DNA from: Nevskiaceae bacterium
Lineage (GTDB): Bacteria > Pseudomonadota > Gammaproteobacteria > Steroidobacterales > Steroidobacteraceae
Assembly: GCA_018883185.1 (NCBI GenBank)
Contig: VEQP01000002.1
Span: forward strand, 62,001-126,000
Direction: 5' to 3'
DNA length: 64,000 nucleotides
Position numbers and translations under genes: made by a program. Below are positions 1 to 64,000 of the stretch, piece after piece. Numbering within the stretch: position 1 is the first letter of the stretch; every line of letters starts with the position of its first letter. The notes below the pieces were generated by a model. That model saw only the letters and a program-made list of their open reading frames with translations. It was not told the origin of the DNA and did not search any database.

Positions 1-885
1 GGTCAGACCGATTTCGGGCACCAGCACGAGCACCCGCCGTTGTCGTGCCAACTGCCGCGCCGTGAGGCGCAGATACACCTCAGTCTTGCCGCTGCCCGTG
101 ATGCCATGGAGTAGCCAAGCGTGGAAACCGTCCTCATCGCTAGCTGTGATTGCCTGCAGTGCGGCCTGCTGGCCCTCGGTGGGGTGGGGTTCGGTCACGG
201 CCGGTTCGCGAGCGGGTGCTGCTTCGGGCGTGCTCACCGGGCGTTCGCCGCGCAGCACCCAACCACGTTCTCGTAGGGCTTTGGCCGCCTCCCGCCAACC
301 CGGGCTCTTCAAATCGAGCGCCGCCGCACTCCAGCCGTCCCCGCGCCCCTCGGGAGCGGCCTCGGCGAGCTGCTCGAGCAGGGCGCGTTGCCTGGGTGCG
401 CGACGGGGTTCACCCTTGGCGAGTGCTTCGTGCCCGACGGCGGTGATACACCAACATTCCTCGATCGCCTGCAATGAGGCGCCGTCGCGCAGCAGCTTCG
501 GCAGGGCTGTCGCGATGACCTCTCCAAGCGGATGGTGGTAGTAGTCGGCGGCCCATTGCAGGGTCTGCAGCAGAGCGGGGCCAAAGCTCGGCTGATGGTC
601 GATTACCGATGAAATCCGTTTCAGTTTCGAAGTTTCAACACTTGATTGATCAACCAGTGAAACAACTACCCCCACGATTATCCGATTTCCGAAGGGGACC
701 CAGACCCGCATCCCGACCTCGATGGTGGCAGCCGCGGCGCGCGATTCAGGGTCGGCCGGCTCGGTCATCGTGGCCGGAGGCAAGTAATCGAAGCTGCGCC
801 GCAGCGGCGAATCAAGGACCACGCGGATGATCGAACCCGGCGGGTTCGCAGCCGCCAACGGCTCTGCCGTAGGGGTGGCGGTCAT
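1..885 (-). CDS. priA: Primosomal protein N' (PriA helicase), 3' part cut off by the window
   Basis: This is the first 295 codons of PriA, the superfamily 2 DNA helicase that reloads the replisome at stalled forks. The ATG is at 885 and the frame stays open to base 1. An N-terminal 3'-DNA-binding region (about residues 18-130, with FDYLPP and VWVPFGNR) is followed by the start of the helicase core. The Walker A motif GITGSGKT lies at 261-268 and the PriA-typical VLVLVPEIGLT at 285-295. The zinc-binding part and helicase motifs II-VI lie outside the window. Sites resembling DnaA boxes lie 10-44 bp upstream of the start codon. The family assignment is firm. Confidence 0.95.
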   Translation of the reverse strand, partial: MTATPTAEPLAAANPPGSIIRVVLDSPLRRSFDYLPPATMTEPADPESRAAAATIEVGMRVWVPFGNRIIVGVVVSLVDQSSVETSKLKRISSVIDHQPSFGPALLQTLQWAADYYHHPLGEVIATALPKLLRDGASLQAIEECWCITAVGHEALAKGEPRRAPRQRALLEQLAEAAPEGRGDGWSAAALDLKSPGWREAAKALRERGWVLRGERPVSTPEAAPAREPAVTEPHPTEGQQAALQAITASDEDGFHAWLLHGITGSGKTEVYLRLTARQLARQRRVLVLVPEIGLT

Positions 886-894
886 GGCGTGAAG

Positions 895-929
895 TTGTCC
901 ACAGAGCGTGTGGATAACGTTGTGGATAG
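895..929. promoter_or_regulatory. Cluster of three DnaA-box-like 9-mers upstream of priA
   Basis: Three 9-mers resemble the DnaA box TTATCCACA. TTGTCCACA at 895-903 on the plus strand has one mismatch. A perfect copy lies on the minus strand at 909-917 (plus-strand TGTGGATAA). CTATCCACA lies on the minus strand at 921-929 with one mismatch. They fall in 35 bp between the priA start and an inverted repeat at 981-997, followed by an AT-rich stretch near 1007-1027. Seen directly: the motifs. Inferred: DnaA binding, either to regulate priA or as part of a replication-initiation region. No dnaA, dnaN or mnmG is in the window, so an oriC call is not supported. Confidence 0.55.
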
Positions 930-980
930 TCGGGTTTTCAAGCGAAATTCCCAGCGATTTTCCGCAGATTCGTGTGGACC

Positions 981-997
981 TGGTCAAGAATTGACCA
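981..997. repeat. Perfect 7-bp inverted repeat (TGGTCAA-3-TTGACCA)
   Basis: Two perfect 7-bp arms are separated by GAA in the 226-bp gap between priA and the EamA gene. It lies about 50 bp beyond the DnaA-box cluster and next to AT-rich sequence. It could be an operator for a dimeric regulator acting on priA. It is too short, with no T run, to be a terminator. The rest of the 886-1111 gap shows nothing else recognisable. Confidence 0.4.
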
Positions 998-1111
998 CTG
1001 CCAGACAAATCCTTTTAAATCAATGTCTTGGCGCGCGGCTTGGTCGCTGAGCACCCGTTTTACGACAGTTTTGTTACTTGGTTTCTGCAGCACTGTGCGT
1101 AAGTGCCTGAT

Positions 1112-2017
1112 TTATCGTTGATCCGCCTCGGCAGGCTTGGTCTGCTCTGCCGGCGCAGCCTCGCTGCGGTTCTCCCGCCAGGCCACGTACACGCCCGCCG
1201 AGATGACAAGCCCTGCGCCCCACAGCATGGTGCCGTTCGGCAGCACCGTCCAGACCGCCCAGTCGATCAGAATGCCCCACAGGATGGCCGTGTACTCGAT
1301 GGGCGCCACCACGGCAGCGGGCGAGTGCCTGAAGGCCTCGGTGATGTAGTGCTGACCCACCCAACCGAGACCGCCTGCGACCACCAGCAGACCCCAGTCG
1401 CTGCGGCGAATGGCGACCCAGCCGGCGGCGGCGAGCGCACCCGCGATGAGCAGTACCACGACTAGATAAGTGCACACCATGCTGCTCGAGGTCTCGGTTC
1501 GGGCGAGTACCCGAGCTGTCAGTACGACGAAGGCGTAACACAGGGCCGAGACGGCGGCGGCGATGCCTGTCCACAGCGACATCCCGTCAGGCCGAGGCTG
1601 CAGGATGATCAGCACACCGATGAAACCGAAGACGATGGCCAGCCACCGACCGGCATCGACTTTCTCCGCCAGCCACCAAGCCGCAAGGGCGGCTACCAGC
1701 AGCGGGGCGGCCATATACACCGAGTAGACCGAGGCCAAAGACGCGTGGCGCAGGGCGTAGACGAAGGTGATCAGCATTACCACGCCGAGCACGGCCCGCA
1801 GCAGGTGCAAGCCGAGGCGCGTGGGCTTGAGGTCACTCAGCCTGCCAGACCAGATCAGCGGCAGGAACACGAACGGCAATGAGGCCGCGGCGCGCATCGC
1901 CGTAACCTGCATCGGTGGGTAATACGCCGCAAACACCTTCAGCAGCGCATCCATGAGTGAGAACGCGGCCACGGCGACGAACATCGCCAGCACGCCGCGA
2001 GCGCTGCCGGATTTCAT
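1112..2017 (-). CDS. EamA/DMT-family transporter (inner membrane permease)
   Basis: A 301-residue hydrophobic protein with about ten predicted membrane helices in two repeated EamA halves (about residues 8-138 and 150-285), the usual size and layout of drug/metabolite-superfamily permeases. The first half has the typical ADP/FLLP-like helices (AFSLMDALLKVF, LPFVFLPLIW). The second carries the conserved AAVVAPIEYTAILWG segment. The ATG at 2017 gives a normal N-terminus directly before helix 1. The C-terminus is a short charged tail. The substrate cannot be told from sequence; members export amino acids, metabolites or drugs. It stands alone, with the priA upstream gap to its left. Confidence 0.85.
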   Translation of the reverse strand: MKSGSARGVLAMFVAVAAFSLMDALLKVFAAYYPPMQVTAMRAAASLPFVFLPLIWSGRLSDLKPTRLGLHLLRAVLGVVMLITFVYALRHASLASVYSVYMAAPLLVAALAAWWLAEKVDAGRWLAIVFGFIGVLIILQPRPDGMSLWTGIAAAVSALCYAFVVLTARVLARTETSSSMVCTYLVVVLLIAGALAAAGWVAIRRSDWGLLVVAGGLGWVGQHYITEAFRHSPAAVVAPIEYTAILWGILIDWAVWTVLPNGTMLWGAGLVISAGVYVAWRENRSEAAPAEQTKPAEADQR

Positions 2018-2249
2018 GCCGCGAGACTATACGGGAAACCTCACTCGGCCAAATGACGGCGGGCTACGCTAGCCAAAAACGCTAGGTTTCAATGCTTAAT
2101 ATTGATGGATATCGATAGATATAGGCGTTCGTTGCAATACGGCGGCAGAGTAGAAGTATTGTGGGGCGTTTGGGTGATACCCGTTGCCTCAGAACAACCA
2201 ACAACAACGCCAGTTTCGATAAAAACACCAATAAGAGCGCTCGTCCCAC

Positions 2250-2552
2250 ATGACATCAGTTGCTCCGACCCCGCTGCAGGCCCTGCGCCACGTCAGTCTC
2301 GCTCCCGCCTTGCTGATCGCCGCGCAGCATGCCAACCCCTCGATTTCCGAACTCGTCATGAATTATCGCTTGAACGGTCTTGGCGGCGATCGGGCCTGCC
2401 GCAAGCTCATCCACCGCATGCATCGGCTCAACTTACTGCAGGTCGATCGCGGTGGGCGGGACGATCGTCGGGAGAAGTCCGTGCGCCTCACCGACGAGGC
2501 CCGCGAGTTTTTGCGCGAGCTACGCGATCACCTGCACTCGCTCGGCGTTTAG
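2250..2552 (+). CDS. Small winged-helix/MarR-like putative regulator
   Basis: A 100-residue protein whose C-terminal half looks like a winged helix. A helix-turn-helix-like segment (about residues 33-62, including GGDRACRKLIHRMHRLNLLQ) leads to a wing-type motif, KSVRLTDEAREFLRELRDHL, which resembles the end of MarR-family domains. The rest of a MarR dimerisation region is missing, so it is a minimal protein. The ATG at 2250 lacks a strong Shine-Dalgarno. The 232 bp upstream (2018-2249) is AT-richer than its surroundings, contains a short CGCTAG direct repeat near 2068-2086, and otherwise shows nothing. No operon partner is present. A DNA-binding role is inferred. Confidence 0.55.
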   Translation: MTSVAPTPLQALRHVSLAPALLIAAQHANPSISELVMNYRLNGLGGDRACRKLIHRMHRLNLLQVDRGGRDDRREKSVRLTDEAREFLRELRDHLHSLGV

Positions 2553-2570
2553 CCGCGCGCGCTCACTCTC

Positions 2571-3608
2571 TCAGGGCTCGTCCACGGTAAATCCGCGCGA
2601 GCGCATTTGCGCGAGCACTCCGTTGCGCTTGTACAACTCATCGATGGGCACGATGGCTAGCGTCACCGCGTGAGTGTCGAGCGCCTTTACCGCGAGCTTC
2701 AGCCAGGCGTCATCAAATCGCTGACGAATCTCGGCGAGCTTTGGCGCCATGGTCAGCGCACTCCAACACGCATCCCGTTGCTCGGCTGAGGCGGCTGAGC
2801 GCCAGGCTTCAATATCTCCAACGGCCCAGGCTTCGGCGCGGTTGCGTGCTGTGGCGAGATCAGACTCGAGCCGATCGAGGGTCGAGCGTAGACAGGCAAT
2901 CTCAGCCTCACGAGGGATTTGCGCCACATCCGCCAGCGCGCCCTGGGGGTCATCGATGCGCACTTGCGGCTCGACGATCGGCACCTTGCGGGATTTGGCG
3001 AGTTTGGTGACCGCCTTGCTGATGTCGTTGCGGTTGGTGAGGCCGCTGCGCGAGATCGCCTCGCTCCACAGTTCGCCGGCGGCGAGGGCGGGCCGGCGCT
3101 TGAGCATGTCGCGCTTGTTGGGGGCATATTTCTGCCGCAGCGAATCGAAGCGCCCATAAAGCGGCGGCGGCAGGACTTCCTGCAGCGTCTGCCGCTCATC
3201 GTTGCCGCGCAACTTGCGAAATTGCATGTAGAGGCGCACCGCCTTGATCGGGCCGATGTCGGCCGAGACATCAAAGCCGGCCGGAATGAACTGCTGGGCG
3301 CGGGCCAATACGTTCTCGACTTCCCGTGAACGCCAGGTCATTTTCTTCGGCAGTGGACTCAGGGTGCCGAGGATGTACAGGGTGTTGTCGCCGTTGCGCA
3401 CCTTCCAAAGTCCGGGGCCAGCGCGCTCGCCGATGATGGTGACTTCCTCGATGGCGTCTTCAACGACACCCAAACCCACACCGACCCCGCTCGCCGTGCT
3501 GTTCGACGTCTCGCTCGCCCTCAACGTGCCGCTCGCCAGCGTCGCGGCCAGCAGCCCGAGTGCAAAGAATCTGCAACGTGACGAACGGAACTTTGCGGCT
3601 GAGGTCAT
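2571..3608 (-). CDS. TraB/GumN family protein, exported
   Basis: A 345-residue protein with a signal peptide (MTSAAKFRSSRCRFFALGLLAA) followed by a TraB/GumN domain from about residue 65. Family hallmarks are GLWKVRNGDNTLYILGTL near its start and the following KKMTWRSREVE. A longer reading to 3683 exists, but the ATG at 3608 puts the signal peptide at the N-terminus and was chosen. TraB/GumN proteins resemble the Tiki metalloprotease fold; the bacterial function is largely unknown. The family's GxxH motif reads GTLS here, so a metal-dependent peptidase role is doubtful. It is transcribed divergently from the HNH gene with 45 bp between starts. Confidence 0.8.
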   Translation of the reverse strand: MTSAAKFRSSRCRFFALGLLAATLASGTLRASETSNSTASGVGVGLGVVEDAIEEVTIIGERAGPGLWKVRNGDNTLYILGTLSPLPKKMTWRSREVENVLARAQQFIPAGFDVSADIGPIKAVRLYMQFRKLRGNDERQTLQEVLPPPLYGRFDSLRQKYAPNKRDMLKRRPALAAGELWSEAISRSGLTNRNDISKAVTKLAKSRKVPIVEPQVRIDDPQGALADVAQIPREAEIACLRSTLDRLESDLATARNRAEAWAVGDIEAWRSAASAEQRDACWSALTMAPKLAEIRQRFDDAWLKLAVKALDTHAVTLAIVPIDELYKRNGVLAQMRSRGFTVDEP

Positions 3609-3653
3609 GTCGTGTTGCTCCGTGGCGGGGTGCTCCCGTATCTTACGGTACCG

Positions 3654-4307
3654 ATGTCGATTCGCGACCCTGACGACTTCCATATCGTGGCGCAGCCCGC
3701 CGAGGGCGTGTCATTGCATCAACCGGTGCTGCGCACCGACGTCGCCGGCATGCCGCTCGAATGGATCGACTACCGCGAGGCGGCGCGACTCTACCACCAG
3801 CAGCAGATCGCCTACACCTGCGGCACACCCATCTTTCGTCTTTACGGCGGCACGAACGCCGTGACCGGCGAGCGCACGGTGCTCGAGGTCAACTCCATCG
3901 TTGCGACGGTGGGGCAGAGCGGCAACCCGGGGCATCTGCGGCAGGACTATGTGCCGCCGCTCAACAATCAGACCTTGTTTCGGCGCGACGCCTTTCTTTG
4001 TCTCTACTGCGGGCAGCGGTTCTCCAGTCGCGACCTGTCACGCGACCATGTGCGCCCGTTCAGTCAGGGTGGCCGCGACGTGTGGACCAACGTGGTCACC
4101 GCCTGTCGTCGCTGCAACAACTACAAAGCCTGGCGCACGCCCGAGCAGGCGAAGATGCAGCTGCTCGCCGTGCCGTTCACGCCGACCTACGCCGAGTACA
4201 TTTTCCTCAAGGGGCGTCGCGTGCTCATCGACCAGATGGAGTACCTGCTTGCACACTTTCCGCGCAGTAGTCCCCTGCACGGGCGCATTCGCCAGTTGAT
4301 GTCTTGA
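3654..4307 (+). CDS. HNH endonuclease domain protein
   Basis: A 217-residue protein with an HNH nuclease domain at about residues 105-160. A CxxC pair (CLYCGQRF) precedes the SRDHVRPFSQGG core, followed by the Asn-containing TNVVTACRRCNNYK with a second CxxC. The four cysteines fit a structural zinc site, and the His-Asn residues fit the metal-dependent nicking centre. An in-frame TTG at 3612 would add 14 residues; the ATG at 3654 is preferred. This short family is widespread as a stand-alone chromosomal gene in proteobacteria, and its target is unknown. No methylase is nearby, so this is not an obvious restriction system. Its 3' end overlaps the convergent Asp-box gene by 83 bp. Confidence 0.85.
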   Translation: MSIRDPDDFHIVAQPAEGVSLHQPVLRTDVAGMPLEWIDYREAARLYHQQQIAYTCGTPIFRLYGGTNAVTGERTVLEVNSIVATVGQSGNPGHLRQDYVPPLNNQTLFRRDAFLCLYCGQRFSSRDLSRDHVRPFSQGGRDVWTNVVTACRRCNNYKAWRTPEQAKMQLLAVPFTPTYAEYIFLKGRRVLIDQMEYLLAHFPRSSPLHGRIRQLMS

Positions 4308-5613
4308 GCGCACGGGCGGGCGAGGGCTCGCTCCAGCGCATGGCATGCACCTCGGTGCCTTGCTGCCACGCCACCTGCACGCTGCCATCGCTGCGTCCGG
4401 CAATCACCGGCAATTGCAGCGCGGTACCCGGCGGACCCGTGATTTCGTTGATGGGGCCATAGTTCGCACCGAGATCGTACGAGGCGCGGGTGAATACGCG
4501 CCGCACGCCATCGGCCAATTTGGCGTGCCAGAAGAGGTGAACGGTCTTACCGGCGACTGCAACCACAGGGGCATCCGACACCACGGCGTCGGGATGGGTC
4601 GGTACGGGTGTTGCCCAGGTGCGTCCGCCATCGGTGGACCGCGCGACATAAGCCCCGGGCTTCGATTCACCGCCGCTGAAGAACGTGGCGAGCACCACGC
4701 CCTCGGCCGCGGCCACACTCGTTGCCTTGAGCGGGCAGCCTTCGATTTCCCAGCGCTGCGCGGCGATGCGTTGCCGAGGCGAGAAGGTTCTGCCGCCGTC
4801 GGCCGACACCATGAGCACACTATCGCGGAACTTGCCCTCGACCTGGCGCGAACCGACGTACAGCCGACCATCGTTTGCCGCGAACGCCGTCAACTGGCAG
4901 CACGGACAGACGTCAGCCGGGAGAATTTCCCGATCCGTCTCGAAACTCCGCCCGTCGTTGCGCGAGACCGCCATGAACACCTTGCCCGAGTCGCCCTCTT
5001 TGGCCATGTCGCGGGTGTCGATCCACAGCGCGTAGACGTTGCCTCGACCATCGGTCGTGAGCGTGCCGAACACGTGCGCGTGGGTCAGACCGCCATGCAC
5101 GAGCTCGCTCGCGTCGGTGTTCGCCATCGTGTTGAGCCGCTGCGGGCGGGAGAACTTGCGTCCCCCGTCTGTCGATCTCGAGTACATGGCGACCGCTTCG
5201 GGCTTGCCGTTGACCGGATTGACGTCGTTGCCAGCGTAGAACACATGCACCGTGCCATTGGCGCCGACCACGATGCGCGGCTTGCTGACCGAGAAACCCC
5301 ACACATCACCGGACGTGGCGTTCAGTCGCACCGGTGCGGAGTAACTCCGGCCGCCGTCGCTGGAGTGTGCATACAACAGGTTGGTGGCAGCCACGTGCGA
5401 GTGACCGTATTTCGAGTGATCGTGGGCAGGCGCAGCGGTGTTCTCGTCGATCCAGACGATGTGCACGACCCCGTCAGGACCCAAAGCGATTTCCGGACTC
5501 TGCGCCTTGTGCTCGGCTTCGCTGACCCGCACGGCGACATCGGCCGAGGCTGGCAACGATCCGGAGATGAGCGGCACGAGAGCGAGCAACACGCCGAAAA
5601 ACTTGTATTTCAT
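4225..5613 (-). CDS. Exported Asp-box (BNR/sialidase-fold) protein
   Basis: A 462-residue protein with a clear signal peptide (MKYKFFGVLLALVPLISGSLPASA), then a beta-propeller. At least five Asp-box motifs are visible: SSDGGRSY, STDGGRKF, SRNDGRSF, SADGGRTF and STDGGRTW. Asp-boxes occur in sialidases but also in many non-enzymatic propellers. The catalytic Arg triad and Tyr/Glu pair of true sialidases cannot be confirmed by eye, so enzyme activity is not claimed. A CPCC motif around residue 235 could bind metal or form a disulfide. It is probably periplasmic or secreted. The start at 5613 is back to back with the exonuclease gene, and the 3' end overlaps the HNH gene. Confidence 0.75.
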   Translation of the reverse strand: MKYKFFGVLLALVPLISGSLPASADVAVRVSEAEHKAQSPEIALGPDGVVHIVWIDENTAAPAHDHSKYGHSHVAATNLLYAHSSDGGRSYSAPVRLNATSGDVWGFSVSKPRIVVGANGTVHVFYAGNDVNPVNGKPEAVAMYSRSTDGGRKFSRPQRLNTMANTDASELVHGGLTHAHVFGTLTTDGRGNVYALWIDTRDMAKEGDSGKVFMAVSRNDGRSFETDREILPADVCPCCQLTAFAANDGRLYVGSRQVEGKFRDSVLMVSADGGRTFSPRQRIAAQRWEIEGCPLKATSVAAAEGVVLATFFSGGESKPGAYVARSTDGGRTWATPVPTHPDAVVSDAPVVAVAGKTVHLFWHAKLADGVRRVFTRASYDLGANYGPINEITGPPGTALQLPVIAGRSDGSVQVAWQQGTEVHAMRWSEPSPARALKTSTGECARAGDYCAESVQAGTPSGR

Positions 5614-5641
5614 GGCAGGACTCCGTGGCTACAATCGTGGG

Positions 5642-6550
5642 GTGCTGTACCTCATCGACGCCTCAGTCTATGTATTCCGCGCCTACTATTCGATGCCGCC
5701 CGACATGCTTGACCGCGAGGGGAACGCCGCCCACGCGGTGTTTGGTTTCGCGAGATTTCTAGGTGATCTGATCGAGCGCGCCAAGCCGCGTTACCTTGCG
5801 GTGGCCTTCGACGAGAGTCTCGAGACTTCGTTCCGTAATCGCATCGACCCAGCCTACAAGGCCAATCGGGAGCCCGCGCCCGCCGATCTCAAACTGCAGT
5901 TCGCGCGTTGCAGGGAGTTTTGCGAACATCTTGGTGTGGCGCACTTCGGTAGCGGCGAATACGAGGCTGACGACATCATCGGCACCTTGCATGCCAAGTT
6001 CCGGCGCGAAGGCCTGCCTGCGACGCTCGTTACCCGCGACAAGGATCTCGCCCAGTTGGTGCGTGAAGGCGACGTGTATTGGAACTACACCGAAAATATG
6101 CGCCTGCAACATCACGAGATCGAAGCGCATTTTGGCGTGGCGCCTGAGCGGTACGCCGACTATCTGGCTTTGACCGGCGATGCGGTCGACAACATCAAGG
6201 GCGTGCCTGGTGTTGGACCGAAGACCGCAGCGGTGCTACTCAAGGAATTCGCGTCGCTCGAGGAGCTGTACGACAATCTTGCGGAGGTGGTTCGTCTGCC
6301 CATCCGCGGCGCGGCGAAATTGCCGCAACGTCTGGAGACTCATCGGGACCAGGCTTTTCACGCGAGGCGACTCACCGAGATCGCACGCGACATGCCACTG
6401 ACGGCGGATCGCGACGGTTTGCGGCCGCGCAAACCCGACATGGCAGCGCTCGAGACGTTCTTCGACCAGCATAACTTCGGGCCGATGCTGCGACGGCAAA
6501 GCCTGCGCCTCGCGGAACTCGCGACTGCCCAGGAGCGGCCTGCCGCATGA
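5642..6550 (+). CDS. 5'-3' exonuclease (PolA N-terminal/ExoIX-type flap nuclease)
   Basis: A 302-residue FEN-type nuclease equivalent to the stand-alone N-terminal domain of DNA polymerase I. Metal ligands are visible in LIDASVY (residue 6), AFDES (57), GEYEADD (105-111) and TRDKD, and a helix-3-turn-helix DNA-binding segment in GDAVDNIKGVPGVGPKTA. The GTG at 5642 was chosen: it opens directly on the family's first strand, while the ATG at 5612 overlaps the start codon of the divergent gene. It has no polymerase domain. It overlaps the acyltransferase gene by 4 bp (ATGA), so they are translationally coupled. A role in flap or RNA-primer removal is the family expectation. Confidence 0.88.
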   Translation: MLYLIDASVYVFRAYYSMPPDMLDREGNAAHAVFGFARFLGDLIERAKPRYLAVAFDESLETSFRNRIDPAYKANREPAPADLKLQFARCREFCEHLGVAHFGSGEYEADDIIGTLHAKFRREGLPATLVTRDKDLAQLVREGDVYWNYTENMRLQHHEIEAHFGVAPERYADYLALTGDAVDNIKGVPGVGPKTAAVLLKEFASLEELYDNLAEVVRLPIRGAAKLPQRLETHRDQAFHARRLTEIARDMPLTADRDGLRPRKPDMAALETFFDQHNFGPMLRRQSLRLAELATAQERPAA

Positions 6551-7425
6551 ACTGGCGTCACGCACTGCCGAAGTACTGGCCGATCTGGCTGGCGCTGTTT
6601 CTGCTGCAGGGATTTGCGAGGCGCGACTACCCGACCCTGCTGCGATGGGGCCGTGCATTAGGGCGATTGGCCAGACGACTGCCGCTGCCGCAGCATCGCG
6701 TCGTACGCCGCAATCTCGAGTTGTGTCTGCCTGAGCTCGATGCTGCCGCACGCGAGCGCCTGTTGCGCCAGCATTTTGAAGAGGCCGGCATCAGCGTGAC
6801 CGAGACCGCGCTCGCTTGGTTTGCGCCACCCGAGCGACTGTTGCAGCTCGTCCGCTTTGAAGGTCTCGAGCAAGTCGATCGTCTGGTCGCGAGTGGGCGA
6901 GGCGTGATTTTGCTGGCCGCACACTTCACCACGCTCGAAATCGGCGCGCGTTTCGCGACCGCAGCGCGCCCCGTGCACGCCGTCTACAAGCCTTCGCGCA
7001 ATTCGCTGGTCAGCGAATTTTTCCGGCGATATCGTGGTGCTGTCTCGGCCGGCATGATCGCGAGCGACGACATTCGCAGCATGGTGCGCGTGCTGAAAGC
7101 AGGAGGCGTGGTGTGGTACGCGCCTGATCAGGCCTTCCGCGGCAAGGGCGCGGAGATGGTGCCGCTGTTCGGCATTCCCGTCGCCACCAATACCGCGACG
7201 TCGCGTCTCGAACGCTTAACGGGCGCAGCGGTATTGTCGTATTTCGTCGAGCGGTTGCCGGGCGATGCGGGATACGTGGTGCGTATTGGAGCGGATCATG
7301 TTGCCGACACCGCACACTATCATGCGCTCATCGAGCGTGAGGCGCGACGCCTGCCCGCGCAATATCTTTGGCTGCACAAGCGACTGAAGAACATCGACAC
7401 GAGCGCGCCCGATTTCTACAAGTGA
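6547..7425 (+). CDS. LpxL/HtrB-family lipid A acyltransferase
   Basis: A 292-residue lysophospholipid-acyltransferase-fold protein of the LpxL/LpxM group, which adds secondary acyl chains to Kdo2-lipid IVA at the inner membrane. The catalytic H(X)4D/E motif is HFTTLE, with His126 and Glu131. Other family features are the N-terminal membrane anchor ([10 protein letters not shown]), [11 protein letters not shown], a [10 protein letters not shown] segment and the [10 protein letters not shown] ending. Length is close to the usual 300. Which acyl position and chain length it uses cannot be told, so no symbol is given. It is coupled to the upstream exonuclease gene by an ATGA overlap. Confidence 0.85.
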
Positions 7426-7450
7426 TATCGCTATCCTCGAGACCTGTATC

Positions 7451-9430
<1,980 letters not shown>

Positions 9431-9567
9431 CGGCGCGTTCTCATTCACTCGGAACAAGAGCGTTGCGATTGAGCAACACATCGATGCGTTGCATGCCTTT
9501 TTTGCAGCAGTTGGTCTAGGATTGCGGCACGCGGAGCAACGACGCTCATTGCGACGGAGGGTTGAAC

Positions 9568-12105
9568 ATGATCAGAAGGATGGCGCCGAGTGCGCTGCTG
9601 GTTTCCGTGGCTGTGGTCACGGCCTTGGGCGGGCAGACCGTCATGGCACAGTCATCTTCGGCTAATGCCGGAGGTAGCCCTGCATTGCAGGAAGTGGTCG
9701 TCACGGCCCGCAAGCGCGAAGAGTCGCTGCAGGAAGTGCCGCTCGCAGTGACGGCGTTCTCGGCCGAGGACATCAGCAATCGTCAGGTCAACTCGCTCGA
9801 CGATATCGCCAAATTTGCGCCGGGCCTCGTGTTTTCCAAGTCCTTCGGTCGCTCGAATGAGCGTCCGGTGGTGCGTGGTCTCGCCAGCGTGCTCGCTGGC
9901 ACGAACGCCACCGTCGAAACCGGTGTGGCCTATTTCGTCGACGGTGTGTACTACCCGGGCGACATCCAGACTCTCGATATGGGCGAAGTGCAGCGTGTCG
10001 AGGTCATCCGTGGCCCGCAGAGCGCGCTGTACGGCCGTAACACTTACTCAGGTGCCATCAACTTCATCACGCGCCGTCCCGACGATGCACTGAAGAGTAG
10101 CGTCAGCGGCTCATTCGATGCGGACGAACGAGCGCTGTCGGGTCGTGTCAGCGGGCGCATGTCCGACTGGGTGTCTGGCAGTCTCGCGGCCCGTTACAAC
10201 AATTTCGATGGCCAGTGGAAGAACGAACTCACCGGCAAGACCATCGGTGGTGAGAGCAGCGTCTCGTTCAACGGCACGCTGAATGTGACGCCTAGCGAGA
10301 ATCTCGAGCTCAATCTGCGTGTCGCCCACAACCGCGACCGCGACGGGACGCGGCCGCTGTTTTTCATCTCGGGCGGCGATAATAATTGTTTCCCGGGCAC
10401 GCGCTCGCTCGGTTCCTACAACAGCACCTCGACCGATAATCGCAACCAGTACTACTGCGGTGAGGTCACGGCACGACCGATTTATTTGAACGATGCTCCG
10501 GTGACGCAGCCGATCACGCTGGTCAGCGGTATTCCGACCACGCTCAAGGTCTCGAGCACCGGCGGCGTGTACGACACGCGGCAGGGCGTGGCCTTCTCGG
10601 GCGTCAATCGCGACCTCGACCTCGTGCTGGCTTCATTGAGCTGGGATGTGATGGGCTCGGGTTACGTATTCAAGCTCAATGGCGGCAACCGATCGGACGA
10701 TCGTAAAACCGGCGCGGACTCCGACCACTCTGCCGTGAACATCATCGGTGCCAACATCAACGGCGTGCAGCCGGTGGCCACGGGTGCGAGTTCCGCGGTC
10801 GACAAGTACCGCGACTGGTCCGTTGAAGCGAAGATCGAATCGCCGCAGGATCAGCGTTTCCGCTGGTCGCTCGGTGCCTATCGTTTCGACTGGGAACAAA
10901 AGCAGTACCGCATCGATTTCGTCAGCCTGAACGGCCAAGACAACCCGGGTTCGATCTACACCATCGAAAACAACGCCGTGTTCGGTTCGGCCGAGTTCGA
11001 TATCACCGATCGTCTGTCAGCCTCGGTCGAAGTACGCCGCGCTACGGAGAAAAAAGGCCAGATCGACTATGTTGCTGCGCCCAATCTGCAGACCGGTCCG
11101 ACGACCATCAGCTACGACTCGCGCCTGCGTGGCAACGACACTTGGAAAGCCACCACGCCGCGTGTGACGGTGGACTTCAAGGCGACCGACGACATCACGC
11201 TGTACGCGAACTATGCCAAAGGCTACAAGCCGGGCGGTTTCAACGGCGCGGTGGCGCTCTCCAACGGCCGACCGCTCGATGAGAAGTTCGAGCAGGAAGA
11301 GTCGGTCAACTACGAGCTCGGCATGAAGTCCACCTGGATGGATCGTCGCCTGGTACTCAATATTGCTGCGTTCAAGATGGACGTGAAGCAGATCCAGCTC
11401 ACGACGCCGATCCAAAACAGCGCTACGGGTGCCGTCACCTCGATCTCGACCAACCAGGGCGATGGCAAGGTGCAGGGCTTCGAAATCGAGACGCGGTTCG
11501 CGGCCACAGACGAGCTCACACTCGGTCTCAACTACGGTCTGGCCGACACCGAGTTCACCAAGGGCTGTGACGACTTCCAGTTCCAGCTGACGAGCGGCGG
11601 CGGTGTTTTCAACCCCGCGAACCCGACCGACCCGGCGCGTAACCTCAACGGCAAGGGCGATTGCTCGATTGCCGGCAAGGAGTTTCCGCTGGCAGCGAAG
11701 CACACAGGCTCGGTCACGGCGGACTACGTGACGCCCGTGTTCGGTGGCGACTATCGCCTCTACGTCAACACCGACCTCTCCTACACCAGCAAGAAGTGGG
11801 TGCAGGTGCACAACGCGGCCTACACCGGTGCGGCGAAGCTGCTGGGTGCACGGATCGGTCTCGAGACCGACAACTGGCGGGTGGGTCTGTACGGTCGCAA
11901 CCTGACCAACGAAGACTCTTCACCGGGTGCGACGCGCTGGCTGCACTCCTACCTGATCGGTATCGCCTCGACCGCGGGTCCGGCGGCAACGCTCGATCCG
12001 GGTTTGCCGTCGACCGCCGTGGCAGCGTACTCGCTGCCGCGCGGTATCTTTGGCATCCTGCGGCGCGAGCGACAGGTGGGCATCGACTTCAGTTACAACT
12101 TCTGA
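9568..12105 (+). CDS. TonB-dependent outer membrane receptor
   Basis: An 845-residue TonB-dependent receptor. A signal peptide ending near TVMAQS is followed by a TonB-box-like EVVVTARKREESLQ, the plug domain (residues about 45-160, with VRGLAS and the RVEVIRGPQSALYGRNTYSGAINFITRRP block), a large beta-barrel and the terminal aromatic residue F. The ATG at 9568 has GGAGG at 9556-9560. Sequence style matches the sphingomonad/Steroidobacter group of receptors, often used for plant or aromatic compounds rather than siderophores, but the substrate is unknown. No adjacent ExbBD/TonB or catabolic gene explains it. It ends at a strong terminator. Confidence 0.92.
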   Translation: MIRRMAPSALLVSVAVVTALGGQTVMAQSSSANAGGSPALQEVVVTARKREESLQEVPLAVTAFSAEDISNRQVNSLDDIAKFAPGLVFSKSFGRSNERPVVRGLASVLAGTNATVETGVAYFVDGVYYPGDIQTLDMGEVQRVEVIRGPQSALYGRNTYSGAINFITRRPDDALKSSVSGSFDADERALSGRVSGRMSDWVSGSLAARYNNFDGQWKNELTGKTIGGESSVSFNGTLNVTPSENLELNLRVAHNRDRDGTRPLFFISGGDNNCFPGTRSLGSYNSTSTDNRNQYYCGEVTARPIYLNDAPVTQPITLVSGIPTTLKVSSTGGVYDTRQGVAFSGVNRDLDLVLASLSWDVMGSGYVFKLNGGNRSDDRKTGADSDHSAVNIIGANINGVQPVATGASSAVDKYRDWSVEAKIESPQDQRFRWSLGAYRFDWEQKQYRIDFVSLNGQDNPGSIYTIENNAVFGSAEFDITDRLSASVEVRRATEKKGQIDYVAAPNLQTGPTTISYDSRLRGNDTWKATTPRVTVDFKATDDITLYANYAKGYKPGGFNGAVALSNGRPLDEKFEQEESVNYELGMKSTWMDRRLVLNIAAFKMDVKQIQLTTPIQNSATGAVTSISTNQGDGKVQGFEIETRFAATDELTLGLNYGLADTEFTKGCDDFQFQLTSGGGVFNPANPTDPARNLNGKGDCSIAGKEFPLAAKHTGSVTADYVTPVFGGDYRLYVNTDLSYTSKKWVQVHNAAYTGAAKLLGARIGLETDNWRVGLYGRNLTNEDSSPGATRWLHSYLIGIASTAGPAATLDPGLPSTAVAAYSLPRGIFGILRRERQVGIDFSYNF

Positions 12106-12144
12106 GGCGATCTTTACTCGAAGCGGCGTCAGACCGCGCTAGCC

Positions 12145-12175
12145 AAGGCCCGACAGGTTACTGTCGGGCCTTTTT
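12145..12175 (+). terminator. Intrinsic terminator of the TonB-dependent receptor gene
   Basis: A perfect 12-bp stem (AAGGCCCGACAG at 12145-12156 pairing with 12161-12172) has a GTTA loop and runs into TTTTT at 12171-12175. The TAA stop of the convergent glycerophosphodiesterase gene lies exactly in the loop and first stem base (12158-12160 on the minus strand), so the terminator doubles as the end of that coding sequence. Confidence 0.92.
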
Positions 12176-13219
12176 CTTGAACGCGCTGACAGCGGTGTCC
12201 GGGTGATCGCTGAACACGGCATCGACGCCGAGTGCGGCAAAGGCCGCATATTCCGCACGCGGATCGCCTGCGTAGTCGGCCGCCAAGTGCATCGGCTCAT
12301 CGCGAAACGTCCACGGATGCACTTGCAGTCCCGCGGCATGGGCGAGTTCGACGAAGCGGCTGGCTGGCGTCAATCGACGTGTACGCTCGGTCGAATCATG
12401 GGGATCCGTTTCGCGGCTGCCGATGAGCATACGTTTCCACGGACCCACTGCGTCGGCGTACTCGGCGATCTTTGCGAACGAGGCCGGATCGTCGAAGTTC
12501 GTGGGCAGGGAGCCCTGTGGATACAGCCGACAGCCGCCCGTTGATCGCCATGGCTTCGGCGGCTTGAGACTGCCGTCCGGCTGCAAATCACCGCCCTCGA
12601 GCAGTTGCACGAGCGGGGCCCCCGTGCGCGAGCGCAGCCAGCGCAAGTTGCCCGATTCGAACGACTGGATGAATAACGGTGAGTCGCGGCGCGTCCAACC
12701 GACAATCTCCAGCATGGCAAGCAGCACGGGCTCTAGGGGCAAGCCCTGTTCACAGTGCCAGGTGGGGTGCTTGGTTTCAGGATAGATGCCGATGCGTCGG
12801 CCCGTACGTGCCGATTCGCTGCGTGCAAGATCGATGATCTCGGCGAAGGTCGGAATCGTGAACAATCCGTTGAAGGCTTGCGAGCGATCGGCTCGGGGTT
12901 GCACGGCGCGCAAGCTGCGCAGTTCCTGCAGCGTGAAATCGGTGGTGAACCAACCGGTGACCGAGACACCGTCGATCTCAGCCGTGCGTCGCCGTGCTGC
13001 GAACTCGTTGCGCTGCGCGACGTCCGTCGTCGCCGTAATGTCAGGCTCATGGCGCGCGACTAGATGTCCGTCACGGGTGGAAACGAGGTCGGGCTCGATG
13101 AAGTCGGCACCCATCTCGATGGCGAGTCGATACGACTCGAGCGTGTGTTCGGGCCGGTAGCCGGAGGCGCCTCGATGGGCGATGACGAGGGGGGCAGGGC
13201 GGCTCGTGCTATTGATCAT
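12158..13219 (-). CDS. Glycerophosphodiester phosphodiesterase
   Basis: A 353-residue GDPD-family TIM-barrel enzyme that hydrolyses glycerophosphodiesters to glycerol 3-phosphate and an alcohol. The hallmark N-terminus, LVIAHRGASGYRPEHT, carries the catalytic His and Arg. FIEPDLVSTRDGHLVARHEP gives the metal-binding Glu-Asp and the second His. PETKHP is the later conserved Glu/Lys motif. The length and the inserted Pro/Gly region resemble GlpQ more than UgpQ, but no signal peptide is seen, so a cytoplasmic location is likely. It overlaps the upstream GNAT gene by 4 bp and is the last gene of a three-gene leftward operon. Its stop codon lies in the receptor gene's terminator. Confidence 0.9.
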   Translation of the reverse strand: MINSTSRPAPLVIAHRGASGYRPEHTLESYRLAIEMGADFIEPDLVSTRDGHLVARHEPDITATTDVAQRNEFAARRRTAEIDGVSVTGWFTTDFTLQELRSLRAVQPRADRSQAFNGLFTIPTFAEIIDLARSESARTGRRIGIYPETKHPTWHCEQGLPLEPVLLAMLEIVGWTRRDSPLFIQSFESGNLRWLRSRTGAPLVQLLEGGDLQPDGSLKPPKPWRSTGGCRLYPQGSLPTNFDDPASFAKIAEYADAVGPWKRMLIGSRETDPHDSTERTRRLTPASRFVELAHAAGLQVHPWTFRDEPMHLAADYAGDPRAEYAAFAALGVDAVFSDHPDTAVSAFKKKARQ

Positions 13220-13785
13220 GGCGCAGAGTCCTCGGCAAAGACCTTTCGCAGTACAACGAAGCGCAGATCCGCACGCTTCGGTTCGCCGAAGCGCAGGTCG
13301 CCGTAGGGGAAGGGCGCCGTCTGGCCCGTACGACGGTAACCTCTGCGTTCGTACCACGCGATCAGTTCGTCACGCTGCTCGATCACTGTCATCTGCACGG
13401 CGCGTGCGCCCCAGGCTTGACGCACGTGCTGCTCTGCCGCTTCGAGCAACAGCCGACCACGACCTGCGCCTTGGCCTTGCGGGCGCACGGTCAGCATGCC
13501 GAGGTAGGCTTCATCGCCGCGTCGCTCGAGCTGCACGCAGCAGCTGGGACCGGTTGCATCCTCGTGCAGCAGCATGACTTGGGTGCCGTGTGCGGTGCCG
13601 TCGCGAATGAAGGCCTCCAGCGCAGCCACGTCCGTGCGCTGACCGCCGAGCAGGTCGGCTTCGGTGGTCCATCCCGCACGACTGCTGTCGCCTCGATACG
13701 CTGAGTTGACGAGTGCGCAGAGTGCCGTGGCGTCGGCAGCGGTTGCCACGCGTACTGCAAACGGCTCCAGATTGGAGGGACTCAA
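13216..13785 (-). CDS. GNAT-family N-acetyltransferase
   Basis: A 189-residue GCN5-related acetyltransferase. Motif A, the acetyl-CoA pyrophosphate loop, appears as LTVRPQGQGAGRGRLLLEAAEQ, following the LGML strand. AWYERRGYRRTGQTAPFP matches the C-terminal motif B of small-molecule or peptide acetyltransferases. The acceptor is not predictable. It overlaps the genes on both sides by 4 bp, so it is translationally coupled to the RCC-reductase-like gene before it and the phosphodiesterase after it. Relatives are often annotated as yhbS- or RimI-like, but the match is only general. Confidence 0.85.
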   Translation of the reverse strand: MSPSNLEPFAVRVATAADATALCALVNSAYRGDSSRAGWTTEADLLGGQRTDVAALEAFIRDGTAHGTQVMLLHEDATGPSCCVQLERRGDEAYLGMLTVRPQGQGAGRGRLLLEAAEQHVRQAWGARAVQMTVIEQRDELIAWYERRGYRRTGQTAPFPYGDLRFGEPKRADLRFVVLRKVFAEDSAP

Positions 13786-14612
13786 TCGGCAGCCACCTGA
13801 CCGTGGGTCGCGGCGATTTGCTCGACCCCGATGCGCAGCTCAAGTCGTCGTTGGAATTCTTCAGGCCCGAAGGCGCGCTGTGCGAGTACATTCATCGGGT
13901 CGGTTCGATAGCCGATTTCGCGCACGTAGTGATCGTAGTGCTGCTGCGCCAGGCGCTCCTCGCGCGGCAGCGGGTTGGCTTCGGCTTCATCCAGCCAACC
14001 AAACCATCGATCGATGAATTCCTTGAGGTAGGTCTCGCAGGTGGCGATGTTCTCCTCGGTCAAATCGCCCATCACGCTCGTGCACACTGGCGACATCAGG
14101 CCGCGCAGGTAGGTGCCATGACTCCAGTTCCAGGTGAAATTCGGCAGGCCGCGAAAGCGGATCGCGCTGGCGTTGGCAGGTTCGTAGTATTTGTTGACGT
14201 AGTCGAGGTTCATGCGCAGATCGACGCGCGGTGTGTAATCCGCATAGAAAAACAACTTCGGCACAGTGCCGAAGATCACCACGAGATGAGGCACTCGGTT
14301 CTGCTGTGACAAATACACCGTGGCATTCATATCGAGCAGGCTCGCCTTGCGATTGCCCAGCCACGAGTGCACCAGCCACTCGACTCGCGGCCCGCTCCAG
14401 GCGTTGAACGAACCTTCCATCGACTGATCAAGCGAGGTGAAGTACTCGTGTCCGTTCGTCGAGGGGTGACGCGTCACGGCGAAGCGCTGCTTGACGCGTT
14501 CGACGATGCCCGAGTGGATGCCCCAGCAGCGCTCCCAAGCTCGGCTGACATCGACGTTGGGTTGCTCGGCCAGGAATTCGGTGATGGTCTTGATATCGAG
14601 TTTGGTTGTCAT
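13782..14612 (-). CDS. Protein resembling red chlorophyll catabolite reductase (bilin-reductase fold)
   Basis: A 276-residue soluble protein without a signal peptide. The ATG at 14612 follows a GGGGG-type ribosome site; a longer reading upstream looks non-coding. The central part follows, motif by motif, my recollection of plant red chlorophyll catabolite reductases: a hydrophobic strand after VEWLVHSWLG, then PHLVVIFGTVPKLFFYADYT, PRVDLRMNLDYVNKYYEP, and YLRGLMSPV followed by a long helical tail with an AFGPEEFQ motif. That family belongs to the ferredoxin-dependent bilin reductase superfamily and reduces linear tetrapyrroles. This assignment is pattern-based and unproven. It is first in an operon with the GNAT and phosphodiesterase genes and divergent from the SDR gene. 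Confidence 0.5.
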   Translation of the reverse strand: MTTKLDIKTITEFLAEQPNVDVSRAWERCWGIHSGIVERVKQRFAVTRHPSTNGHEYFTSLDQSMEGSFNAWSGPRVEWLVHSWLGNRKASLLDMNATVYLSQQNRVPHLVVIFGTVPKLFFYADYTPRVDLRMNLDYVNKYYEPANASAIRFRGLPNFTWNWSHGTYLRGLMSPVCTSVMGDLTEENIATCETYLKEFIDRWFGWLDEAEANPLPREERLAQQHYDHYVREIGYRTDPMNVLAQRAFGPEEFQRRLELRIGVEQIAATHGQVAAD

Positions 14613-14772
14613 GCGGCCCCCTTGTTCGGATTGCACGTTAGCCCTGCGGCGGACTGCCGGGCAGCGCCTGACCGCAGTGTGTTCGAAGCGCGGTCGACGC
14701 GGACAGGGGATCGGCGACTCTGCTAGCCTGCAAGCAAGCGGTGCCCTTCGCATCCACGTGGAGTGCTTGTCC

Positions 14773-15807
14773 ATGACGCGTCCATCCCACATCGATCGCC
14801 GACGTTTTTTACAGGGTGCGGGGGCCGCGGCCACGTTGCCCTGGGTGACGTCCTGCGCTCAGCCGGGGTCGGGTGCACAGCGCCCACCCGGTGTGCCACT
14901 CGGGGCCTTCGATGGTGACAGCACGGCACTCGAGGTGACCGAGGGTATCAATCTCTCCGGCAAAACCGTACTCGTGACCGGTGCCACCTCGGGCCTTGGG
15001 CTCGAGACGATGCGGGTTCTCGCTCTGCGCGGCGCGCACGTCATCGGCACCGGCCGTACGCTCGAGAAAGCCAAGGCGGCCTGTGACGGCATCAACGGCC
15101 GCACCACGCCGGTGGCGCTCGAGCTCGAGCGCTGGGACACCGTGGTGTCGGCGAGCGAACTCATCCGCACGCTCGGTATGCCCATCGACATGCTGATCTG
15201 TAACGCCGGCATCATGGCGCTGCCCAAGCCCGAGCAGGTCTACGGCATCGAGAAGCATTTCGCGGTCAATCACCTCGGCCACTTTCTGCTCGTCAATCGG
15301 CTGCTGGACCAGCTCAAGGCAGCGCCGCAAGGCCGTGTGGTTGTTGTCTCGAGTCTCGGCTACAAGTGGGCGCCCACGGCCGGTATCGAGTTTGACAATC
15401 TCGCGGGAACGCGTGGCTATGAGCCCAACAAGATGTACGGTCAGTCGAAGCTGGCGAACGGCTTGTTCTCACTGGAGCTTGCGCGGCGCCTGCGTGCGGA
15501 AGGCTCTATGGCCACATCCAACTCCGTACACCCTGGCATCATCAATACCAATCTGGGGCGTCATTTCGATGCTTGGAAGCGTACGCTCTCGAAGCTGATC
15601 GGCTGGACCTTCATGAAATCGGTGGAGGCGGGTGCTGCAACGAGCTGCTACGTGGCGACGGCTCCGGCGCTCGCGTCTTCCTCAGGGCACTACTTCGAGG
15701 ATTGCAATCCCGTGGTGCCGGAGGCCGGCAAGCATATGGACGATCTCGCGCTCGCGGCGCGACTGTGGCAAAAGTCGACCGAACTGGTCGGGGAGTACCT
15801 TGGATGA
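14773..15807 (+). CDS. Short-chain dehydrogenase with Tat/lipoprotein-like leader
   Basis: A 344-residue protein. The N-terminus DRRRFLQGAGAAATLPWVTSCAQ looks like a twin-arginine leader with a possible lipobox cysteine at about residue 28. A classical-type SDR Rossmann domain follows from about residue 58: TGATSGLGLETM for nucleotide binding, NAG (CNAGIMAL), an active-site Ser region (VVSSLG) and YGQSK as the catalytic Tyr/Lys. It resembles the retinol-dehydrogenase/WW-oxidoreductase group. Exporting an NAD(P)-dependent enzyme is unusual: either the cofactor is carried folded through Tat or the leader is only an anchor. It overlaps the TPR gene by 4 bp (ATGA). Confidence 0.8.
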   Translation: MTRPSHIDRRRFLQGAGAAATLPWVTSCAQPGSGAQRPPGVPLGAFDGDSTALEVTEGINLSGKTVLVTGATSGLGLETMRVLALRGAHVIGTGRTLEKAKAACDGINGRTTPVALELERWDTVVSASELIRTLGMPIDMLICNAGIMALPKPEQVYGIEKHFAVNHLGHFLLVNRLLDQLKAAPQGRVVVVSSLGYKWAPTAGIEFDNLAGTRGYEPNKMYGQSKLANGLFSLELARRLRAEGSMATSNSVHPGIINTNLGRHFDAWKRTLSKLIGWTFMKSVEAGAATSCYVATAPALASSSGHYFEDCNPVVPEAGKHMDDLALAARLWQKSTELVGEYLG

Positions 15808-16538
15808 AAACCTTTGCACGTCTCCTTGGAGTGATTTCATTGGTTGTCTGCGCCGAGTTCGCGCTCGCCCAGGATGTCGCAACGGTGGCTGCACGGGCTC
15901 AGGCCGCGTACTTTGCGGGCAGCGCTGCCGAACTCATCAAACTTGGCGAGTCAATTGGCGCGTGGGCGAAATCGAGCAATTCCCGTGAGCAGTACGCGTA
16001 CGCTTTCGTGCAGTTCCGTGTGCTGCAGTTGTCGGTGATCGCCAAGCGCAAAGACGACGCCAGCAAGTCGGGAGACGCCTGCGTCAGCACGCTCGATGCG
16101 CTGCTCAAGCGCGAACCGAAGTCGGCTGAGGGGCATGCGCTGCAATCAGCTTGTTTCGGGTATCTCGCCAATCTCGGCGGTTTTGCGGCCATCCGCAACG
16201 GTTCGCGCAGCGGCAAGAGCATCGAGGCCGCCCTCGCCGTAGAGCCGCGCAATCCGCGCGTCGTGCTGGTCGATGGCTTCGGCGTCTACTTTCGTCCGAA
16301 GTTCGTCGGTGGTGACAAGGCCAAAGGTTGTCAGCGCTTCACTGAGGCGGCGGCCGGTTTCGAAGCCGCGCGCACTACGGGTGTCCCCTCATCGATGGGT
16401 ATCGACTGGGGTGCGGCCGAGGCCTACTACTGGGTCGGGCGCTGCGCCAAGGATGCCGGTGATGCCGCTGGCGCTCGTCGCGCGTTCGACAAGGCGCTAG
16501 GCATCGCACCGGATTTCGTCGCGGCTAAGCGCGGCTGA
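15804..16538 (+). CDS. Exported TPR-like protein of unknown function
   Basis: A 244-residue protein with a signal peptide (MKTFARLLGVISLVVCAEFALAQ). The rest is alpha-helical, with repeat-like units ending in TPR-style motifs, clearest at the C-terminus (AAEAYYWVGRCAKDAGDAAGARRAFDKALGIAPDF, about residues 205-240). A middle segment, GKSIEAALAVEPRNPRVVLVDG, also looks like a TPR helix pair. No catalytic motif is seen. It is translationally coupled to the Tat-signal SDR gene, so the two probably act together in the envelope. Function is unknown. Confidence 0.7.
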   Translation: MKTFARLLGVISLVVCAEFALAQDVATVAARAQAAYFAGSAAELIKLGESIGAWAKSSNSREQYAYAFVQFRVLQLSVIAKRKDDASKSGDACVSTLDALLKREPKSAEGHALQSACFGYLANLGGFAAIRNGSRSGKSIEAALAVEPRNPRVVLVDGFGVYFRPKFVGGDKAKGCQRFTEAAAGFEAARTTGVPSSMGIDWGAAEAYYWVGRCAKDAGDAAGARRAFDKALGIAPDFVAAKRG

Positions 16539-16560
16539 TGCGCGCGGCTGGCCCCGTCAC

Positions 16561-17025
16561 TTAGAACACGCCGGTTTCCAGCCCCGCGACCAGCGTCGCG
16601 CCGAGTTCTTCGCAGCGAGCCAGAGCCGTCGCGTCAGGCTCGCCGACGCAGAGCACGGGCGGCGCTACCGCCCGCCAGCGGTAGCCCGTGACGATGCGTT
16701 CGACCGCGGTGATCGTGCCGCTGCCGTCGTTGCCCGCACTGACCATCAGTCCATAAGGCCGACCCTCAGTTCGACCCTCGATCGGGTAAAAGCTGCGGTC
16801 GAAGAAATGCTTCAGTGCCCCCGACATGTAGCCGAAGTGCTCCGGGGTCGCAAGCAAAATACCCTGTGCCCAGAGCAGATCCTCCACACTCGCCTGCAGT
16901 GCCGGGCGCTCGCGAAGTTCAAAATTCTCGCCCGTAGCACGCACTCCAGCGACGGCGGCTGCGCAGAGGCGCTCGGTGCGCCCGCCGGGTTGACCGCCGT
17001 AGACGAGCAAAAGCGTGACGCTCAT
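16561..17025 (-). CDS. Flavodoxin-like NAD(P)H-dependent FMN reductase family protein
   Basis: A 154-residue flavodoxin-fold protein. The first strand and phosphate-binding loop read LLLVYGGQPGGRTERL. A second FMN-contact loop is LLATPEHFGYMSGALKHFFDR, the typical P-E-Y/H-x-G segment of NADPH-dependent FMN reductases (WrbA/ArsH/SsuE relatives). SAGNDGSGT could be the third loop. The ATG at 17025 overlaps the stop of the DUF2238 gene by 4 bp, so it is translated after that gene in a leftward pair. The substrate is unknown: quinone or flavin reduction is the family's usual role. Confidence 0.75.
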   Translation of the reverse strand: MSVTLLLVYGGQPGGRTERLCAAAVAGVRATGENFELRERPALQASVEDLLWAQGILLATPEHFGYMSGALKHFFDRSFYPIEGRTEGRPYGLMVSAGNDGSGTITAVERIVTGYRWRAVAPPVLCVGEPDATALARCEELGATLVAGLETGVF

Positions 17026-17654
17026 GGCAGCTCGTGGCCGCGGCTGCGGTTGCGCGCATAGATGATCAGCACCGCGATCAAAGCACCGATGCCGGCAAGG
17101 GCCATGTCGCGATGGGCATCCCACTCATCGCCTTGAGTGCCGAGGAACGCCGCCCCGAGGCCGCCACCAAAGACCACTGCCGCAGCCCATTCGAGCAGCT
17201 CGTAAAAGAGCGATGAGGACATGACCAGATCGAGCGGCAGGAAGTAGCTCCAGAAGCCGCGGACCCCAGCCATGCGCATCAGCAGCTCGCGCACCGGCAG
17301 CGCCAGCAGCAGGCCGTAACAGAAGTGCACCAGCCGATCGTAGTGGTTTCGGCTGAAGCCGAGTATGCCGTTCAGCGAGTCACCGGTGAGGTCCCGGAAG
17401 GCGGCATCGTATGGAACGAGCGAATAGGTGTAATGCGCGCCTACAGCATGCAGGCTCAAAAAAATCACCACCATGGTGTGCGAGGTCATCGACAGCGGTA
17501 CTTGCCGCCGGATCCCGTACATCAAGCCGAATCCGGCAAAGACCAAGGTGTTTTCCAGCAGCCACGTCGGCCGATCGACCGGGCTAATGGCAAGCACCAG
17601 CCAGAATACGGCGAACGCGCCGTACAGGAACATGAGTTGCTGGCGTCGGGTCAT
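17022..17654 (-). CDS. DUF2238 (YjdF-type) membrane protein
   Basis: A 210-residue inner-membrane protein with six or so helices. Features of the YjdF/DUF2238 family are the conserved NHYDRLVHFCYGLLLALPVRELL segment, the SSLFYELLEWAAA helix, and the TQGDEWDAHRDMALAGIGA block near the C-terminus with buried acidic residues. The family has no firmly known function. In E. coli the namesake is uncharacterised; a transport role is a guess. The downstream gene (flavodoxin-like) overlaps by 4 bp. The pair is divergent from the DUF5916 gene with about 110 bp between starts. Confidence 0.8.
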   Translation of the reverse strand: MTRRQQLMFLYGAFAVFWLVLAISPVDRPTWLLENTLVFAGFGLMYGIRRQVPLSMTSHTMVVIFLSLHAVGAHYTYSLVPYDAAFRDLTGDSLNGILGFSRNHYDRLVHFCYGLLLALPVRELLMRMAGVRGFWSYFLPLDLVMSSSLFYELLEWAAAVVFGGGLGAAFLGTQGDEWDAHRDMALAGIGALIAVLIIYARNRSRGHELP

Positions 17655-17764
17655 GGCACGGGTCAGTGTAGCGCGCTTCGGCGAGATGAACGCACTGTGG
17701 CCAATGCGTACGGAAAGACGCTCGCGGTCTGCCCGTCGGCAGCCTGCCGCACTATTCTTCGGTC

Positions 17765-19921
17765 ATGGTGCGAACGATCTACTGGCTGACACTCTGGCTG
17801 TGCGGCGCGAGCCTCGTGCTTGGGCGGGCGTACGCGGCCGAGGACAGCTTCGTCCCCAAGAGCGTCGATGTGCCGCGTCTCAAAGATCCGATTCGTATCG
17901 ACGGCAAGCTCGATGAAGCATTCTGGCAAAACGCTGTGCCGATCCGCGATTTCGAACAGTTTGCCCCGGGCAGCGGCGAGCCGCCGACCGAGTCGACGGA
18001 ATTCTTCCTCGCCCGTGATGACGAAAATCTCTACATCGGCGCGCGGCTCGGTGATCGGGAGCCCTCGCTGATCAAACGGTCGCAGCTCGTGCAGGGTCAG
18101 GGCGTATTCAATGACGACTATGTAGAGATCCTGCTTGATACCTACAACGATCGGCGTACCGGGTACATTTTCTACGTCAATCCGAATGGTGTGCAGCGCG
18201 ATGGGCTGCTGCTGGGTGGCTTGTCCTTCAACATGGACTGGGATGGCATCTGGCAGGCCGCGGCGAGCGTCAGCGGCGAGGGCTGGGAAGCGGAGATCGC
18301 TCTGCCGTTCAAGACTCTGGCCTTTGATCGACAGGGAGATGTTTGGGGTCTCAATCTCATCCGTTCGATTCGGCGCAAGCGCGAGGATGTCGCTTGGTCG
18401 CAGCGAAACCGTCGAATCACCCTCGATCTCAGCAACGAGATTCGCGGCATGCGCGGCCTCGACCAAGGTCTTGGGCTCGATCTCGTGCCTTCTGCGACCC
18501 TGACCGAGCGCGAGTCGTTTCGTCTGGGCGAGAGCAGCCTGATACTGAAGCCATCGCTCGATGCCTTTTGGCGCATTACGCCATCGCTCTCGGGTGCCTT
18601 GACACTCAATACCGATTTTTCGGCAACCGAGGTGGACGATCGGCAAGTCAATCTGACTCGCTTTTCTTTGTTCTTCCCCGAAAAGCGCGACTTCTTTCTC
18701 GAGGACAGCGAAATTTTCGAATTCGGCGGTCTGACCCAAAACGGGCGGCCATTTTTCTCACGCACCATTGGCCTATCGGCCAGCGGTCAGCCCATCGATC
18801 TTGGCGGAGGCGCGCGACTCACAGGCAAGGTCGGTCGCTATTCGCTCGGCATGTTGGCGGTTCGGCAGGAGGCGACGGCGAGCCTCGATGCGCAGGACGT
18901 ATTCGTGGCGCGCGGCTACCGCAACTTCGGCGAGCAATCGACTATCGGCGGGATTTTCACCAGCGGCGATCCGACGAGCGGGCGTGACAGCTCGCTGGTC
19001 GGTGTCGACATCGCGCTGCGCGATCAGCGCCGTTTCAACGGCTTCGTCGAGGCGCGGGGTTGGTGGCAACAGTCCTCGACTGCGGGTCGTTCGGGCGATG
19101 AGCAGGCCTGGGGCGCGTCGGTCGGATATCCGAACGATCGCACGGACGCACTCGTGGGGTTCTCGCGCATTGGCCGGGATTTTCGTCCGACTCTGGGTTT
19201 TGCCAACCGCACGGGGATCGACGAGTGGTATGGCCGATACAAGAACCGTTACCGTTTTGCAAAAGGGTCTTTGCTTCGTAGCTGGCAGGCTGGTGTCGAT
19301 GCCCGGCAGATCGACGATGCCGCCGGACGACTCGAGTCTCGCGCTCTCGTGATTACACCCTTCGCACTCGACACCCAGCCGGGCGATAGTCTCTCGTTCG
19401 ATGTGGCGCGGTACACCGAGGTCGTGCGTACTCCGTTCGTTCTGCCCGGTGGATTGCGCGTGCCGGCCGGAAGGCATGAGTTCGATCGCTTCCGGCTCTA
19501 CGGTTCGACGGCGGGGTTTCGTCCGTGGTCGGCGACGTGGGATTTGGAGACGGGCGGTTTCCAAAACGGCCGGCGCCTGGACACGCGTGTCGGCGTGAAC
19601 TGGCGCCCCGATTCGCACTGGCTGCTCGGCGCGCAGTATCAGACCAACGCGATCGACTTGCCGGTGGGTGATTTCACCACCCGCGTCTACGGTCTGACCG
19701 TCAACTACGCGTTCGATGTGCGCTGGGCCTGGCTCAATGTTGCGCAATACGACAACGTATCCGGACGACTGGGCCTCAATAGCCGCCTGCGTTGGTGGCC
19801 GACGCCTGGGCAGGTGGGTTATCTCGTCGTCAATTACGATTGGCGCGAAGATGCCGCAGGAGACTTCAAGCCGTTCGTTGCCGAGACCACGATCAAGCTC
19901 ACCTACACCTTCCGCTATTGA
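17765..19921 (+). CDS. CBM9-like/DUF5916 outer-membrane protein
   Basis: A 718-residue exported protein. A signal peptide (MVRTIYWLTLWLCGASLVLG) is followed by a CBM9-like beta-sandwich at about residues 30-215 (KDPIRIDGKLDEAFW, ENLYIGARLGDREP, DDYVEILLDTYNDRRTGYIFYVNPNG). After it comes the DUF5916 region, predicted as a beta-barrel, with FPEKRDFFLEDSEIFEFGG as its clearest landmark and a C-terminus ending in TYTFRY, an aromatic end typical of outer-membrane barrels. DUF5916 proteins are common in Bacteroidetes and oligotrophic gammaproteobacteria, and their role is unknown. CBM9 alone suggests carbohydrate contact, which is inference. It stands alone between leftward operons. Confidence 0.8.
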   Translation: MVRTIYWLTLWLCGASLVLGRAYAAEDSFVPKSVDVPRLKDPIRIDGKLDEAFWQNAVPIRDFEQFAPGSGEPPTESTEFFLARDDENLYIGARLGDREPSLIKRSQLVQGQGVFNDDYVEILLDTYNDRRTGYIFYVNPNGVQRDGLLLGGLSFNMDWDGIWQAAASVSGEGWEAEIALPFKTLAFDRQGDVWGLNLIRSIRRKREDVAWSQRNRRITLDLSNEIRGMRGLDQGLGLDLVPSATLTERESFRLGESSLILKPSLDAFWRITPSLSGALTLNTDFSATEVDDRQVNLTRFSLFFPEKRDFFLEDSEIFEFGGLTQNGRPFFSRTIGLSASGQPIDLGGGARLTGKVGRYSLGMLAVRQEATASLDAQDVFVARGYRNFGEQSTIGGIFTSGDPTSGRDSSLVGVDIALRDQRRFNGFVEARGWWQQSSTAGRSGDEQAWGASVGYPNDRTDALVGFSRIGRDFRPTLGFANRTGIDEWYGRYKNRYRFAKGSLLRSWQAGVDARQIDDAAGRLESRALVITPFALDTQPGDSLSFDVARYTEVVRTPFVLPGGLRVPAGRHEFDRFRLYGSTAGFRPWSATWDLETGGFQNGRRLDTRVGVNWRPDSHWLLGAQYQTNAIDLPVGDFTTRVYGLTVNYAFDVRWAWLNVAQYDNVSGRLGLNSRLRWWPTPGQVGYLVVNYDWREDAAGDFKPFVAETTIKLTYTFRY

Positions 19922-19945
19922 CCACGACCGCGATCAGTCAGTCGG

Positions 19946-22900
19946 TCAGTTTTTCTCGACGGTGTAGACGATATCGGCGCTCGCTTCCTTGCCCACCTCG
20001 GTGCGCAGCGTCCAGCGATCGTTGATGCTGTAACGCATCTTGAGGGTGTTGATCGCCTCGGCGAGGGAAATTCCGTAGCTGATGTACAGGCGGCTCGACA
20101 AATACTTGCCGAACACCAGCGAAGTCTCGTTGGCAAGGTTTTGCTCGATGCCCACATCCTCGATGCCGATGCGTTGCCCGAGTTGCTGCGCGAGTATCGC
20201 GCCGCCTTGGGCCAGTAACGCATCGCGCCCGGCGTTGGCGGTATCGCTGCGTTGCGCGCTTTCGAGCGTGCCGCCCGCCAACAGCAGCGAGACGACTTGC
20301 GACTGCGGTAAGGCGGGCTCAGAAAAGAAGGTCATGCGGGGCTCACTCAACGAACCGCGGACGTTCACGCCCGCTTTGAACTCTGGAAATTCTTTGGTTG
20401 CACGGATATCGATGCCAGGGTCGGCCACCAGACCGCCCGAAAAGATAAGTCGACCGCGTTCGATGTCGAGTTTACGGCCGAGCGCCATATACTTGCCTTC
20501 GGCTACACCGAGTTCGCCTGACCCGCGCGCGGGGTTGCCGGGGGTGGTGGAGACATTGAGTGAGCCCGCGAGTCGCCCCGTGAGTCCGAGCGCCTCGATG
20601 TTGACGCGCTCGCCGAGCAGCAGACGGATGTTGCTGCTGACGCTGAAGGACGCAGCAGGATCAACAGGCTCGTTACTGATGACGATTTCGTCGGCCGAGG
20701 GCAGCACGGCGCCGGTCAGATCTGCAGGCGTGATCCGCGCGGTTGGAATCAGTACGGTGCCGGTCGCTGCGAGCGTGCGCGCGGCGACCTTGAAGCTCAG
20801 ATCGGGCGAGGCCGTGATTCGAGCTTCGGGGATGTCGACGACCGTCAGATCGTTGCCCTTGATGCGCAGGGTGCCGTAAGGCTGCTGATTGCGCCAGGTC
20901 AGTTCCGCATCGGCATCGATGTGACCCGAGCCCGAGCGCGCCGAGGACTTCAGCACAAAACCGTTGTCGATCAACCGCGCCTCGGCTTCGATGTCGCGCA
21001 GCGCGAGATTCACCTGATAGAAGTCGAGTTCCCCCTTGGCAATGCGCATCACGCCATTGACGAGCGGCGTGCCCAGCGTGCCGCCCATCACGAAATCGAG
21101 CGACAACTCGCCGGTGGAGCGATCGATTTCGGGAATGTAGAGATACAGCAGACCGAGCGCCGACGACTCGGCTCGCAGAGTGGCGTTGAGCGGATAGGCG
21201 CGCCAGTCGGCGCCTGCGCGGGTCGCCGACAATTCGCCTCGGGCGCGTACTCGATCACCTGCGCCGACGTCGAGGCGCGCGGTCACGCCCGATTCAGCGG
21301 ACAGTGCTTCGAGTGAGCCGGAGCCGAGCGGTACGATCTCCTCCTTGCCACCTGCGCGACTCCAGCGCAGGCGTGCGTCTTTGAAATCGGCGCGCAAGCT
21401 GCCGTACGGCAAACCCTCGTCTGCCGATTGCAGCTCGGCCGAGGCATTGACCACGCCTTCATAGGTTGCGCGGGCTGTGGGTTGCGGCAACAGGCTGACG
21501 AGTGGCAGCCCGGAGATGTCGAGGGCGGCTTTCCAGCCCTCGGTGGTCCATTCTCCGGAACCACAGGTCTTGGCTTGCCCCGCCACCGTATCGGCGCGAC
21601 GGGTATTGAGGCAGAACGGCTTCACCTCGCCCGAGTTGCCATGCAGCATCAGTTCGAGAGGCGCTGCCAGACCGAGCGCCAGTGCCTCGCGCACATCGAC
21701 ATCGAGTTGCGACCAACTCTGTTGCCAGCCCTCCGCCACGAAGGCGCCTAGGGCGCGTCCTTCCAGACGCAGATCAGCGCTCCGTAGAATCAGATGCAGT
21801 GCGTGGGCAGCGCTCGTGCCCTCGACATCGAGAGTGAGGCGATCGGCAGTTTGTCCGGCCACCGACAGATCGCTCGCCTTCAGCTTCACCACCGCTTGTG
21901 CCGTCGGTCCGCCGCTCGGGTCGAGATCGACTTTTGCCTCGAGGCTGCCGATTTCCACACCCTGTACCGCGATGCTGCGCCCTTGCGCATCGAGCTTCAG
22001 CAGCATGCTGCGGGGTGAGCCGCGCACGGAACCCTCGGCGCGGATCTCGCCGCGACCACTCGGCGTGAGGATGCTGAGATCGTTGGCGCGAATACGAAAA
22101 TCGAGATCGCGTCGACGCGGCGATAGCGAGCCATCGAGTGCCAACTGCAGCCCACCCGCTGCCACGTCGATTTTGCGTAAACCCAGCGTGTCACCGCTCA
22201 GTCGTACGCTACCTTGACCGCGGGCCGCGGTGCCGCGCACGCGCCCGGTGAGATTGCGGACATCGATGTCCACGACGCCGTTTTTGCCAAAACCGCTGCC
22301 ACGGGCATCCAGGCGAAATGCGAGCGATCCCGGCAGATCCACTCGCACCCCTGAGGGGTCGATATTTTGCGCAAGGCCGCTCAGCCGCCAGCGTTCCGTC
22401 GGTTTCCATTCAACCTCGCCGCTGAGGCGCGCCGTGCCGCGCAGCACGCCAGCCTTGGCTTCGACGATGTCCAGCCGGCCGGGGTTGAGCACGGTGCTAG
22501 CCTGCACATCGACCGGGGGCAGGGTACCCGCCAACACGCGCGCGGTGATGTCGAGTCGGTACGGCTGCAGACCGTTGAGCGAGAGTGTGCCGCGCGGACT
22601 CGTGACCACGGCCGGGCCGGGCTTGAGTGGCCAACGGAAACTCTCCCAACGACCGTTCAAGGCGAGCTCGGGACCCGCATCACGCAGCGTGATGCTGCCC
22701 TCGAGCGCCGCACGCAGACTGCGGTCGGCCGTGGCGAGGGTGACGCTGCGCAGCGACAGCACGCCGCGCGAATACAGACTGTCTATGCTGACTTCTAGCG
22801 AACCGGCCTCAAGCCGCGGCGGCAGCACCAGCCCTTTGCCACGGTAGCCGTCGCGGTCGATGCTGAGTTCAAGTTGGCCGGAAAGCGGCCCGAGGAAATC

Positions 22901-23704
22901 CGAACCACCGAATCTCTCGAGTGCGAGATCCTCGAAGCGCGCGACGCCTGTCAGACCCCAAGGCAGCAAGGCTCGAAAGCTGCCATCCTCGATGTTCGCC
23001 TTGAAGGGCTCGGTTAGCGCCGCATCGACCAGCATCTTCTCGAGATTGCCGTTCACGGTGGCTTCGGCGACCCAGCGTGGCCCCTTCAGTGGCTGCAGCA
23101 CGGCCTGCACGCGCCCCTCGAGATCGAGCGGATTGTCGGCGCTCAGCAGTGCCTCCCCACGCAGCTTTAGTCGCTGCAGACGAGTTGCGACCTCGGTGAT
23201 TCGTAGCGTCTTGCTGCGCAGCGTGCCGGTGATGATGTTGTCTTGCAGTGTGACGGGTGCGCCGGTTTGGGGCTGGATTTCGATTTCATTGATCTTGGCA
23301 TCCCGAGTATCGATGCTCAGCAGTCCCGGCAAAAATCGCGGCGGCTTGTCGGGCGGGGGTTTGTCACGCGGCAAGGCCGTGATATCGATCCTGCGCACCT
23401 CTAGGCCGCGCACCTCCACGGTCTGCCACAGCAGCGGCAGCAACTCCACGCGCGCGCGTAAATCATGCGCCTCGACACGTACGACGTCATGCTGAATGAG
23501 TACCCGATCGATGCGCAGCCCGCCGGCGATCGTGCCGCTGACGCCCGTGATTTGCAGCGTTTCGATACTACCGATGGTTGCGGGCAGGCGTGCGACGAGT
23601 GCACGCACCAGTGCACTCGAGTGGCCGAGCGTCCACAGTGCCCCGAGCGGCAAGAGCAGCAGCACGCCGAGTAGTACCAATGCCAGTTTGCCGCGACGTG
23701 TCAT
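19946..23704 (-). CDS. tamB: Translocation and assembly module subunit TamB
   Basis: A 1252-residue AsmA-like bridge protein spanning the periplasm. It has one N-terminal membrane helix (KLALVLLGVLLLLPLGALWTL) and long repetitive beta-sheet sequence. The C-terminal DUF490/TamB domain is clear from SQVVSLLLAGG through the final YSINDRWTLRTEVGKEASADIVY. With TamA it helps insert some outer-membrane proteins and, by current views of AsmA-like proteins, moves phospholipid to the outer membrane. It starts 4 bp after the tamA stop. E. coli TamB is 1259 residues, so the length agrees. Confidence 0.93.
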   Translation of the reverse strand: MTRRGKLALVLLGVLLLLPLGALWTLGHSSALVRALVARLPATIGSIETLQITGVSGTIAGGLRIDRVLIQHDVVRVEAHDLRARVELLPLLWQTVEVRGLEVRRIDITALPRDKPPPDKPPRFLPGLLSIDTRDAKINEIEIQPQTGAPVTLQDNIITGTLRSKTLRITEVATRLQRLKLRGEALLSADNPLDLEGRVQAVLQPLKGPRWVAEATVNGNLEKMLVDAALTEPFKANIEDGSFRALLPWGLTGVARFEDLALERFGGSDFLGPLSGQLELSIDRDGYRGKGLVLPPRLEAGSLEVSIDSLYSRGVLSLRSVTLATADRSLRAALEGSITLRDAGPELALNGRWESFRWPLKPGPAVVTSPRGTLSLNGLQPYRLDITARVLAGTLPPVDVQASTVLNPGRLDIVEAKAGVLRGTARLSGEVEWKPTERWRLSGLAQNIDPSGVRVDLPGSLAFRLDARGSGFGKNGVVDIDVRNLTGRVRGTAARGQGSVRLSGDTLGLRKIDVAAGGLQLALDGSLSPRRRDLDFRIRANDLSILTPSGRGEIRAEGSVRGSPRSMLLKLDAQGRSIAVQGVEIGSLEAKVDLDPSGGPTAQAVVKLKASDLSVAGQTADRLTLDVEGTSAAHALHLILRSADLRLEGRALGAFVAEGWQQSWSQLDVDVREALALGLAAPLELMLHGNSGEVKPFCLNTRRADTVAGQAKTCGSGEWTTEGWKAALDISGLPLVSLLPQPTARATYEGVVNASAELQSADEGLPYGSLRADFKDARLRWSRAGGKEEIVPLGSGSLEALSAESGVTARLDVGAGDRVRARGELSATRAGADWRAYPLNATLRAESSALGLLYLYIPEIDRSTGELSLDFVMGGTLGTPLVNGVMRIAKGELDFYQVNLALRDIEAEARLIDNGFVLKSSARSGSGHIDADAELTWRNQQPYGTLRIKGNDLTVVDIPEARITASPDLSFKVAARTLAATGTVLIPTARITPADLTGAVLPSADEIVISNEPVDPAASFSVSSNIRLLLGERVNIEALGLTGRLAGSLNVSTTPGNPARGSGELGVAEGKYMALGRKLDIERGRLIFSGGLVADPGIDIRATKEFPEFKAGVNVRGSLSEPRMTFFSEPALPQSQVVSLLLAGGTLESAQRSDTANAGRDALLAQGGAILAQQLGQRIGIEDVGIEQNLANETSLVFGKYLSSRLYISYGISLAEAINTLKMRYSINDRWTLRTEVGKEASADIVYTVEKN

Positions 23705-23708
23705 GGGC

Positions 23709-25571
23709 TTAGAGCTTCGGTGAGAAGTTCAGGTGTAGCCGCGGGCCGCTCGGATCTTTGAATCCGCCGACGGTGCTGCAGCGTGGGTCGGGCGAGGCGC
23801 TGCGACAGCTGGGGTTCGTCATCGGCTGAGCCAAGTCGATACCCAGCGTCACGACTGGTAGCCGCAAACGTAGACCGACACCGACCGACCATTGCAGCGG
23901 GTCGCCGAAGCGATCAAATGCATTGCCCAGGTCGACGAAGACCGCCGCACCGAGATTGCGCGGCAAGTCGCGAATGAGTTCGGCGGTGCCCGTGAGTAGG
24001 TGACGACCGCCGATCTTGCGGCCTTCAGCGTCAAGCGGTGACAGATCGTTGAAGCCGAAGCCGCGCACGCTGCGATCACCGCCTGCGAAGAAACGCTCGG
24101 TACCGGGCAGGCTGGCCGTATCCGAAACGAGCGTCGCGCCGACCTGCCCGCGTACGAAGGCATGCCAGCGGGTACCGAGATCGAAAACCCGCTCCGCCTC
24201 GAGTTTAAGCTGCACGAAACTGTCAGGTGCGCCGATGCTGCGTGCCGAACCGCGCAGTTCCGCGTACAGGGCGCGCGAGAACAGCGCCTCGCCGAGATAG
24301 CCCCGCGGCACGGAGGCATAACTGATGCCGGGAATGATCAAGGTGTTGGCCACATCGCTCGCCGGTTCGGTCAGCGTGGCGGGTGTGACAGTACGCAAGC
24401 GGCTGAGCGAGACATAGGTCACCCGCTGCCAGTTGCCGAGCACCTGCGTCACAGCCGGCTGGAACCGTGTCGTACGCGTATCGAGGTCGCCGAGCTCGTC
24501 ACGCGCATAACGAAACTCGAAACCGAGTTTTTCGAGCGCCGGATCACCGATCGGAATGACGTAGCGCGCTTCCAGCGACTGTTCGGTTTGTGCAGCCTTC
24601 AGCTCGGTGCGCAGACGATGGCCGCGTCGGTTCAGCCGCCGGTTCTCCCACGACAGCGTGCCACGGGCACGGCTGTCGGTGGCGTAGCCGAGACCGGCGG
24701 AGTATCGATTACGGCGGTTCGGTTCGGCGCGAATGCTGACCGGAATCTGCAGGGTTGTGGCATCGGCTTGACCCGCGACGACTTCGACGTTGGCGAAGTA
24801 CTGACTGTCATCGAGCGCAAACTGCGTACGCAGCAACTGCGTGGCATCGTAGGGCGCACCATCACTAAAGCGCACATAACGGCGCAGCAGCCCCTCATCG
24901 AGAGTCGTCTGCTCGATCAGCGTCTTGCCGAATTGGTAGCGTGGGCCGGTTTCGAGTACCAGCGCCGCGCTCGCGGCAAGTTTCGTCGGATCGACCCGCA
25001 GTTCGCTGCGCGTGAGCTTGGCCTCGGCGTAGCCGAGTGTGGCCGCGGTACGCAGCAAGGCGTTGCGCACCTGATCATAGGTTGCGTGATCGACCCGCTC
25101 GCCGATACGTAACCGTGGCGAGGCCACGATCTCGCGAAACGACGGATGCTCGAGTCCCGGACCGATCACTTGGACGATCACTTCAGTGAGCATGACCGGC
25201 GGACCCGGATCAACATCGATGCGTGCCCGCCACTCGCCGGCGCGCACCCGCTCGACTCGGCTCTTCACAGTGGCGGCGTAGTAGCCGAAGGGGCGCAGTG
25301 CGGCGGCGGCCTCGCGCTCAGCGCGCTCTTGCAGGCGCTCGACCAGCGCTTCATCGAGGTCATCGCGAGTTCGGTAGCGTTCCAAGCTCAGGTAGACGAG
25401 CACGTTCTGGCGCAGCGCACCCTCGACGCCGTTGATTTGGATGTCGATATCCGCCCGCGCCACCGTGGTCATGGCGAGCACGCCTAGCCCGAGCAGCGCC
25501 CGGCACAACCATGCCGCAAGCGGCCTCGAGGGGCGCTGGGCAAAGGTCGAGGGCTTGGACAAACGATGCAT
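23709..25571 (-). CDS. tamA: Translocation and assembly module subunit TamA (Omp85 family)
   Basis: A 620-residue outer-membrane protein. A signal peptide (ending near VARA) is followed by POTRA domains at about residues 40-280 (DIDIQINGVEGALRQNVLVYLSL is the TamA POTRA1 start) and a 16-strand Omp85 barrel. The barrel's hallmark VRGF loop motif is present as RSVRGFGFNDLSP, and the family's GAAVFVDLGNAFD strand and aliphatic C-terminus follow. E. coli TamA is 577 residues; the extra length is a C-terminal extension with two Cys (NPSCRSASPDPRCS), probably an extracellular disulfide loop. It forms an operon with tamB downstream. Confidence 0.93.
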   Translation of the reverse strand: MHRLSKPSTFAQRPSRPLAAWLCRALLGLGVLAMTTVARADIDIQINGVEGALRQNVLVYLSLERYRTRDDLDEALVERLQERAEREAAAALRPFGYYAATVKSRVERVRAGEWRARIDVDPGPPVMLTEVIVQVIGPGLEHPSFREIVASPRLRIGERVDHATYDQVRNALLRTAATLGYAEAKLTRSELRVDPTKLAASAALVLETGPRYQFGKTLIEQTTLDEGLLRRYVRFSDGAPYDATQLLRTQFALDDSQYFANVEVVAGQADATTLQIPVSIRAEPNRRNRYSAGLGYATDSRARGTLSWENRRLNRRGHRLRTELKAAQTEQSLEARYVIPIGDPALEKLGFEFRYARDELGDLDTRTTRFQPAVTQVLGNWQRVTYVSLSRLRTVTPATLTEPASDVANTLIIPGISYASVPRGYLGEALFSRALYAELRGSARSIGAPDSFVQLKLEAERVFDLGTRWHAFVRGQVGATLVSDTASLPGTERFFAGGDRSVRGFGFNDLSPLDAEGRKIGGRHLLTGTAELIRDLPRNLGAAVFVDLGNAFDRFGDPLQWSVGVGLRLRLPVVTLGIDLAQPMTNPSCRSASPDPRCSTVGGFKDPSGPRLHLNFSPKL

Positions 25572-25652
25572 CGGGAGCCTGGGTGCCGCAGTGGTCTCTG
25601 GCAGTAGTACCCCGATTCTACTGCAGACGCACCCCGGGCCAGACCGGCTTGA

Positions 25653-26468
25653 TCAGGCTGGCGTGGGTGTAGGCGGCCACACGCCCGGGGCGGCCTGCCA
25701 GCGCACGCGTTCGCGCAGACTGCCGTCTATCGCGAAGCTGCGCTCCTCGATCTGCAGCGAGTCATCGTTGCCGACGAGCACCAGCGTCGAACAGCGCGTA
25801 CCGTAGTCGGCGTGCCGGATGAAGGCCGAGGAGAGCAGATGCTCCCACTCCGGCGAGACGCCGGTCGCGGGCAGTGCCTCCGGTGCGGCACGTGCGTCGT
25901 CGGCAAGTGCCGCCCAGAGCGGCTCAAGGCCCGCCGCCGCGCCGTCAAAATTCGGCGGTGCCGTCTCGAGCCAGTCGGTCACGCGTTCGCGCAGGCGACG
26001 CAGCTTGGGCCAAGGCGTATCGAGCAGGTGGTTGCTGAGCGCGTACACACCGCGCGGCACGTCGCGCGCGAACTCGGGATGGCGGTTCGAGGCGTACCAG
26101 AGTGTGTCGCGATCGGCGAGCAGCAAGTTAAAACCAGCGTAGCGTGCGGCATCGCTCGCCAGGTCAGCGAGGAATCGCGCTGGCGGTGCGTCACCGGCCA
26201 GAAAAGCGGGCACCAGTCGTCCGCGAGTCGGCGCCTCGGCCGGAACCTTGACGGGTTCGCGATAGTTGGTAACGAGTCCCACGCGTCGCTGACGATCGAT
26301 GGCAAGCCAGGTGCCGCCGGCACGCGCGTCGCGTCCGCCGAGCACATTGGGCTGATCACTCCACAGGTGTGCGCTTAACGCCGCTCGCGCGTGGAATTCA
26401 TCGCGATTGGCGAGCACGATGAGGCGGTATTGCGGATGGATGCGGTGGGCGATCGCGGCAAGACACAT
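25653..26468 (-). CDS. NRDE family protein (TANGO2-like)
   Basis: A 271-residue NRDE/TANGO2-family protein. It starts MCLAAIAH with the conserved second-residue cysteine, followed by LIVLANRDEFHARAA (the NRDE motif at about residues 19-24), the GGRDARAGGTWLA motif and RVGLVTNYREP. LSNHLLDTPWPKL and TRCSTLVLV are further family blocks. TANGO2 homologues have been linked to haem trafficking in other organisms; the bacterial role is not established. The internal ATG at 26468 was chosen because the family begins MCxxxxA. It lies 22 bp downstream of nudC in the same direction, so co-transcription is likely. Confidence 0.9.
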   Translation of the reverse strand: MCLAAIAHRIHPQYRLIVLANRDEFHARAALSAHLWSDQPNVLGGRDARAGGTWLAIDRQRRVGLVTNYREPVKVPAEAPTRGRLVPAFLAGDAPPARFLADLASDAARYAGFNLLLADRDTLWYASNRHPEFARDVPRGVYALSNHLLDTPWPKLRRLRERVTDWLETAPPNFDGAAAGLEPLWAALADDARAAPEALPATGVSPEWEHLLSSAFIRHADYGTRCSTLVLVGNDDSLQIEERSFAIDGSLRERVRWQAAPGVWPPTPTPA

Positions 26469-26490
26469 GGGAACACGCGAGCGCGCAGAC

Positions 26491-27447
26491 TCAGCCGCGA
26501 CGGGGCGGCGACCAGAGCCGAGTCGGCAAATCGCGCAGCGGCGTCGAGGAGCCTGCATCGAACCAGGTTTCGATCAGACGATGCGAAATCGAGGTTGGCG
26601 GTGGCAGCACCGCCTCGCCTGCTGCAATTTGTGCACGGGTGAACCAGCGCGCATCTTCGAGCTCGGCACTGCTGCGTGCGATCGCATCGGCTGGCGCACT
26701 AGCCATGAAACCGAGCATCAGCGAGGACGGGAAAGGCCAGGGTTGCGAGGAGTGGTAATGCGAGTCCGTCACCACCACGCCGGTTTCCTCGAGCACCTCG
26801 CGCGCTACGGCATCTTCGAGACTTTCGCCGGGTTCAACAAATCCGGCAATCGTCGAATAGCGCCCCGCGGGCCAGCTTGCCTGCCGACCGAGCAGGGCAC
26901 GTTCGCCATCGCTGACGAGAACGATGATCGCCGGGTCGACACGCGGAAAAAAATCCGTCGCACACTCGAGTGCCGTGCAGCGCATCACGTGCCCGGCGCG
27001 TTGCGGTGCAGTGGGTGCACCGCACACCCCACAGCGCCGATGTCGGTGTTGCCAGTAGGCGAGGGCACGCGCATAGGCGAGCAGTCCGGCTTCCCCCTCA
27101 TCGAGTTCGGAGGCGAGCGGTCGCAACTCCTCGAAGCGCATGTCGGCGGGCGGAGGTGCTGCGGCATCAAGCTGCACCAGCACGCAACGCAGCTCGCGAA
27201 ACCAGCCGAGCAGCACCAGCGTCTCGGGCGCTGCGGCCTGCACCAAAGGATGCTCGGCCGAGACAAAAGCGGCCTCGACCGGTTCACCGCGAATGGCGAT
27301 TGCGGTGCCATGTATGAACAGGTAGCGCGTGCTGCCGTCGCGACGCGCGTCATCCAGCCAGTGCTCGACTTCGCGCAGTTCCGCGCGCCGGTCGATATAG
27401 GGGCCAGCAAGAAAATTGCGGTCTTTAGGGGGCTGCGCGGTGTGCAT
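26491..27447 (-). CDS. nudC: NADH pyrophosphatase (Nudix hydrolase; also NAD-cap removal)
   Basis: A 318-residue Nudix enzyme of NudC type. A zinc ribbon at about residues 140-165 (CGVCG...MRCTALEC) precedes the Nudix box GFVEPGESLEDAVAREVLEETGVV (about residues 205-228). The NADH-pyrophosphatase signature SQPWPFPSSLMLGF follows directly, which separates it from other Nudix proteins. It hydrolyses NADH to NMNH and AMP and can remove NAD caps from RNA 5' ends. It is longer than E. coli NudC (257) because of a fuller N-terminal domain. It lies just downstream of the FlhC-like gene and upstream of the NRDE gene. Confidence 0.93.
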   Translation of the reverse strand: MHTAQPPKDRNFLAGPYIDRRAELREVEHWLDDARRDGSTRYLFIHGTAIAIRGEPVEAAFVSAEHPLVQAAAPETLVLLGWFRELRCVLVQLDAAAPPPADMRFEELRPLASELDEGEAGLLAYARALAYWQHRHRRCGVCGAPTAPQRAGHVMRCTALECATDFFPRVDPAIIVLVSDGERALLGRQASWPAGRYSTIAGFVEPGESLEDAVAREVLEETGVVVTDSHYHSSQPWPFPSSLMLGFMASAPADAIARSSAELEDARWFTRAQIAAGEAVLPPPTSISHRLIETWFDAGSSTPLRDLPTRLWSPPRRG

Positions 27448-27485
27448 ACGGTGCGCTCCTTCGCACCGTGTGAAAACGCGGGCGC

Positions 27486-28100
27486 TTAGTGCGAGGGAGT
27501 ACCCGAGATTCTAGCAGCAACGGGTGTGCCCCTTCGGCCGCCCGCGACCGGTGGCTTGGCGTACAAGGGTTCGTCGCAGGCACGGCATGCGCCCTCTTGC
27601 AGCACCACGCACTCGACGAGATTCAGCGCTTCGCAGTGAGGGCACCATTCGATGCGGATCTCGTCGCTGGCGGCGAGAGCCAGGGCGAGAAATACCGCGT
27701 GCTCGAAATCGATGCGCGGCTTTGGCGATACGCGCCGATACGCTTCGTATGCATCGCAGAGCAGGCGGCCGCGCGGGATCGATGGCAAGCGCCGGGCAAG
27801 GGCCGGATCGGGTTTGCTCGGCAACACGCCAAACAGCAACAGCACGGAGGCGAGAGCATGGGCATCGGCGCCAGTGCTGCCGGCGCGCAGGAAGTAGCCC
27901 ACTTGTTGCGGTGATTTGCCGCGGTGGCGCCGCACGCCCGAGCCCGGCCGGATGTAAGAGCGGAACAACTTGCGGATGCGATCGTCGCTCAGCCCCGTCC
28001 AGCGACGGATAGTCTGGGTACGCGCCTCGTGTCGGATGAGCCGCATGGCCAGTTCGAGCCGCATGCGGTCGCGGCGATAGCGATCATCGGTCAGGCGCAT
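27486..28100 (-). CDS. FlhC-like transcriptional regulator
   Basis: A 204-residue protein with the layout of FlhC, the zinc-binding partner in the FlhD4C2 flagellar activator. An N-terminal helical part (LELAMRLIRHEARTQTIRRWTGLSDDRIRKLFRSYI, about residues 14-50) resembles the FlhC start. The C-terminal four-cysteine zinc site is C153PHC156 and C172RAC175. The internal ATG at 28100 gives the family-like start. No flhD and no flagellar gene occurs in the window, so it may work with a partner elsewhere or regulate something else. It is divergent from an unknown gene, with a TTTCGATCGAAA palindrome between them, and is followed by nudC after 38 bp. Confidence 0.7.
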   Translation of the reverse strand: MRLTDDRYRRDRMRLELAMRLIRHEARTQTIRRWTGLSDDRIRKLFRSYIRPGSGVRRHRGKSPQQVGYFLRAGSTGADAHALASVLLLFGVLPSKPDPALARRLPSIPRGRLLCDAYEAYRRVSPKPRIDFEHAVFLALALAASDEIRIEWCPHCEALNLVECVVLQEGACRACDEPLYAKPPVAGGRRGTPVAARISGTPSH

Positions 28101-28122
28101 AGTTTGATCCTTCGTTGTTGTG

Positions 28123-28134
28123 TTTCGATCGAAA
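28123..28134. promoter_or_regulatory. 12-bp palindrome TTTCGATCGAAA in a divergent intergenic region
   Basis: A perfect 12-bp palindrome lies 22 bp from the FlhC-like start codon and about 70 bp from the start of the divergent unknown gene. Its symmetry and position fit an operator for one of the two products or another dimeric regulator. That role is inferred. Confidence 0.4.
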
Positions 28135-28205
28135 ATATCCCAAAACAAACACTGCATTCCAAGATCTCATCGGTCACCATTTCCAACGAAAAGACGGAGG
28201 AATGC

Positions 28206-28844
28206 ATGGCTACCGATACACCCCCGGCAATTACCACCACCGAAACCGACTTCGCCCGCAGTGTCGATCGCGAGATCATCCGCCAGGTCGGCGGCATGAA
28301 CCTGCGTGGCCTGCGCACGCTGCGTGAGGCCTTATCTACGTCCCGTCCCGGCTTGCCCGCCGCAGCTGAGGCTTTGCGCGAGCCGTGGTTGGCGCTCGAT
28401 GAAGGCGCTGTCGCGGCCGTGGCTGATGCGCCGTATTTGCTGTTCGATCTGTCTCTGGAGCCTGCCTTCGAGGAGCGGCGGCACCGCTTGCCCGAAGAGG
28501 CACCGCCGCCTCGGGCCGAGACCGGCTTGTGCGGTACCGCCACCGGCCGCAGTTTTGCTCGGCTCATGTGCCACTTCGCCTGGCAGACCAGCAAGGCCCG
28601 CCCCGCTGCGGCCGCCTTGTTACTAGGCGTGAATGCCAGCACCTGCAATACGCTGCGGGCCCTCGATTTGCTCGAGCTCGATGGCATCGCCGAGACGGCC
28701 GGTGAGTGCGTCACCCTGCGCTGGGGCAACGATCTGCGCTTCTGGTCGCGCCGCCTCGACGCGGCGCGCACCGCCGATCGGGCCGCCCTGTGGGAAAGCA
28801 CGCTCGCCGGGGTGCAGCGGCTGGCGTCGCTCGCGCGAACCTAG
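28206..28844 (+). CDS. Unknown protein divergent from the FlhC-like gene
   Basis: A 212-residue soluble protein with no recognised family. The ATG at 28206 has a good GGAGG site about 6 bp upstream. The N-terminal third is helical (VDREIIRQVGGMNLRGLRTLREAL), and the middle is Pro/Glu-rich (PEEAPPPRAE). The C-terminal part (about residues 115-200) looks like a small helical DNA-binding fold: RLMCHFAWQTSKARPAAAALLLG, then NTLRALDLLELDGIAETAGECVTLRW, which reads like the recognition helix and wing of a winged helix. A regulatory role alongside the FlhC-like protein is inferred only from this and the shared promoter region. Confidence 0.55.
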   Translation: MATDTPPAITTTETDFARSVDREIIRQVGGMNLRGLRTLREALSTSRPGLPAAAEALREPWLALDEGAVAAVADAPYLLFDLSLEPAFEERRHRLPEEAPPPRAETGLCGTATGRSFARLMCHFAWQTSKARPAAAALLLGVNASTCNTLRALDLLELDGIAETAGECVTLRWGNDLRFWSRRLDAARTADRAALWESTLAGVQRLASLART

Positions 28845-28890
28845 ATCGCGAGCTTAGATGGCTACCCGGCGCTCGCTGCGTGGCCTGTCA

Positions 28891-28912
28891 CGACCCGGCT
28901 GCACCCGGGTCG
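28891..28912. other. GC-rich 8-bp hairpin upstream of the ABC exporter genes
   Basis: CGACCCGG at 28891-28898 pairs perfectly with 28905-28912 around a 6-base loop. It lies 47 bp after the stop of the unknown gene and about 30 bp before the ABC start. There is no T run, so it is a weak candidate for an intrinsic terminator or a leader hairpin. Confidence 0.3.
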
Positions 28913-28940
28913 GGCGCGCCCGTGCTATCTTCCCCCGCCC

Positions 28941-29864
28941 ATGCAGGCGCTCGAAGTTCGTAACCTCGTCAAGCAATACCGTAATGGTGTGCAGGCCCTC
29001 AAGGGCATCGATTTGAATGTGGCACAGGGCGATTTCTTCGCCCTGCTCGGGCCGAACGGTGCCGGCAAGAGCACCCTCATCGGCATCTGCACTTCGCTCG
29101 TCAACAAAACCTCCGGCAGTCTCAAGGTCTTTGGCCACGATCTGGACACCGAGCTTGAGGCCGCCAAAGCCTGCATCGGTGTCGTCCCGCAGGAGCTGAA
29201 CCTCAATCAGTTCGAGACCTGCGAGACCATCGTGGTCAATCAAGCCGGTTTCTATGGCATTCCGCGTCGCCTCGCGCACGAGCGGGCGGAGAAGTATCTC
29301 AGCCAGCTCTCGCTGTGGGACAAGCGACACAAGATGGCGCGCACGCTGTCGGGTGGCATGAAGCGCAGGCTGATGATCGCCCGCGCGCTGATGCACGAGC
29401 CGCGGCTGCTGATCCTCGACGAACCGACGGCCGGTGTGGATATCGAGATCCGTCGCTCGATGTGGGACTTCCTGCGTGAACTCAACCAGGGCGGTACCAC
29501 CATCATTCTCACCACGCATTACCTCGAGGAAGCCGAGACGCTCTGTCGCAACATCGCCATCATCGATCGCGGCCGAATCGCCGAGGCTGATCGCATGGAT
29601 CGTTTGTTGCTCAAGCTGCATACCGAGTCGTTCGTGCTCAGCGTGCGGGCGCCGCTCGCTGCGGCACCGACCGTGGCCGGCTACGAGGTGCGCTGGCTAG
29701 ATCCGCATACGCTCGAGGTGGAGATCAGCAAGACGCAAACACTGAACGAAGTGTTCTCGCAACTCACGGCGAGCGGCATCGAAGTGGTCTCCATGCGTAA
29801 CAAGGTGAATCGTCTCGAAGAAATCTTCATGCGGCTGGTCGACAAATCCGGGAGCCCCGCATGA
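28941..29864 (+). CDS. ABC transporter ATP-binding protein (YadG type)
   Basis: A 307-residue ABC-2-type exporter ATPase. Walker A is GPNGAGKST (about residue 38), followed by Q-loop VVPQE, signature LSGGMKRRL, Walker B LLILDEPTAGVD and switch histidine THYLEEAE. The C-terminal extension past residue 225 is typical of the YadG/CcmA-like group rather than of importers. It overlaps the permease gene by 4 bp (ATGA), so the pair is stoichiometrically coupled. The exported substrate is unknown. E. coli YadGH is the closest recognisable relative by layout. Confidence 0.9.
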   Translation: MQALEVRNLVKQYRNGVQALKGIDLNVAQGDFFALLGPNGAGKSTLIGICTSLVNKTSGSLKVFGHDLDTELEAAKACIGVVPQELNLNQFETCETIVVNQAGFYGIPRRLAHERAEKYLSQLSLWDKRHKMARTLSGGMKRRLMIARALMHEPRLLILDEPTAGVDIEIRRSMWDFLRELNQGGTTIILTTHYLEEAETLCRNIAIIDRGRIAEADRMDRLLLKLHTESFVLSVRAPLAAAPTVAGYEVRWLDPHTLEVEISKTQTLNEVFSQLTASGIEVVSMRNKVNRLEEIFMRLVDKSGSPA

Positions 29865-30643
29865 GCACGAGCGTCGCACGCGCCCGCTGGATCGGCTTTC
29901 AGACCATCATCCTGCGCGAGTTCGGTCGCATCCTGCGCATCTGGGGTCAGACCATCGTGCCGTCGGCGGTTACGGCAGCGCTGTACTTCGTGATCTTCGG
30001 CACCTTGATCGGACGGCGCATCGGGCAGATGGATGGCGTCGATTACATGCAGTACATCGCCCCCGGTCTCATCATGATGGCGGTGATCACGAACGCGTAC
30101 GCGAACGTCTCCTCGTCATTCTTCGGTGCCAAGTTCCAGCGATTTCTCGAGGAGATTTCGGTCTCGCCGATGCCGGATTGGCTGGTGGTGCTCGGTTACG
30201 TCGCCGGTGGCGTGCTCCGCGGCCTATTGGTAGGGCTTGCGGTAACGATCATCTCACTCGTGTTCACGCATCTGCCGGTGCATCACGTGCTGGTGATTCT
30301 GGCCGCCGTTTTGTTGACTGCTGTCGTGTTCTCGCTGGCAGGTTTCATCAACGGCGTGTTCGCCAAAAATTTCGATCAGGTCAACTGGATCCCGACCTTC
30401 ATCCTCACGCCGCTGACTTATTTCGGGGGCGTGTTCTACTCGATCAACCTGCTGCCGCCTTGGGCGCAGTCGCTGTCGCACGCCAACCCCGTGCTGCATA
30501 TGGTCAACGCTTTCCGTTACGGCTTTCTCGGTCGATCGGACGTTGATGTCTTACTGGCCTTCGCCATCATGCTCGGCGCCGCAGTGATTTTGTTCGGTGT
30601 TGCGCTGACGCTGATGCGGCGCGGTACCGGTCTGCGCGACTGA
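29861..30643 (+). CDS. ABC-2-type transporter permease (YadH type)
   Basis: A 260-residue membrane protein with six helices in the ABC-2 arrangement. An amphipathic N-terminal stretch (FQTIILREFGRILRIWGQT) precedes the first helix. The YIAPGLIMMAVITNAYANVSSSFFGAKFQ block and, later, WIPTFILTPLTYFGGVFYSINLLPPWAQ are strong YadH/DrrB-type signatures. Start ATG at 29861 overlaps the ATPase stop. Together the two make a homodimeric-type exporter for an unidentified substrate. Confidence 0.9.
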   Translation: MSTSVARARWIGFQTIILREFGRILRIWGQTIVPSAVTAALYFVIFGTLIGRRIGQMDGVDYMQYIAPGLIMMAVITNAYANVSSSFFGAKFQRFLEEISVSPMPDWLVVLGYVAGGVLRGLLVGLAVTIISLVFTHLPVHHVLVILAAVLLTAVVFSLAGFINGVFAKNFDQVNWIPTFILTPLTYFGGVFYSINLLPPWAQSLSHANPVLHMVNAFRYGFLGRSDVDVLLAFAIMLGAAVILFGVALTLMRRGTGLRD

Positions 30644-30660
30644 TCGCCTCCGCTCGCTTC

Positions 30661-31665
30661 ATGTTCGACACCGAGCTCGACTATCGTCCGCACCGTTGGC
30701 TGCGCGGCGGGCATCTGCAGTCGGTGTTGCCGAGCCTGCCCGGTCGTAGAGCGCTCGTGGAGCGTCGGGCGCGCCCCTTACTTGAGGTGAGTCGCGAGAT
30801 CCTGCTCGATTGCGGTGAGGGCGTGCGCCTGCAAGCCTTTCATGCCGCGCCGCGTTTGCCTCGTGAGCCGCGCAGTGTCGCCGTACTGCTGCACGGTTGG
30901 GAGGGCAGTGCGCAATCGTTGTACGTGCTGTCATTGGCGCAGACGCTGTTCGAGCGTGGGTTTGACGTGGTGCGTCTCAATCTGCGCGATCATGGTGATA
31001 CCCATCACCTCAATCGCGATTTGTTTCATTCCTGTCGCCTTGGCGAGGTGGTCGGTGCGGTGCGTCGCCTGCAGTGGCTGTTTCCCGGCAAGCCGATGGT
31101 GCTCGCGGGTTTCTCGCTTGGCGGCAATTTCATGTTGCGCGTCGCTGCGGCAGCGCCTTCGGCCGGACTGCAGTTGCACCGCGCTATCGGCGTGTCGCCC
31201 GTGCTCGATCCGGCGCGAACGCTCGATGCCCTTGAGACGGGTTGGGCCCTGTACCGACGCTACTTCGTGCTCAAGTGGTCGCGGTCGCTGCGGCGCAAGC
31301 AGGCGCATTGGCCTGGGGAGTTCGATTTCGACCGATTGTTGGCCTCCGGGGATCTGCGGCAGATGACCGACGAGTTGGTGCTGCAGCATTCCGGCTATGC
31401 CGATGTTCGCGACTATTTCCAGGGCTATGCCTTGACGGGCGAACGCCTCGCCGGTCTGCAGGTACCCTCGGTGATCTTGACTGCACTCGATGACCCCATC
31501 ATTCCGGCGGCAGATCTCGAGCGCCTCGCGCGGCCGCAGGCCCTGCGTATCCAGACGACCCCGCATGGCGGGCATTGCGGATTTTTCGATTCACTGGCTG
31601 GCCCGAGTTGGGCGGACCGGTTCATCCTGCGCGAGTTCGAGTCGGCGCTCCCAAATCAATCGTAG
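30661..31665 (+). CDS. Alpha/beta hydrolase of the YheT family
   Basis: A 334-residue alpha/beta hydrolase. The family-typical beginning PHRWLRGGHLQSVLPSL is followed by the oxyanion segment VLLHGWEGSAQS, the nucleophile elbow GFSLGGNFMLR (Ser about residue 155), an acid in TALDDPIIP and His in HGGHCGFF. These make a full Ser-Asp-His triad. The YheT/ABHD1-3 group is a hydrolase family with poorly defined substrates, probably esters or lipids. It follows the ABC permease by 17 bp and may be co-transcribed with it. Confidence 0.9.
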   Translation: MFDTELDYRPHRWLRGGHLQSVLPSLPGRRALVERRARPLLEVSREILLDCGEGVRLQAFHAAPRLPREPRSVAVLLHGWEGSAQSLYVLSLAQTLFERGFDVVRLNLRDHGDTHHLNRDLFHSCRLGEVVGAVRRLQWLFPGKPMVLAGFSLGGNFMLRVAAAAPSAGLQLHRAIGVSPVLDPARTLDALETGWALYRRYFVLKWSRSLRRKQAHWPGEFDFDRLLASGDLRQMTDELVLQHSGYADVRDYFQGYALTGERLAGLQVPSVILTALDDPIIPAADLERLARPQALRIQTTPHGGHCGFFDSLAGPSWADRFILREFESALPNQS

Positions 31666-31722
31666 CGGCGGTCGGCTGCGTCGGGCATGACCCGGGGCGG
31701 CGCATCCCCTAGAATCGGTCGC

Positions 31723-32484
31723 ATGGGTCCTCGCGTCTTCTCGCTCGTGTTGCTCTGCCTGCTGGCAGGCTGCAGCGACTTGCAGGATTGGCGCAGCACC
31801 CAGCGTGCCGACACCCTGGAGGCCTACCAGGCATTCGTCGATGGGCATCCTGAAAGCCAGTACGTCACGGTCGCCGAGCGACGTATCCTCGAGTTAACCG
31901 AGGATCGCGATTGGCGGATCGCCAACGAGCGCGACAGCGCCGAGTCTTACCGCAGCTTCATCAATGCCTATCCGCGCGGGCGTTGGGCGAATGAGGCCAA
32001 AGTCCGATTGCAGAATTTTTTGACTACACCCGGCGTGATCGGCCCTGCAGCCGTGGAGCCGGTCGAGTCTCCGCCGCCGCCCGCCATGTTGCCGCCGGTG
32101 CCGCCGGAAGAGGTGTTGCTGCCCTCGGGTGGCGCATCAACCGCGGGCGGGGTGCCATCGCCTGCTGCTGCGGCGTCAACGCCTGCGGGCGTGGCGCCAT
32201 CGCCTGCGACGGCGGAGCCGGCTCCGGTCACGCATCGCATCCAGCTCGGCGCCTTCTCGAGTCGCGAGCTGGCGCTCGAGGCGTGGCGCGCCGCGCGCGA
32301 GCAGCAAGAACAGTTACAGGGGCTCGTCGCACAGGTGGTCGAGGTGCCGGCGACGGTTAACTCGCCGACCACGCGCGTGTTCCGTCTGCAGGCGGGTGTG
32401 GCCAGCGAGGCGCGGGCACGCGAGATTTGTGCGGCGCTGAGCGCTGCCCGCCAAGCCTGCGTCTACGTGCTGCCGGGTCGCTGA
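31723..32484 (+). CDS. SPOR-domain lipoprotein
   Basis: A 253-residue predicted lipoprotein. The leader MGPRVFSLVLLCLLAGC has a lipobox cysteine at residue 17. The mature part has two sequence-related segments (TLEAYQAFVDGHPESQYVTVAE and SAESYRSFINAYPRGRWANEA), each a short TPR-like or helical repeat. A Pro/Ala-rich linker follows (about residues 105-175), then a C-terminal SPOR domain (HRIQLGAFSSRELALEAWRAAR to ACVYVLPG). SPOR domains bind denuded peptidoglycan at the division site, so a septal envelope role is likely. The internal ATG at 31723 gives the leader. It precedes the ExeA-type ATPase gene by 15 bp. Confidence 0.82.
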   Translation: MGPRVFSLVLLCLLAGCSDLQDWRSTQRADTLEAYQAFVDGHPESQYVTVAERRILELTEDRDWRIANERDSAESYRSFINAYPRGRWANEAKVRLQNFLTTPGVIGPAAVEPVESPPPPAMLPPVPPEEVLLPSGGASTAGGVPSPAAAASTPAGVAPSPATAEPAPVTHRIQLGAFSSRELALEAWRAAREQQEQLQGLVAQVVEVPATVNSPTTRVFRLQAGVASEARAREICAALSAARQACVYVLPGR

Positions 32485-32499
32485 GCGCAGGGCGGGCCC

Positions 32500-33402
32500 A
32501 TGTACCAAACCTTCTTCGGGCTTGCCGAGTTGCCGTTCTCCATCACGCCTGACCCGCGCTATCTTTTTTTGAGCGCCCGTCACTCGGAGGCGCTGGCGCA
32601 TCTCTTCTATGGCGTCAGCGAGGCCGGTGGCTTCATCCAACTGACGGGCGAAGTTGGGACGGGCAAGACCACCATCGTTCGCTCGCTGCTGGCCCGTGAG
32701 CCTGCGGATGTCGACATTGCGCTCGTGCTCAATCCGCGCGTCACGGTGGCGGAGTTTCTGGTCACGCTTTGCGAGGAGCTGTCGATTCCGCTTGCCGAGG
32801 GCGAACGCCATAGCATCAAGACGCTGATGGACAAAATTGGCGCGCGACTGCTCGAGGCGCATGCCGCCGGACGGCGCGTGGCCGTGCTCATCGACGAGGC
32901 GCATCTGCTCGAGCGCGATGTGCTCGAACAAGTGCGGCTGCTCACCAACCTCGAAACCGCGACGCGTAAATTGCTGCAAATCATCTTGATTGGCCAGCCC
33001 GAACTGCGCGAGTTGCTCGCGCGTGAGGACTTGCGGCAAGTCGCACAGCGCATCACCGGGCGACATCACCTTGCGCCTTTGTCGGTCGCCGAAACCAGCG
33101 CCTACGTGCGACACCGTCTGCGGGTAGCCGGGGCGACGCGTGAGGTCTTTACTCCGGCAGCGTTGCGTGAGTTGCACCGGCAGAGCGGTGGGTTCCCGCG
33201 GCTCATCAACGTCATCGCCGATCGGGCGATGCTCGGCGCCTTCGCCGGCGATCAACATGTCATCGGCGCTGCGCTCGTACGTACGGCGGCTTCCGAGGTG
33301 TCAGGCGAGCCGGTGTCCGGACCGATTTGGTGGTGGGTCGCGCTCGTCGCCTCGCTGCTCGCCATCGCGGGAGCCGCGTGGTTCTGGTGGCGCGGGAATT
33401 AG
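32500..33402 (+). CDS. ExeA/GspA-type AAA ATPase with C-terminal membrane helix
   Basis: A 300-residue AAA+ ATPase. Walker A is GEVGTGKTT (about residue 50) and Walker B VAVLIDEAHLL. The ExeA/GspA start MYQTFFGLAELPFSITPDPRYLFLSARHSEAL is clear, and one C-terminal helix (WWWVALVASLLAIAGAAWFWW) ends the protein. In full-length ExeA the helix is followed by a periplasmic peptidoglycan-binding domain, which is missing here, and no ExeB/GspB or other type II secretion gene is adjacent. The upstream SPOR lipoprotein could provide the peptidoglycan contact instead; this is inference. RRRXN-type sensor residues lie in ITGRHHLAPLS. Confidence 0.85.
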   Translation: MYQTFFGLAELPFSITPDPRYLFLSARHSEALAHLFYGVSEAGGFIQLTGEVGTGKTTIVRSLLAREPADVDIALVLNPRVTVAEFLVTLCEELSIPLAEGERHSIKTLMDKIGARLLEAHAAGRRVAVLIDEAHLLERDVLEQVRLLTNLETATRKLLQIILIGQPELRELLAREDLRQVAQRITGRHHLAPLSVAETSAYVRHRLRVAGATREVFTPAALRELHRQSGGFPRLINVIADRAMLGAFAGDQHVIGAALVRTAASEVSGEPVSGPIWWWVALVASLLAIAGAAWFWWRGN

Positions 33403-33431
33403 TTTAAGTCCAAAGAGTGATGGAGCGGATC

Positions 33432-35495
33432 ATGACGACAACGCAGCCGAGCAACCCATTCATGCATGTTGCGAGGGGCGCGCGTGCTTCGCAAATCAAG
33501 CGGACGATTCAGGCGCTCGTGGTCGTGCTTTGCGCGGCAACCGTCACTGCCTCGGCCGCAGGCAGCGGCGCGGATTGGCCGGCCTTCGGCGGCGATCCGG
33601 GTGGCAGTCAGCACTCACCGCTCACGCAAATCAACAAGAGCAACGTCAAGCAACTGAAGCTCGCCTGGCAGCACCGCTCGGGCGATTTCATTGACGCGCC
33701 CTCGCCAAAAGGTTCCTTGCTGCAAGTCACGCCGTTACACGCCAACGACACACTCTACTTCTGCACGCCGCTCAATCGCGTGTTTGCACTCGACCCGACC
33801 AGTGGCAAAGAGCGTTGGGTGTTCGATCCGCACCGTCCGGACGCCAAGAGTGGCCGTCCGGCCCTGTCACCCCCGCTCGTGATGGCGAGCCGCTGTCGCG
33901 GCGTGGCGTATTGGCAGGAGGGCAGCGCAGCGGGCAGTTCAGCCAGTGTCACCGCGCCTGCGGCTGCCAATGGCACGGGTACGCCGGGCGGGCCGTGCCG
34001 CAAGCGCATCTTCAAGAACGGCGAGTCGTCGCGGGTGTACGCCCTCGATGCCGACACGGGTGAGTTGTGTGCCGACTTTGGCGCCGCGAAGGGGCACCCG
34101 GGTTGGGTGTCCCATGCCGATTACGAAAATCATGGCGAGGGCCTGATGGCCTCCTCGACCTCACCGCCGGTCATCCTCGGCGATCTCGTCATCGCTGCGA
34201 TGTCGGTCAACGACGGTATCGCCAACGCGAAGGATGGCATCGTACGGGCGTTCGATGTGCGAAGTGGTGCGCTGCGCTGGGAGTTCAATCCGATTCCGCC
34301 CGAGTACCGTAATCGCAGCGGTGCAGCCAATGTTTGGTCAACGATCAGCGTCGATCCGGCACGCAATCTTGTCTTCTTGCCGACGACGAGTCCGTCGACC
34401 GATTACTACGGCGGCGGTCGTTTGTTCGACATCCCGCTCGCCAACGCCATCGTCGCACTCGACGGGGCCACGGGCCGCGTCGTTTGGTCGAAGCAGGTCG
34501 TACGCCACGATTTGTTCGACTACGACCTCGTTGGCCATCCGGTCTTGGTCGACATCCGGCGTGGCGGCAAGACCGTGCCCGCAGCGTTGCTGCAGACCAA
34601 GATGGGTTGGTTGTTCGGCTTCGAGCGCAGCACCGGTGAGCCCTTGTGGCCGATCGTCGAGCGGCCCGTGCCGAAGAGCGACGTACCGGGTGAAACCGCA
34701 GCCGCAACGCAACCGGTGCCTGAAGGCATGGCGCCGTTCGCGCGCCAGGAGCTCCGTCGCGAAGATCTGTTCGGCTTGACGCCTATCGATCGTTACGCCT
34801 GTCAGAAAAAGTTCGATGAACTGCGCTACGACGGCATGTACACGCCGCCCTCGATCCGCGGCTCCATTCTTTTTCCGTCGGCGCTAGGTGGTGGCAACTG
34901 GGGTGGTGCCGCTTACGATCCGGCGAGCAATCTGTTGCTCGTCAAGGCAGAGAATCTTGCCACGGTCATCAAGGTCGTGGCCAAGAAGGATGCGCGTGAA
35001 GATCAAGCGCCACCCAAAGATTATCTGACCCGCGCACTCGTCGGTACGCCGTATCGCATGGAGGGTGAGTTGTTCCAGTCGCCGCTCGGCATTCCCTGCA
35101 CGCCGACGCCTTGGGGTACCTTGACGGCGCTCGATCTCGGTACGGGCAAAGTTCGCTGGCAGATTCCGCTTGGGCAGATTCGTCGCGCGGGCGTAACGCT
35201 ACCGCAGCGTGCCGGGCTCGGCTCACCGAATGTCGGCGGCCCGATCACCACGGCAGGTGGCGTCACGTTCATCGCGGCGACGATGGACGCGCATCTGCGG
35301 GCGCTAGATACGCTGACGGGCAAAGAATTGTGGGCGGCGGATCTGCCAGTGCCTGGCATGGCCGTGCCTATGACGTATCAAGCGGGCGGCAAGCAGTATG
35401 TGCTGATCGCGGCAGGCGGCAATGCGCAGGTGGGCACCCCGATTGCCGATTACATTCTGGCTTATGCCTTACCCGATCGTCCTGAGGCGAGATAG
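33432..35495 (+). CDS. PQQ-type quinoprotein dehydrogenase (glucose-dehydrogenase-like), exported
   Basis: A 687-residue beta-propeller enzyme. A signal sequence (IKRTIQALVVVLCAATVTASA) is followed by the quinoprotein start DWPAFGGDPGGSQHSPLTQIN, propeller W-motifs (ALDPTSGKERWVFDP, ALDGATGRVVWSKQ, ALDLGTGKVRWQIP, ALDTLTGKELWAA), WSTISVDPARNLVFLPTTSPSTDYYGG and FDYDLVGHPVLVD, and SPNVGGPITTAGGVTFIAAT. It resembles membrane-bound glucose dehydrogenase without the N-terminal membrane helices. The ATG at 33432 has GGAG upstream; further ATG/GTG starts lie at 33420 and 33417. No pqq biosynthesis gene is in the window, and the substrate is inferred from family likeness only. Its 3' end overlaps the nucleoside hydrolase gene by 34 bp. 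Confidence 0.85.
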   Translation: MTTTQPSNPFMHVARGARASQIKRTIQALVVVLCAATVTASAAGSGADWPAFGGDPGGSQHSPLTQINKSNVKQLKLAWQHRSGDFIDAPSPKGSLLQVTPLHANDTLYFCTPLNRVFALDPTSGKERWVFDPHRPDAKSGRPALSPPLVMASRCRGVAYWQEGSAAGSSASVTAPAAANGTGTPGGPCRKRIFKNGESSRVYALDADTGELCADFGAAKGHPGWVSHADYENHGEGLMASSTSPPVILGDLVIAAMSVNDGIANAKDGIVRAFDVRSGALRWEFNPIPPEYRNRSGAANVWSTISVDPARNLVFLPTTSPSTDYYGGGRLFDIPLANAIVALDGATGRVVWSKQVVRHDLFDYDLVGHPVLVDIRRGGKTVPAALLQTKMGWLFGFERSTGEPLWPIVERPVPKSDVPGETAAATQPVPEGMAPFARQELRREDLFGLTPIDRYACQKKFDELRYDGMYTPPSIRGSILFPSALGGGNWGGAAYDPASNLLLVKAENLATVIKVVAKKDAREDQAPPKDYLTRALVGTPYRMEGELFQSPLGIPCTPTPWGTLTALDLGTGKVRWQIPLGQIRRAGVTLPQRAGLGSPNVGGPITTAGGVTFIAATMDAHLRALDTLTGKELWAADLPVPGMAVPMTYQAGGKQYVLIAAGGNAQVGTPIADYILAYALPDRPEAR

Positions 35496-36427
35496 CGCTC
35501 GAGCAACGCGAACACGCCTTCGGCGTCGGCCTCGACGGCCCACTGCACGTTTTGCAGGCGGCTGCCTGTGGCGCGGAACTCCACCGCCGTGTGGCCGAGC
35601 GTGAGGCTTGAGTCGAGTTCCACGTCGATGTGGCAGGGCTTGAACTTGAACAGTTGGGGGGCAAGCAGCCAGGCGATGGGGCAAGGGTCGTGCAGCGGAG
35701 CCCCCTGTTCGCGAGGGCCATTGGCTGGCAGGGCGTTGGAGAACTCGAGCAATTGCGCAGCGGCGCGGGCTTCAGCGCTGCCGAGATCACGGATGCGAGC
35801 CGTGCGCGCAGGCGTGGCGCGCACTTGGTGCGTTGCATCGAGTCCGAAGGCGTACACCACGGGACCGGCATTGAACACATACTGCGCCGCGTCGGGATCG
35901 GCGTAGATGTTGTATTCGGCTGAGGCGGTGATGTTGCCGCCCTCACTGCGTGCGCCGCCCATGATGGCGAAGCACTCGATGCCCTCGAGCAGACGCGGAT
36001 CACGTCGAAGGGCGCTCGCGACGTTGGTCATGGGTCCGGTAATGACGATGCAGACCTTTTGCCCGGCATCGATTGCCGATCGCAGTGTCGATTCAATGAA
36101 ATCGACCGCGTGACCGGGTGTAACGCCCTGCTTCGGTTCACTGATCGGCAGATCGCCGAGCCCCGTTTCGCCGTGGAAGTGCCCGGCCTCTACAGGTTCG
36201 CGCCGCAGGGGGCGCTCTGCACCCGCATACACCGGCACGTCGCGGCGGCCGGCATGATCGCGGATGAGGCAGGCATTACGCGCAGTGAGCCCGGCACTGA
36301 CGTTGCCTGCGACGGTGGTGATGCCGATAAGGTCAATTTCGTCCGTGGCCGCGAAGGCGAGCAGCAGTGCCACGGCGTCATCGACGCCCGGGTCGCAATC
36401 GAAGAGGACGGCTTTACGCGGTTTCAT
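35462..36427 (-). CDS. Inosine/uridine-preferring nucleoside hydrolase family protein
   Basis: A 321-residue nucleoside N-ribohydrolase. The diagnostic N-terminal DCDPGVDDAVALLLA (residues 10-24) supplies the calcium-binding aspartates. ITTVAGNVS, the CIVITGPMTNVASALRR block, and ITASAEYNIYADPDAAQ (Asn/Glu ribose contacts) follow, and the last metal ligand lies near HDPCPIAWLL. It cleaves nucleosides to base and ribose. It is the last gene of a leftward run after the aldo/keto reductase gene (17 bp apart). The convergent PQQ dehydrogenase gene overlaps its end. Confidence 0.92.
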   Translation of the reverse strand: MKPRKAVLFDCDPGVDDAVALLLAFAATDEIDLIGITTVAGNVSAGLTARNACLIRDHAGRRDVPVYAGAERPLRREPVEAGHFHGETGLGDLPISEPKQGVTPGHAVDFIESTLRSAIDAGQKVCIVITGPMTNVASALRRDPRLLEGIECFAIMGGARSEGGNITASAEYNIYADPDAAQYVFNAGPVVYAFGLDATHQVRATPARTARIRDLGSAEARAAAQLLEFSNALPANGPREQGAPLHDPCPIAWLLAPQLFKFKPCHIDVELDSSLTLGHTAVEFRATGSRLQNVQWAVEADAEGVFALLERYLASGRSGKA

Positions 36428-36444
36428 CGAAGGGTGCGTGGCCG

Positions 36445-37383
36445 TCAGCTACCGCGGTTCACGAGCTGATCCCAGTCGCGCTCCATGCGACGGCGCAGCG
36501 CCGCATCAGGCAGAGCACCGCGGGCTGCAGCGGCGTTGTCCTCGAGGTTCGTCACTTGGGTCATGCCCGGAATGGCGCAGGTGACCGCGGGGTGCGATAG
36601 CACGTATTTGAGAAACACCTGCCCCCAGCTCCTTGCGCCGATTTCGGCAGCCCACCCGGGCAGCGGCTCGTTGCGCACCCGAGCGAACAGGCTGCCGTCG
36701 CGGCGACCGCCGAATGGCAGATTGATGAGCGTGGCCATGCCACGATCCGCCGCAAGCGGCAGCAGTTCGTCCGCCGCCCCACGATTGCCGAGCGAGTAGT
36801 CAACCTGGATGAAATCGAGACGCTCCGCGCGCATGACTTGCGCCATCTCGGCGTACTGCTCGTCGGTCGAGGTGGTGATGCCCAGATAACGGACGCGTTT
36901 TGCTGCAACCTGCTCGCGCAGCAGCGGCAGCAGCACCGCTGTGCCAATGAGGTTATGCACTTGCACGAGATCCAGCACCTCAGTGCGCAATTTCTGCCGC
37001 GAGGCGTCGAGCATGGCGACGCCCTCATCACGCGTACCGCTGCGCGAGGTCACTTTGGTGGCGATAAAGCTGCGATCCCGCGTGCCGAGCTCCGCGAGCA
37101 ACTCACCGAGTGTGACCTCGGAGTCGCGGTAGGCGGGTGCGGTATCGATGACGCGCGCACCGAGTTGGCTAAAGCGCTCGAGCACGGCGCGCCGGGCCGC
37201 GCGCTCTTCAGGCGTACGCGGACTGTAGTTGTTGGTGCCGAGGCCGAGCATGGGCAGGGTCTCGCCGCTCGAAGGAATGCGGCGACGCAGCAAGTCGTCC
37301 GACTTCGCGGACCAGAGCGTGGTGGGTGCTGCAGCCAACGCAAGGCCGAGTTGCAGGGCAGCACGACGATCGATGTTTGACAT
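36445..37383 (-). CDS. Aldo/keto reductase with Tat-like leader
   Basis: A 312-residue AKR-fold protein. The N-terminus NIDRRAALQLGLALAAAPTTLW resembles a Tat leader; the ATG at 37383 was chosen to start on it. The catalytic tetrad can be read as Asp/Tyr in DTAPAYRDSE, Lys in FIATKVTSR and His in LVQVHNL. The NADPH-binding C-terminal region is weaker, although QVFLKYVLSHPAVTCAIPGMTQVTNLEDNAAAARG is the usual cofactor-phosphate block. An exported AKR is unusual, as with the SDR at 14.8 kb. It is third in the MHS transporter operon. Confidence 0.85.
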   Translation of the reverse strand: MSNIDRRAALQLGLALAAAPTTLWSAKSDDLLRRRIPSSGETLPMLGLGTNNYSPRTPEERAARRAVLERFSQLGARVIDTAPAYRDSEVTLGELLAELGTRDRSFIATKVTSRSGTRDEGVAMLDASRQKLRTEVLDLVQVHNLIGTAVLLPLLREQVAAKRVRYLGITTSTDEQYAEMAQVMRAERLDFIQVDYSLGNRGAADELLPLAADRGMATLINLPFGGRRDGSLFARVRNEPLPGWAAEIGARSWGQVFLKYVLSHPAVTCAIPGMTQVTNLEDNAAAARGALPDAALRRRMERDWDQLVNRGS

Positions 37384-37439
37384 GGCGGGGCTCCGTGGCG
37401 ACAGACGCGGGCGTCGGATAGGTATTTGGTGTTGAGTGA

Positions 37440-38180
37440 TCAGGCGCCGATCAGCAGGGTCGGATTCGGCGGGGCAAGTTCCGGTGCCGAGTGCTGCAGC
37501 AGTGCCCAGGCGAGACAAAGATTCGACGACAGCACGGGAGGACTCTTCGTGCCGTGCTCTCTTTGCCAGCGTTGCAAGGCATGCACGGTCGGCATCCCCG
37601 TACCGCTGACGAGAATGGCGTCCACATCACGGTGCTGCAGGCTCGCGAGGGCCGCGTAGGCATCATCGCTCGTCAATTCGTAGATGCGGTGAGTGTCGGT
37701 GAGCACGGGATCAACGCGCAGAGTTTCGACGAGCGTCAACCCATCGGCCTGCCAATACGCATAGCCCGCTTCGGCAAGCCCCGTGGGATAGGGCGAAATC
37801 AAGGCGATGCGGCGTGCACTGAAAACGCGCAAAGCACGGCGGATCGCTTGCGCTGCCGTGACGACCGGAATCCCGCGCACGCTCGAGGCCGCAGTCGTCA
37901 ACTCGTCCTCCAGTGCGGGTCCCGCCCGATAGCTCGAACCGGTGCAGCCGAAGCCGAACGCGGCAAGACGCATCGAGCCGAAGCTGCCGACGGCCTCAGG
38001 CAGGTGCCGGATGTAGTGATCGAGCCGCGTTTCGACATCGGCAGCCGGATGCACGAGCCGCGTGCCGTACACGCCGATCGCGGCGGGCAGCAGCAGGCGC
38101 ATTTCGGGCTCTACCGTTGGGTTGGCTTGCGGCGTAGCCACGCCGATGCGCGCTCGCGCGCCGTAATCCGCTGTGCTCAC
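37440..38180 (-). CDS. Asp/Glu racemase-superfamily enzyme (arylmalonate decarboxylase/maleate isomerase-like)
   Basis: A 246-residue protein of the cysteine racemase superfamily. The start IGVATPQANPTVEPEM matches the maleate-isomerase/AMDase group, whose members begin IGxxxPSxNxxxEPE. The first catalytic Cys is Cys79 in GFGCTGSS. The second motif reads VSGTGMPT, with Gly at the position where maleate isomerases and AMDase carry Cys. The GTG at 38180 was chosen because a GGGAG site precedes it and the family start follows directly. It is in an operon: MHS transporter 14 bp upstream, aldo/keto reductase 56 bp downstream. The substrate is likely a small dicarboxylate or malonate-like acid (inferred). 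Confidence 0.8.
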   Translation of the reverse strand: MSTADYGARARIGVATPQANPTVEPEMRLLLPAAIGVYGTRLVHPAADVETRLDHYIRHLPEAVGSFGSMRLAAFGFGCTGSSYRAGPALEDELTTAASSVRGIPVVTAAQAIRRALRVFSARRIALISPYPTGLAEAGYAYWQADGLTLVETLRVDPVLTDTHRIYELTSDDAYAALASLQHRDVDAILVSGTGMPTVHALQRWQREHGTKSPPVLSSNLCLAWALLQHSAPELAPPNPTLLIGA

Positions 38181-38194
38181 TGGGGTCTCCCGTG

Positions 38195-39862
38195 TCAGTC
38201 GGGCAAGGGGCTGCGATGAGTTTCCCGCAGGAACAGCGCACCGATCAACGCCGTAGCGAGCGCCACCACGATCGGATACCAGAGCCCGGCGTAGATATCG
38301 CCCGTGGCGGCGACGATCGCGAACGAGGTCACCGGCAGAAAGCCGCCGAACCAGCCGTTGCCGAGGTGATAGGGCAGCGACATCGAGGTGTAGCGGATCC
38401 GCGTTGGAAACAATTCGACGAGCCAAGCGGCGATGGGTCCATAGACCATGGTCACAAGCAGCACGAGCCAAGCGCAGAGCAGCACGACCATCGGGTAGTT
38501 GACCTGCGACATATCGGCGCGCGCCCGGTAACCCGCGGTATCGAGTGCGCTACGCAGCGCAGTGTTGAAGGCGCTGGCCGCGGACTTGAATTCATCTGCA
38601 GGCAGTGCGCTGCCCGCAAAGCTTGCGATAGTCTGCGCACCGTCGCCCGTACCAATCAGCACCTGCGCGAGGCTACCCGCGGGCGCCACTTCATTGCTGT
38701 ACGGCACGCCGGCGCGCGCGAGTGCCGTTTTGGCGATGTCGCAGGAAGTGCGGAAGGCGCTCTTGCCCACGGGGTCGAATTGCAGGCTGCAGTCGGCAGG
38801 ATCCGCAACTACGCGCACCGGTGCCTCGGCGACTGCACGCTCGAGTGCGGGGTTGGCGAAATGCGTGATGGCCTTGAAGGTCGGAAAGTAGGTCAACGCG
38901 GCCAGCACGCAGCCGCCGAGCACGAGCTTCTTGCGACCGATGCGATCAGACCACGCACCGAAGACGATGAAGAAGGGTGTGCCGATCAACAGTGCAGCGG
39001 CGATGATGAGGTTGGCTGCCGCTGAGTCCACCTGCAGCGTTTTTTCGAGGAAGAAGAGCGCATAGAACTGCCCGCCGTACCAGACCACGGCCTGGCCCGC
39101 AGTCGCGCCGAGCAGTGCGAGCACGACGAGACGCAGATTACCGCGATTGGCGAAGGCTTCTTTCAGGGGTTGCTTGGCGAGCTTGCCCTCGGCGCGGATC
39201 TGCACGAAGGCCGGCGATTCCTCGAGTTGCAGTCTGATGTAGACCGAGATGCCAAGCAGCACGATCGACAGCAGGAACGGTACGCGCCAGCCCCATTCCT
39301 CGAATTGCGGTCCGAACACCAGTCGGCAACCGAGGATCACGAGCAGTGAGAGAAAAAGACCGAGCGTCGCCGTGGTCTGGATCCAACTTGTATAAAGACC
39401 GCGTCGGCCCTCCGGCGCGTGTTCGGCGACGTAGGTGGCTGCACCGCCGTACTCGCCGCCGAGAGCCAGGCCCTGCAGCAGGCGCAGAATGATCAGCAGG
39501 ATAGGTGCCGTAACACCAATGGCTTCATAAGAAGGCAGCAATCCGACGCCGGCGGTCGCCACGCCCATGAGCACGATGGTGACGAGGAAGGTGTGCTTGC
39601 GTCCGACGAGATCACCCAGCCGCCCGAACACGAGTGCGCCGAACGGGCGCACGAAGAAGCCGGCGGCGAAGGCCAACAGCGCGAAGATGAACCCCGTGGT
39701 CTCGTTGACGCCCGAGAAGAATTGCCGCGAGATGATCGCCGACAGCGCCCCGTAGAGGTAGAAGTCGTACCACTCGAAGACGGTGCCCAGGGAAGAGGCA
39801 AAGATGACCCGCCGGTGGGCGGGGTCGACGCCGGTGCTGCGCGATGTGTCCGTGACGGCCAT
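38195..39862 (-). CDS. MFS transporter, metabolite:H+ symporter (MHS) type
   Basis: A 555-residue 12-helix permease of the MHS group (ProP/ShiA/KgtP relatives). The start SSLGTVFEWYDFYLYGAL, RPFGALVFGRLGDLVGRK, LQGLALGGEYGGAATYVAEH and the terminal region LPYHLGNGWFGGFLP are all typical. Between helices 9 and 10 is an extra loop of about 110 residues, predicted periplasmic, with two cysteines (ADCSLQF, TSCDIAK). MHS proteins take up organic acids, osmolytes or betaine-like compounds. It heads the operon with racemase-family enzyme, aldo/keto reductase and nucleoside hydrolase genes. Confidence 0.9.
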   Translation of the reverse strand: MAVTDTSRSTGVDPAHRRVIFASSLGTVFEWYDFYLYGALSAIISRQFFSGVNETTGFIFALLAFAAGFFVRPFGALVFGRLGDLVGRKHTFLVTIVLMGVATAGVGLLPSYEAIGVTAPILLIILRLLQGLALGGEYGGAATYVAEHAPEGRRGLYTSWIQTTATLGLFLSLLVILGCRLVFGPQFEEWGWRVPFLLSIVLLGISVYIRLQLEESPAFVQIRAEGKLAKQPLKEAFANRGNLRLVVLALLGATAGQAVVWYGGQFYALFFLEKTLQVDSAAANLIIAAALLIGTPFFIVFGAWSDRIGRKKLVLGGCVLAALTYFPTFKAITHFANPALERAVAEAPVRVVADPADCSLQFDPVGKSAFRTSCDIAKTALARAGVPYSNEVAPAGSLAQVLIGTGDGAQTIASFAGSALPADEFKSAASAFNTALRSALDTAGYRARADMSQVNYPMVVLLCAWLVLLVTMVYGPIAAWLVELFPTRIRYTSMSLPYHLGNGWFGGFLPVTSFAIVAATGDIYAGLWYPIVVALATALIGALFLRETHRSPLPD

Positions 39863-39876
39863 CGCGCAATGCTACG

Positions 39877-40257
39877 TCATTCGCAGAGACTTTCGAGATA
39901 CCCCTGGGCCACGGGGGAGAGGCGCTTCATGGCGAGCGCGCGTGCCTTGGGCGCGTCCATGAGGTGTTCGAGTGGGCCCGAGACCAGCATGCGGCGGACC
40001 GAAGGGTCTTTACGCGAGACAGCCGCCATTTTGTTGAGTACCGTGAAACCACGGTAGATCTTGGCGCGCGGTGCGCGGCGGTGTTCGATGGAGCGAGCAA
40101 GATACTGACCGAAGCGGGAGTACAGAAAATAATCATCGTCTCCGACGTGGAAACGCGCTTCGGCGAAGAAGTCAGGAAAGTTCTTCTCGAGATACTCGTT
40201 GACCTTGAGAAGACGGGGTCCAGGGTCGTTGTCTGGCGACGCTGTGTACTTCTTCAT
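39877..40257 (-). CDS. Small conserved-looking protein of unknown function
   Basis: A 126-residue soluble protein without a recognised domain. It is rich in basic and aromatic residues (KKYTASPDNDPGPRLLKVNEYLEKNFPDFF, HVGDDDYFLYSRFGQYLARS). The ATG at 40257 is the safest start. In-frame GTG at 40308 and TTG at 40329 could add 17-24 residues, and that extension (PRNGAPEPLEVWQEQ) also reads as coding. It lies 14 bp upstream of the MHS transporter gene in the same direction and could belong to that operon. Function is unknown. Confidence 0.6.
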   Translation of the reverse strand: MKKYTASPDNDPGPRLLKVNEYLEKNFPDFFAEARFHVGDDDYFLYSRFGQYLARSIEHRRAPRAKIYRGFTVLNKMAAVSRKDPSVRRMLVSGPLEHLMDAPKARALAMKRLSPVAQGYLESLCE

Positions 40258-40412
40258 TTGTTCTTGCCACACCTCCAAGGGTTCCGGAGCACCATTTCTG
40301 GGCGTCACGACCGGTACCAGATCCCGCAACGCGCGCGAAAATTAAGGCACAAGCCCCCCGCTTGCAATACCTTTGGAAAAATTTTTTCCCGCATCGAGCC
40401 ACGAGGCTTTCC

Positions 40413-41159
40413 ATGACTCCCGCTGAACCTGATTCGCTCCCTGTGCTCAGCAGCTTTGCGAGTCCGCTGCGGGCGCTCGTGTTCGGCGCTAGCGGCGGCC
40501 TCGGGGCGGCATTCGCGGCCGAACTTTCCAACCATCCGCGGGTGGCGCGCGTGTACTCGGCCGCACGCCGCGCGGCCGCGCCGTGGCAGTTCACGCTGCA
40601 GGACGAGGCGAGCATCTCAGGTGTGGTGGCCGCCGCTACCGCCGAGGGCCCGCTTGATCTGGTGCTCGTGGCCACCGGCGTACTGCACGATGCGCAGCTG
40701 CGCCCGGAAAAGAGCTGGCGCAGTCTCGATGCGGCGGCACTCGCCGAGGCATTCGCGGTCAATGCGACCGGACCCGCGCTGATTGCCAAACATGCGCTCG
40801 GCCATCTGCGCCGCGACGCCAAGTCGGTATTCGCCTGTCTGTCGGCACGCGTCGGATCGATCGAAGACAATCGGCTCGGCGGTTGGCATGCCTATCGCGC
40901 CTCGAAGGCCGCGCTCAACATGCTGGTGCGCACCTGCGCCGTGGAACTGCGGCAGAGAAATCCCGGCGCGCTCTGCGTTGCGCTGCATCCGGGGACGGTC
41001 GACACGGCGCTTTCGGCGCCGTTCCAGAGCGCGGTGGATCCCGCGAAACTGTTCACGCCGACCCGCTCGGCGCGTGCCCTGCTTGGCGTGCTCGATCGGC
41101 TCACGCCCGCCGACAGCGGTCGATTGTGGGCCTGGGACGGTCAGCCGATTCCCTTTTGA
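40413..41159 (+). CDS. Short-chain dehydrogenase/reductase (C-factor-like)
   Basis: A 248-residue SDR. The nucleotide loop is LVFGASGGLGAAFAAEL (about residues 20-36). Later motifs are NATGPALIAKHAL, an active-site Ser region in FACLSARVGSI and YRASKAALNM with the catalytic Tyr and Lys. The C-terminal PGTVDTALSAPFQ is the usual PGxxxT motif. Overall it follows the CsgA/C-factor group of SDRs. The ATG at 40413 was preferred over the earlier in-frame TTG at 40362. The substrate is unknown. It converges on the sterol-desaturase-family gene with a 27-bp gap that contains a small hairpin. Confidence 0.88.
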   Translation: MTPAEPDSLPVLSSFASPLRALVFGASGGLGAAFAAELSNHPRVARVYSAARRAAAPWQFTLQDEASISGVVAAATAEGPLDLVLVATGVLHDAQLRPEKSWRSLDAAALAEAFAVNATGPALIAKHALGHLRRDAKSVFACLSARVGSIEDNRLGGWHAYRASKAALNMLVRTCAVELRQRNPGALCVALHPGTVDTALSAPFQSAVDPAKLFTPTRSARALLGVLDRLTPADSGRLWAWDGQPIPF

Positions 41160-41169
41160 TCGGCGAGGT

Positions 41170-41185
41170 CGGCGCTGAGGCGCCG
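41170..41185. other. 6-bp GC hairpin between convergent genes
   Basis: CGGCGC at 41170-41175 pairs with GCGCCG at 41180-41185 around TGAG, filling the 27-bp gap between two convergent stop codons. No T run follows on either strand, so it is at most a weak bidirectional pause or terminator. Confidence 0.3.
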
Positions 41186-41186
41186 G

Positions 41187-42317
41187 TCAGCGGTATCGCA
41201 GCGGATGAATCAGCTGCGCGACATAGCCCTCGGGCACCATGTTGTCTGCCAGGCCGTAAGCGGCCGGCCAGCGTCCGGTCGGTGCATGCCAAGTGCCGAA
41301 CAGCCGGTCGATCCACGGAAAGTGCACGGCGAAGTTTCGGTCCCGCGCTTCGGCTTCGAGTGCGTGATGCCAGTGGTGGTAACGCGGCGTGACGAGCACT
41401 TCTTCCACCCAGCGCGGGAAGCGCCAGGCGACGTTGGCGTGGATGAACACCGCGTGCAGCGAAACGAACACCAGGTAGGTGTACAGCGGCCCGGGTTCGA
41501 AGCCGAGCACGAACAGTGGCACGAAGCTGAGGCCGCGCGTCACGAGCACATCGACGAGATGCAGGCGTGAGCCAGCCAGCCAGTCCATGTTGCGGCTCGA
41601 GTGATGCACGGCGTGGAAGGGCCACAGCCTTCGGACCTGATGGAACAGTCGGTGCACCGTGTACTGCACGAGATCCGCGAGCACCGCGCAGGCCAGGCAC
41701 TGCACCAGGAAGGGCAGAGTGCGCACGAACTCCTGCAACCCCGGGTTCACCGCCCACGCGAAGAGCACGCTTGCGGGCAGTAGCGTGAGCAGTGTCATGC
41801 CTTGCACCAGCAGATGACTGACGAGGAAATACACGCCGTCGGTTGTCCAGCCTGCACGAAAGACCCCCTGCGGTCGCAGCGGCCAGAGCCGCTCGAGCGG
41901 GGCGAATATCAGCGCGAGCAGCGCCAGGTTCAGCAGGAACCAGTCGAGTCCGAGATACGCTGTGGCCGCCGGCACCTCGCCGGGCACGCTAATGTTGCCG
42001 CCACCCAGTGCACTGGCGGCGAGCGCAAGGCCCATGCCCGTGAATCCCAGCACCTTGCGCCGCCGCAGCAATGAACTGGCGAGGCCGAGCAGGAAAGCCA
42101 TGCCGATGGTCAGTTCGATGGCGGCACGCACCCAAGGCAGCGGCAGCAGGGTGCGTACCTCGGGGCTCGTCAACAGCTGTGGCCACAGCAGGCAGGCGAC
42201 AGCCGCGAGGCCAAGCGCGCCGAGAAACACCGATAGCGTTCCCGACATCCAGCCCGTGCCCCAGTGCTCGGGTTCAGCGTCGCCGAAGACGCGCTGGAGC
42301 AGTCGGTCGAGATCCAT
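41187..42317 (-). CDS. Sterol desaturase/fatty acid hydroxylase family membrane protein
   Basis: A 376-residue membrane protein with about seven helices. The di-iron histidine motifs of the superfamily are present: HRLFH (HxxxH), HAVHHS (HxxHH) and, near the C-terminus, YHHWHH. The N-terminal four helices before residue 130 are an extra membrane module. Relatives hydroxylate or desaturate sterols, fatty acids, carotenoids or alkylglycerols. The specific lipid cannot be told from sequence. The gene lies 24 bp downstream of the nitrilase-fold gene, in the same direction. Confidence 0.88.
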   Translation of the reverse strand: MDLDRLLQRVFGDAEPEHWGTGWMSGTLSVFLGALGLAAVACLLWPQLLTSPEVRTLLPLPWVRAAIELTIGMAFLLGLASSLLRRRKVLGFTGMGLALAASALGGGNISVPGEVPAATAYLGLDWFLLNLALLALIFAPLERLWPLRPQGVFRAGWTTDGVYFLVSHLLVQGMTLLTLLPASVLFAWAVNPGLQEFVRTLPFLVQCLACAVLADLVQYTVHRLFHQVRRLWPFHAVHHSSRNMDWLAGSRLHLVDVLVTRGLSFVPLFVLGFEPGPLYTYLVFVSLHAVFIHANVAWRFPRWVEEVLVTPRYHHWHHALEAEARDRNFAVHFPWIDRLFGTWHAPTGRWPAAYGLADNMVPEGYVAQLIHPLRYR

Positions 42318-42341
42318 GCCGAGTGGGCGCCGGATGTGGCG

Positions 42342-43466
42342 TTAGCGGGGCCGTCGCCGCCCGGCGTTGATCAGCGTTGCGGCATCCTGCACCGTGGCCG
42401 GTTGCTGTGCGATGAACGCGCCAGGCGGATACGGGCCGACGAACTCACGCCATTGCCGATCGTAGAGTTCTTTGTGCATGACGACGGGCCGTCGCGCGGC
42501 GCGGTGTGCGGCAATCGGAATGTCGACGCTGACGATCTGCTCTTCCGGGCTTGTCGCTTGCGCCACGATATTGCCCTGGGCGTCGACCACGGTGGAGAGC
42601 ACGGTTGTCGAGTCGGTTGTGGGCTTGCGCCAGTCACCGTCGGGCCAGTATCTGCGCAAGCCTTGCGGGTCGTCGGGCAGATAGGCGTTGTTCACCATCA
42701 TCGACCAGTACCCGTTGTGCAGACTCGCGCCCTGCACGTCGACCATGCGGTAGCGCCCGGTGGCCACACGCAGCACAAGTTCGGCGCCTTTCATGCCATA
42801 AGCTCGATAGAGCTCGGGCTCGAGTTGCACGGAAGAGGCGGCGATGTTGCCGATGCTCGTGCGGGCCACGGGAATCACGCGATCCCAGCCATACATTTCC
42901 ACGTAGCGATCCAGCACATTGAAAATGGTGGTGGTCATCAACTCCATGTTGGCGAAGGCACCCATGATGTTGCGGGCCTTCCATTGAACATCGACCACCT
43001 GACCCTCGGGCCCCAGGATGATGATGGCCAGCATGAAGTGGTTCGGCCAGTCACGATCGACGATGTATGCGCCGAAGGTCACGTGGCAGCGATACTGTCG
43101 GGCCTTGGCAGCGATCGCCTGCACTTCGGGGCCCGGCACTTCGATGCAGAGCCTCTGCACGGTGCTGCGTGGCCAGCTGAATGAGAGACCTGTCAGCGGG
43201 AGTTCGTGAAACATCACGAGGTCGTGCCGGCGCTCGGCTTGGGCTCGATCGAGCCACTCGAGCATATGTGCCAAGTTGGAACGCAACACGGGTTGCGGGT
43301 TGGCGGGATCCGGCAGACCGATGCGTGTCTGCACGAGCGCGGCCCGTAGCGACTGCACCGACAGTGGCAGATCTTTCGCCGACGCCGTGCTTGCGTCGCC
43401 CGAGCTGGCGAGTCCCGCTGCAATCGACAAGCCCACTGCGCCCTTGACCCAATCGCGTCGATCCAT
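42342..43466 (-). CDS. Nitrilase-fold (aliphatic amidase-like) protein with Tat leader and Cys-to-Ser change
   Basis: A 374-residue protein. Leader MDRRDWVKGAVGLSIAAGLA is Tat-like, and the ATG at 43466 has GGAGG upstream. The carbon-nitrogen hydrolase domain follows AmiE-type amidases: Glu88 in MFHELPLTG, Lys163 in VQWKARNIMG, and PELYRAYGMKGAELVLRV matching the PEIWR-type block. The catalytic Cys normally lies eight or nine residues before that PE; here the positions read ASSVQLEPE (Ser211/Ser212), so Cys appears replaced by Ser. The DNA codons there are TCT TCC, each one base from Cys. It may be an inactive or altered enzyme acting in the periplasm. Downstream neighbour: the sterol-desaturase-family gene. 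Confidence 0.78.
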   Translation of the reverse strand: MDRRDWVKGAVGLSIAAGLASSGDASTASAKDLPLSVQSLRAALVQTRIGLPDPANPQPVLRSNLAHMLEWLDRAQAERRHDLVMFHELPLTGLSFSWPRSTVQRLCIEVPGPEVQAIAAKARQYRCHVTFGAYIVDRDWPNHFMLAIIILGPEGQVVDVQWKARNIMGAFANMELMTTTIFNVLDRYVEMYGWDRVIPVARTSIGNIAASSVQLEPELYRAYGMKGAELVLRVATGRYRMVDVQGASLHNGYWSMMVNNAYLPDDPQGLRRYWPDGDWRKPTTDSTTVLSTVVDAQGNIVAQATSPEEQIVSVDIPIAAHRAARRPVVMHKELYDRQWREFVGPYPPGAFIAQQPATVQDAATLINAGRRRPR

Positions 43467-43493
43467 GCTGCTGCCCTCCAATGTGGTGCGTCG

Positions 43494-43889
43494 CTATCGT
43501 AACCGCGTCAGTCCCGGCACACGATCGAAGGCCGGATCAAAACTCAGCACGGTGTTGATGCCGTGACGCTGCACGGTGGCCACGTGCACGGCGGCGCGCA
43601 CGGGCAGCGTCGGGTATTGCAGCACCAGCTGCTTGGCCCGCTCCATCGTCTCGCGATCCACCGGCAGCACCTCGTCGACGACGCCCTGCAGGGCGTCCCA
43701 GGCCAGTTGGATGCCGCCGCGGCGCTCGAGCGTGGTGTAACGATGCAGGATCTCGGTCAGCACTTCGGCATCGGTCACGAGGCGCGCACGCTGGGTAACC
43801 AGGGCTTCGAGCCGGCGCTGCGCATCGACCTTGTTGGGGTGTGCGGCCCCCACGAGGTAGAGCGGGATGCTGGTGTCGATGAACACCAT
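43494..43889 (-). CDS. VapC-type PIN-domain toxin
   Basis: A 131-residue PIN-domain protein. Conserved acidic residues are Asp5 (MVFIDTSIPLYL), Glu46 region (DAEVLTEILHRY), Asp at ALQGVVDEVLPVDRETMERAK, and Asp in TVLSFDPAFDRVPGLTRL, as in VapC ribonucleases, which cut tRNA or rRNA. It lies 5 bp after the ribbon-helix-helix antitoxin gene. The usual toxin-antitoxin size and order (antitoxin first) support the call. The RNA target is unknown. Confidence 0.85.
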   Translation of the reverse strand: MVFIDTSIPLYLVGAAHPNKVDAQRRLEALVTQRARLVTDAEVLTEILHRYTTLERRGGIQLAWDALQGVVDEVLPVDRETMERAKQLVLQYPTLPVRAAVHVATVQRHGINTVLSFDPAFDRVPGLTRLR

Positions 43890-43894
43890 GGGCT

Positions 43895-44179
43895 TCAGTA
43901 GTTCCCTGGCGAGGACAGCCCCTCTGGCGCAGGTCCTGCGGCATAGCCGCGGTCGATGTCCGCCGTCAGCCGTTCAATGGACCCGGTTGGGGCAGCGTGG
44001 CGCACGGCGGTGCGGATCGCCGCCAACTTGCGCTCCACATCGGCGGTTGAGGTCTCCCGCCGGACTTGCGCCAGAGCCTGACGTACCCATTCGGCCACCG
44101 TCATGCCGCGACTGGCTGCCGCAGCTTGCAGGGCTGCGTACTCGTCATCGTCGAAAAGCACTTGTAGTCGCTTTGTCAT
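43895..44179 (-). CDS. Ribbon-helix-helix antitoxin (VapB-like)
   Basis: A 94-residue protein. An N-terminal ribbon-helix-helix DNA-binding part (KRLQVLFDDDEYAALQAAAASRGMTVAEWVRQAL, residues about 3-37) is followed by a flexible C-terminal tail that would wrap the toxin. Relatives autorepress their operon by binding palindromes; a perfect 20-bp palindrome lies 15 bp upstream of the start codon. It is the first gene of the pair, with the PIN toxin 5 bp downstream. Confidence 0.85.
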   Translation of the reverse strand: MTKRLQVLFDDDEYAALQAAAASRGMTVAEWVRQALAQVRRETSTADVERKLAAIRTAVRHAAPTGSIERLTADIDRGYAAGPAPEGLSSPGNY

Positions 44180-44193
44180 GTCATGAGTGTTGC

Positions 44194-44213
44194 TGACTCA
44201 TTGCAATGAGTCA
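44194..44213. promoter_or_regulatory. Perfect 20-bp palindrome, probable antitoxin operator
   Basis: Half-site TGACTCATTG is followed directly by its exact reverse complement, centred between 44203 and 44204. It lies 15 bp upstream of the antitoxin start and 68 bp upstream of the gltB start. The position fits autoregulation of the toxin-antitoxin operon. An effect on gltB is possible but less likely. Confidence 0.7.
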
Positions 44214-44280
44214 AATGGGCCTCAAGCCTTTATTCAGGCGGAAACCGCGGCGTATAGTTCGGCGGATACGAGGAGCCCCC

Positions 44281-47200
44281 ATGAACGGCACGACGAGCGA
44301 CCTGACCCCGGCCCAGCCGCCGGTGCGCACCACCCGCCCCGGCAAGCAAGGACTGTACGACCCCGACAACGAGCGCGACGCCTGCGGCTTCGGTTTCGTG
44401 GTTGACGTCCAGGGGCGCAAGTCCAACAAGATCCTGCGCAACGCGATTCAGGTGCTCAAGAACCTCGACCACCGCGGCGCCTGCGGTTGCGAAGTGAACA
44501 CCGGTGATGGTGCCGGCGTGCTGATGCAAATGCCGCACGCCTTCCTTAAGGTGGCGGCCAAGCAGGCGCATATCGCGCTGCCTGAGGCTGGCGATTACGC
44601 CTGTGGCCTCATCTTCATGCCGCGCAATGCAACGCAGCGCCGTCGCATCGAAGAAGTGTTCGCGCGTGTCGTGGCCTCCGAGGGCCAGATCTATCTCGGC
44701 GGGCGAACGGTGCCGACCGACAACTCCATGCTCGGCGAGACGGCGCGCGCGAGCGAACCGTTCATGCGACAGGTGTTCATCCAGCGCGGTGCCGACACGC
44801 CGGATGCAGAAGCCTTCGAGCGCAAGCTCTATGTGATTCGCAAGCGCGCCTACAACGAGATCCGCGTCTCGACCATCGGCGGCGCCGAGTACTGGTACGT
44901 GGCGAGCCTCTCGCACAAGACGCTGGTCTACAAAGGCATGCTGCTCACGATGCAGCTCGATCAGTATTTTCCTGATCTGCGCAATCCGCTGATCGAGACC
45001 TCGATCGCACTCGTGCACTCGCGATTCTCCACCAACACTTTCCCGAGTTGGGACCGGGCCCACCCCTATCGCTACATCGCGCATAACGGCGAGATCAATA
45101 CGCTGCGCGGCAACATCAACTGGATGCGTGCCCGCGAGGCGCTGCTCGAGTCGCAACTGTTCGGCGAGGACACGCGCAAGCTTGCGCCCATCGTCAACGT
45201 CAACGGCAGCGACTCGTCGATGTTCGACAACGTGCTCGAGTTGATGGTGCTCGCCGGGCGCTCGTTGCCGCACGCCATGATGATGATGATTCCGGAACCC
45301 TGGTCGAAGCACGAGACCATGGATCCAGCGCGCCGCGCGTTCTACCAATTCCACTCGAGTCTCATGGAACCGTGGGACGGGCCTGCCGCGATCGCATTCA
45401 CCGACGGTGCCCGCATTGGTGCCGTACTCGATCGTAACGGTCTGCGGCCGGGTCGCTACTACGTCACCAAGGACGGCATGGCGGTGGTGGCCTCCGAAGC
45501 CGGCGTGCTCGACATCCCGCCCGAGCAGATTGAGCGCAAAGGTCGCCTGCAACCGGGTCGCATGTTTCTCGTCGATACCGAGCAAGGTCGCATCGTCGAG
45601 GACGAGGAAATCAAACGCTCTGTGTGCAACGAGTGGCCGTATGCCGAATGGCTGGGCGAGCATCTCGTGCATCTGAAGGATCTGCCCGCCGCGCCCCAAT
45701 TGCCTGCGCCCGAGTCCGACCTGCTGCTCGCGCGTCAGATCGCCTTCGGCTACACCTTCGAGGATCAGCGCATCCTGATGGCGCCGATGGCGCGTGATGG
45801 TGTCGAGGCCGTGGGCTCCATGGGCAACGACACGCCGCTGGCTGTGCTATCGCAACGCTCGCGGCTGATCTACGACTATTTCAAGCAGTTGTTCGCGCAG
45901 GTCACCAACCCGCCCATCGACAGCATTCGTGAAGAGATCATCACCTCATCCGACGTCTGGCTCGGTTCCGAGGGCAACCTCCTCGATCCGAAGCCCTCGG
46001 ATTGCCGCCGCATCGAACTCAAGGCGCCGGTGCTCAGCAACGAGGAATTCGCCAAGATCAAGCGCGTGGCGCTGCCGGGCCTGAAGGTCGGCACGATTTC
46101 CATCCTGTTCCGCGCCTCGCGTGGTGCCGAGGGACTCGCCAAAGCCATCGAGCATATGCGTGCCGAGGCGCGCCGCCTGATCGAAGAGGAAGAGGTCAAT
46201 ATTCTCATCCTCAGTGATCGCGGCGTCACCCGTGAAATGGCGGCGATCCCCTCGCTGCTTGCCGTGTCGGCGCTGCATCATCACCTGATTCGCGAGGGGC
46301 TGCGCATGCGCGCCTCGCTCGCCATCGAAACCGGCGAAGCGCGCGAAGTTCACCACTTCGCCCTGCTCATCGGCTATGGCTGCAGCGTGATCAACCCCTA
46401 TCTCGCCTTCGAGACGCTCGATGGGATGATTCGCGACAATTTGCTGCCCAACGTCGATCACAAGCTCGCCTGCGCGAATTTCGCCAAAGCCGCGACCAAG
46501 GGCGTGGTGAAGGTGATGTCGAAGATGGGCATCTCGGCCGTGCAGAGCTACCACGGTGCGCAAGTCTTCGAGGCCGTGGGTCTGCGCCAGGACGTGATCG
46601 ATGAGTACTTCACGGGTACGGCTTCGCGCGTCGGTGGCATCGGCCTCGATACCATTGCCGAAGAGGTGTTGATGCGGCACCACGCCGCGTTCCCGGAGCG
46701 CCCCGCGGGCGAAGCCGTGCTGCCGGCGGGCGGTCAGTACCAGTGGCGTGCGGAGGGCGAATTCCACGTCTTCAACCCCGAGAGCATCCACCGTCTGCAG
46801 AAGGCGGTGCGCACCGGCAGTTACGCCACCTATAAGTCCTACGCCGAACTGATCGATGATCGGGCGAAGAATCTCTCCACGCTGCGTGGACTGCTCGCCT
46901 TCAAGAAGGGTGAGTCCGTCCCGCTCGAGGAGGTCGAGTCGATCGAAAGCCTCATGAAGCGCTTCAAGACCGGCGCCATGAGCTATGGCTCGATCAGCAA
47001 AGAAGCGCACGAGACGCTCGCCATCGCTATGAACCGTATCGGCGGCAAGAGCAACACCGGTGAGGGTGGTGAGGATCCGGATCGCTATATCCCGCTGCCC
47101 AACGGCGACTCAAAGAATTCTGCCATCAAGCAAGTCGCTTCGGGCCGCTTCGGTGTCACCAGCGAGTATCTGGTGCAGGCCAAGGAAATCCAGATCAAGA

Positions 47201-48918
47201 TGGCGCAGGGCGCCAAGCCCGGTGAGGGCGGGCAGTTGCCGGGTACCAAGGTCTATCCTTGGATCGCCAAGGCGCGTCATACGACGCCTGGTGTCGGCTT
47301 GATTTCGCCCCCGCCACACCACGACATCTATTCGATCGAAGATCTCGCCGAGCTCATCCACGACCTCAAGAATGCCAACCGACAGGCGCGGGTGAGTGTG
47401 AAGCTCGTGGCCGAAGTGGGCGTCGGCACGATTGCCGCAGGTGTCGCCAAGGCGCATGCCGACGTTGTGCTCGTCAGTGGTTACGACGGCGGCACGGGTG
47501 CCTCACCGCTCACGTCGACGACACATGCCGGTTTGCCTTGGGAGCTGGGCCTCGCCGAAACACACCAGACGCTGGTCCTCAACAACTTGCGCAGTCGCAT
47601 CGTGGTCGAGACCGACGGTCAGTTGAAGACGGGTCGCGATGTGGCGATCGCGGCGCTGCTCGGCGCGGAGGAGTTCGGTTTTGCCACCGCTCCGCTCGTG
47701 TCGGTGGGCTGCATCATGATGCGCGTGTGTCACCTCAATACCTGTCCTGCCGGTGTCGCCACGCAGGACCCGCGCTTGCGTGAGCGCTTTGCAGGCAAGC
47801 CTGAGCACGTGGTCAACTTCATGCGTTTCGTCGCCACGCAGTTGCGCGAGATCATGGCTGAACTCGGTTTCCGCACACTCACCGAGATGGTCGGTCGAGT
47901 GGATCGGCTCGAACCGCAGGCGGCCATCGATCACTGGAAGGCGCAAGGCTTCGATTTCAGCAACATCCTCTACCAGCCTGACTCGGGTCCGGAAGTGGGA
48001 CGCTACCAGAGCCAACTGCAGGATCACGGCCTCGAGAAGTCGCTCGACGTGACGACTCTGCTCGAGTTGTGCCGTCCGGCGATTGAGAACGGTACGCGGG
48101 TCGAGGCGAGCCTGCCGATCCGCAACGTCAATCGCGTCGTGGGCACTATCACGGGCAGCGAGATCACGCGCAAATGGGGCCCCGGCGGCTTGCCGGACGA
48201 CACCATCCGGATCCGCTTCGAAGGTTCGGCCGGACAGAGTTTCGGCGCCTTCATGCCGCGCGGGATGAGTTTCACGCTCGAGGGTGACGCCAACGACTAT
48301 GTCGGCAAGGGGCTCTCTGGCGGCCGCATCGCGGTGTTTCCGCCGCGTGCGGCGACCTTCAAGGCCGAGGAGAACATGATCATCGGCAACGTGGCACTCT
48401 ACGGCGCCACCTCGGGTGAGGTGTTCATTCGCGGCCAGGCGGGTGAGCGCTTTGCCGTGCGAAACAGTGGCGTGGACGCCGTCGTCGAAGGCGTCGGCGA
48501 TCACGGTTGCGAGTACATGACCGGAGGTCGAGTGGTCATTCTCGGTAATACGGGACGCAACTTCGGCGCGGGCATGTCGGGCGGTGTGGCGTATGTTCTC
48601 GACCCCGACAACGTGTTCGATTCGCGCATCAACAAGCAGATGGTCGAAGTCGAGCGCGTCACCGACGAGGGCGAAGCCGAGTCGTTGCGCGCACTCATCG
48701 CTCGCCATGTAGAGGTGACGGGCAGCGTGCAGGGGCAACGCGTGCTTGAAGCCTGGCCGACACTGCTGACGAAATTCGTCAAGGTCATACCGCGTGACTA
48801 CAAGCGGGTGCTCGCCTGCATCAAACGGGCGCACGACCAAGGTCTCTCCGGTGAGGAGGCGGTGATGGCGGCATTCGAAGAGAACTCGCGGGATCTGTCG
48901 CGGGTGGGCGGGAACTGA
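44281..48918 (+). CDS. gltB: Glutamate synthase (NADPH) large subunit
   Basis: A 1545-residue large subunit of glutamate synthase, which makes two glutamates from glutamine and 2-oxoglutarate. The N-terminal glutamine amidotransferase domain starts at Cys35 (ERDACGFGF), exposed after propeptide removal. A central domain and an FMN-binding synthase domain follow, with the 3Fe-4S cysteines in [16 protein letters not shown] near residue 1145. The C-terminal right-handed beta-helix (GxxG repeats) comes last. The ATG at 44281 was chosen over the upstream in-frame start at 44206 because GAGG precedes it and the family start follows. gltD follows after 2 bp. Confidence 0.97.
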
Positions 48919-48920
48919 TC

Positions 48921-50405
<1,485 letters not shown>

Positions 50406-50415
50406 GGGTGCAACG

Positions 50416-51048
50416 ATGAACCGTCGAGTATCTCCACAGCTTCTGGCCTCACGCATGGGCGTGGCGGTGTGGGTGGCCAGCGCACTCGTCGCGTGCTCAC
50501 CGGCATCGAATACTTCGCAGCCGGCAGCGTCAGCCGGCGAGGCGTCCTCGGCCGAGCAAGCCGTCGATCCTGCGGTGGGCGCCGCACGGGAAGCGGTGAG
50601 TCTGTTTTACTCGGCGCTCGCTAAACAGCGCCCTAGCGGTGCACCGACGGCCGAACAGCGCAACGAGCTCGCGCAGTTGATGTCGAGGGAACTCATCGAC
50701 CTGTTGCAGCAAGCCGATGCGGTGCGGGCCGCCGCGCGGGCCGCCGCGCCGATGGAGAAACCGCCCTTCACAGATGGGGACCTGTTTTCGAGTCTGTTCG
50801 AAGGACCGACCGCATTCACGGTGGGTGAGCCGCAGACGGGGGCAGCCGGTGAGTGGCGCGTGCCGGTGACGCTCGCGCACTCCACGGGCTCCGCAGATAC
50901 CAAGCCGACGCAGTGGACCGATACCGTTGTGCTTCGCGAGGAGAGCGGTCGGTTCGTCGTCACCGACATCGCGTTTGGGGGTCAGTGGGACTTCGCCAAC
51001 AAGGGAACCCTACTCGCCGGCTTGCGCGCGGGGCTGGAAGGGCAATAA
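50416..51048 (+). CDS. Predicted lipoprotein of unknown function
   Basis: A 210-residue exported protein. The leader runs MNRRVSPQLLASRMGVAVWVASALVAC with a lipobox-like VAC (Cys at about residue 27). A low-complexity Ser/Ala linker follows (PASNTSQPAASAGEASSAEQ), then a domain with helices (AAREAVSLFYSALAKQ) and a C-terminal beta part (WTDTVVLREESGRFVVTDIAFGGQW) that resembles NTF2/DUF3828-like folds. No catalytic residues are recognised. It lies 10 bp after gltD, so it may be co-transcribed, and it ends 24 bp before a terminator. Confidence 0.7.
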   Translation: MNRRVSPQLLASRMGVAVWVASALVACSPASNTSQPAASAGEASSAEQAVDPAVGAAREAVSLFYSALAKQRPSGAPTAEQRNELAQLMSRELIDLLQQADAVRAAARAAAPMEKPPFTDGDLFSSLFEGPTAFTVGEPQTGAAGEWRVPVTLAHSTGSADTKPTQWTDTVVLREESGRFVVTDIAFGGQWDFANKGTLLAGLRAGLEGQ

Positions 51049-51071
51049 GCCCGATTCGGCTCCGACGGCGC

Positions 51072-51097
51072 AAAAAAAACCCCGCTTGCGCGGGGTT
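51072..51097. terminator. Strong intrinsic terminator, best on the minus strand
   Basis: Stem AACCCCGC (51078-51085) pairs with GCGGGGTT (51090-51097) around TTGC. On the minus strand it is followed by eight T (complement of the A run 51072-51079), a strong terminator for a leftward transcript. On the plus strand a weaker TTCTT follows, so it may also end the lipoprotein gene. Confidence 0.9.
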
Positions 51098-51377
51098 CTT
51101 CAGTACTCGTCTCTCTCTGGTCCACCGCTCTATAGCAGGGGCAAAGCACTGCTCCGCGAGCGCTAAATTGTGCGGTTGGGAAACCGGAGTCTCCCCGGGA
51201 GGCCGCCAAACGAGGCCGCCTTCCCACCGTGCTCGCGTCGATCGCCAGAGGTTTTTAAGTTGTCTCACTCAGGACCCAAACTTTCTTGCGAAAGCCAGAC
51301 GCCTGAGGCGAATTCACTTCAAAAACCCATCGCAACAATCAAATCAACAACTTAGTCGTTGTTTGATCGCTACGTGT
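51072..51377 (-). ncRNA. Candidate structured non-coding RNA (unassigned family)
   Basis: The 403-bp gap between the lipoprotein and the 52.2-kb gene has no convincing ORF, but has the layout of an RNA gene read leftward. A perfect TATAAT -10 lies at 51384-51389 (start expected near 51377) and the strong terminator at 51072-51097, giving a transcript of about 305 nt. Nested complementary pairs support a fold: 51245-51250 with 51115-51120; 51231-51236 with 51156-51161; 51221-51228 with 51174-51182. A local hairpin CTTTC-GCAA-GAAAG at 51281-51294 has a GNRA loop. I compared it by eye with 6S RNA, RNase P RNA, tmRNA and SRP RNA and could not match their conserved blocks. Confidence 0.55.
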
Positions 51378-51383
51378 GTGGCG

Positions 51384-51389
51384 ATTATA
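51384..51389 (-). promoter_or_regulatory. Perfect -10 box (TATAAT) for the candidate RNA
   Basis: On the minus strand the sequence is GTGTATAATCG. No good -35 was found at 16-18 bp (only TTCTC-like sequence), so it may rely on an activator or be a weak or non-housekeeping promoter. It lies 62 bp past the stop of the gene at 51452-52222, so it is independent of that gene. Confidence 0.5.
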
Positions 51390-51451
51390 CACCTGCCGAA
51401 TGTCTTGAGAAGTACCAGAAATGCGACACAGGTCACACTTCGGCAATCCGT

Positions 51452-52222
51452 TCAATTGCCCCAGTGCGGTCCCCGAGACAATTCGACTAACTCGTAGTGC
51501 GTCTGCATGTAGCCGGCGACCTGGCCCTTGAGAAACAGATAGTCCCCATCCGCCGTGCACCAGACGTCGTACGGCGGGTGTTCTTGGGGCAGTTCCGGAT
51601 TGGCAACGAACTGAAAATGCAGCGCATCGAAGGTACCGGCACCGACCGTGAGCTTCTCGGCGCCGACAAATACGATGTTGAGCCCGATGGAGAACAACAT
51701 CGGACCTGTAGCGCCGCGGTGATCGGGCGAGGAGAGCAGCATCTGCTTGATGCGCTGAACCTCGCCGGGTTTTCTTTGATCGATGAGTCGCAGGTGCCAT
51801 GCGTCGCAGGCGATAGCGTGGTTCTGGAACGTCACGAGCGGCGTCGCCAGATCCATGGTCTGCGAGACGCGGCCTTCCATCGAGGTGTAGGTTTCGCACT
51901 CGGCGTACTGCGGATGAAAACGGAACCAGCCCGAACCCATGAAGCGACTGGCCACCGACAAGCGCACGAAGCAGTCGGTCGGCATCCAGTCCTTGTCGAG
52001 CGAATAAGTAATGTCGCGCATCACCGACGGCCGGTCATCGATCTCGCAGTGCGCGGTGCAGGTGCGTGTGCCGTCGGCATGCACATCGATGCGGAAATAT
52101 TCGCGACCGCGCTCCTGGTTCATACGCTCGGGCTTCTTGCTGGTGTACAGCACCTTGCCCATCACGCTGCGATGATCGCGCTGCAGGATGGGGAGCTTCG
52201 GGTCAGCGGGAGCGTTGGCCAT
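51452..52222 (-). CDS. Conserved-looking protein of unknown function next to an MFS transporter
   Basis: A 256-residue soluble protein with no signal peptide and no family I recognise. It is rich in beta-prone and aromatic residues, with many short conserved-looking blocks (REYFRIDVHADGTRTCTAHCEIDD, FMGSGWFRFHPQYAECETYTSMEGR, FDALHFQFVANPELP, YDVWCTADGDYLFLKGQVAGYMQTHYELVEL). The pattern suggests a lipocalin-like or other single beta-barrel fold. It is the last gene of a leftward run after the MFS transporter and the ThDP enzyme, so a role in the same pathway is plausible. Function is unknown. Confidence 0.65.
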   Translation of the reverse strand: MANAPADPKLPILQRDHRSVMGKVLYTSKKPERMNQERGREYFRIDVHADGTRTCTAHCEIDDRPSVMRDITYSLDKDWMPTDCFVRLSVASRFMGSGWFRFHPQYAECETYTSMEGRVSQTMDLATPLVTFQNHAIACDAWHLRLIDQRKPGEVQRIKQMLLSSPDHRGATGPMLFSIGLNIVFVGAEKLTVGAGTFDALHFQFVANPELPQEHPPYDVWCTADGDYLFLKGQVAGYMQTHYELVELSRGPHWGN

Positions 52223-52289
52223 GGGTGATTCCTCTCGATTGAAAAACGATTGCTTACCGGATGATGGTTGGCGCGGCGCAGTCTAGCGG

Positions 52290-53648
52290 TCAGGTGGCAC
52301 CCTCGCTCCATTGCTTTGCTTCGCGCGCCGCAGCGCGGAAGTGCGGCAAGTTGTACACCAGCAACCAGGTGCCGATCACCGACACGGCGGCCGCGACCAC
52401 GAACATCGAATAGCGCAGTTGCGACTCATCGGCAAAGTAGAAGTCGGTCACGAGTGCCACGGCAGTGGGACCTATGAAGAAGCCCACTGCGTTGAGTATG
52501 AAGTAATAGAACGCGACGCACTGCGCACGCATGGTGGGCGGTGCAATGGACACCACGGCAGCGGCACCCGCAGCGGTGGGTGCTGCAGCGCCGAGAGTTG
52601 CCGGAATGAGGAACAACACGGCGAGCAGTGGTGTCGGCATCAACGTGAAAAGACAGTAACCGAAAGCCATCACCAGGAAGGAGACCAGGCAGACTCTGAC
52701 GTATCCGTCCTCGTAGCGTTTCTGGAAGTAGTCGCACATCCAGCCACCGACGAGCACCCCGATCAGGCCGAAAGCGATGGTGATGACGCCGCGCCACTGG
52801 ATCCAGTAGCCGAGTTCCTGCGGCGACAGATTGTAGGTGCGGCGCAGGAACTCCGGAATCCAGAAGCCGATGCCGTAGGCCATGATTGCCAGGCCCGACA
52901 GTGCGAAGAACAGCACGAGAAAGGCGCGCCACCGAGCGATCAGGTACCGCATCGTTTGCAGCACCGGCGACGCCTCGGGCTTTCGCCCCGTGAGCAGGAA
53001 CTCGCGGCGGATGGGTTCACGGATCGTCAGCACCAGCAGCGCGATCAGCAGGCCGGGCAAGCCGACGTAGATGAACATCAACTGCCAAGGCTCATGCCAG
53101 CCGAGCAGTGGCAACTCGACGGGGCCGGCTTCCTTGAGTTTGGGATACAGCGCGCCACCGAAAATGAAGGCGATGCCGCTACCGCTCGAGACGCCGGCGG
53201 TGTAGAGGCCCACCGCTCGTCCGATGCGGTCCGGCGGGAAATAATCTTTGAGCATGGAAAGAGCCGACGGATTCAGCGCAGACTCGCCGGCGCCCACGCC
53301 GACCCGAGCCAGGAACAGCGCGGCGTAACTCGTCGAGAAGCCACACGCCGCGGTCATGATGCTCCAGAAGGTCACGCCCACAAAAATCAGCCAGCGCCGA
53401 TTTCCGCGATCTGCAAACCAGGCGATCATCACGCCGAAGAAAGTGTAGAACACGGCGAATGCACCGCCGAGCAGGAAGCTCATCTGCGTGTCGCTGATCT
53501 GCAGGCTCGCCTTGATGTCGGGTACCAGCAACGCAATGATTTCGCGATCGACGAAAGCGAGTATGTAGGCGAGCAGCAGCACGACCACCACGTACCAAGC
53601 GTAGACCGGATTGGGATAGGGAATATGCTGCGGGGTCGGTGAGGACAT
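52290..53648 (-). CDS. MFS transporter (spinster-like)
   Basis: A 452-residue 12-helix major-facilitator permease. The first-half motif FADRGNRRWLIFVGVTFWSIMTAACGFS, then RVGVGAGESALNPSALSMLKDYFPPDRIGRAVGLY, are characteristic of the spinster-like subgroup common in sphingomonads and Steroidobacter relatives. The helix 7-12 half is intact. The substrate is unknown; neighbours suggest an organic acid or catabolic intermediate. It lies 23 bp after the ThDP enzyme gene and upstream of the unknown 256-residue protein. Confidence 0.88.
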   Translation of the reverse strand: MSSPTPQHIPYPNPVYAWYVVVVLLLAYILAFVDREIIALLVPDIKASLQISDTQMSFLLGGAFAVFYTFFGVMIAWFADRGNRRWLIFVGVTFWSIMTAACGFSTSYAALFLARVGVGAGESALNPSALSMLKDYFPPDRIGRAVGLYTAGVSSGSGIAFIFGGALYPKLKEAGPVELPLLGWHEPWQLMFIYVGLPGLLIALLVLTIREPIRREFLLTGRKPEASPVLQTMRYLIARWRAFLVLFFALSGLAIMAYGIGFWIPEFLRRTYNLSPQELGYWIQWRGVITIAFGLIGVLVGGWMCDYFQKRYEDGYVRVCLVSFLVMAFGYCLFTLMPTPLLAVLFLIPATLGAAAPTAAGAAAVVSIAPPTMRAQCVAFYYFILNAVGFFIGPTAVALVTDFYFADESQLRYSMFVVAAAVSVIGTWLLVYNLPHFRAAAREAKQWSEGAT

Positions 53649-53671
53649 CAGGTATCTCCGATGCGGGTCGT

Positions 53672-55435
53672 TCAGCCCGCAAATGAATGTTGGGTCTTTA
53701 GATTGCTCGCCAGGTCATCGAACAAAATCATTTGTACGCGCGCATCGGTCTTGAGCGCGGCACCGGCATTGCGATCGATCAGCACGTTGATCACGCTCGG
53801 CCCCTCATGCGCGAGGGCGCGCTCAAGCGCGGGGCGTAATTGCGCGAGTCGCTCGACGTGCTCGCCCCGACAGCCGAAGCCTTCGCCGACTTTGTCGTAG
53901 CGCAGGTAGCCGAGCTCGGTGTTGACGCTGCGTTGGATGGCCTTCAACTGTCCGTGTAACTCCGTGCCCCAGGCCCCGTCATTGCCGACCACGCAGATGA
54001 GCTTCAATCCGGCACGCGCCGCCGCGTGCAGCTCGGCGGGATAGAAGCCGAATGAGCCATCACCGGTAGTCAACACTACGGTGCGGCAGGGCGTGCCGTC
54101 GGCGGCGAGTTCACGCGCCGCAGCGGCGGCGCCGACAGCGAGCGGCGTTCCGACCCCCATCGCACCCATCGGGTAGTGATCGAGAAATCCGGGCGCCTCG
54201 CGGACTCGCAGTGCGCCATACATCCAATTCTGAATGTCCGCTCCGTCGCCGACGAATACGCTGTCCGCGGGCATGGCCTCGGCGATCGTGCGACCGAGCG
54301 TGAGCGGATGGATCGCATCGTGTGGCAAGGGTTCGGCCGCGAGCGCATCGAGATAGGCGAGTCGATCCTGCAGGGCGTCACGCACCCACAGGCCGCGGTG
54401 CGCCAGTGCCTTGATGGCCGTAGATGTATCGGCTGAAGCATTGGCCGAAACGTCGGCCCGCAGCGCCGCAAGTAACTGCTTAGTGGCGAGCCCGGCATCG
54501 GCGGCGATAGGCACATCGATGCGCCGATTTCGCGATAACTCCTCTGCCTCGACGTCGATTTGGATGAATTTCGCCTGCGGTGAAAATCGTGGTGGCAGTC
54601 CGTAGCCCAAGCGCTGTTTCAGGCGCGCGCCGACCACACAGACGACGTCGGCGTCTTTCGCGACGATCTGCATCAGGGGCCAGTTGAATGAACGCTGCGA
54701 GTCCTCCGGCACGACCCCGCGACCGAGACCGTTGCCCGCGATGGGGATTCCGAATTCGCTCGACAAGTGAGCGAGCGCCTCGCCCGCACCGCCCTGACAG
54801 GCTCCGGCCCCGGCGATCAGCAGCGGGCGCTGGGCCCCGCGCAGCAGTCGCGCAGCCTCGTCAATTGCGATCGGGTCGGCTGCAGCCCGCGAGCACTGCG
54901 GCGCGGGCCGCGTCGCTGCGCCCGCATCGGCGAGCGTGGCAGCAAAGTATTCCTGTGGAATCTGCAGCACCACCGGGCCGCGTCGCCCCGAGAGGGCGCG
55001 TTTGGCGGCGACGTCGACGTACTCGGCCAGGCGCTCGGCGGCCGGTACCGTGCGCGACCACTTGCTGATGCTGCCGACGAGAGGGTGCTTGGCGTTGTCG
55101 TATTCGGCCTCCGCTTCCGTCCACGAGTTCGGCAATCGAGCGATCAGCACGAGCACGGGTGAGCAGGCGTGGAACGCGGTGGCGATGCCATTGATGGCGT
55201 TCGGCGTGCCTTGATCGGCGATGATCAAGGCCACCCCGAGGCGGCCCGTGATACGCGCGTAGCCGTCGGCGGCGCTGACGCAGCCCGACTCGTGACGGCT
55301 GCTGATGATCTGCAGCCCATCGCGGTCGAGTGCATCGAGAAGATGGGTGTGGGAGGCGCCTGCGACAGCGAAAACGGTTCGAATCCCGTAGCGGCCCAGC
55401 GCCCGGCTGACTACCATTCCGCCGGTGAGCGTCAT
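53672..55435 (-). CDS. Thiamine-diphosphate-dependent enzyme (acetolactate synthase-like)
   Basis: A 587-residue ThDP enzyme with the three-domain layout of the acetolactate synthase/benzoylformate decarboxylase/2-hydroxyacyl-CoA lyase group. The catalytic Glu49 is in SSRHESGCVSAADGYARITG. The PYR domain and central Rossmann domain follow, and the PP domain carries GDGSFGFYPAELHAAARAGL and VVGNDGAWGTE (the GDG-to-N metal and diphosphate motif). The exact reaction cannot be told; carboligase or decarboxylase are both possible. A GGGGG site precedes the ATG at 55435. It heads a leftward run with the MFS transporter and an unknown protein. No biosynthetic small subunit is adjacent. Confidence 0.85.
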   Translation of the reverse strand: MTLTGGMVVSRALGRYGIRTVFAVAGASHTHLLDALDRDGLQIISSRHESGCVSAADGYARITGRLGVALIIADQGTPNAINGIATAFHACSPVLVLIARLPNSWTEAEAEYDNAKHPLVGSISKWSRTVPAAERLAEYVDVAAKRALSGRRGPVVLQIPQEYFAATLADAGAATRPAPQCSRAAADPIAIDEAARLLRGAQRPLLIAGAGACQGGAGEALAHLSSEFGIPIAGNGLGRGVVPEDSQRSFNWPLMQIVAKDADVVCVVGARLKQRLGYGLPPRFSPQAKFIQIDVEAEELSRNRRIDVPIAADAGLATKQLLAALRADVSANASADTSTAIKALAHRGLWVRDALQDRLAYLDALAAEPLPHDAIHPLTLGRTIAEAMPADSVFVGDGADIQNWMYGALRVREAPGFLDHYPMGAMGVGTPLAVGAAAAARELAADGTPCRTVVLTTGDGSFGFYPAELHAAARAGLKLICVVGNDGAWGTELHGQLKAIQRSVNTELGYLRYDKVGEGFGCRGEHVERLAQLRPALERALAHEGPSVINVLIDRNAGAALKTDARVQMILFDDLASNLKTQHSFAG

Positions 55436-55480
55436 CCAGTACCCCCTTAGGAGAGTAGTTCTAGCTCATCTGGCCGCAAC

Positions 55481-56371
55481 TTGAAAGTCAGTCATCACCC
55501 TGATTATTTTCTGCCGCTGCCGGACGGTCATCCGTTCCCGATGGTCAAGTACACGCTGGTGTATGACCGCCTGCGTGCAGCAGGCTTGCTGCCTGCGGAA
55601 TGCATGATGATCCCCGAGGAGATCGCGCGCCTTGATCTCGAGCGGGTGCACACCAAGGCCTATCTCGACCGGTTGTTCGGGCCTGGCCTGAGTGCCGCTG
55701 AAGTGCGTGCGCTCGGTGTGCCGTGGTCACCGCGACTGTTGCGCCGCTCTCGATTGGCAACCCAAGGCACGCTGCTTGCGGCCCGTGCGGCACTCGATGA
55801 CGGACGGGCTGGCAATCTCGCCGGCGGCACCCACCATGCGTTTGCCGATCATGGCGAGGGCTTCTGTGTGCTCAACGACGTGGCGGTCGCGATCCGTGCC
55901 TTGCAGCATGCAAAGAAAATCTCGCGAGCGCTGGTCATCGATCTTGACGTGCATCAGGGCAACGGCACCGCGGCCATCTTCGAGGCCGATGCCAGTGTGT
56001 TCACCTTCTCGATGCATGGCGAGCGCAACTATCCGGCCCGCAAGATGCGCTCCTCGCTCGATGTTGGGCTTCCCGATGGCACCGACGATGCGAGCTACCT
56101 GCAAGTGCTGCAGGAACATCTGCCTAGGCTGCTGCAGCAGTTCGTGCCGGACATCGTGTTTTATCTCGCCGGGGTCGATGTGGCGGAGGGCGATCGCTAC
56201 GGGCGGTTTCGCCTTACCGAGCAGGGCATCCGCGAGCGCGAGCGCACGGTGCTCGAGTGGGCGCGGCATCAGGGTTTGCCGCTAGTGGTGACACTGGCCG
56301 GTGGCTACTCGCCGAATGCGCTGCGCACGGCCATACTGCACTGCATCGTCTTTGAAGAGGCGGCCAAGTGA
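55481..56371 (+). CDS. Histone deacetylase/acetylpolyamine amidohydrolase family protein
   Basis: A 296-residue zinc deacetylase-fold protein. The catalytic pair of histidines is in AGGTHHAFADHGEGFCVLND, and the zinc ligands lie in IDLDVHQGNGTA and the downstream LAGVDVAEGDRYG. FTFSMHGERNYPARK is another family block. The start is TTG at 55481: it gives the family N-terminus KVSHHPDYF, whereas the first ATG is 21 codons in and would remove the first strand. Bacterial members deacetylate polyamines, acetoin-like compounds or proteins; the substrate is not known. The next gene overlaps by 4 bp (GTGA). Confidence 0.88.
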   Translation: MKVSHHPDYFLPLPDGHPFPMVKYTLVYDRLRAAGLLPAECMMIPEEIARLDLERVHTKAYLDRLFGPGLSAAEVRALGVPWSPRLLRRSRLATQGTLLAARAALDDGRAGNLAGGTHHAFADHGEGFCVLNDVAVAIRALQHAKKISRALVIDLDVHQGNGTAAIFEADASVFTFSMHGERNYPARKMRSSLDVGLPDGTDDASYLQVLQEHLPRLLQQFVPDIVFYLAGVDVAEGDRYGRFRLTEQGIRERERTVLEWARHQGLPLVVTLAGGYSPNALRTAILHCIVFEEAAK

Positions 56372-56898
56372 AGCCCCGTCTGTTTCAGCGCTTTCTGCGC
56401 TTCATGTCCGAGCGACGCATTCTCGCCGATGGGCGCATGCTCGAACTGTATCCGCCGTTTTTGTTTATGCGCATCAAGGTGCTAGAGGTGGACCGCGAGT
56501 GGCGGCACGTGCGCATCCGCCTACCGCTGAATGCGATTTCGCGTAACCCCGGCGGCGTCATGTTCGGCGGCTATCAAGCGGCGCTTGCCGATCCGATCGC
56601 CGCGCTCGCCTGCGCGCGGGTGTTCCCCGGCTACTCCACCTGGACCCGCGCCATGCAGATCGATTTCGAACACGGTGGCAGCACCGATCTCGAACTGCGA
56701 TTCGAATTTTCGGCGGAAATGGAAGCGCAGATTCGCGAAACACTAGCCCGAGAGGGCCGCGCGACACCGTCGTTCGAGTACGGGTATTTTCTGCAGGATG
56801 GCACGCGCTGCACGCGTGTGATCAACACCGTGGCGATTCGGCCGCGCGGTTACAGTCGTGCTACCACGCCGCCCGCGCCGCAAAGCGGCGTCGATTAA
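56368..56898 (+). CDS. Hot-dog-fold thioesterase-like protein (DUF4442 type)
   Basis: A 176-residue hot-dog protein of DUF4442/PaaI style. The sequence [24 protein letters not shown] (about residues 54-78) is the central helix with the preceding NxxGxMFGG motif, which supplies the catalytic Asp/Asn region, followed by [12 protein letters not shown]. It could hydrolyse acyl-CoA, or only bind it. The GTG at 56368 overlaps the deacetylase stop. Its own stop overlaps the convergent rpoH stop by 4 bp. C-terminal residues about 160-176 are Pro-rich and probably disordered. Confidence 0.8.
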
Positions 56899-57776
56899 GC
56901 CGCGTCCACCATCACGGCGCGCAGCTTCTTGATCGCATTGGCTTCGAGCTGGCGGATGCGCTCAGCCGACACCGAGTATTTGGCAGCCAGATCGTGCAGC
57001 GTCGGTTTCTCAGCCTCGCTCGACATCCAGCGGCTGGCGAGGATGTCGCGGCTGCGTGCATCGAGCGATTGCAGCGCGGCGGTGAGACGGGCATGAGTCT
57101 GTTCGTCCCACTCGGCGGTTTCGACTTGTTCAGCTGGATCTGCATCGGGTGCAGGCAGATACGCTACCGGTGAATGAGCTTCGTCTTCCTCGGAGTCGAG
57201 CGGCGTGGGATCAAAGGCGATCTCGCGGGCCGACAGACGACGCTCCATCTCGGTGACTTCAGCTGGGGTGACACCAAGCTCGCGCGCTACCGCCGCGGTC
57301 TCGTCGGCCGAGAGCCAGGAGAGGTTCTTCTTCATGCGACGCAGGTTGAAGAACAGCTTGCGCTGCGCTTTGGTGGTCGCGACTTTGACGAGGCGCCAGT
57401 TGCGCAGCACGTACTCGTGGATTTCCGCCCGGATCCAGTGCACGGCAAAGGAGACGAGGCGCACGCCGACGGCCGGATCAAAGCGCTTGACCGCTTTCAT
57501 CAGACCGACGTTGCCTTCCTGAACGAGATCACCCACCGGCAGGCCGTAGCCCGAGTAGCCGCGGGCGATGTGTACGACGAAGCGCAGATGCGAGAGCACC
57601 AGCGCTCGCGCCGCTTCGACATCACCGTCAGCGCGAAAGCGCAGGGCGAGGGCCTGCTCGTCCTCGCGGGAGAGCATGGGCACGCGCGAGACGCGGTCGA
57701 GGTACGCGTCGAGGCTGCCGAGTGGCCCGGTGAGGGCGAAGTCGGCGGAGCGCAGGGCGAGAACTTGGCTGGTCAT
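56895..57776 (-). CDS. rpoH: RNA polymerase heat-shock sigma factor (sigma-32)
   Basis: A 293-residue sigma-70-family factor of RpoH type. Region 2 ([38 protein letters not shown]) and the RpoH box QRKLFFNLR (residues 138-146) identify it as sigma-32 rather than another group-2 factor. Region 4 ([26 protein letters not shown]) binds the -35 element. GAGAGG precedes the ATG at 57776. A near-perfect CIRCE element lies 26 bp upstream of the start codon, so repression by HrcA is likely. Neighbours ftsXEY give the classic gammaproteobacterial order. Confidence 0.97.
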
Positions 57777-57801
57777 GCGTGGGTTACCTCTCGGTTGAAG
57801 T

Positions 57802-57828
57802 CTAGCACTCTGTGTCTTTGAGTGCTAA
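57802..57828. promoter_or_regulatory. CIRCE element (HrcA operator) upstream of rpoH
   Basis: The arms are CTAGCACTC (57802-57810) and GAGTGCTAA (57820-57828) with the exact 9-base spacer TGTGTCTTT. Against the consensus TTAGCACTC-N9-GAGTGCTAA this is 17 of 18 arm positions; the only change is the first base. It lies 26 bp upstream of the rpoH start codon, in the promoter/5' leader region. HrcA binds CIRCE and represses at normal temperature; its presence here is inferred since no hrcA gene is in the window. Confidence 0.93.
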
Positions 57829-57891
57829 ACCCGGCCGAAGTTCAGGTCGATAAGCTCAGTCTAATCAATGGCTTAGAGACCCGACCCTAGG

Positions 57892-58818
57892 TCACTGCCG
57901 CGGCTCAATCCGCGACAGGTGCCGCGCAGCGCCGATCCAGGCCCCCACCAGCCCGAGCAGGGCACCACCGCCGAGTAGCACGCCGAGCTCCTCGATCGTC
58001 AGCCCGACGAGCTGAAAGTTGCTGCCATAGAGCCGGGCGAGCTGCATTAGCGAAGGTTCGAGCGCCGCATTAATCGCGAGGAGCCACAACGCTGCGAGAG
58101 CGGCGCCGAATAGGCCGTACAGTCCGCCGAGATATAAAAAGGGTCGGCGCACGTAAGCGTTCGAGCCACCGACCAACTTCGTGACTTCGATCTCGGCGCG
58201 GCGCGCGCTGATCTCGAGGCGTATGGCGTTGCCGATGATGGCGAGCACGCCGGCGGCCAGCAGTGCGGCGAACACTTGGAACACGCGTTCGAGCAAGCCG
58301 AGCAACGCGCTTAGGCGACGCACCCATTCGTTATCGACTTGCACGATATCGGTCTCGGGCCAACTGGCGAGATAACGCTGCAGTGCGGCCACACTCGAGG
58401 GGTCGGCACGATCGCTGCTGGGTCGCAGGCTGATCACGTGCGGCAGAGGGTTGCCTTGCAGCGCTTCAAGTGCGGCACCAAAGCCGGAGTATTTACGAAA
58501 CTCCGCGAGACCATCCTCCGCTGAAATCAGCATGACGCGGCCGGCTTCGCGGCGCGCCCGCGCACTGTCGGCGAGTTGGCGGGCCCGCTCGAGTGACACG
58601 TCGGTCTTGAGATAGACCGTCAGTTCGATCGCTTCGGTCACGCTGCTCGTGGCGCTGCGCGCGTTCTTGACGAGCAGGTACAGGCAGGTCGGCAGCGTGA
58701 GCGCGAGGCTGATCACCGCGATACTCAGCAGCGTACCGAGCGGTCGACGCAGCAGATAACCCAGCGTCGCGAGCAACGCCTGCAGATGTCGCGCCACATA
58801 GGTGAGGGGCGAGCTCAT
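57892..58818 (-). CDS. ftsX: Cell division protein FtsX
   Basis: A 308-residue four-helix inner-membrane protein. An N-terminal helix (LLRRPLGTLLSIAVISLALTLPTCLYLL) is followed by an extracytoplasmic domain (residues about 58-160, with ELTVYLKTD) and three C-terminal helices in a MacB/FtsX-type permease domain (EIEVTKLVGGSNAYVRRPFLYLGG). FtsEX controls peptidoglycan amidase activation at the septum. The start at 58818 overlaps the ftsE stop by 4 bp. It is the last gene of the ftsY-ftsE-ftsX run and is followed by rpoH after 115 bp. Confidence 0.95.
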   Translation of the reverse strand: MSSPLTYVARHLQALLATLGYLLRRPLGTLLSIAVISLALTLPTCLYLLVKNARSATSSVTEAIELTVYLKTDVSLERARQLADSARARREAGRVMLISAEDGLAEFRKYSGFGAALEALQGNPLPHVISLRPSSDRADPSSVAALQRYLASWPETDIVQVDNEWVRRLSALLGLLERVFQVFAALLAAGVLAIIGNAIRLEISARRAEIEVTKLVGGSNAYVRRPFLYLGGLYGLFGAALAALWLLAINAALEPSLMQLARLYGSNFQLVGLTIEELGVLLGGGALLGLVGAWIGAARHLSRIEPRQ

Positions 58819-59483
58819 ATCGTGGACGTCCCGCCGAGCAGGCGACCTTCGTCGATGTGCAGTTCGCGATGCCCGAACTCGCGCACGAGGGCCATATCGT
58901 GCGTGGCGATCACTACAGTGACACCCACCTCCTGAAAGCGGGCGAACAGTTGCATCACATCGCGCGCGAGGGAGTGATCGAGATTGCCCGTGGGCTCATC
59001 GGCAATGAGGATGGTGGGGCGCGCCACCACCGCGCGTGCGATGCCGACCCGCTGCTGCTCGCCAACCGACAGTTCCAGCGGCAGTGCCCGCTCCTGCTCC
59101 CGCAACCCGACCTGATCGAGCGCCGCTCGCACGCGCTTGTCGATGTCGCGATACCGGGTGTCCGACACCATCAGCGGCAGCGCCACGTTGTCGTACACCG
59201 GGCGGTCCATCAGCAGTTGGTGATCCTGGAAGACGACGCCGAGGCGGCGGCGATACGCCGCTACCGCTCGCGCGGGCAGGCTGCCGGTGTCTTGGCCGTT
59301 GACGAGTACGCTGCCTCGCGTGGGTCGCTCGAGCAAGGCCACGAGCTTCAGCACCGAGCTTTTGCCTGCGCCAGATCGACCCGTGAGGAACACGAACTCC
59401 CCGGCGCCGATCCGGAACGACACGTCCTGCAGGGCCTCGCGGCCGTTCGGATAGCGCTTGAAGACGTGTTCGAACTGGATCAT
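58815..59483 (-). CDS. ftsE: Cell division ATP-binding protein FtsE
   Basis: A 222-residue ABC ATPase. Walker A is GRSGAGKSS (about residue 36), signature LSVGEQQRVGIARA, Walker B ILIADEPTGNLD, and the switch His is in ATHD. The family start IQFEHVFKRYPNGREAL is clear. The signature differs from LSGGQ (LSVGE), as seen in some FtsE proteins. It works with FtsX at the division ring. It starts 7 bp after the ftsY stop and overlaps ftsX by 4 bp. Confidence 0.96.
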   Translation of the reverse strand: MIQFEHVFKRYPNGREALQDVSFRIGAGEFVFLTGRSGAGKSSVLKLVALLERPTRGSVLVNGQDTGSLPARAVAAYRRRLGVVFQDHQLLMDRPVYDNVALPLMVSDTRYRDIDKRVRAALDQVGLREQERALPLELSVGEQQRVGIARAVVARPTILIADEPTGNLDHSLARDVMQLFARFQEVGVTVVIATHDMALVREFGHRELHIDEGRLLGGTSTI

Positions 59484-59490
59484 CGCGGCA

Positions 59491-60432
59491 TTATCCCTTG
59501 CCGCCGTCGATCAGCGCACGCGCGAAGGCTTCGGCATCGAATTCGCCGAAATCCTGCGCCCCTTCGCCGATGCCTATAAAGCGGATGGGCAGGGCGAGCT
59601 GGCGGGCGATGGCGAGCACGATGCCGCCTTTGGCCGAACCGTCGAGTTTGGTGAGCACGAGCCCGGTCACGCCGACCGCTTCGCGGAATTGCACGGCTTG
59701 CTTGAGCGCGTTCTGTCCTTGGTTGGCATCGAGCACCAGCAGCACCTCGTGGGGCGCGCTGGGGTCGACTTTGCCGAGCACGCGGCGCACCTTGCGCAGT
59801 TCCTCCATCAAGTGCGTCTGCGCCTGCAAGCGGCCCGCAGTATCAGCGATCAGCACGTCGGCACCGCGGCTGCGCGCGGCGCTCAGCGCATCGAACGCGA
59901 CGGCGGCCGGATCCGCGCCTGGCGCCTGCGCGATCAGCTCCGCGCCAGTGCGTGCAGCCCAGATGCCGAGCTGCTCGGTGGCAGCGGCGCGAAAGGTGTC
60001 GCCGGCCGCGAGCATCACCTTGAGGCCCTCTTGCGTGTAGAGACTGGCCAGTTTGCCGATGGTCGTCGTCTTACCCGAGCCGTTCACGCCGACGACGAGG
60101 ATGGTGAAGGGCTTGCGCGAGGGATCGATACGCAGTGGCTGAGCCACGGGTTGCAGCAAGGCCGTGATGTCCGCCTGCAGCGCCTGCAGCAGCGCCTCGA
60201 CATCGCCGAGCTGCTGGCGCGCCACGCGCGCGCGCAAGCCTTCGAGCAACTCCTCGGTGACCGTCACGCCGACGTCGGCCGCGAGCAGTCGCGTCTCGAG
60301 TTCCTCCAGTACCTCTGCATCGATGCGCCGCGAGCCAAAGAGACGAGCGAGCTCGCTGCCGAGCCCTGCGCCCGGACGAGTCAGGCGCGCGCGCAGGCGG
60401 GCAAAAAAGCCGGGTTTGGAATCGCTGCTCAT
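59491..60432 (-). CDS. ftsY: Signal recognition particle receptor FtsY
   Basis: A 313-residue SRP GTPase. The N-domain helical bundle (about residues 20-95) is followed by the G domain: G1 GVNGSGKTTTIGKLA (about residue 115), DTFRAAATEQL, the G3 DTAGRLQ motif and TKLDGSAKGG with G4 TKLD. The FtsY-typical end GEGAQDFGEFDAEAFARALI is present. It lacks the long acidic N-terminal A domain of E. coli FtsY (497), so membrane contact must come from the short lipid-binding N-terminus. It is divergent from rsmD with 51 bp between starts. Confidence 0.96.
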   Translation of the reverse strand: MSSDSKPGFFARLRARLTRPGAGLGSELARLFGSRRIDAEVLEELETRLLAADVGVTVTEELLEGLRARVARQQLGDVEALLQALQADITALLQPVAQPLRIDPSRKPFTILVVGVNGSGKTTTIGKLASLYTQEGLKVMLAAGDTFRAAATEQLGIWAARTGAELIAQAPGADPAAVAFDALSAARSRGADVLIADTAGRLQAQTHLMEELRKVRRVLGKVDPSAPHEVLLVLDANQGQNALKQAVQFREAVGVTGLVLTKLDGSAKGGIVLAIARQLALPIRFIGIGEGAQDFGEFDAEAFARALIDGGKG

Positions 60433-60483
60433 CGGCGCATCCTGCTCATGGGAACGCGGATTTTAGGCTACCCTGCGCCGCAA

Positions 60484-62231
<1,748 letters not shown>

Positions 62232-62244
<13 letters not shown>

Positions 62245-63050
62245 TCGGCGCACCAGTAGGTCGAGCGCTGCGCCTGCACGCGTTGACGGATCGGCGTGCC
62301 GCAGTGACGGCAGGGTTCGCCGCCACGTTCGTAGACCTGCAGTTGCTGGCGGAAGTAACCGGGGCTGCCATCGGCGCCCACGTAATCACGCAGCGTCGTG
62401 CCGCCGACACGCACCGCCTTGCCGAGCACAGACTTGATGGCGTGCACGAGGCGCGCGGCTTCCTCCCGCGTGACGCGGCGCGCAGCCCGCCCTGGGCGAA
62501 TACCCGCAACGAACAACGCCTCGCTCGCGTAGATGTTGCCGACGCCGACGACCACCTGGGCATTCATGATGTGCGGCTTGATCGCGACACGTCGATCGCG
62601 CAAGCGCGACCAAAGATATTCCGTATCGAACTCATCTTCGAGCGGTTCGGGGCCGAGGTGTCTAAGCAGGGGATGCGCTGTGGCGTCACCTTGCAGCCAA
62701 TGCACCGAGCCGAAGCGGCGCGGATCGTTGAAACGGAGCGCACTGCCGTTCTCGAGCAGCCATTCGAGATGATCGTGCTTGAGTCGCGGCGCGGTGTGCG
62801 GCAGCACGCGCAGGTTGCCGGACATGCCAAGGTGCAGCATCAACATGCCGCCATCGTCGAAATGAAACAGCAGGTATTTGGCACGCCGGGTGACGCGTTC
62901 CACGCGGCGCCCTGCAAGTCGCTGCGGTAAATCCGCCGGCACCCGCCAGCGCAGACGCGGCTCGTAGACGCGAAGCTCAAGCACGCGCTGACCCACCACG
63001 TGCGGCTCGACGCCGCGACGGGTGGTTTCGACTTCGGGTAATTCAGGCAG
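62232..63050 (-). CDS. mutM: Formamidopyrimidine-DNA glycosylase, apparent CTG start
   Basis: A 272-residue Fpg/MutM that removes oxidised purines. The required N-terminus M-P-E-L-P-E-V-E-T-T-R-R-G is encoded from 63050, but its first codon is CTG. The next possible GTG, in VGQRV, would remove Pro2 and Glu3, which are the catalytic residues. The in-frame TAA of rpmG lies 12 bp upstream, so no other start is available. Other features: Lys in RRAKYLLF, FNDPRRFGS, the helix-two-turn-helix NIYASEALF, and the C-terminal zinc finger CRHCG...CAEC. It follows rpmG and is followed by an AlkA-like gene. SD-like AAGGGCG overlaps the rpmG stop. Confidence 0.9.
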
Positions 63051-63062
63051 GGCGGAGCGCCC

Positions 63063-63218
63063 TTACTTGATCTTCGTTTCCTTGTACGCCACGTGCTTGC
63101 GCACGACGGGGTCGTACTTCTTCACGTCCATCTTTTCAGGATGCAGACGCTTGTTCTTCATGGCCACGTAGAAGTGACCCGTGCCGGCCGTAGACAACAA
63201 CTTCACTTTTTCGCGCAT
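63063..63218 (-). CDS. rpmG: 50S ribosomal protein L33
   Basis: A 51-residue basic protein: [21 protein letters not shown], then [20 protein letters not shown] and terminal YKETKIK. This is the cysteine-free (C-minus) L33 form, with no zinc CxxC pairs. It sits between rpmB (17 bp gap) and mutM (12 bp gap) in the same direction, the standard gammaproteobacterial order. Confidence 0.97.
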
Positions 63219-63234
63219 GGTGGCGGGCTCCGGC

Positions 63235-63471
63235 TCAGATCTTCATGCCCTTGGCGCGCAGGTCGGCGACCACGGCGTCCAGGCCATTTTTTTCGATGGT
63301 ACGCAGGGCGTTGGTGCTGACGCGCAGCGACACCCAGCGCTGCTCGCCCTCGAGCCAGAAACGCTGCCTGTGCAGGTTCGGCAGGAAGCGGCGACGCTTC
63401 TTGTTGTTCGCGTGCGAGACGCGATTGCCCGTGGTTGGGCGCTTGCCAGTGAGTTCGCAGACGCGGGACAT
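63235..63471 (-). CDS. rpmB: 50S ribosomal protein L28
   Basis: A 78-residue basic protein. The family start [34 protein letters not shown] is clear, and [18 protein letters not shown] follows. It is the standard 78 residues. It leads the rpmB-rpmG-mutM run and has its own promoter in the gap after radC (63540-63568). Confidence 0.98.
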
Positions 63472-63539
63472 CGTAGGAAGCCTTTTAAATCAGTGGTTTA
63501 CGGTGATCGGGGGGTTTAGGCCCCGAACAAAGGGCCGCT

Positions 63540-63568
63540 TTTATACCAGTCTGCGCGCGGCTCGGCAA
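63540..63568 (-). promoter_or_regulatory. Extended -10 promoter for rpmB-rpmG
   Basis: The minus-strand -10 is TATAAA (63540-63545), preceded by TGG, giving an extended -10 TGGTATAAA. A -35 TTGCCG at 63563-63568 is spaced 17 bp. The start would be about 60 bp upstream of rpmB. The leader (63472-63533) is GC-rich with alternative GGCC/GGGG pairings. Confidence 0.7.
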
Positions 63569-63612
63569 CCAGTACCCGTTGGCGCGGGTGCCCGGCGGCG
63601 TTGAGTAGGGGG

Positions 63613-64000
63613 TCAGAGCAGCCCCCTTTCGGCGAAGGAGAGGATCTGCGGACCCGCGACGATCAGGTGGTCGAGGATGCGAATGTCCACGAGGGCTAGC
63701 GCATCGCGCAGGCGTTGGGTGATGAGCTCATCCGCCCGACTCGGCTCCGCGACGCCCGAGGGGTGATTATGGGCGAGGATCAGTGCGGCGGCGTTGTGTG
63801 CCAGCGCTTCGCGAACGACCTCGCGGGGGTGCACGCTCGCGCCATCGATGGTGCCGCGGAACAGCTCATCGAAGGCGATCAGCCGGTGGCGGTTGTCGAG
63901 GTAGAGGCAGCAAAACACCTCGTAGGGTCGGTCGCGCAGTCTTGCGATGAGAAATCGACGCGTTTCGCTCGGTGAGCCGAGCAGCGGGCCGCCGCGTAGG
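63613..64000 (-). CDS. radC: RadC-family JAB-domain protein, 5' part cut off by the window
   Basis: The last 129 residues of RadC. The JAMM/MPN metal motif reads LAHNHPSG, followed by the usual [28 protein letters not shown] and the terminal [10 protein letters not shown]. The start lies beyond the window's right edge. The function is not the old recombination role; RadC proteins are JAB-like metal proteins of unknown function. Its position upstream of rpmB-rpmG is conserved in gammaproteobacteria. Confidence 0.95.

Follow-up and report, generated by a model that had tools for sequence, protein, structure and literature searches.

Does a CIRCE element in front of rpoH place the gene for sigma-32 under the control of the repressor HrcA, and if so, which promoter would HrcA act on? 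This question is raised by a Nevskiaceae genome, of which a stretch of 64,000 nucleotides (the window) was analyzed. The features of the window that matter here are the following.

56895..57776, minus strand: rpoH, encoding sigma-32, 293 aa (profile match)
57787..57792, minus strand: likely Shine-Dalgarno sequence GAGAGG (read from the sequence)
57799..57807, minus strand: possible extended -10, TGC-TAGACT (weak), formed by the CIRCE right arm and ACT
57802..57828, minus strand: CIRCE, putative operator for HrcA; in the orientation of rpoH it reads TTAGCACTC-AAAGACACA-GAGTGCTAG
57817..57821, minus strand: sigma-E type -10, TCAAA, with TC from the end of the left arm of CIRCE and AAA from spacer positions 1-3; 16 nt separate it from the -35
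57838..57844, minus strand: sigma-E type -35, TGAACTT (6/7 to GGAACTT), at -16 to -10 before CIRCE
57892..58818, minus strand: ftsX, the upstream neighbor of rpoH on the same strand
58815..59483, minus strand: ftsE
59491..60432, minus strand: ftsY

The CIRCE pattern searched for was TTAGCACTC-N9-GAGTGCTAA, i.e., near-perfect arms around a 9-base spacer. Window positions 57802-57828 read CTAGCACTC-TGTGTCTTT-GAGTGCTAA and agree with this pattern in 17 of 18 arm bases, with a spacer of exactly 9 bases. This was the sole match in the window at up to three mismatches, and 100 dinucleotide shuffles of the window gave a mean of 0.01 matches. The gene behind the element scored 395 bits against TIGR02392 rpoH_proteo (cut-off 323). 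The first-pass annotation had described a 17/18 CIRCE with exact spacing in front of rpoH, its geometry making a chance occurrence unlikely, and this description is borne out by the sequence, the shuffles and the profile score. The distance to the rpoH start had been given as 26 bp; the gap between CIRCE and the ATG was counted as 25 bp. We regard it as a genuine CIRCE and hence as the predicted operator of HrcA.

CIRCE was found with two or fewer mismatches in all 24 genomes of the genus, and in 21 of these, that of the window included, RpoH is encoded directly behind such a site. The rpoH leader of the remaining three could not be read, as G013 and G032 gave no RpoH match at E 1e-40 and the gene extends beyond the contig end in G005; CIRCE is present in 21/21 readable rpoH leaders. 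At the level of the class, 115 genomes were drawn evenly, all at least 95% complete except that of the window. RpoH was found in 109 of them, and leaving out the window genome gave 108 genomes, each with its own family code, and 111 leaders. With a threshold of at least 15/18, CIRCE was found before rpoH in 81 of the 108 genomes (one per family), and 41 of these sites matched in 18/18 positions. The score never exceeded 14/18 in 555 mononucleotide-shuffled leaders. By these counts an rpoH CIRCE is common in the class and not special to the lineage of the window, which makes it less unusual than the first-pass annotation had thought.

The presence of the site was found to follow the presence of hrcA. 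An rpoH CIRCE occurred in 76 of 81 class genomes with hrcA vs 5 of 27 without an hrcA match (both present in 76 genomes, the site alone in 5, hrcA alone in 5, neither in 22; Fisher 1e-13 with genomes treated as independent). A second, named set consisted of the best 80 titled relatives, 78 of them with a leader; L047 and L091 were dropped, their contigs holding no or almost no leader. CIRCE at 15/18 or better was found in 52/78 of these leaders, and site and hrcA occurred together at 47 loci, the site alone at 5 and hrcA alone at 2, while 24 had neither. A phylogeny-aware test on a quick RpoH tree of the 78 named loci yielded only five supported independent pairs, too few for a decision on the link (sign test median p 0.5). 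The proposal that HrcA would control sigma-32, for which the first-pass annotation had suggested a comparison of rpoH leaders in related genomes, is supported by this comparison: the leaders of the genus keep CIRCE, three quarters of the class families have it, and it goes with hrcA. The comparative evidence thus supports both the site and the control link as real. Two single leaders deserve mention. In L147 (G201), a locus from a genome with hrcA, the rpoH leader reads CTGGCGCTC-N8-GAGTGCTAA behind TGAACTT; with its 8-base spacer it was counted as having no CIRCE. In L193 (G121) the perfect CIRCE of rpoH is closely preceded by a second CIRCE-like repeat, TTAGCAGTC-N9-GAGTGCTAA, which was seen by eye.

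The inverted repeat could instead work at the RNA level, as a hairpin of the rpoH leader, be it a stability element, a thermometer or a terminator of ftsX. Its arms do pair when the predicted leader RNA is folded, shuffled versions of the 111 nt fold somewhat less well (z -2.18), and a change of arm base 3, seen in 22 sites, retains a G-U pair. However, pair 7-21 is broken in 8 sites and pair 1-27 in 5, and double changes affect 4 of 729 arm pairs (3 restore a Watson-Crick pair, 1 a G-U pair). The terminator scan was empty, no Rfam match was obtained, and CIRCE presence tracks hrcA. The hairpin, terminator and thermometer readings were rejected based on the terminator scan, the Rfam search and the failure of arm changes to keep the pairing, and we hold it very improbable that the repeat works as RNA and not as the HrcA operator that we prefer.

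The assembly that contains the window has 2.8 Mb in 71 contigs and is 89.6% complete. Only two CIRCE-like sites were found in all of it at up to three mismatches, the 17/18 site at rpoH and a 16/18 site that precedes groESL on contig C40, a place where the first-pass annotation had advised a search for further copies. In the genus genomes examined the groESL CIRCE is lopsided (L002 1501-1527, L294-L307), with TTAGCAGCC or TTAGCACCC opposite a perfect GAGTGCTAA; in this it is unlike the near-perfect rpoH CIRCE of the genus.

According to the first-pass annotation, a genome without hrcA would refute HrcA control of rpoH. Formally the assembly is such a genome, with no PF01628 match anywhere in its 89.6% complete sequence. 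The rpoH CIRCE could then be a relic, decaying after the species had lost hrcA, and the groESL site, at just 16/18, fits this. Yet the assembly also lacks a dnaK over the cut-off, a gene that 12 of 14 control genomes have. In a close relative, a 7.9 kb stretch was read from its open reading frames as carrying dapB, dnaJ, dnaK, grpE, hrcA, nadK and recN. This stretch matches the assembly of the window only at bases 24 to 1932, corresponding to 7542-9425 of contig C66, and the match includes dapB and all of dnaJ. C66 is 9436 bases long and stops 11 bases past the match, just short of dnaK. Since dnaK is absent as well and C66 ends between dnaJ and dnaK, an assembly gap is likely, and it is likely that one gap that took dnaK, grpE and hrcA together explains the missing hrcA. 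HrcA was found to be encoded in 27 of 30 relatives' genomes searched and in 18/18 genus members other than that of the window, and the imperfect groESL site is common to much of the genus. The relic reading was rejected for this genome on the position of the C66 end and the missing dnaK; decay of the site after a loss of hrcA is in our view very improbable, and a site that still serves as HrcA operator is preferred.

When the 81 class leaders were aligned on CIRCE, conservation was not limited to the arms. Positions -16 to -10 showed G-G-A-A-C-T-T, the spacer had T as its first and A as its third base, and [AT][AC]T followed CIRCE directly, while spacer positions 4-9 were nearly without information. 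Promoters recognized by sigma-E have the form GGAACTT, 16 nt, TCTnA. Because the conserved GGAACTT-16 nt-TCTnA has this form and is matched by rpoH of E. coli, a -10 appears to be built from the TC of the left arm and the spacer. The window has TGAACTT-N16-TCAAA before rpoH, which fits GGAACTT, about 16 nt and TCnnA.

A -35 matching in at least 5/7 positions and starting at -15 to -17 was found at 56 of the 81 rpoH CIRCEs, the same leaders on which the motif had been discovered. The control CIRCEs had it, among the matches listed, in 2/32 cases for groES, 0/12 for groES of the genus and 1/10 for hrcA; three sites had no gene assignment. It lay at the exact offset of -16 in 46/81 rpoH sites, and any offset from -60 to -18 gave at most 4. 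A TCnnA -10 made from the left-arm end and the spacer was present in 52 of the 56 rpoH sites with the -35. Spacer base 3 was A in 52/56 sites with the -35 vs 10/25 without it (Fisher 8e-7), and this association ties the two boxes together. The box (at least 5/7) was also found in 20/21 genus leaders and in 43/52 named leaders with CIRCE, sets that overlap the 81 leaders in part (at least one shared genome, duplicates kept). No sigma-E type -35 was found at the right place in 25 of the 81 rpoH CIRCEs, so the overlap between CIRCE and promoter is not universal. The sigma factor itself is encoded in the window genome (RpoE, TIGR02939 269 bits, cut-off 236), with genes matching RseA_N and MucB_RseB as the next two genes, i.e., rpoE-rseA-rseB.

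One of the hrcA controls, L272 (G165), resembles the rpoH layout, with a GGAAC-like box ahead of CIRCE and a spacer of T-n-A. A G at CIRCE base 3, considered as an improvement of the -35, occurred in 23/81 rpoH vs 4/32 groES sites among the matches listed (p 0.09), and we do not claim it.

The same promoter form is found where CIRCE is absent. The rpoH leader of E. coli K-12 holds TGAACTT-N16-TCTGA, with a -35 identical to that of the window, in the gene order ftsY-ftsE-ftsX-rpoH that is also seen here. Unlike in the window, CIRCE is absent there, the best match in 300 bases of leader being 11/18, and an HrcA search of E. coli as control genome gave no match. We take its sigma-E promoter to be P3. 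In the named set, 18 of 26 leaders without CIRCE reached at least 9/10 when scored for a promoter of the sigma-E type; shuffles, made for the other sets, gave about 2%. Records titled Methylophaga, Marinobacter, Halomonas and Pseudomonas were among those with such leaders. No hrcA match was found for 16 of the 18, and the other two, both Nitrococcus (L070 and L110), have hrcA and the sigma-E type rpoH promoter without an rpoH CIRCE. In the class set, the sigma-E test was positive for 3/22 leaders without both hrcA and CIRCE (shuffles, 8/440) and for 2/8 leaders without CIRCE from genomes with hrcA (shuffles, 3/160). With 3 of 22, the sigma-E promoter is not kept everywhere.

HrcA could also repress rpoH through CIRCE without the sigma-E-like boxes being a working promoter; transcripts would then come from another promoter or from read-through of ftsYEX, with HrcA as a roadblock. 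ftsX adjoins rpoH on the same strand, the box is absent from the 25 rpoH CIRCEs mentioned above, and in the window the -35 matches in just 6/7 positions and TCAAA is a minority form of the -10 (4/81 leaders, compared to 22/81 for the commonest, TCTAA). On the other hand, the spacing is fixed, the -35 is coupled to the A in the spacer, the box is kept in nearly all genus leaders, and E. coli and the 16 named leaders without CIRCE and hrcA match have the promoter without the operator. We therefore regard inactive boxes as unlikely and prefer a sigma-E type promoter that is overlapped by CIRCE.

A second promoter, of the sigma-70 type, may be present as well. The right arm and the following [AT][AC]T form a TGCTAAAAT-like extended -10 (TGCTAA[AT][AC]T) in 53/81 rpoH sites. 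The pattern [AT][AC]T at +1 to +3 after CIRCE was found in 61/81 rpoH sites, and among the matches listed in 0/32 groES and 2/10 hrcA sites. The 18 leaders with a sigma-E promoter and no CIRCE had an extended -10 in 7 cases, its first base lying 13 or 14 bases downstream of the first base of the sigma-E -10; three of these seven are Marinobacter, and shuffled leaders had it in 38/3600 cases. At the level of the class it is likely that the CIRCE right arm contains a second, housekeeping-type -10, and the right arm in the window may contain one. A generic sigma-70 scan of the window scored no promoter at its TGC-TAGACT.

The groESL CIRCEs of the same bacteria (32 class sites among the matches listed, and 12 genus sites) represent the same operator in a different setting. 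Unlike at rpoH, CIRCE there lies mostly just after a CTTGA...CTATTA-like promoter (judged by eye) and does not contain the -10. One repressor would accordingly serve two kinds of promoter. What appears to be new here, and surprising, is the interlocking at rpoH, where CIRCE overlaps a putative sigma-E (RpoE) type promoter. No description of such an overlap was recognized in titles, abstract starts and passages of the open-licence literature; being limited to that literature, this is weak evidence for novelty. The 2003 study by Permina and Gelfand on the beta, gamma and epsilon groups may list CIRCE sites before rpoH. Neither HrcA nor rpoH is named in the RegPrecise 3.0 article (main text). A CIRCE before rpoH has been predicted in Geobacter sulfurreducens, a delta-proteobacterium (PMC545781, Table 8). 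As here, CIRCE precedes rpoH (there a perfect TTAGCACTC-N9-GAGTGCTAA, position -51) and is also found at groESL; a further copy lies ahead of hrcA-grpE-dnaK-dnaJ, the region missing from our assembly, and the passages of that paper available do not describe a sigma-E overlap (PMC545781). Passages from four further papers added nothing on rpoH and CIRCE (PMC1978210, PMC10696704, PMC11764788, PMC3135505).

The sequences and positions of the elements, their conservation, the link to hrcA and the rpoE-rseA-rseB genes lead us to infer that HrcA gates the sigma-E type promoter of rpoH. Where it has been studied, HrcA activity depends on GroEL. With a probability of roughly 0.7, we propose that the HrcA operator is interlocked with the rpoH sigma-E promoter in a gate that is set by HrcA and GroEL and closed by negative feedback. 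As long as there is spare folding capacity, GroEL would keep HrcA folded, and HrcA dimers bound to CIRCE would bar RNA polymerase from both rpoH and groESL, in the case of rpoH by covering the -10 and the start of the sigma-E promoter. Overload of GroE would take HrcA off the DNA and make rpoH transcribable. Since HrcA activity needs GroEL, rpoH would be fully on only under such overload. The sigma-E promoter would add an envelope signal to this control, and the combined gate would allow the strongest rpoH transcription if envelope stress had freed sigma-E as well. Sigma-32 would then increase the level of chaperones, which would restore HrcA. During nitrogen starvation of Xylella, according to passages of one study, a 4-fold increase of hrcA is seen at 2 h and a 2-fold increase of rpoH at 8 and 12 h (PMC3224663). 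As given in those passages this time course counts against a simple repression of rpoH by HrcA; the rpoH of Xylella lies outside the leaders checked for CIRCE here.

If the proposal is true, most families that keep hrcA (76 of the 81 sampled) put the master sigma factor of heat shock under a chaperonin-sensing repressor, and in many families the repressor site would be placed directly over the envelope-stress promoter of rpoH. The HrcA, sigma-E and sigma-32 systems would be joined within about 50 bp. It predicts that rpoE-dependent rpoH transcripts start inside CIRCE and that rpoH is derepressed in hrcA mutants. The control of sigma-32 is taught from E. coli, which would then be a derived case. 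We consider it an even bet that the ancestor of the Gammaproteobacteria had the HrcA operator and the rpoH sigma-E promoter as one interlocked element, with full synthesis of sigma-32 requiring both envelope stress (free sigma-E) and chaperonin overload (HrcA off), and that the promoter of E. coli and its kin is the half that remained once HrcA had been lost.

Parts of the element were seen in two rpoH leaders from genomes without an hrcA match. L184 (G174), of the class set, has TTGGCACTC at rpoH followed by a right arm that is one base short, and the leader of L111 retains AGTGCTAG.
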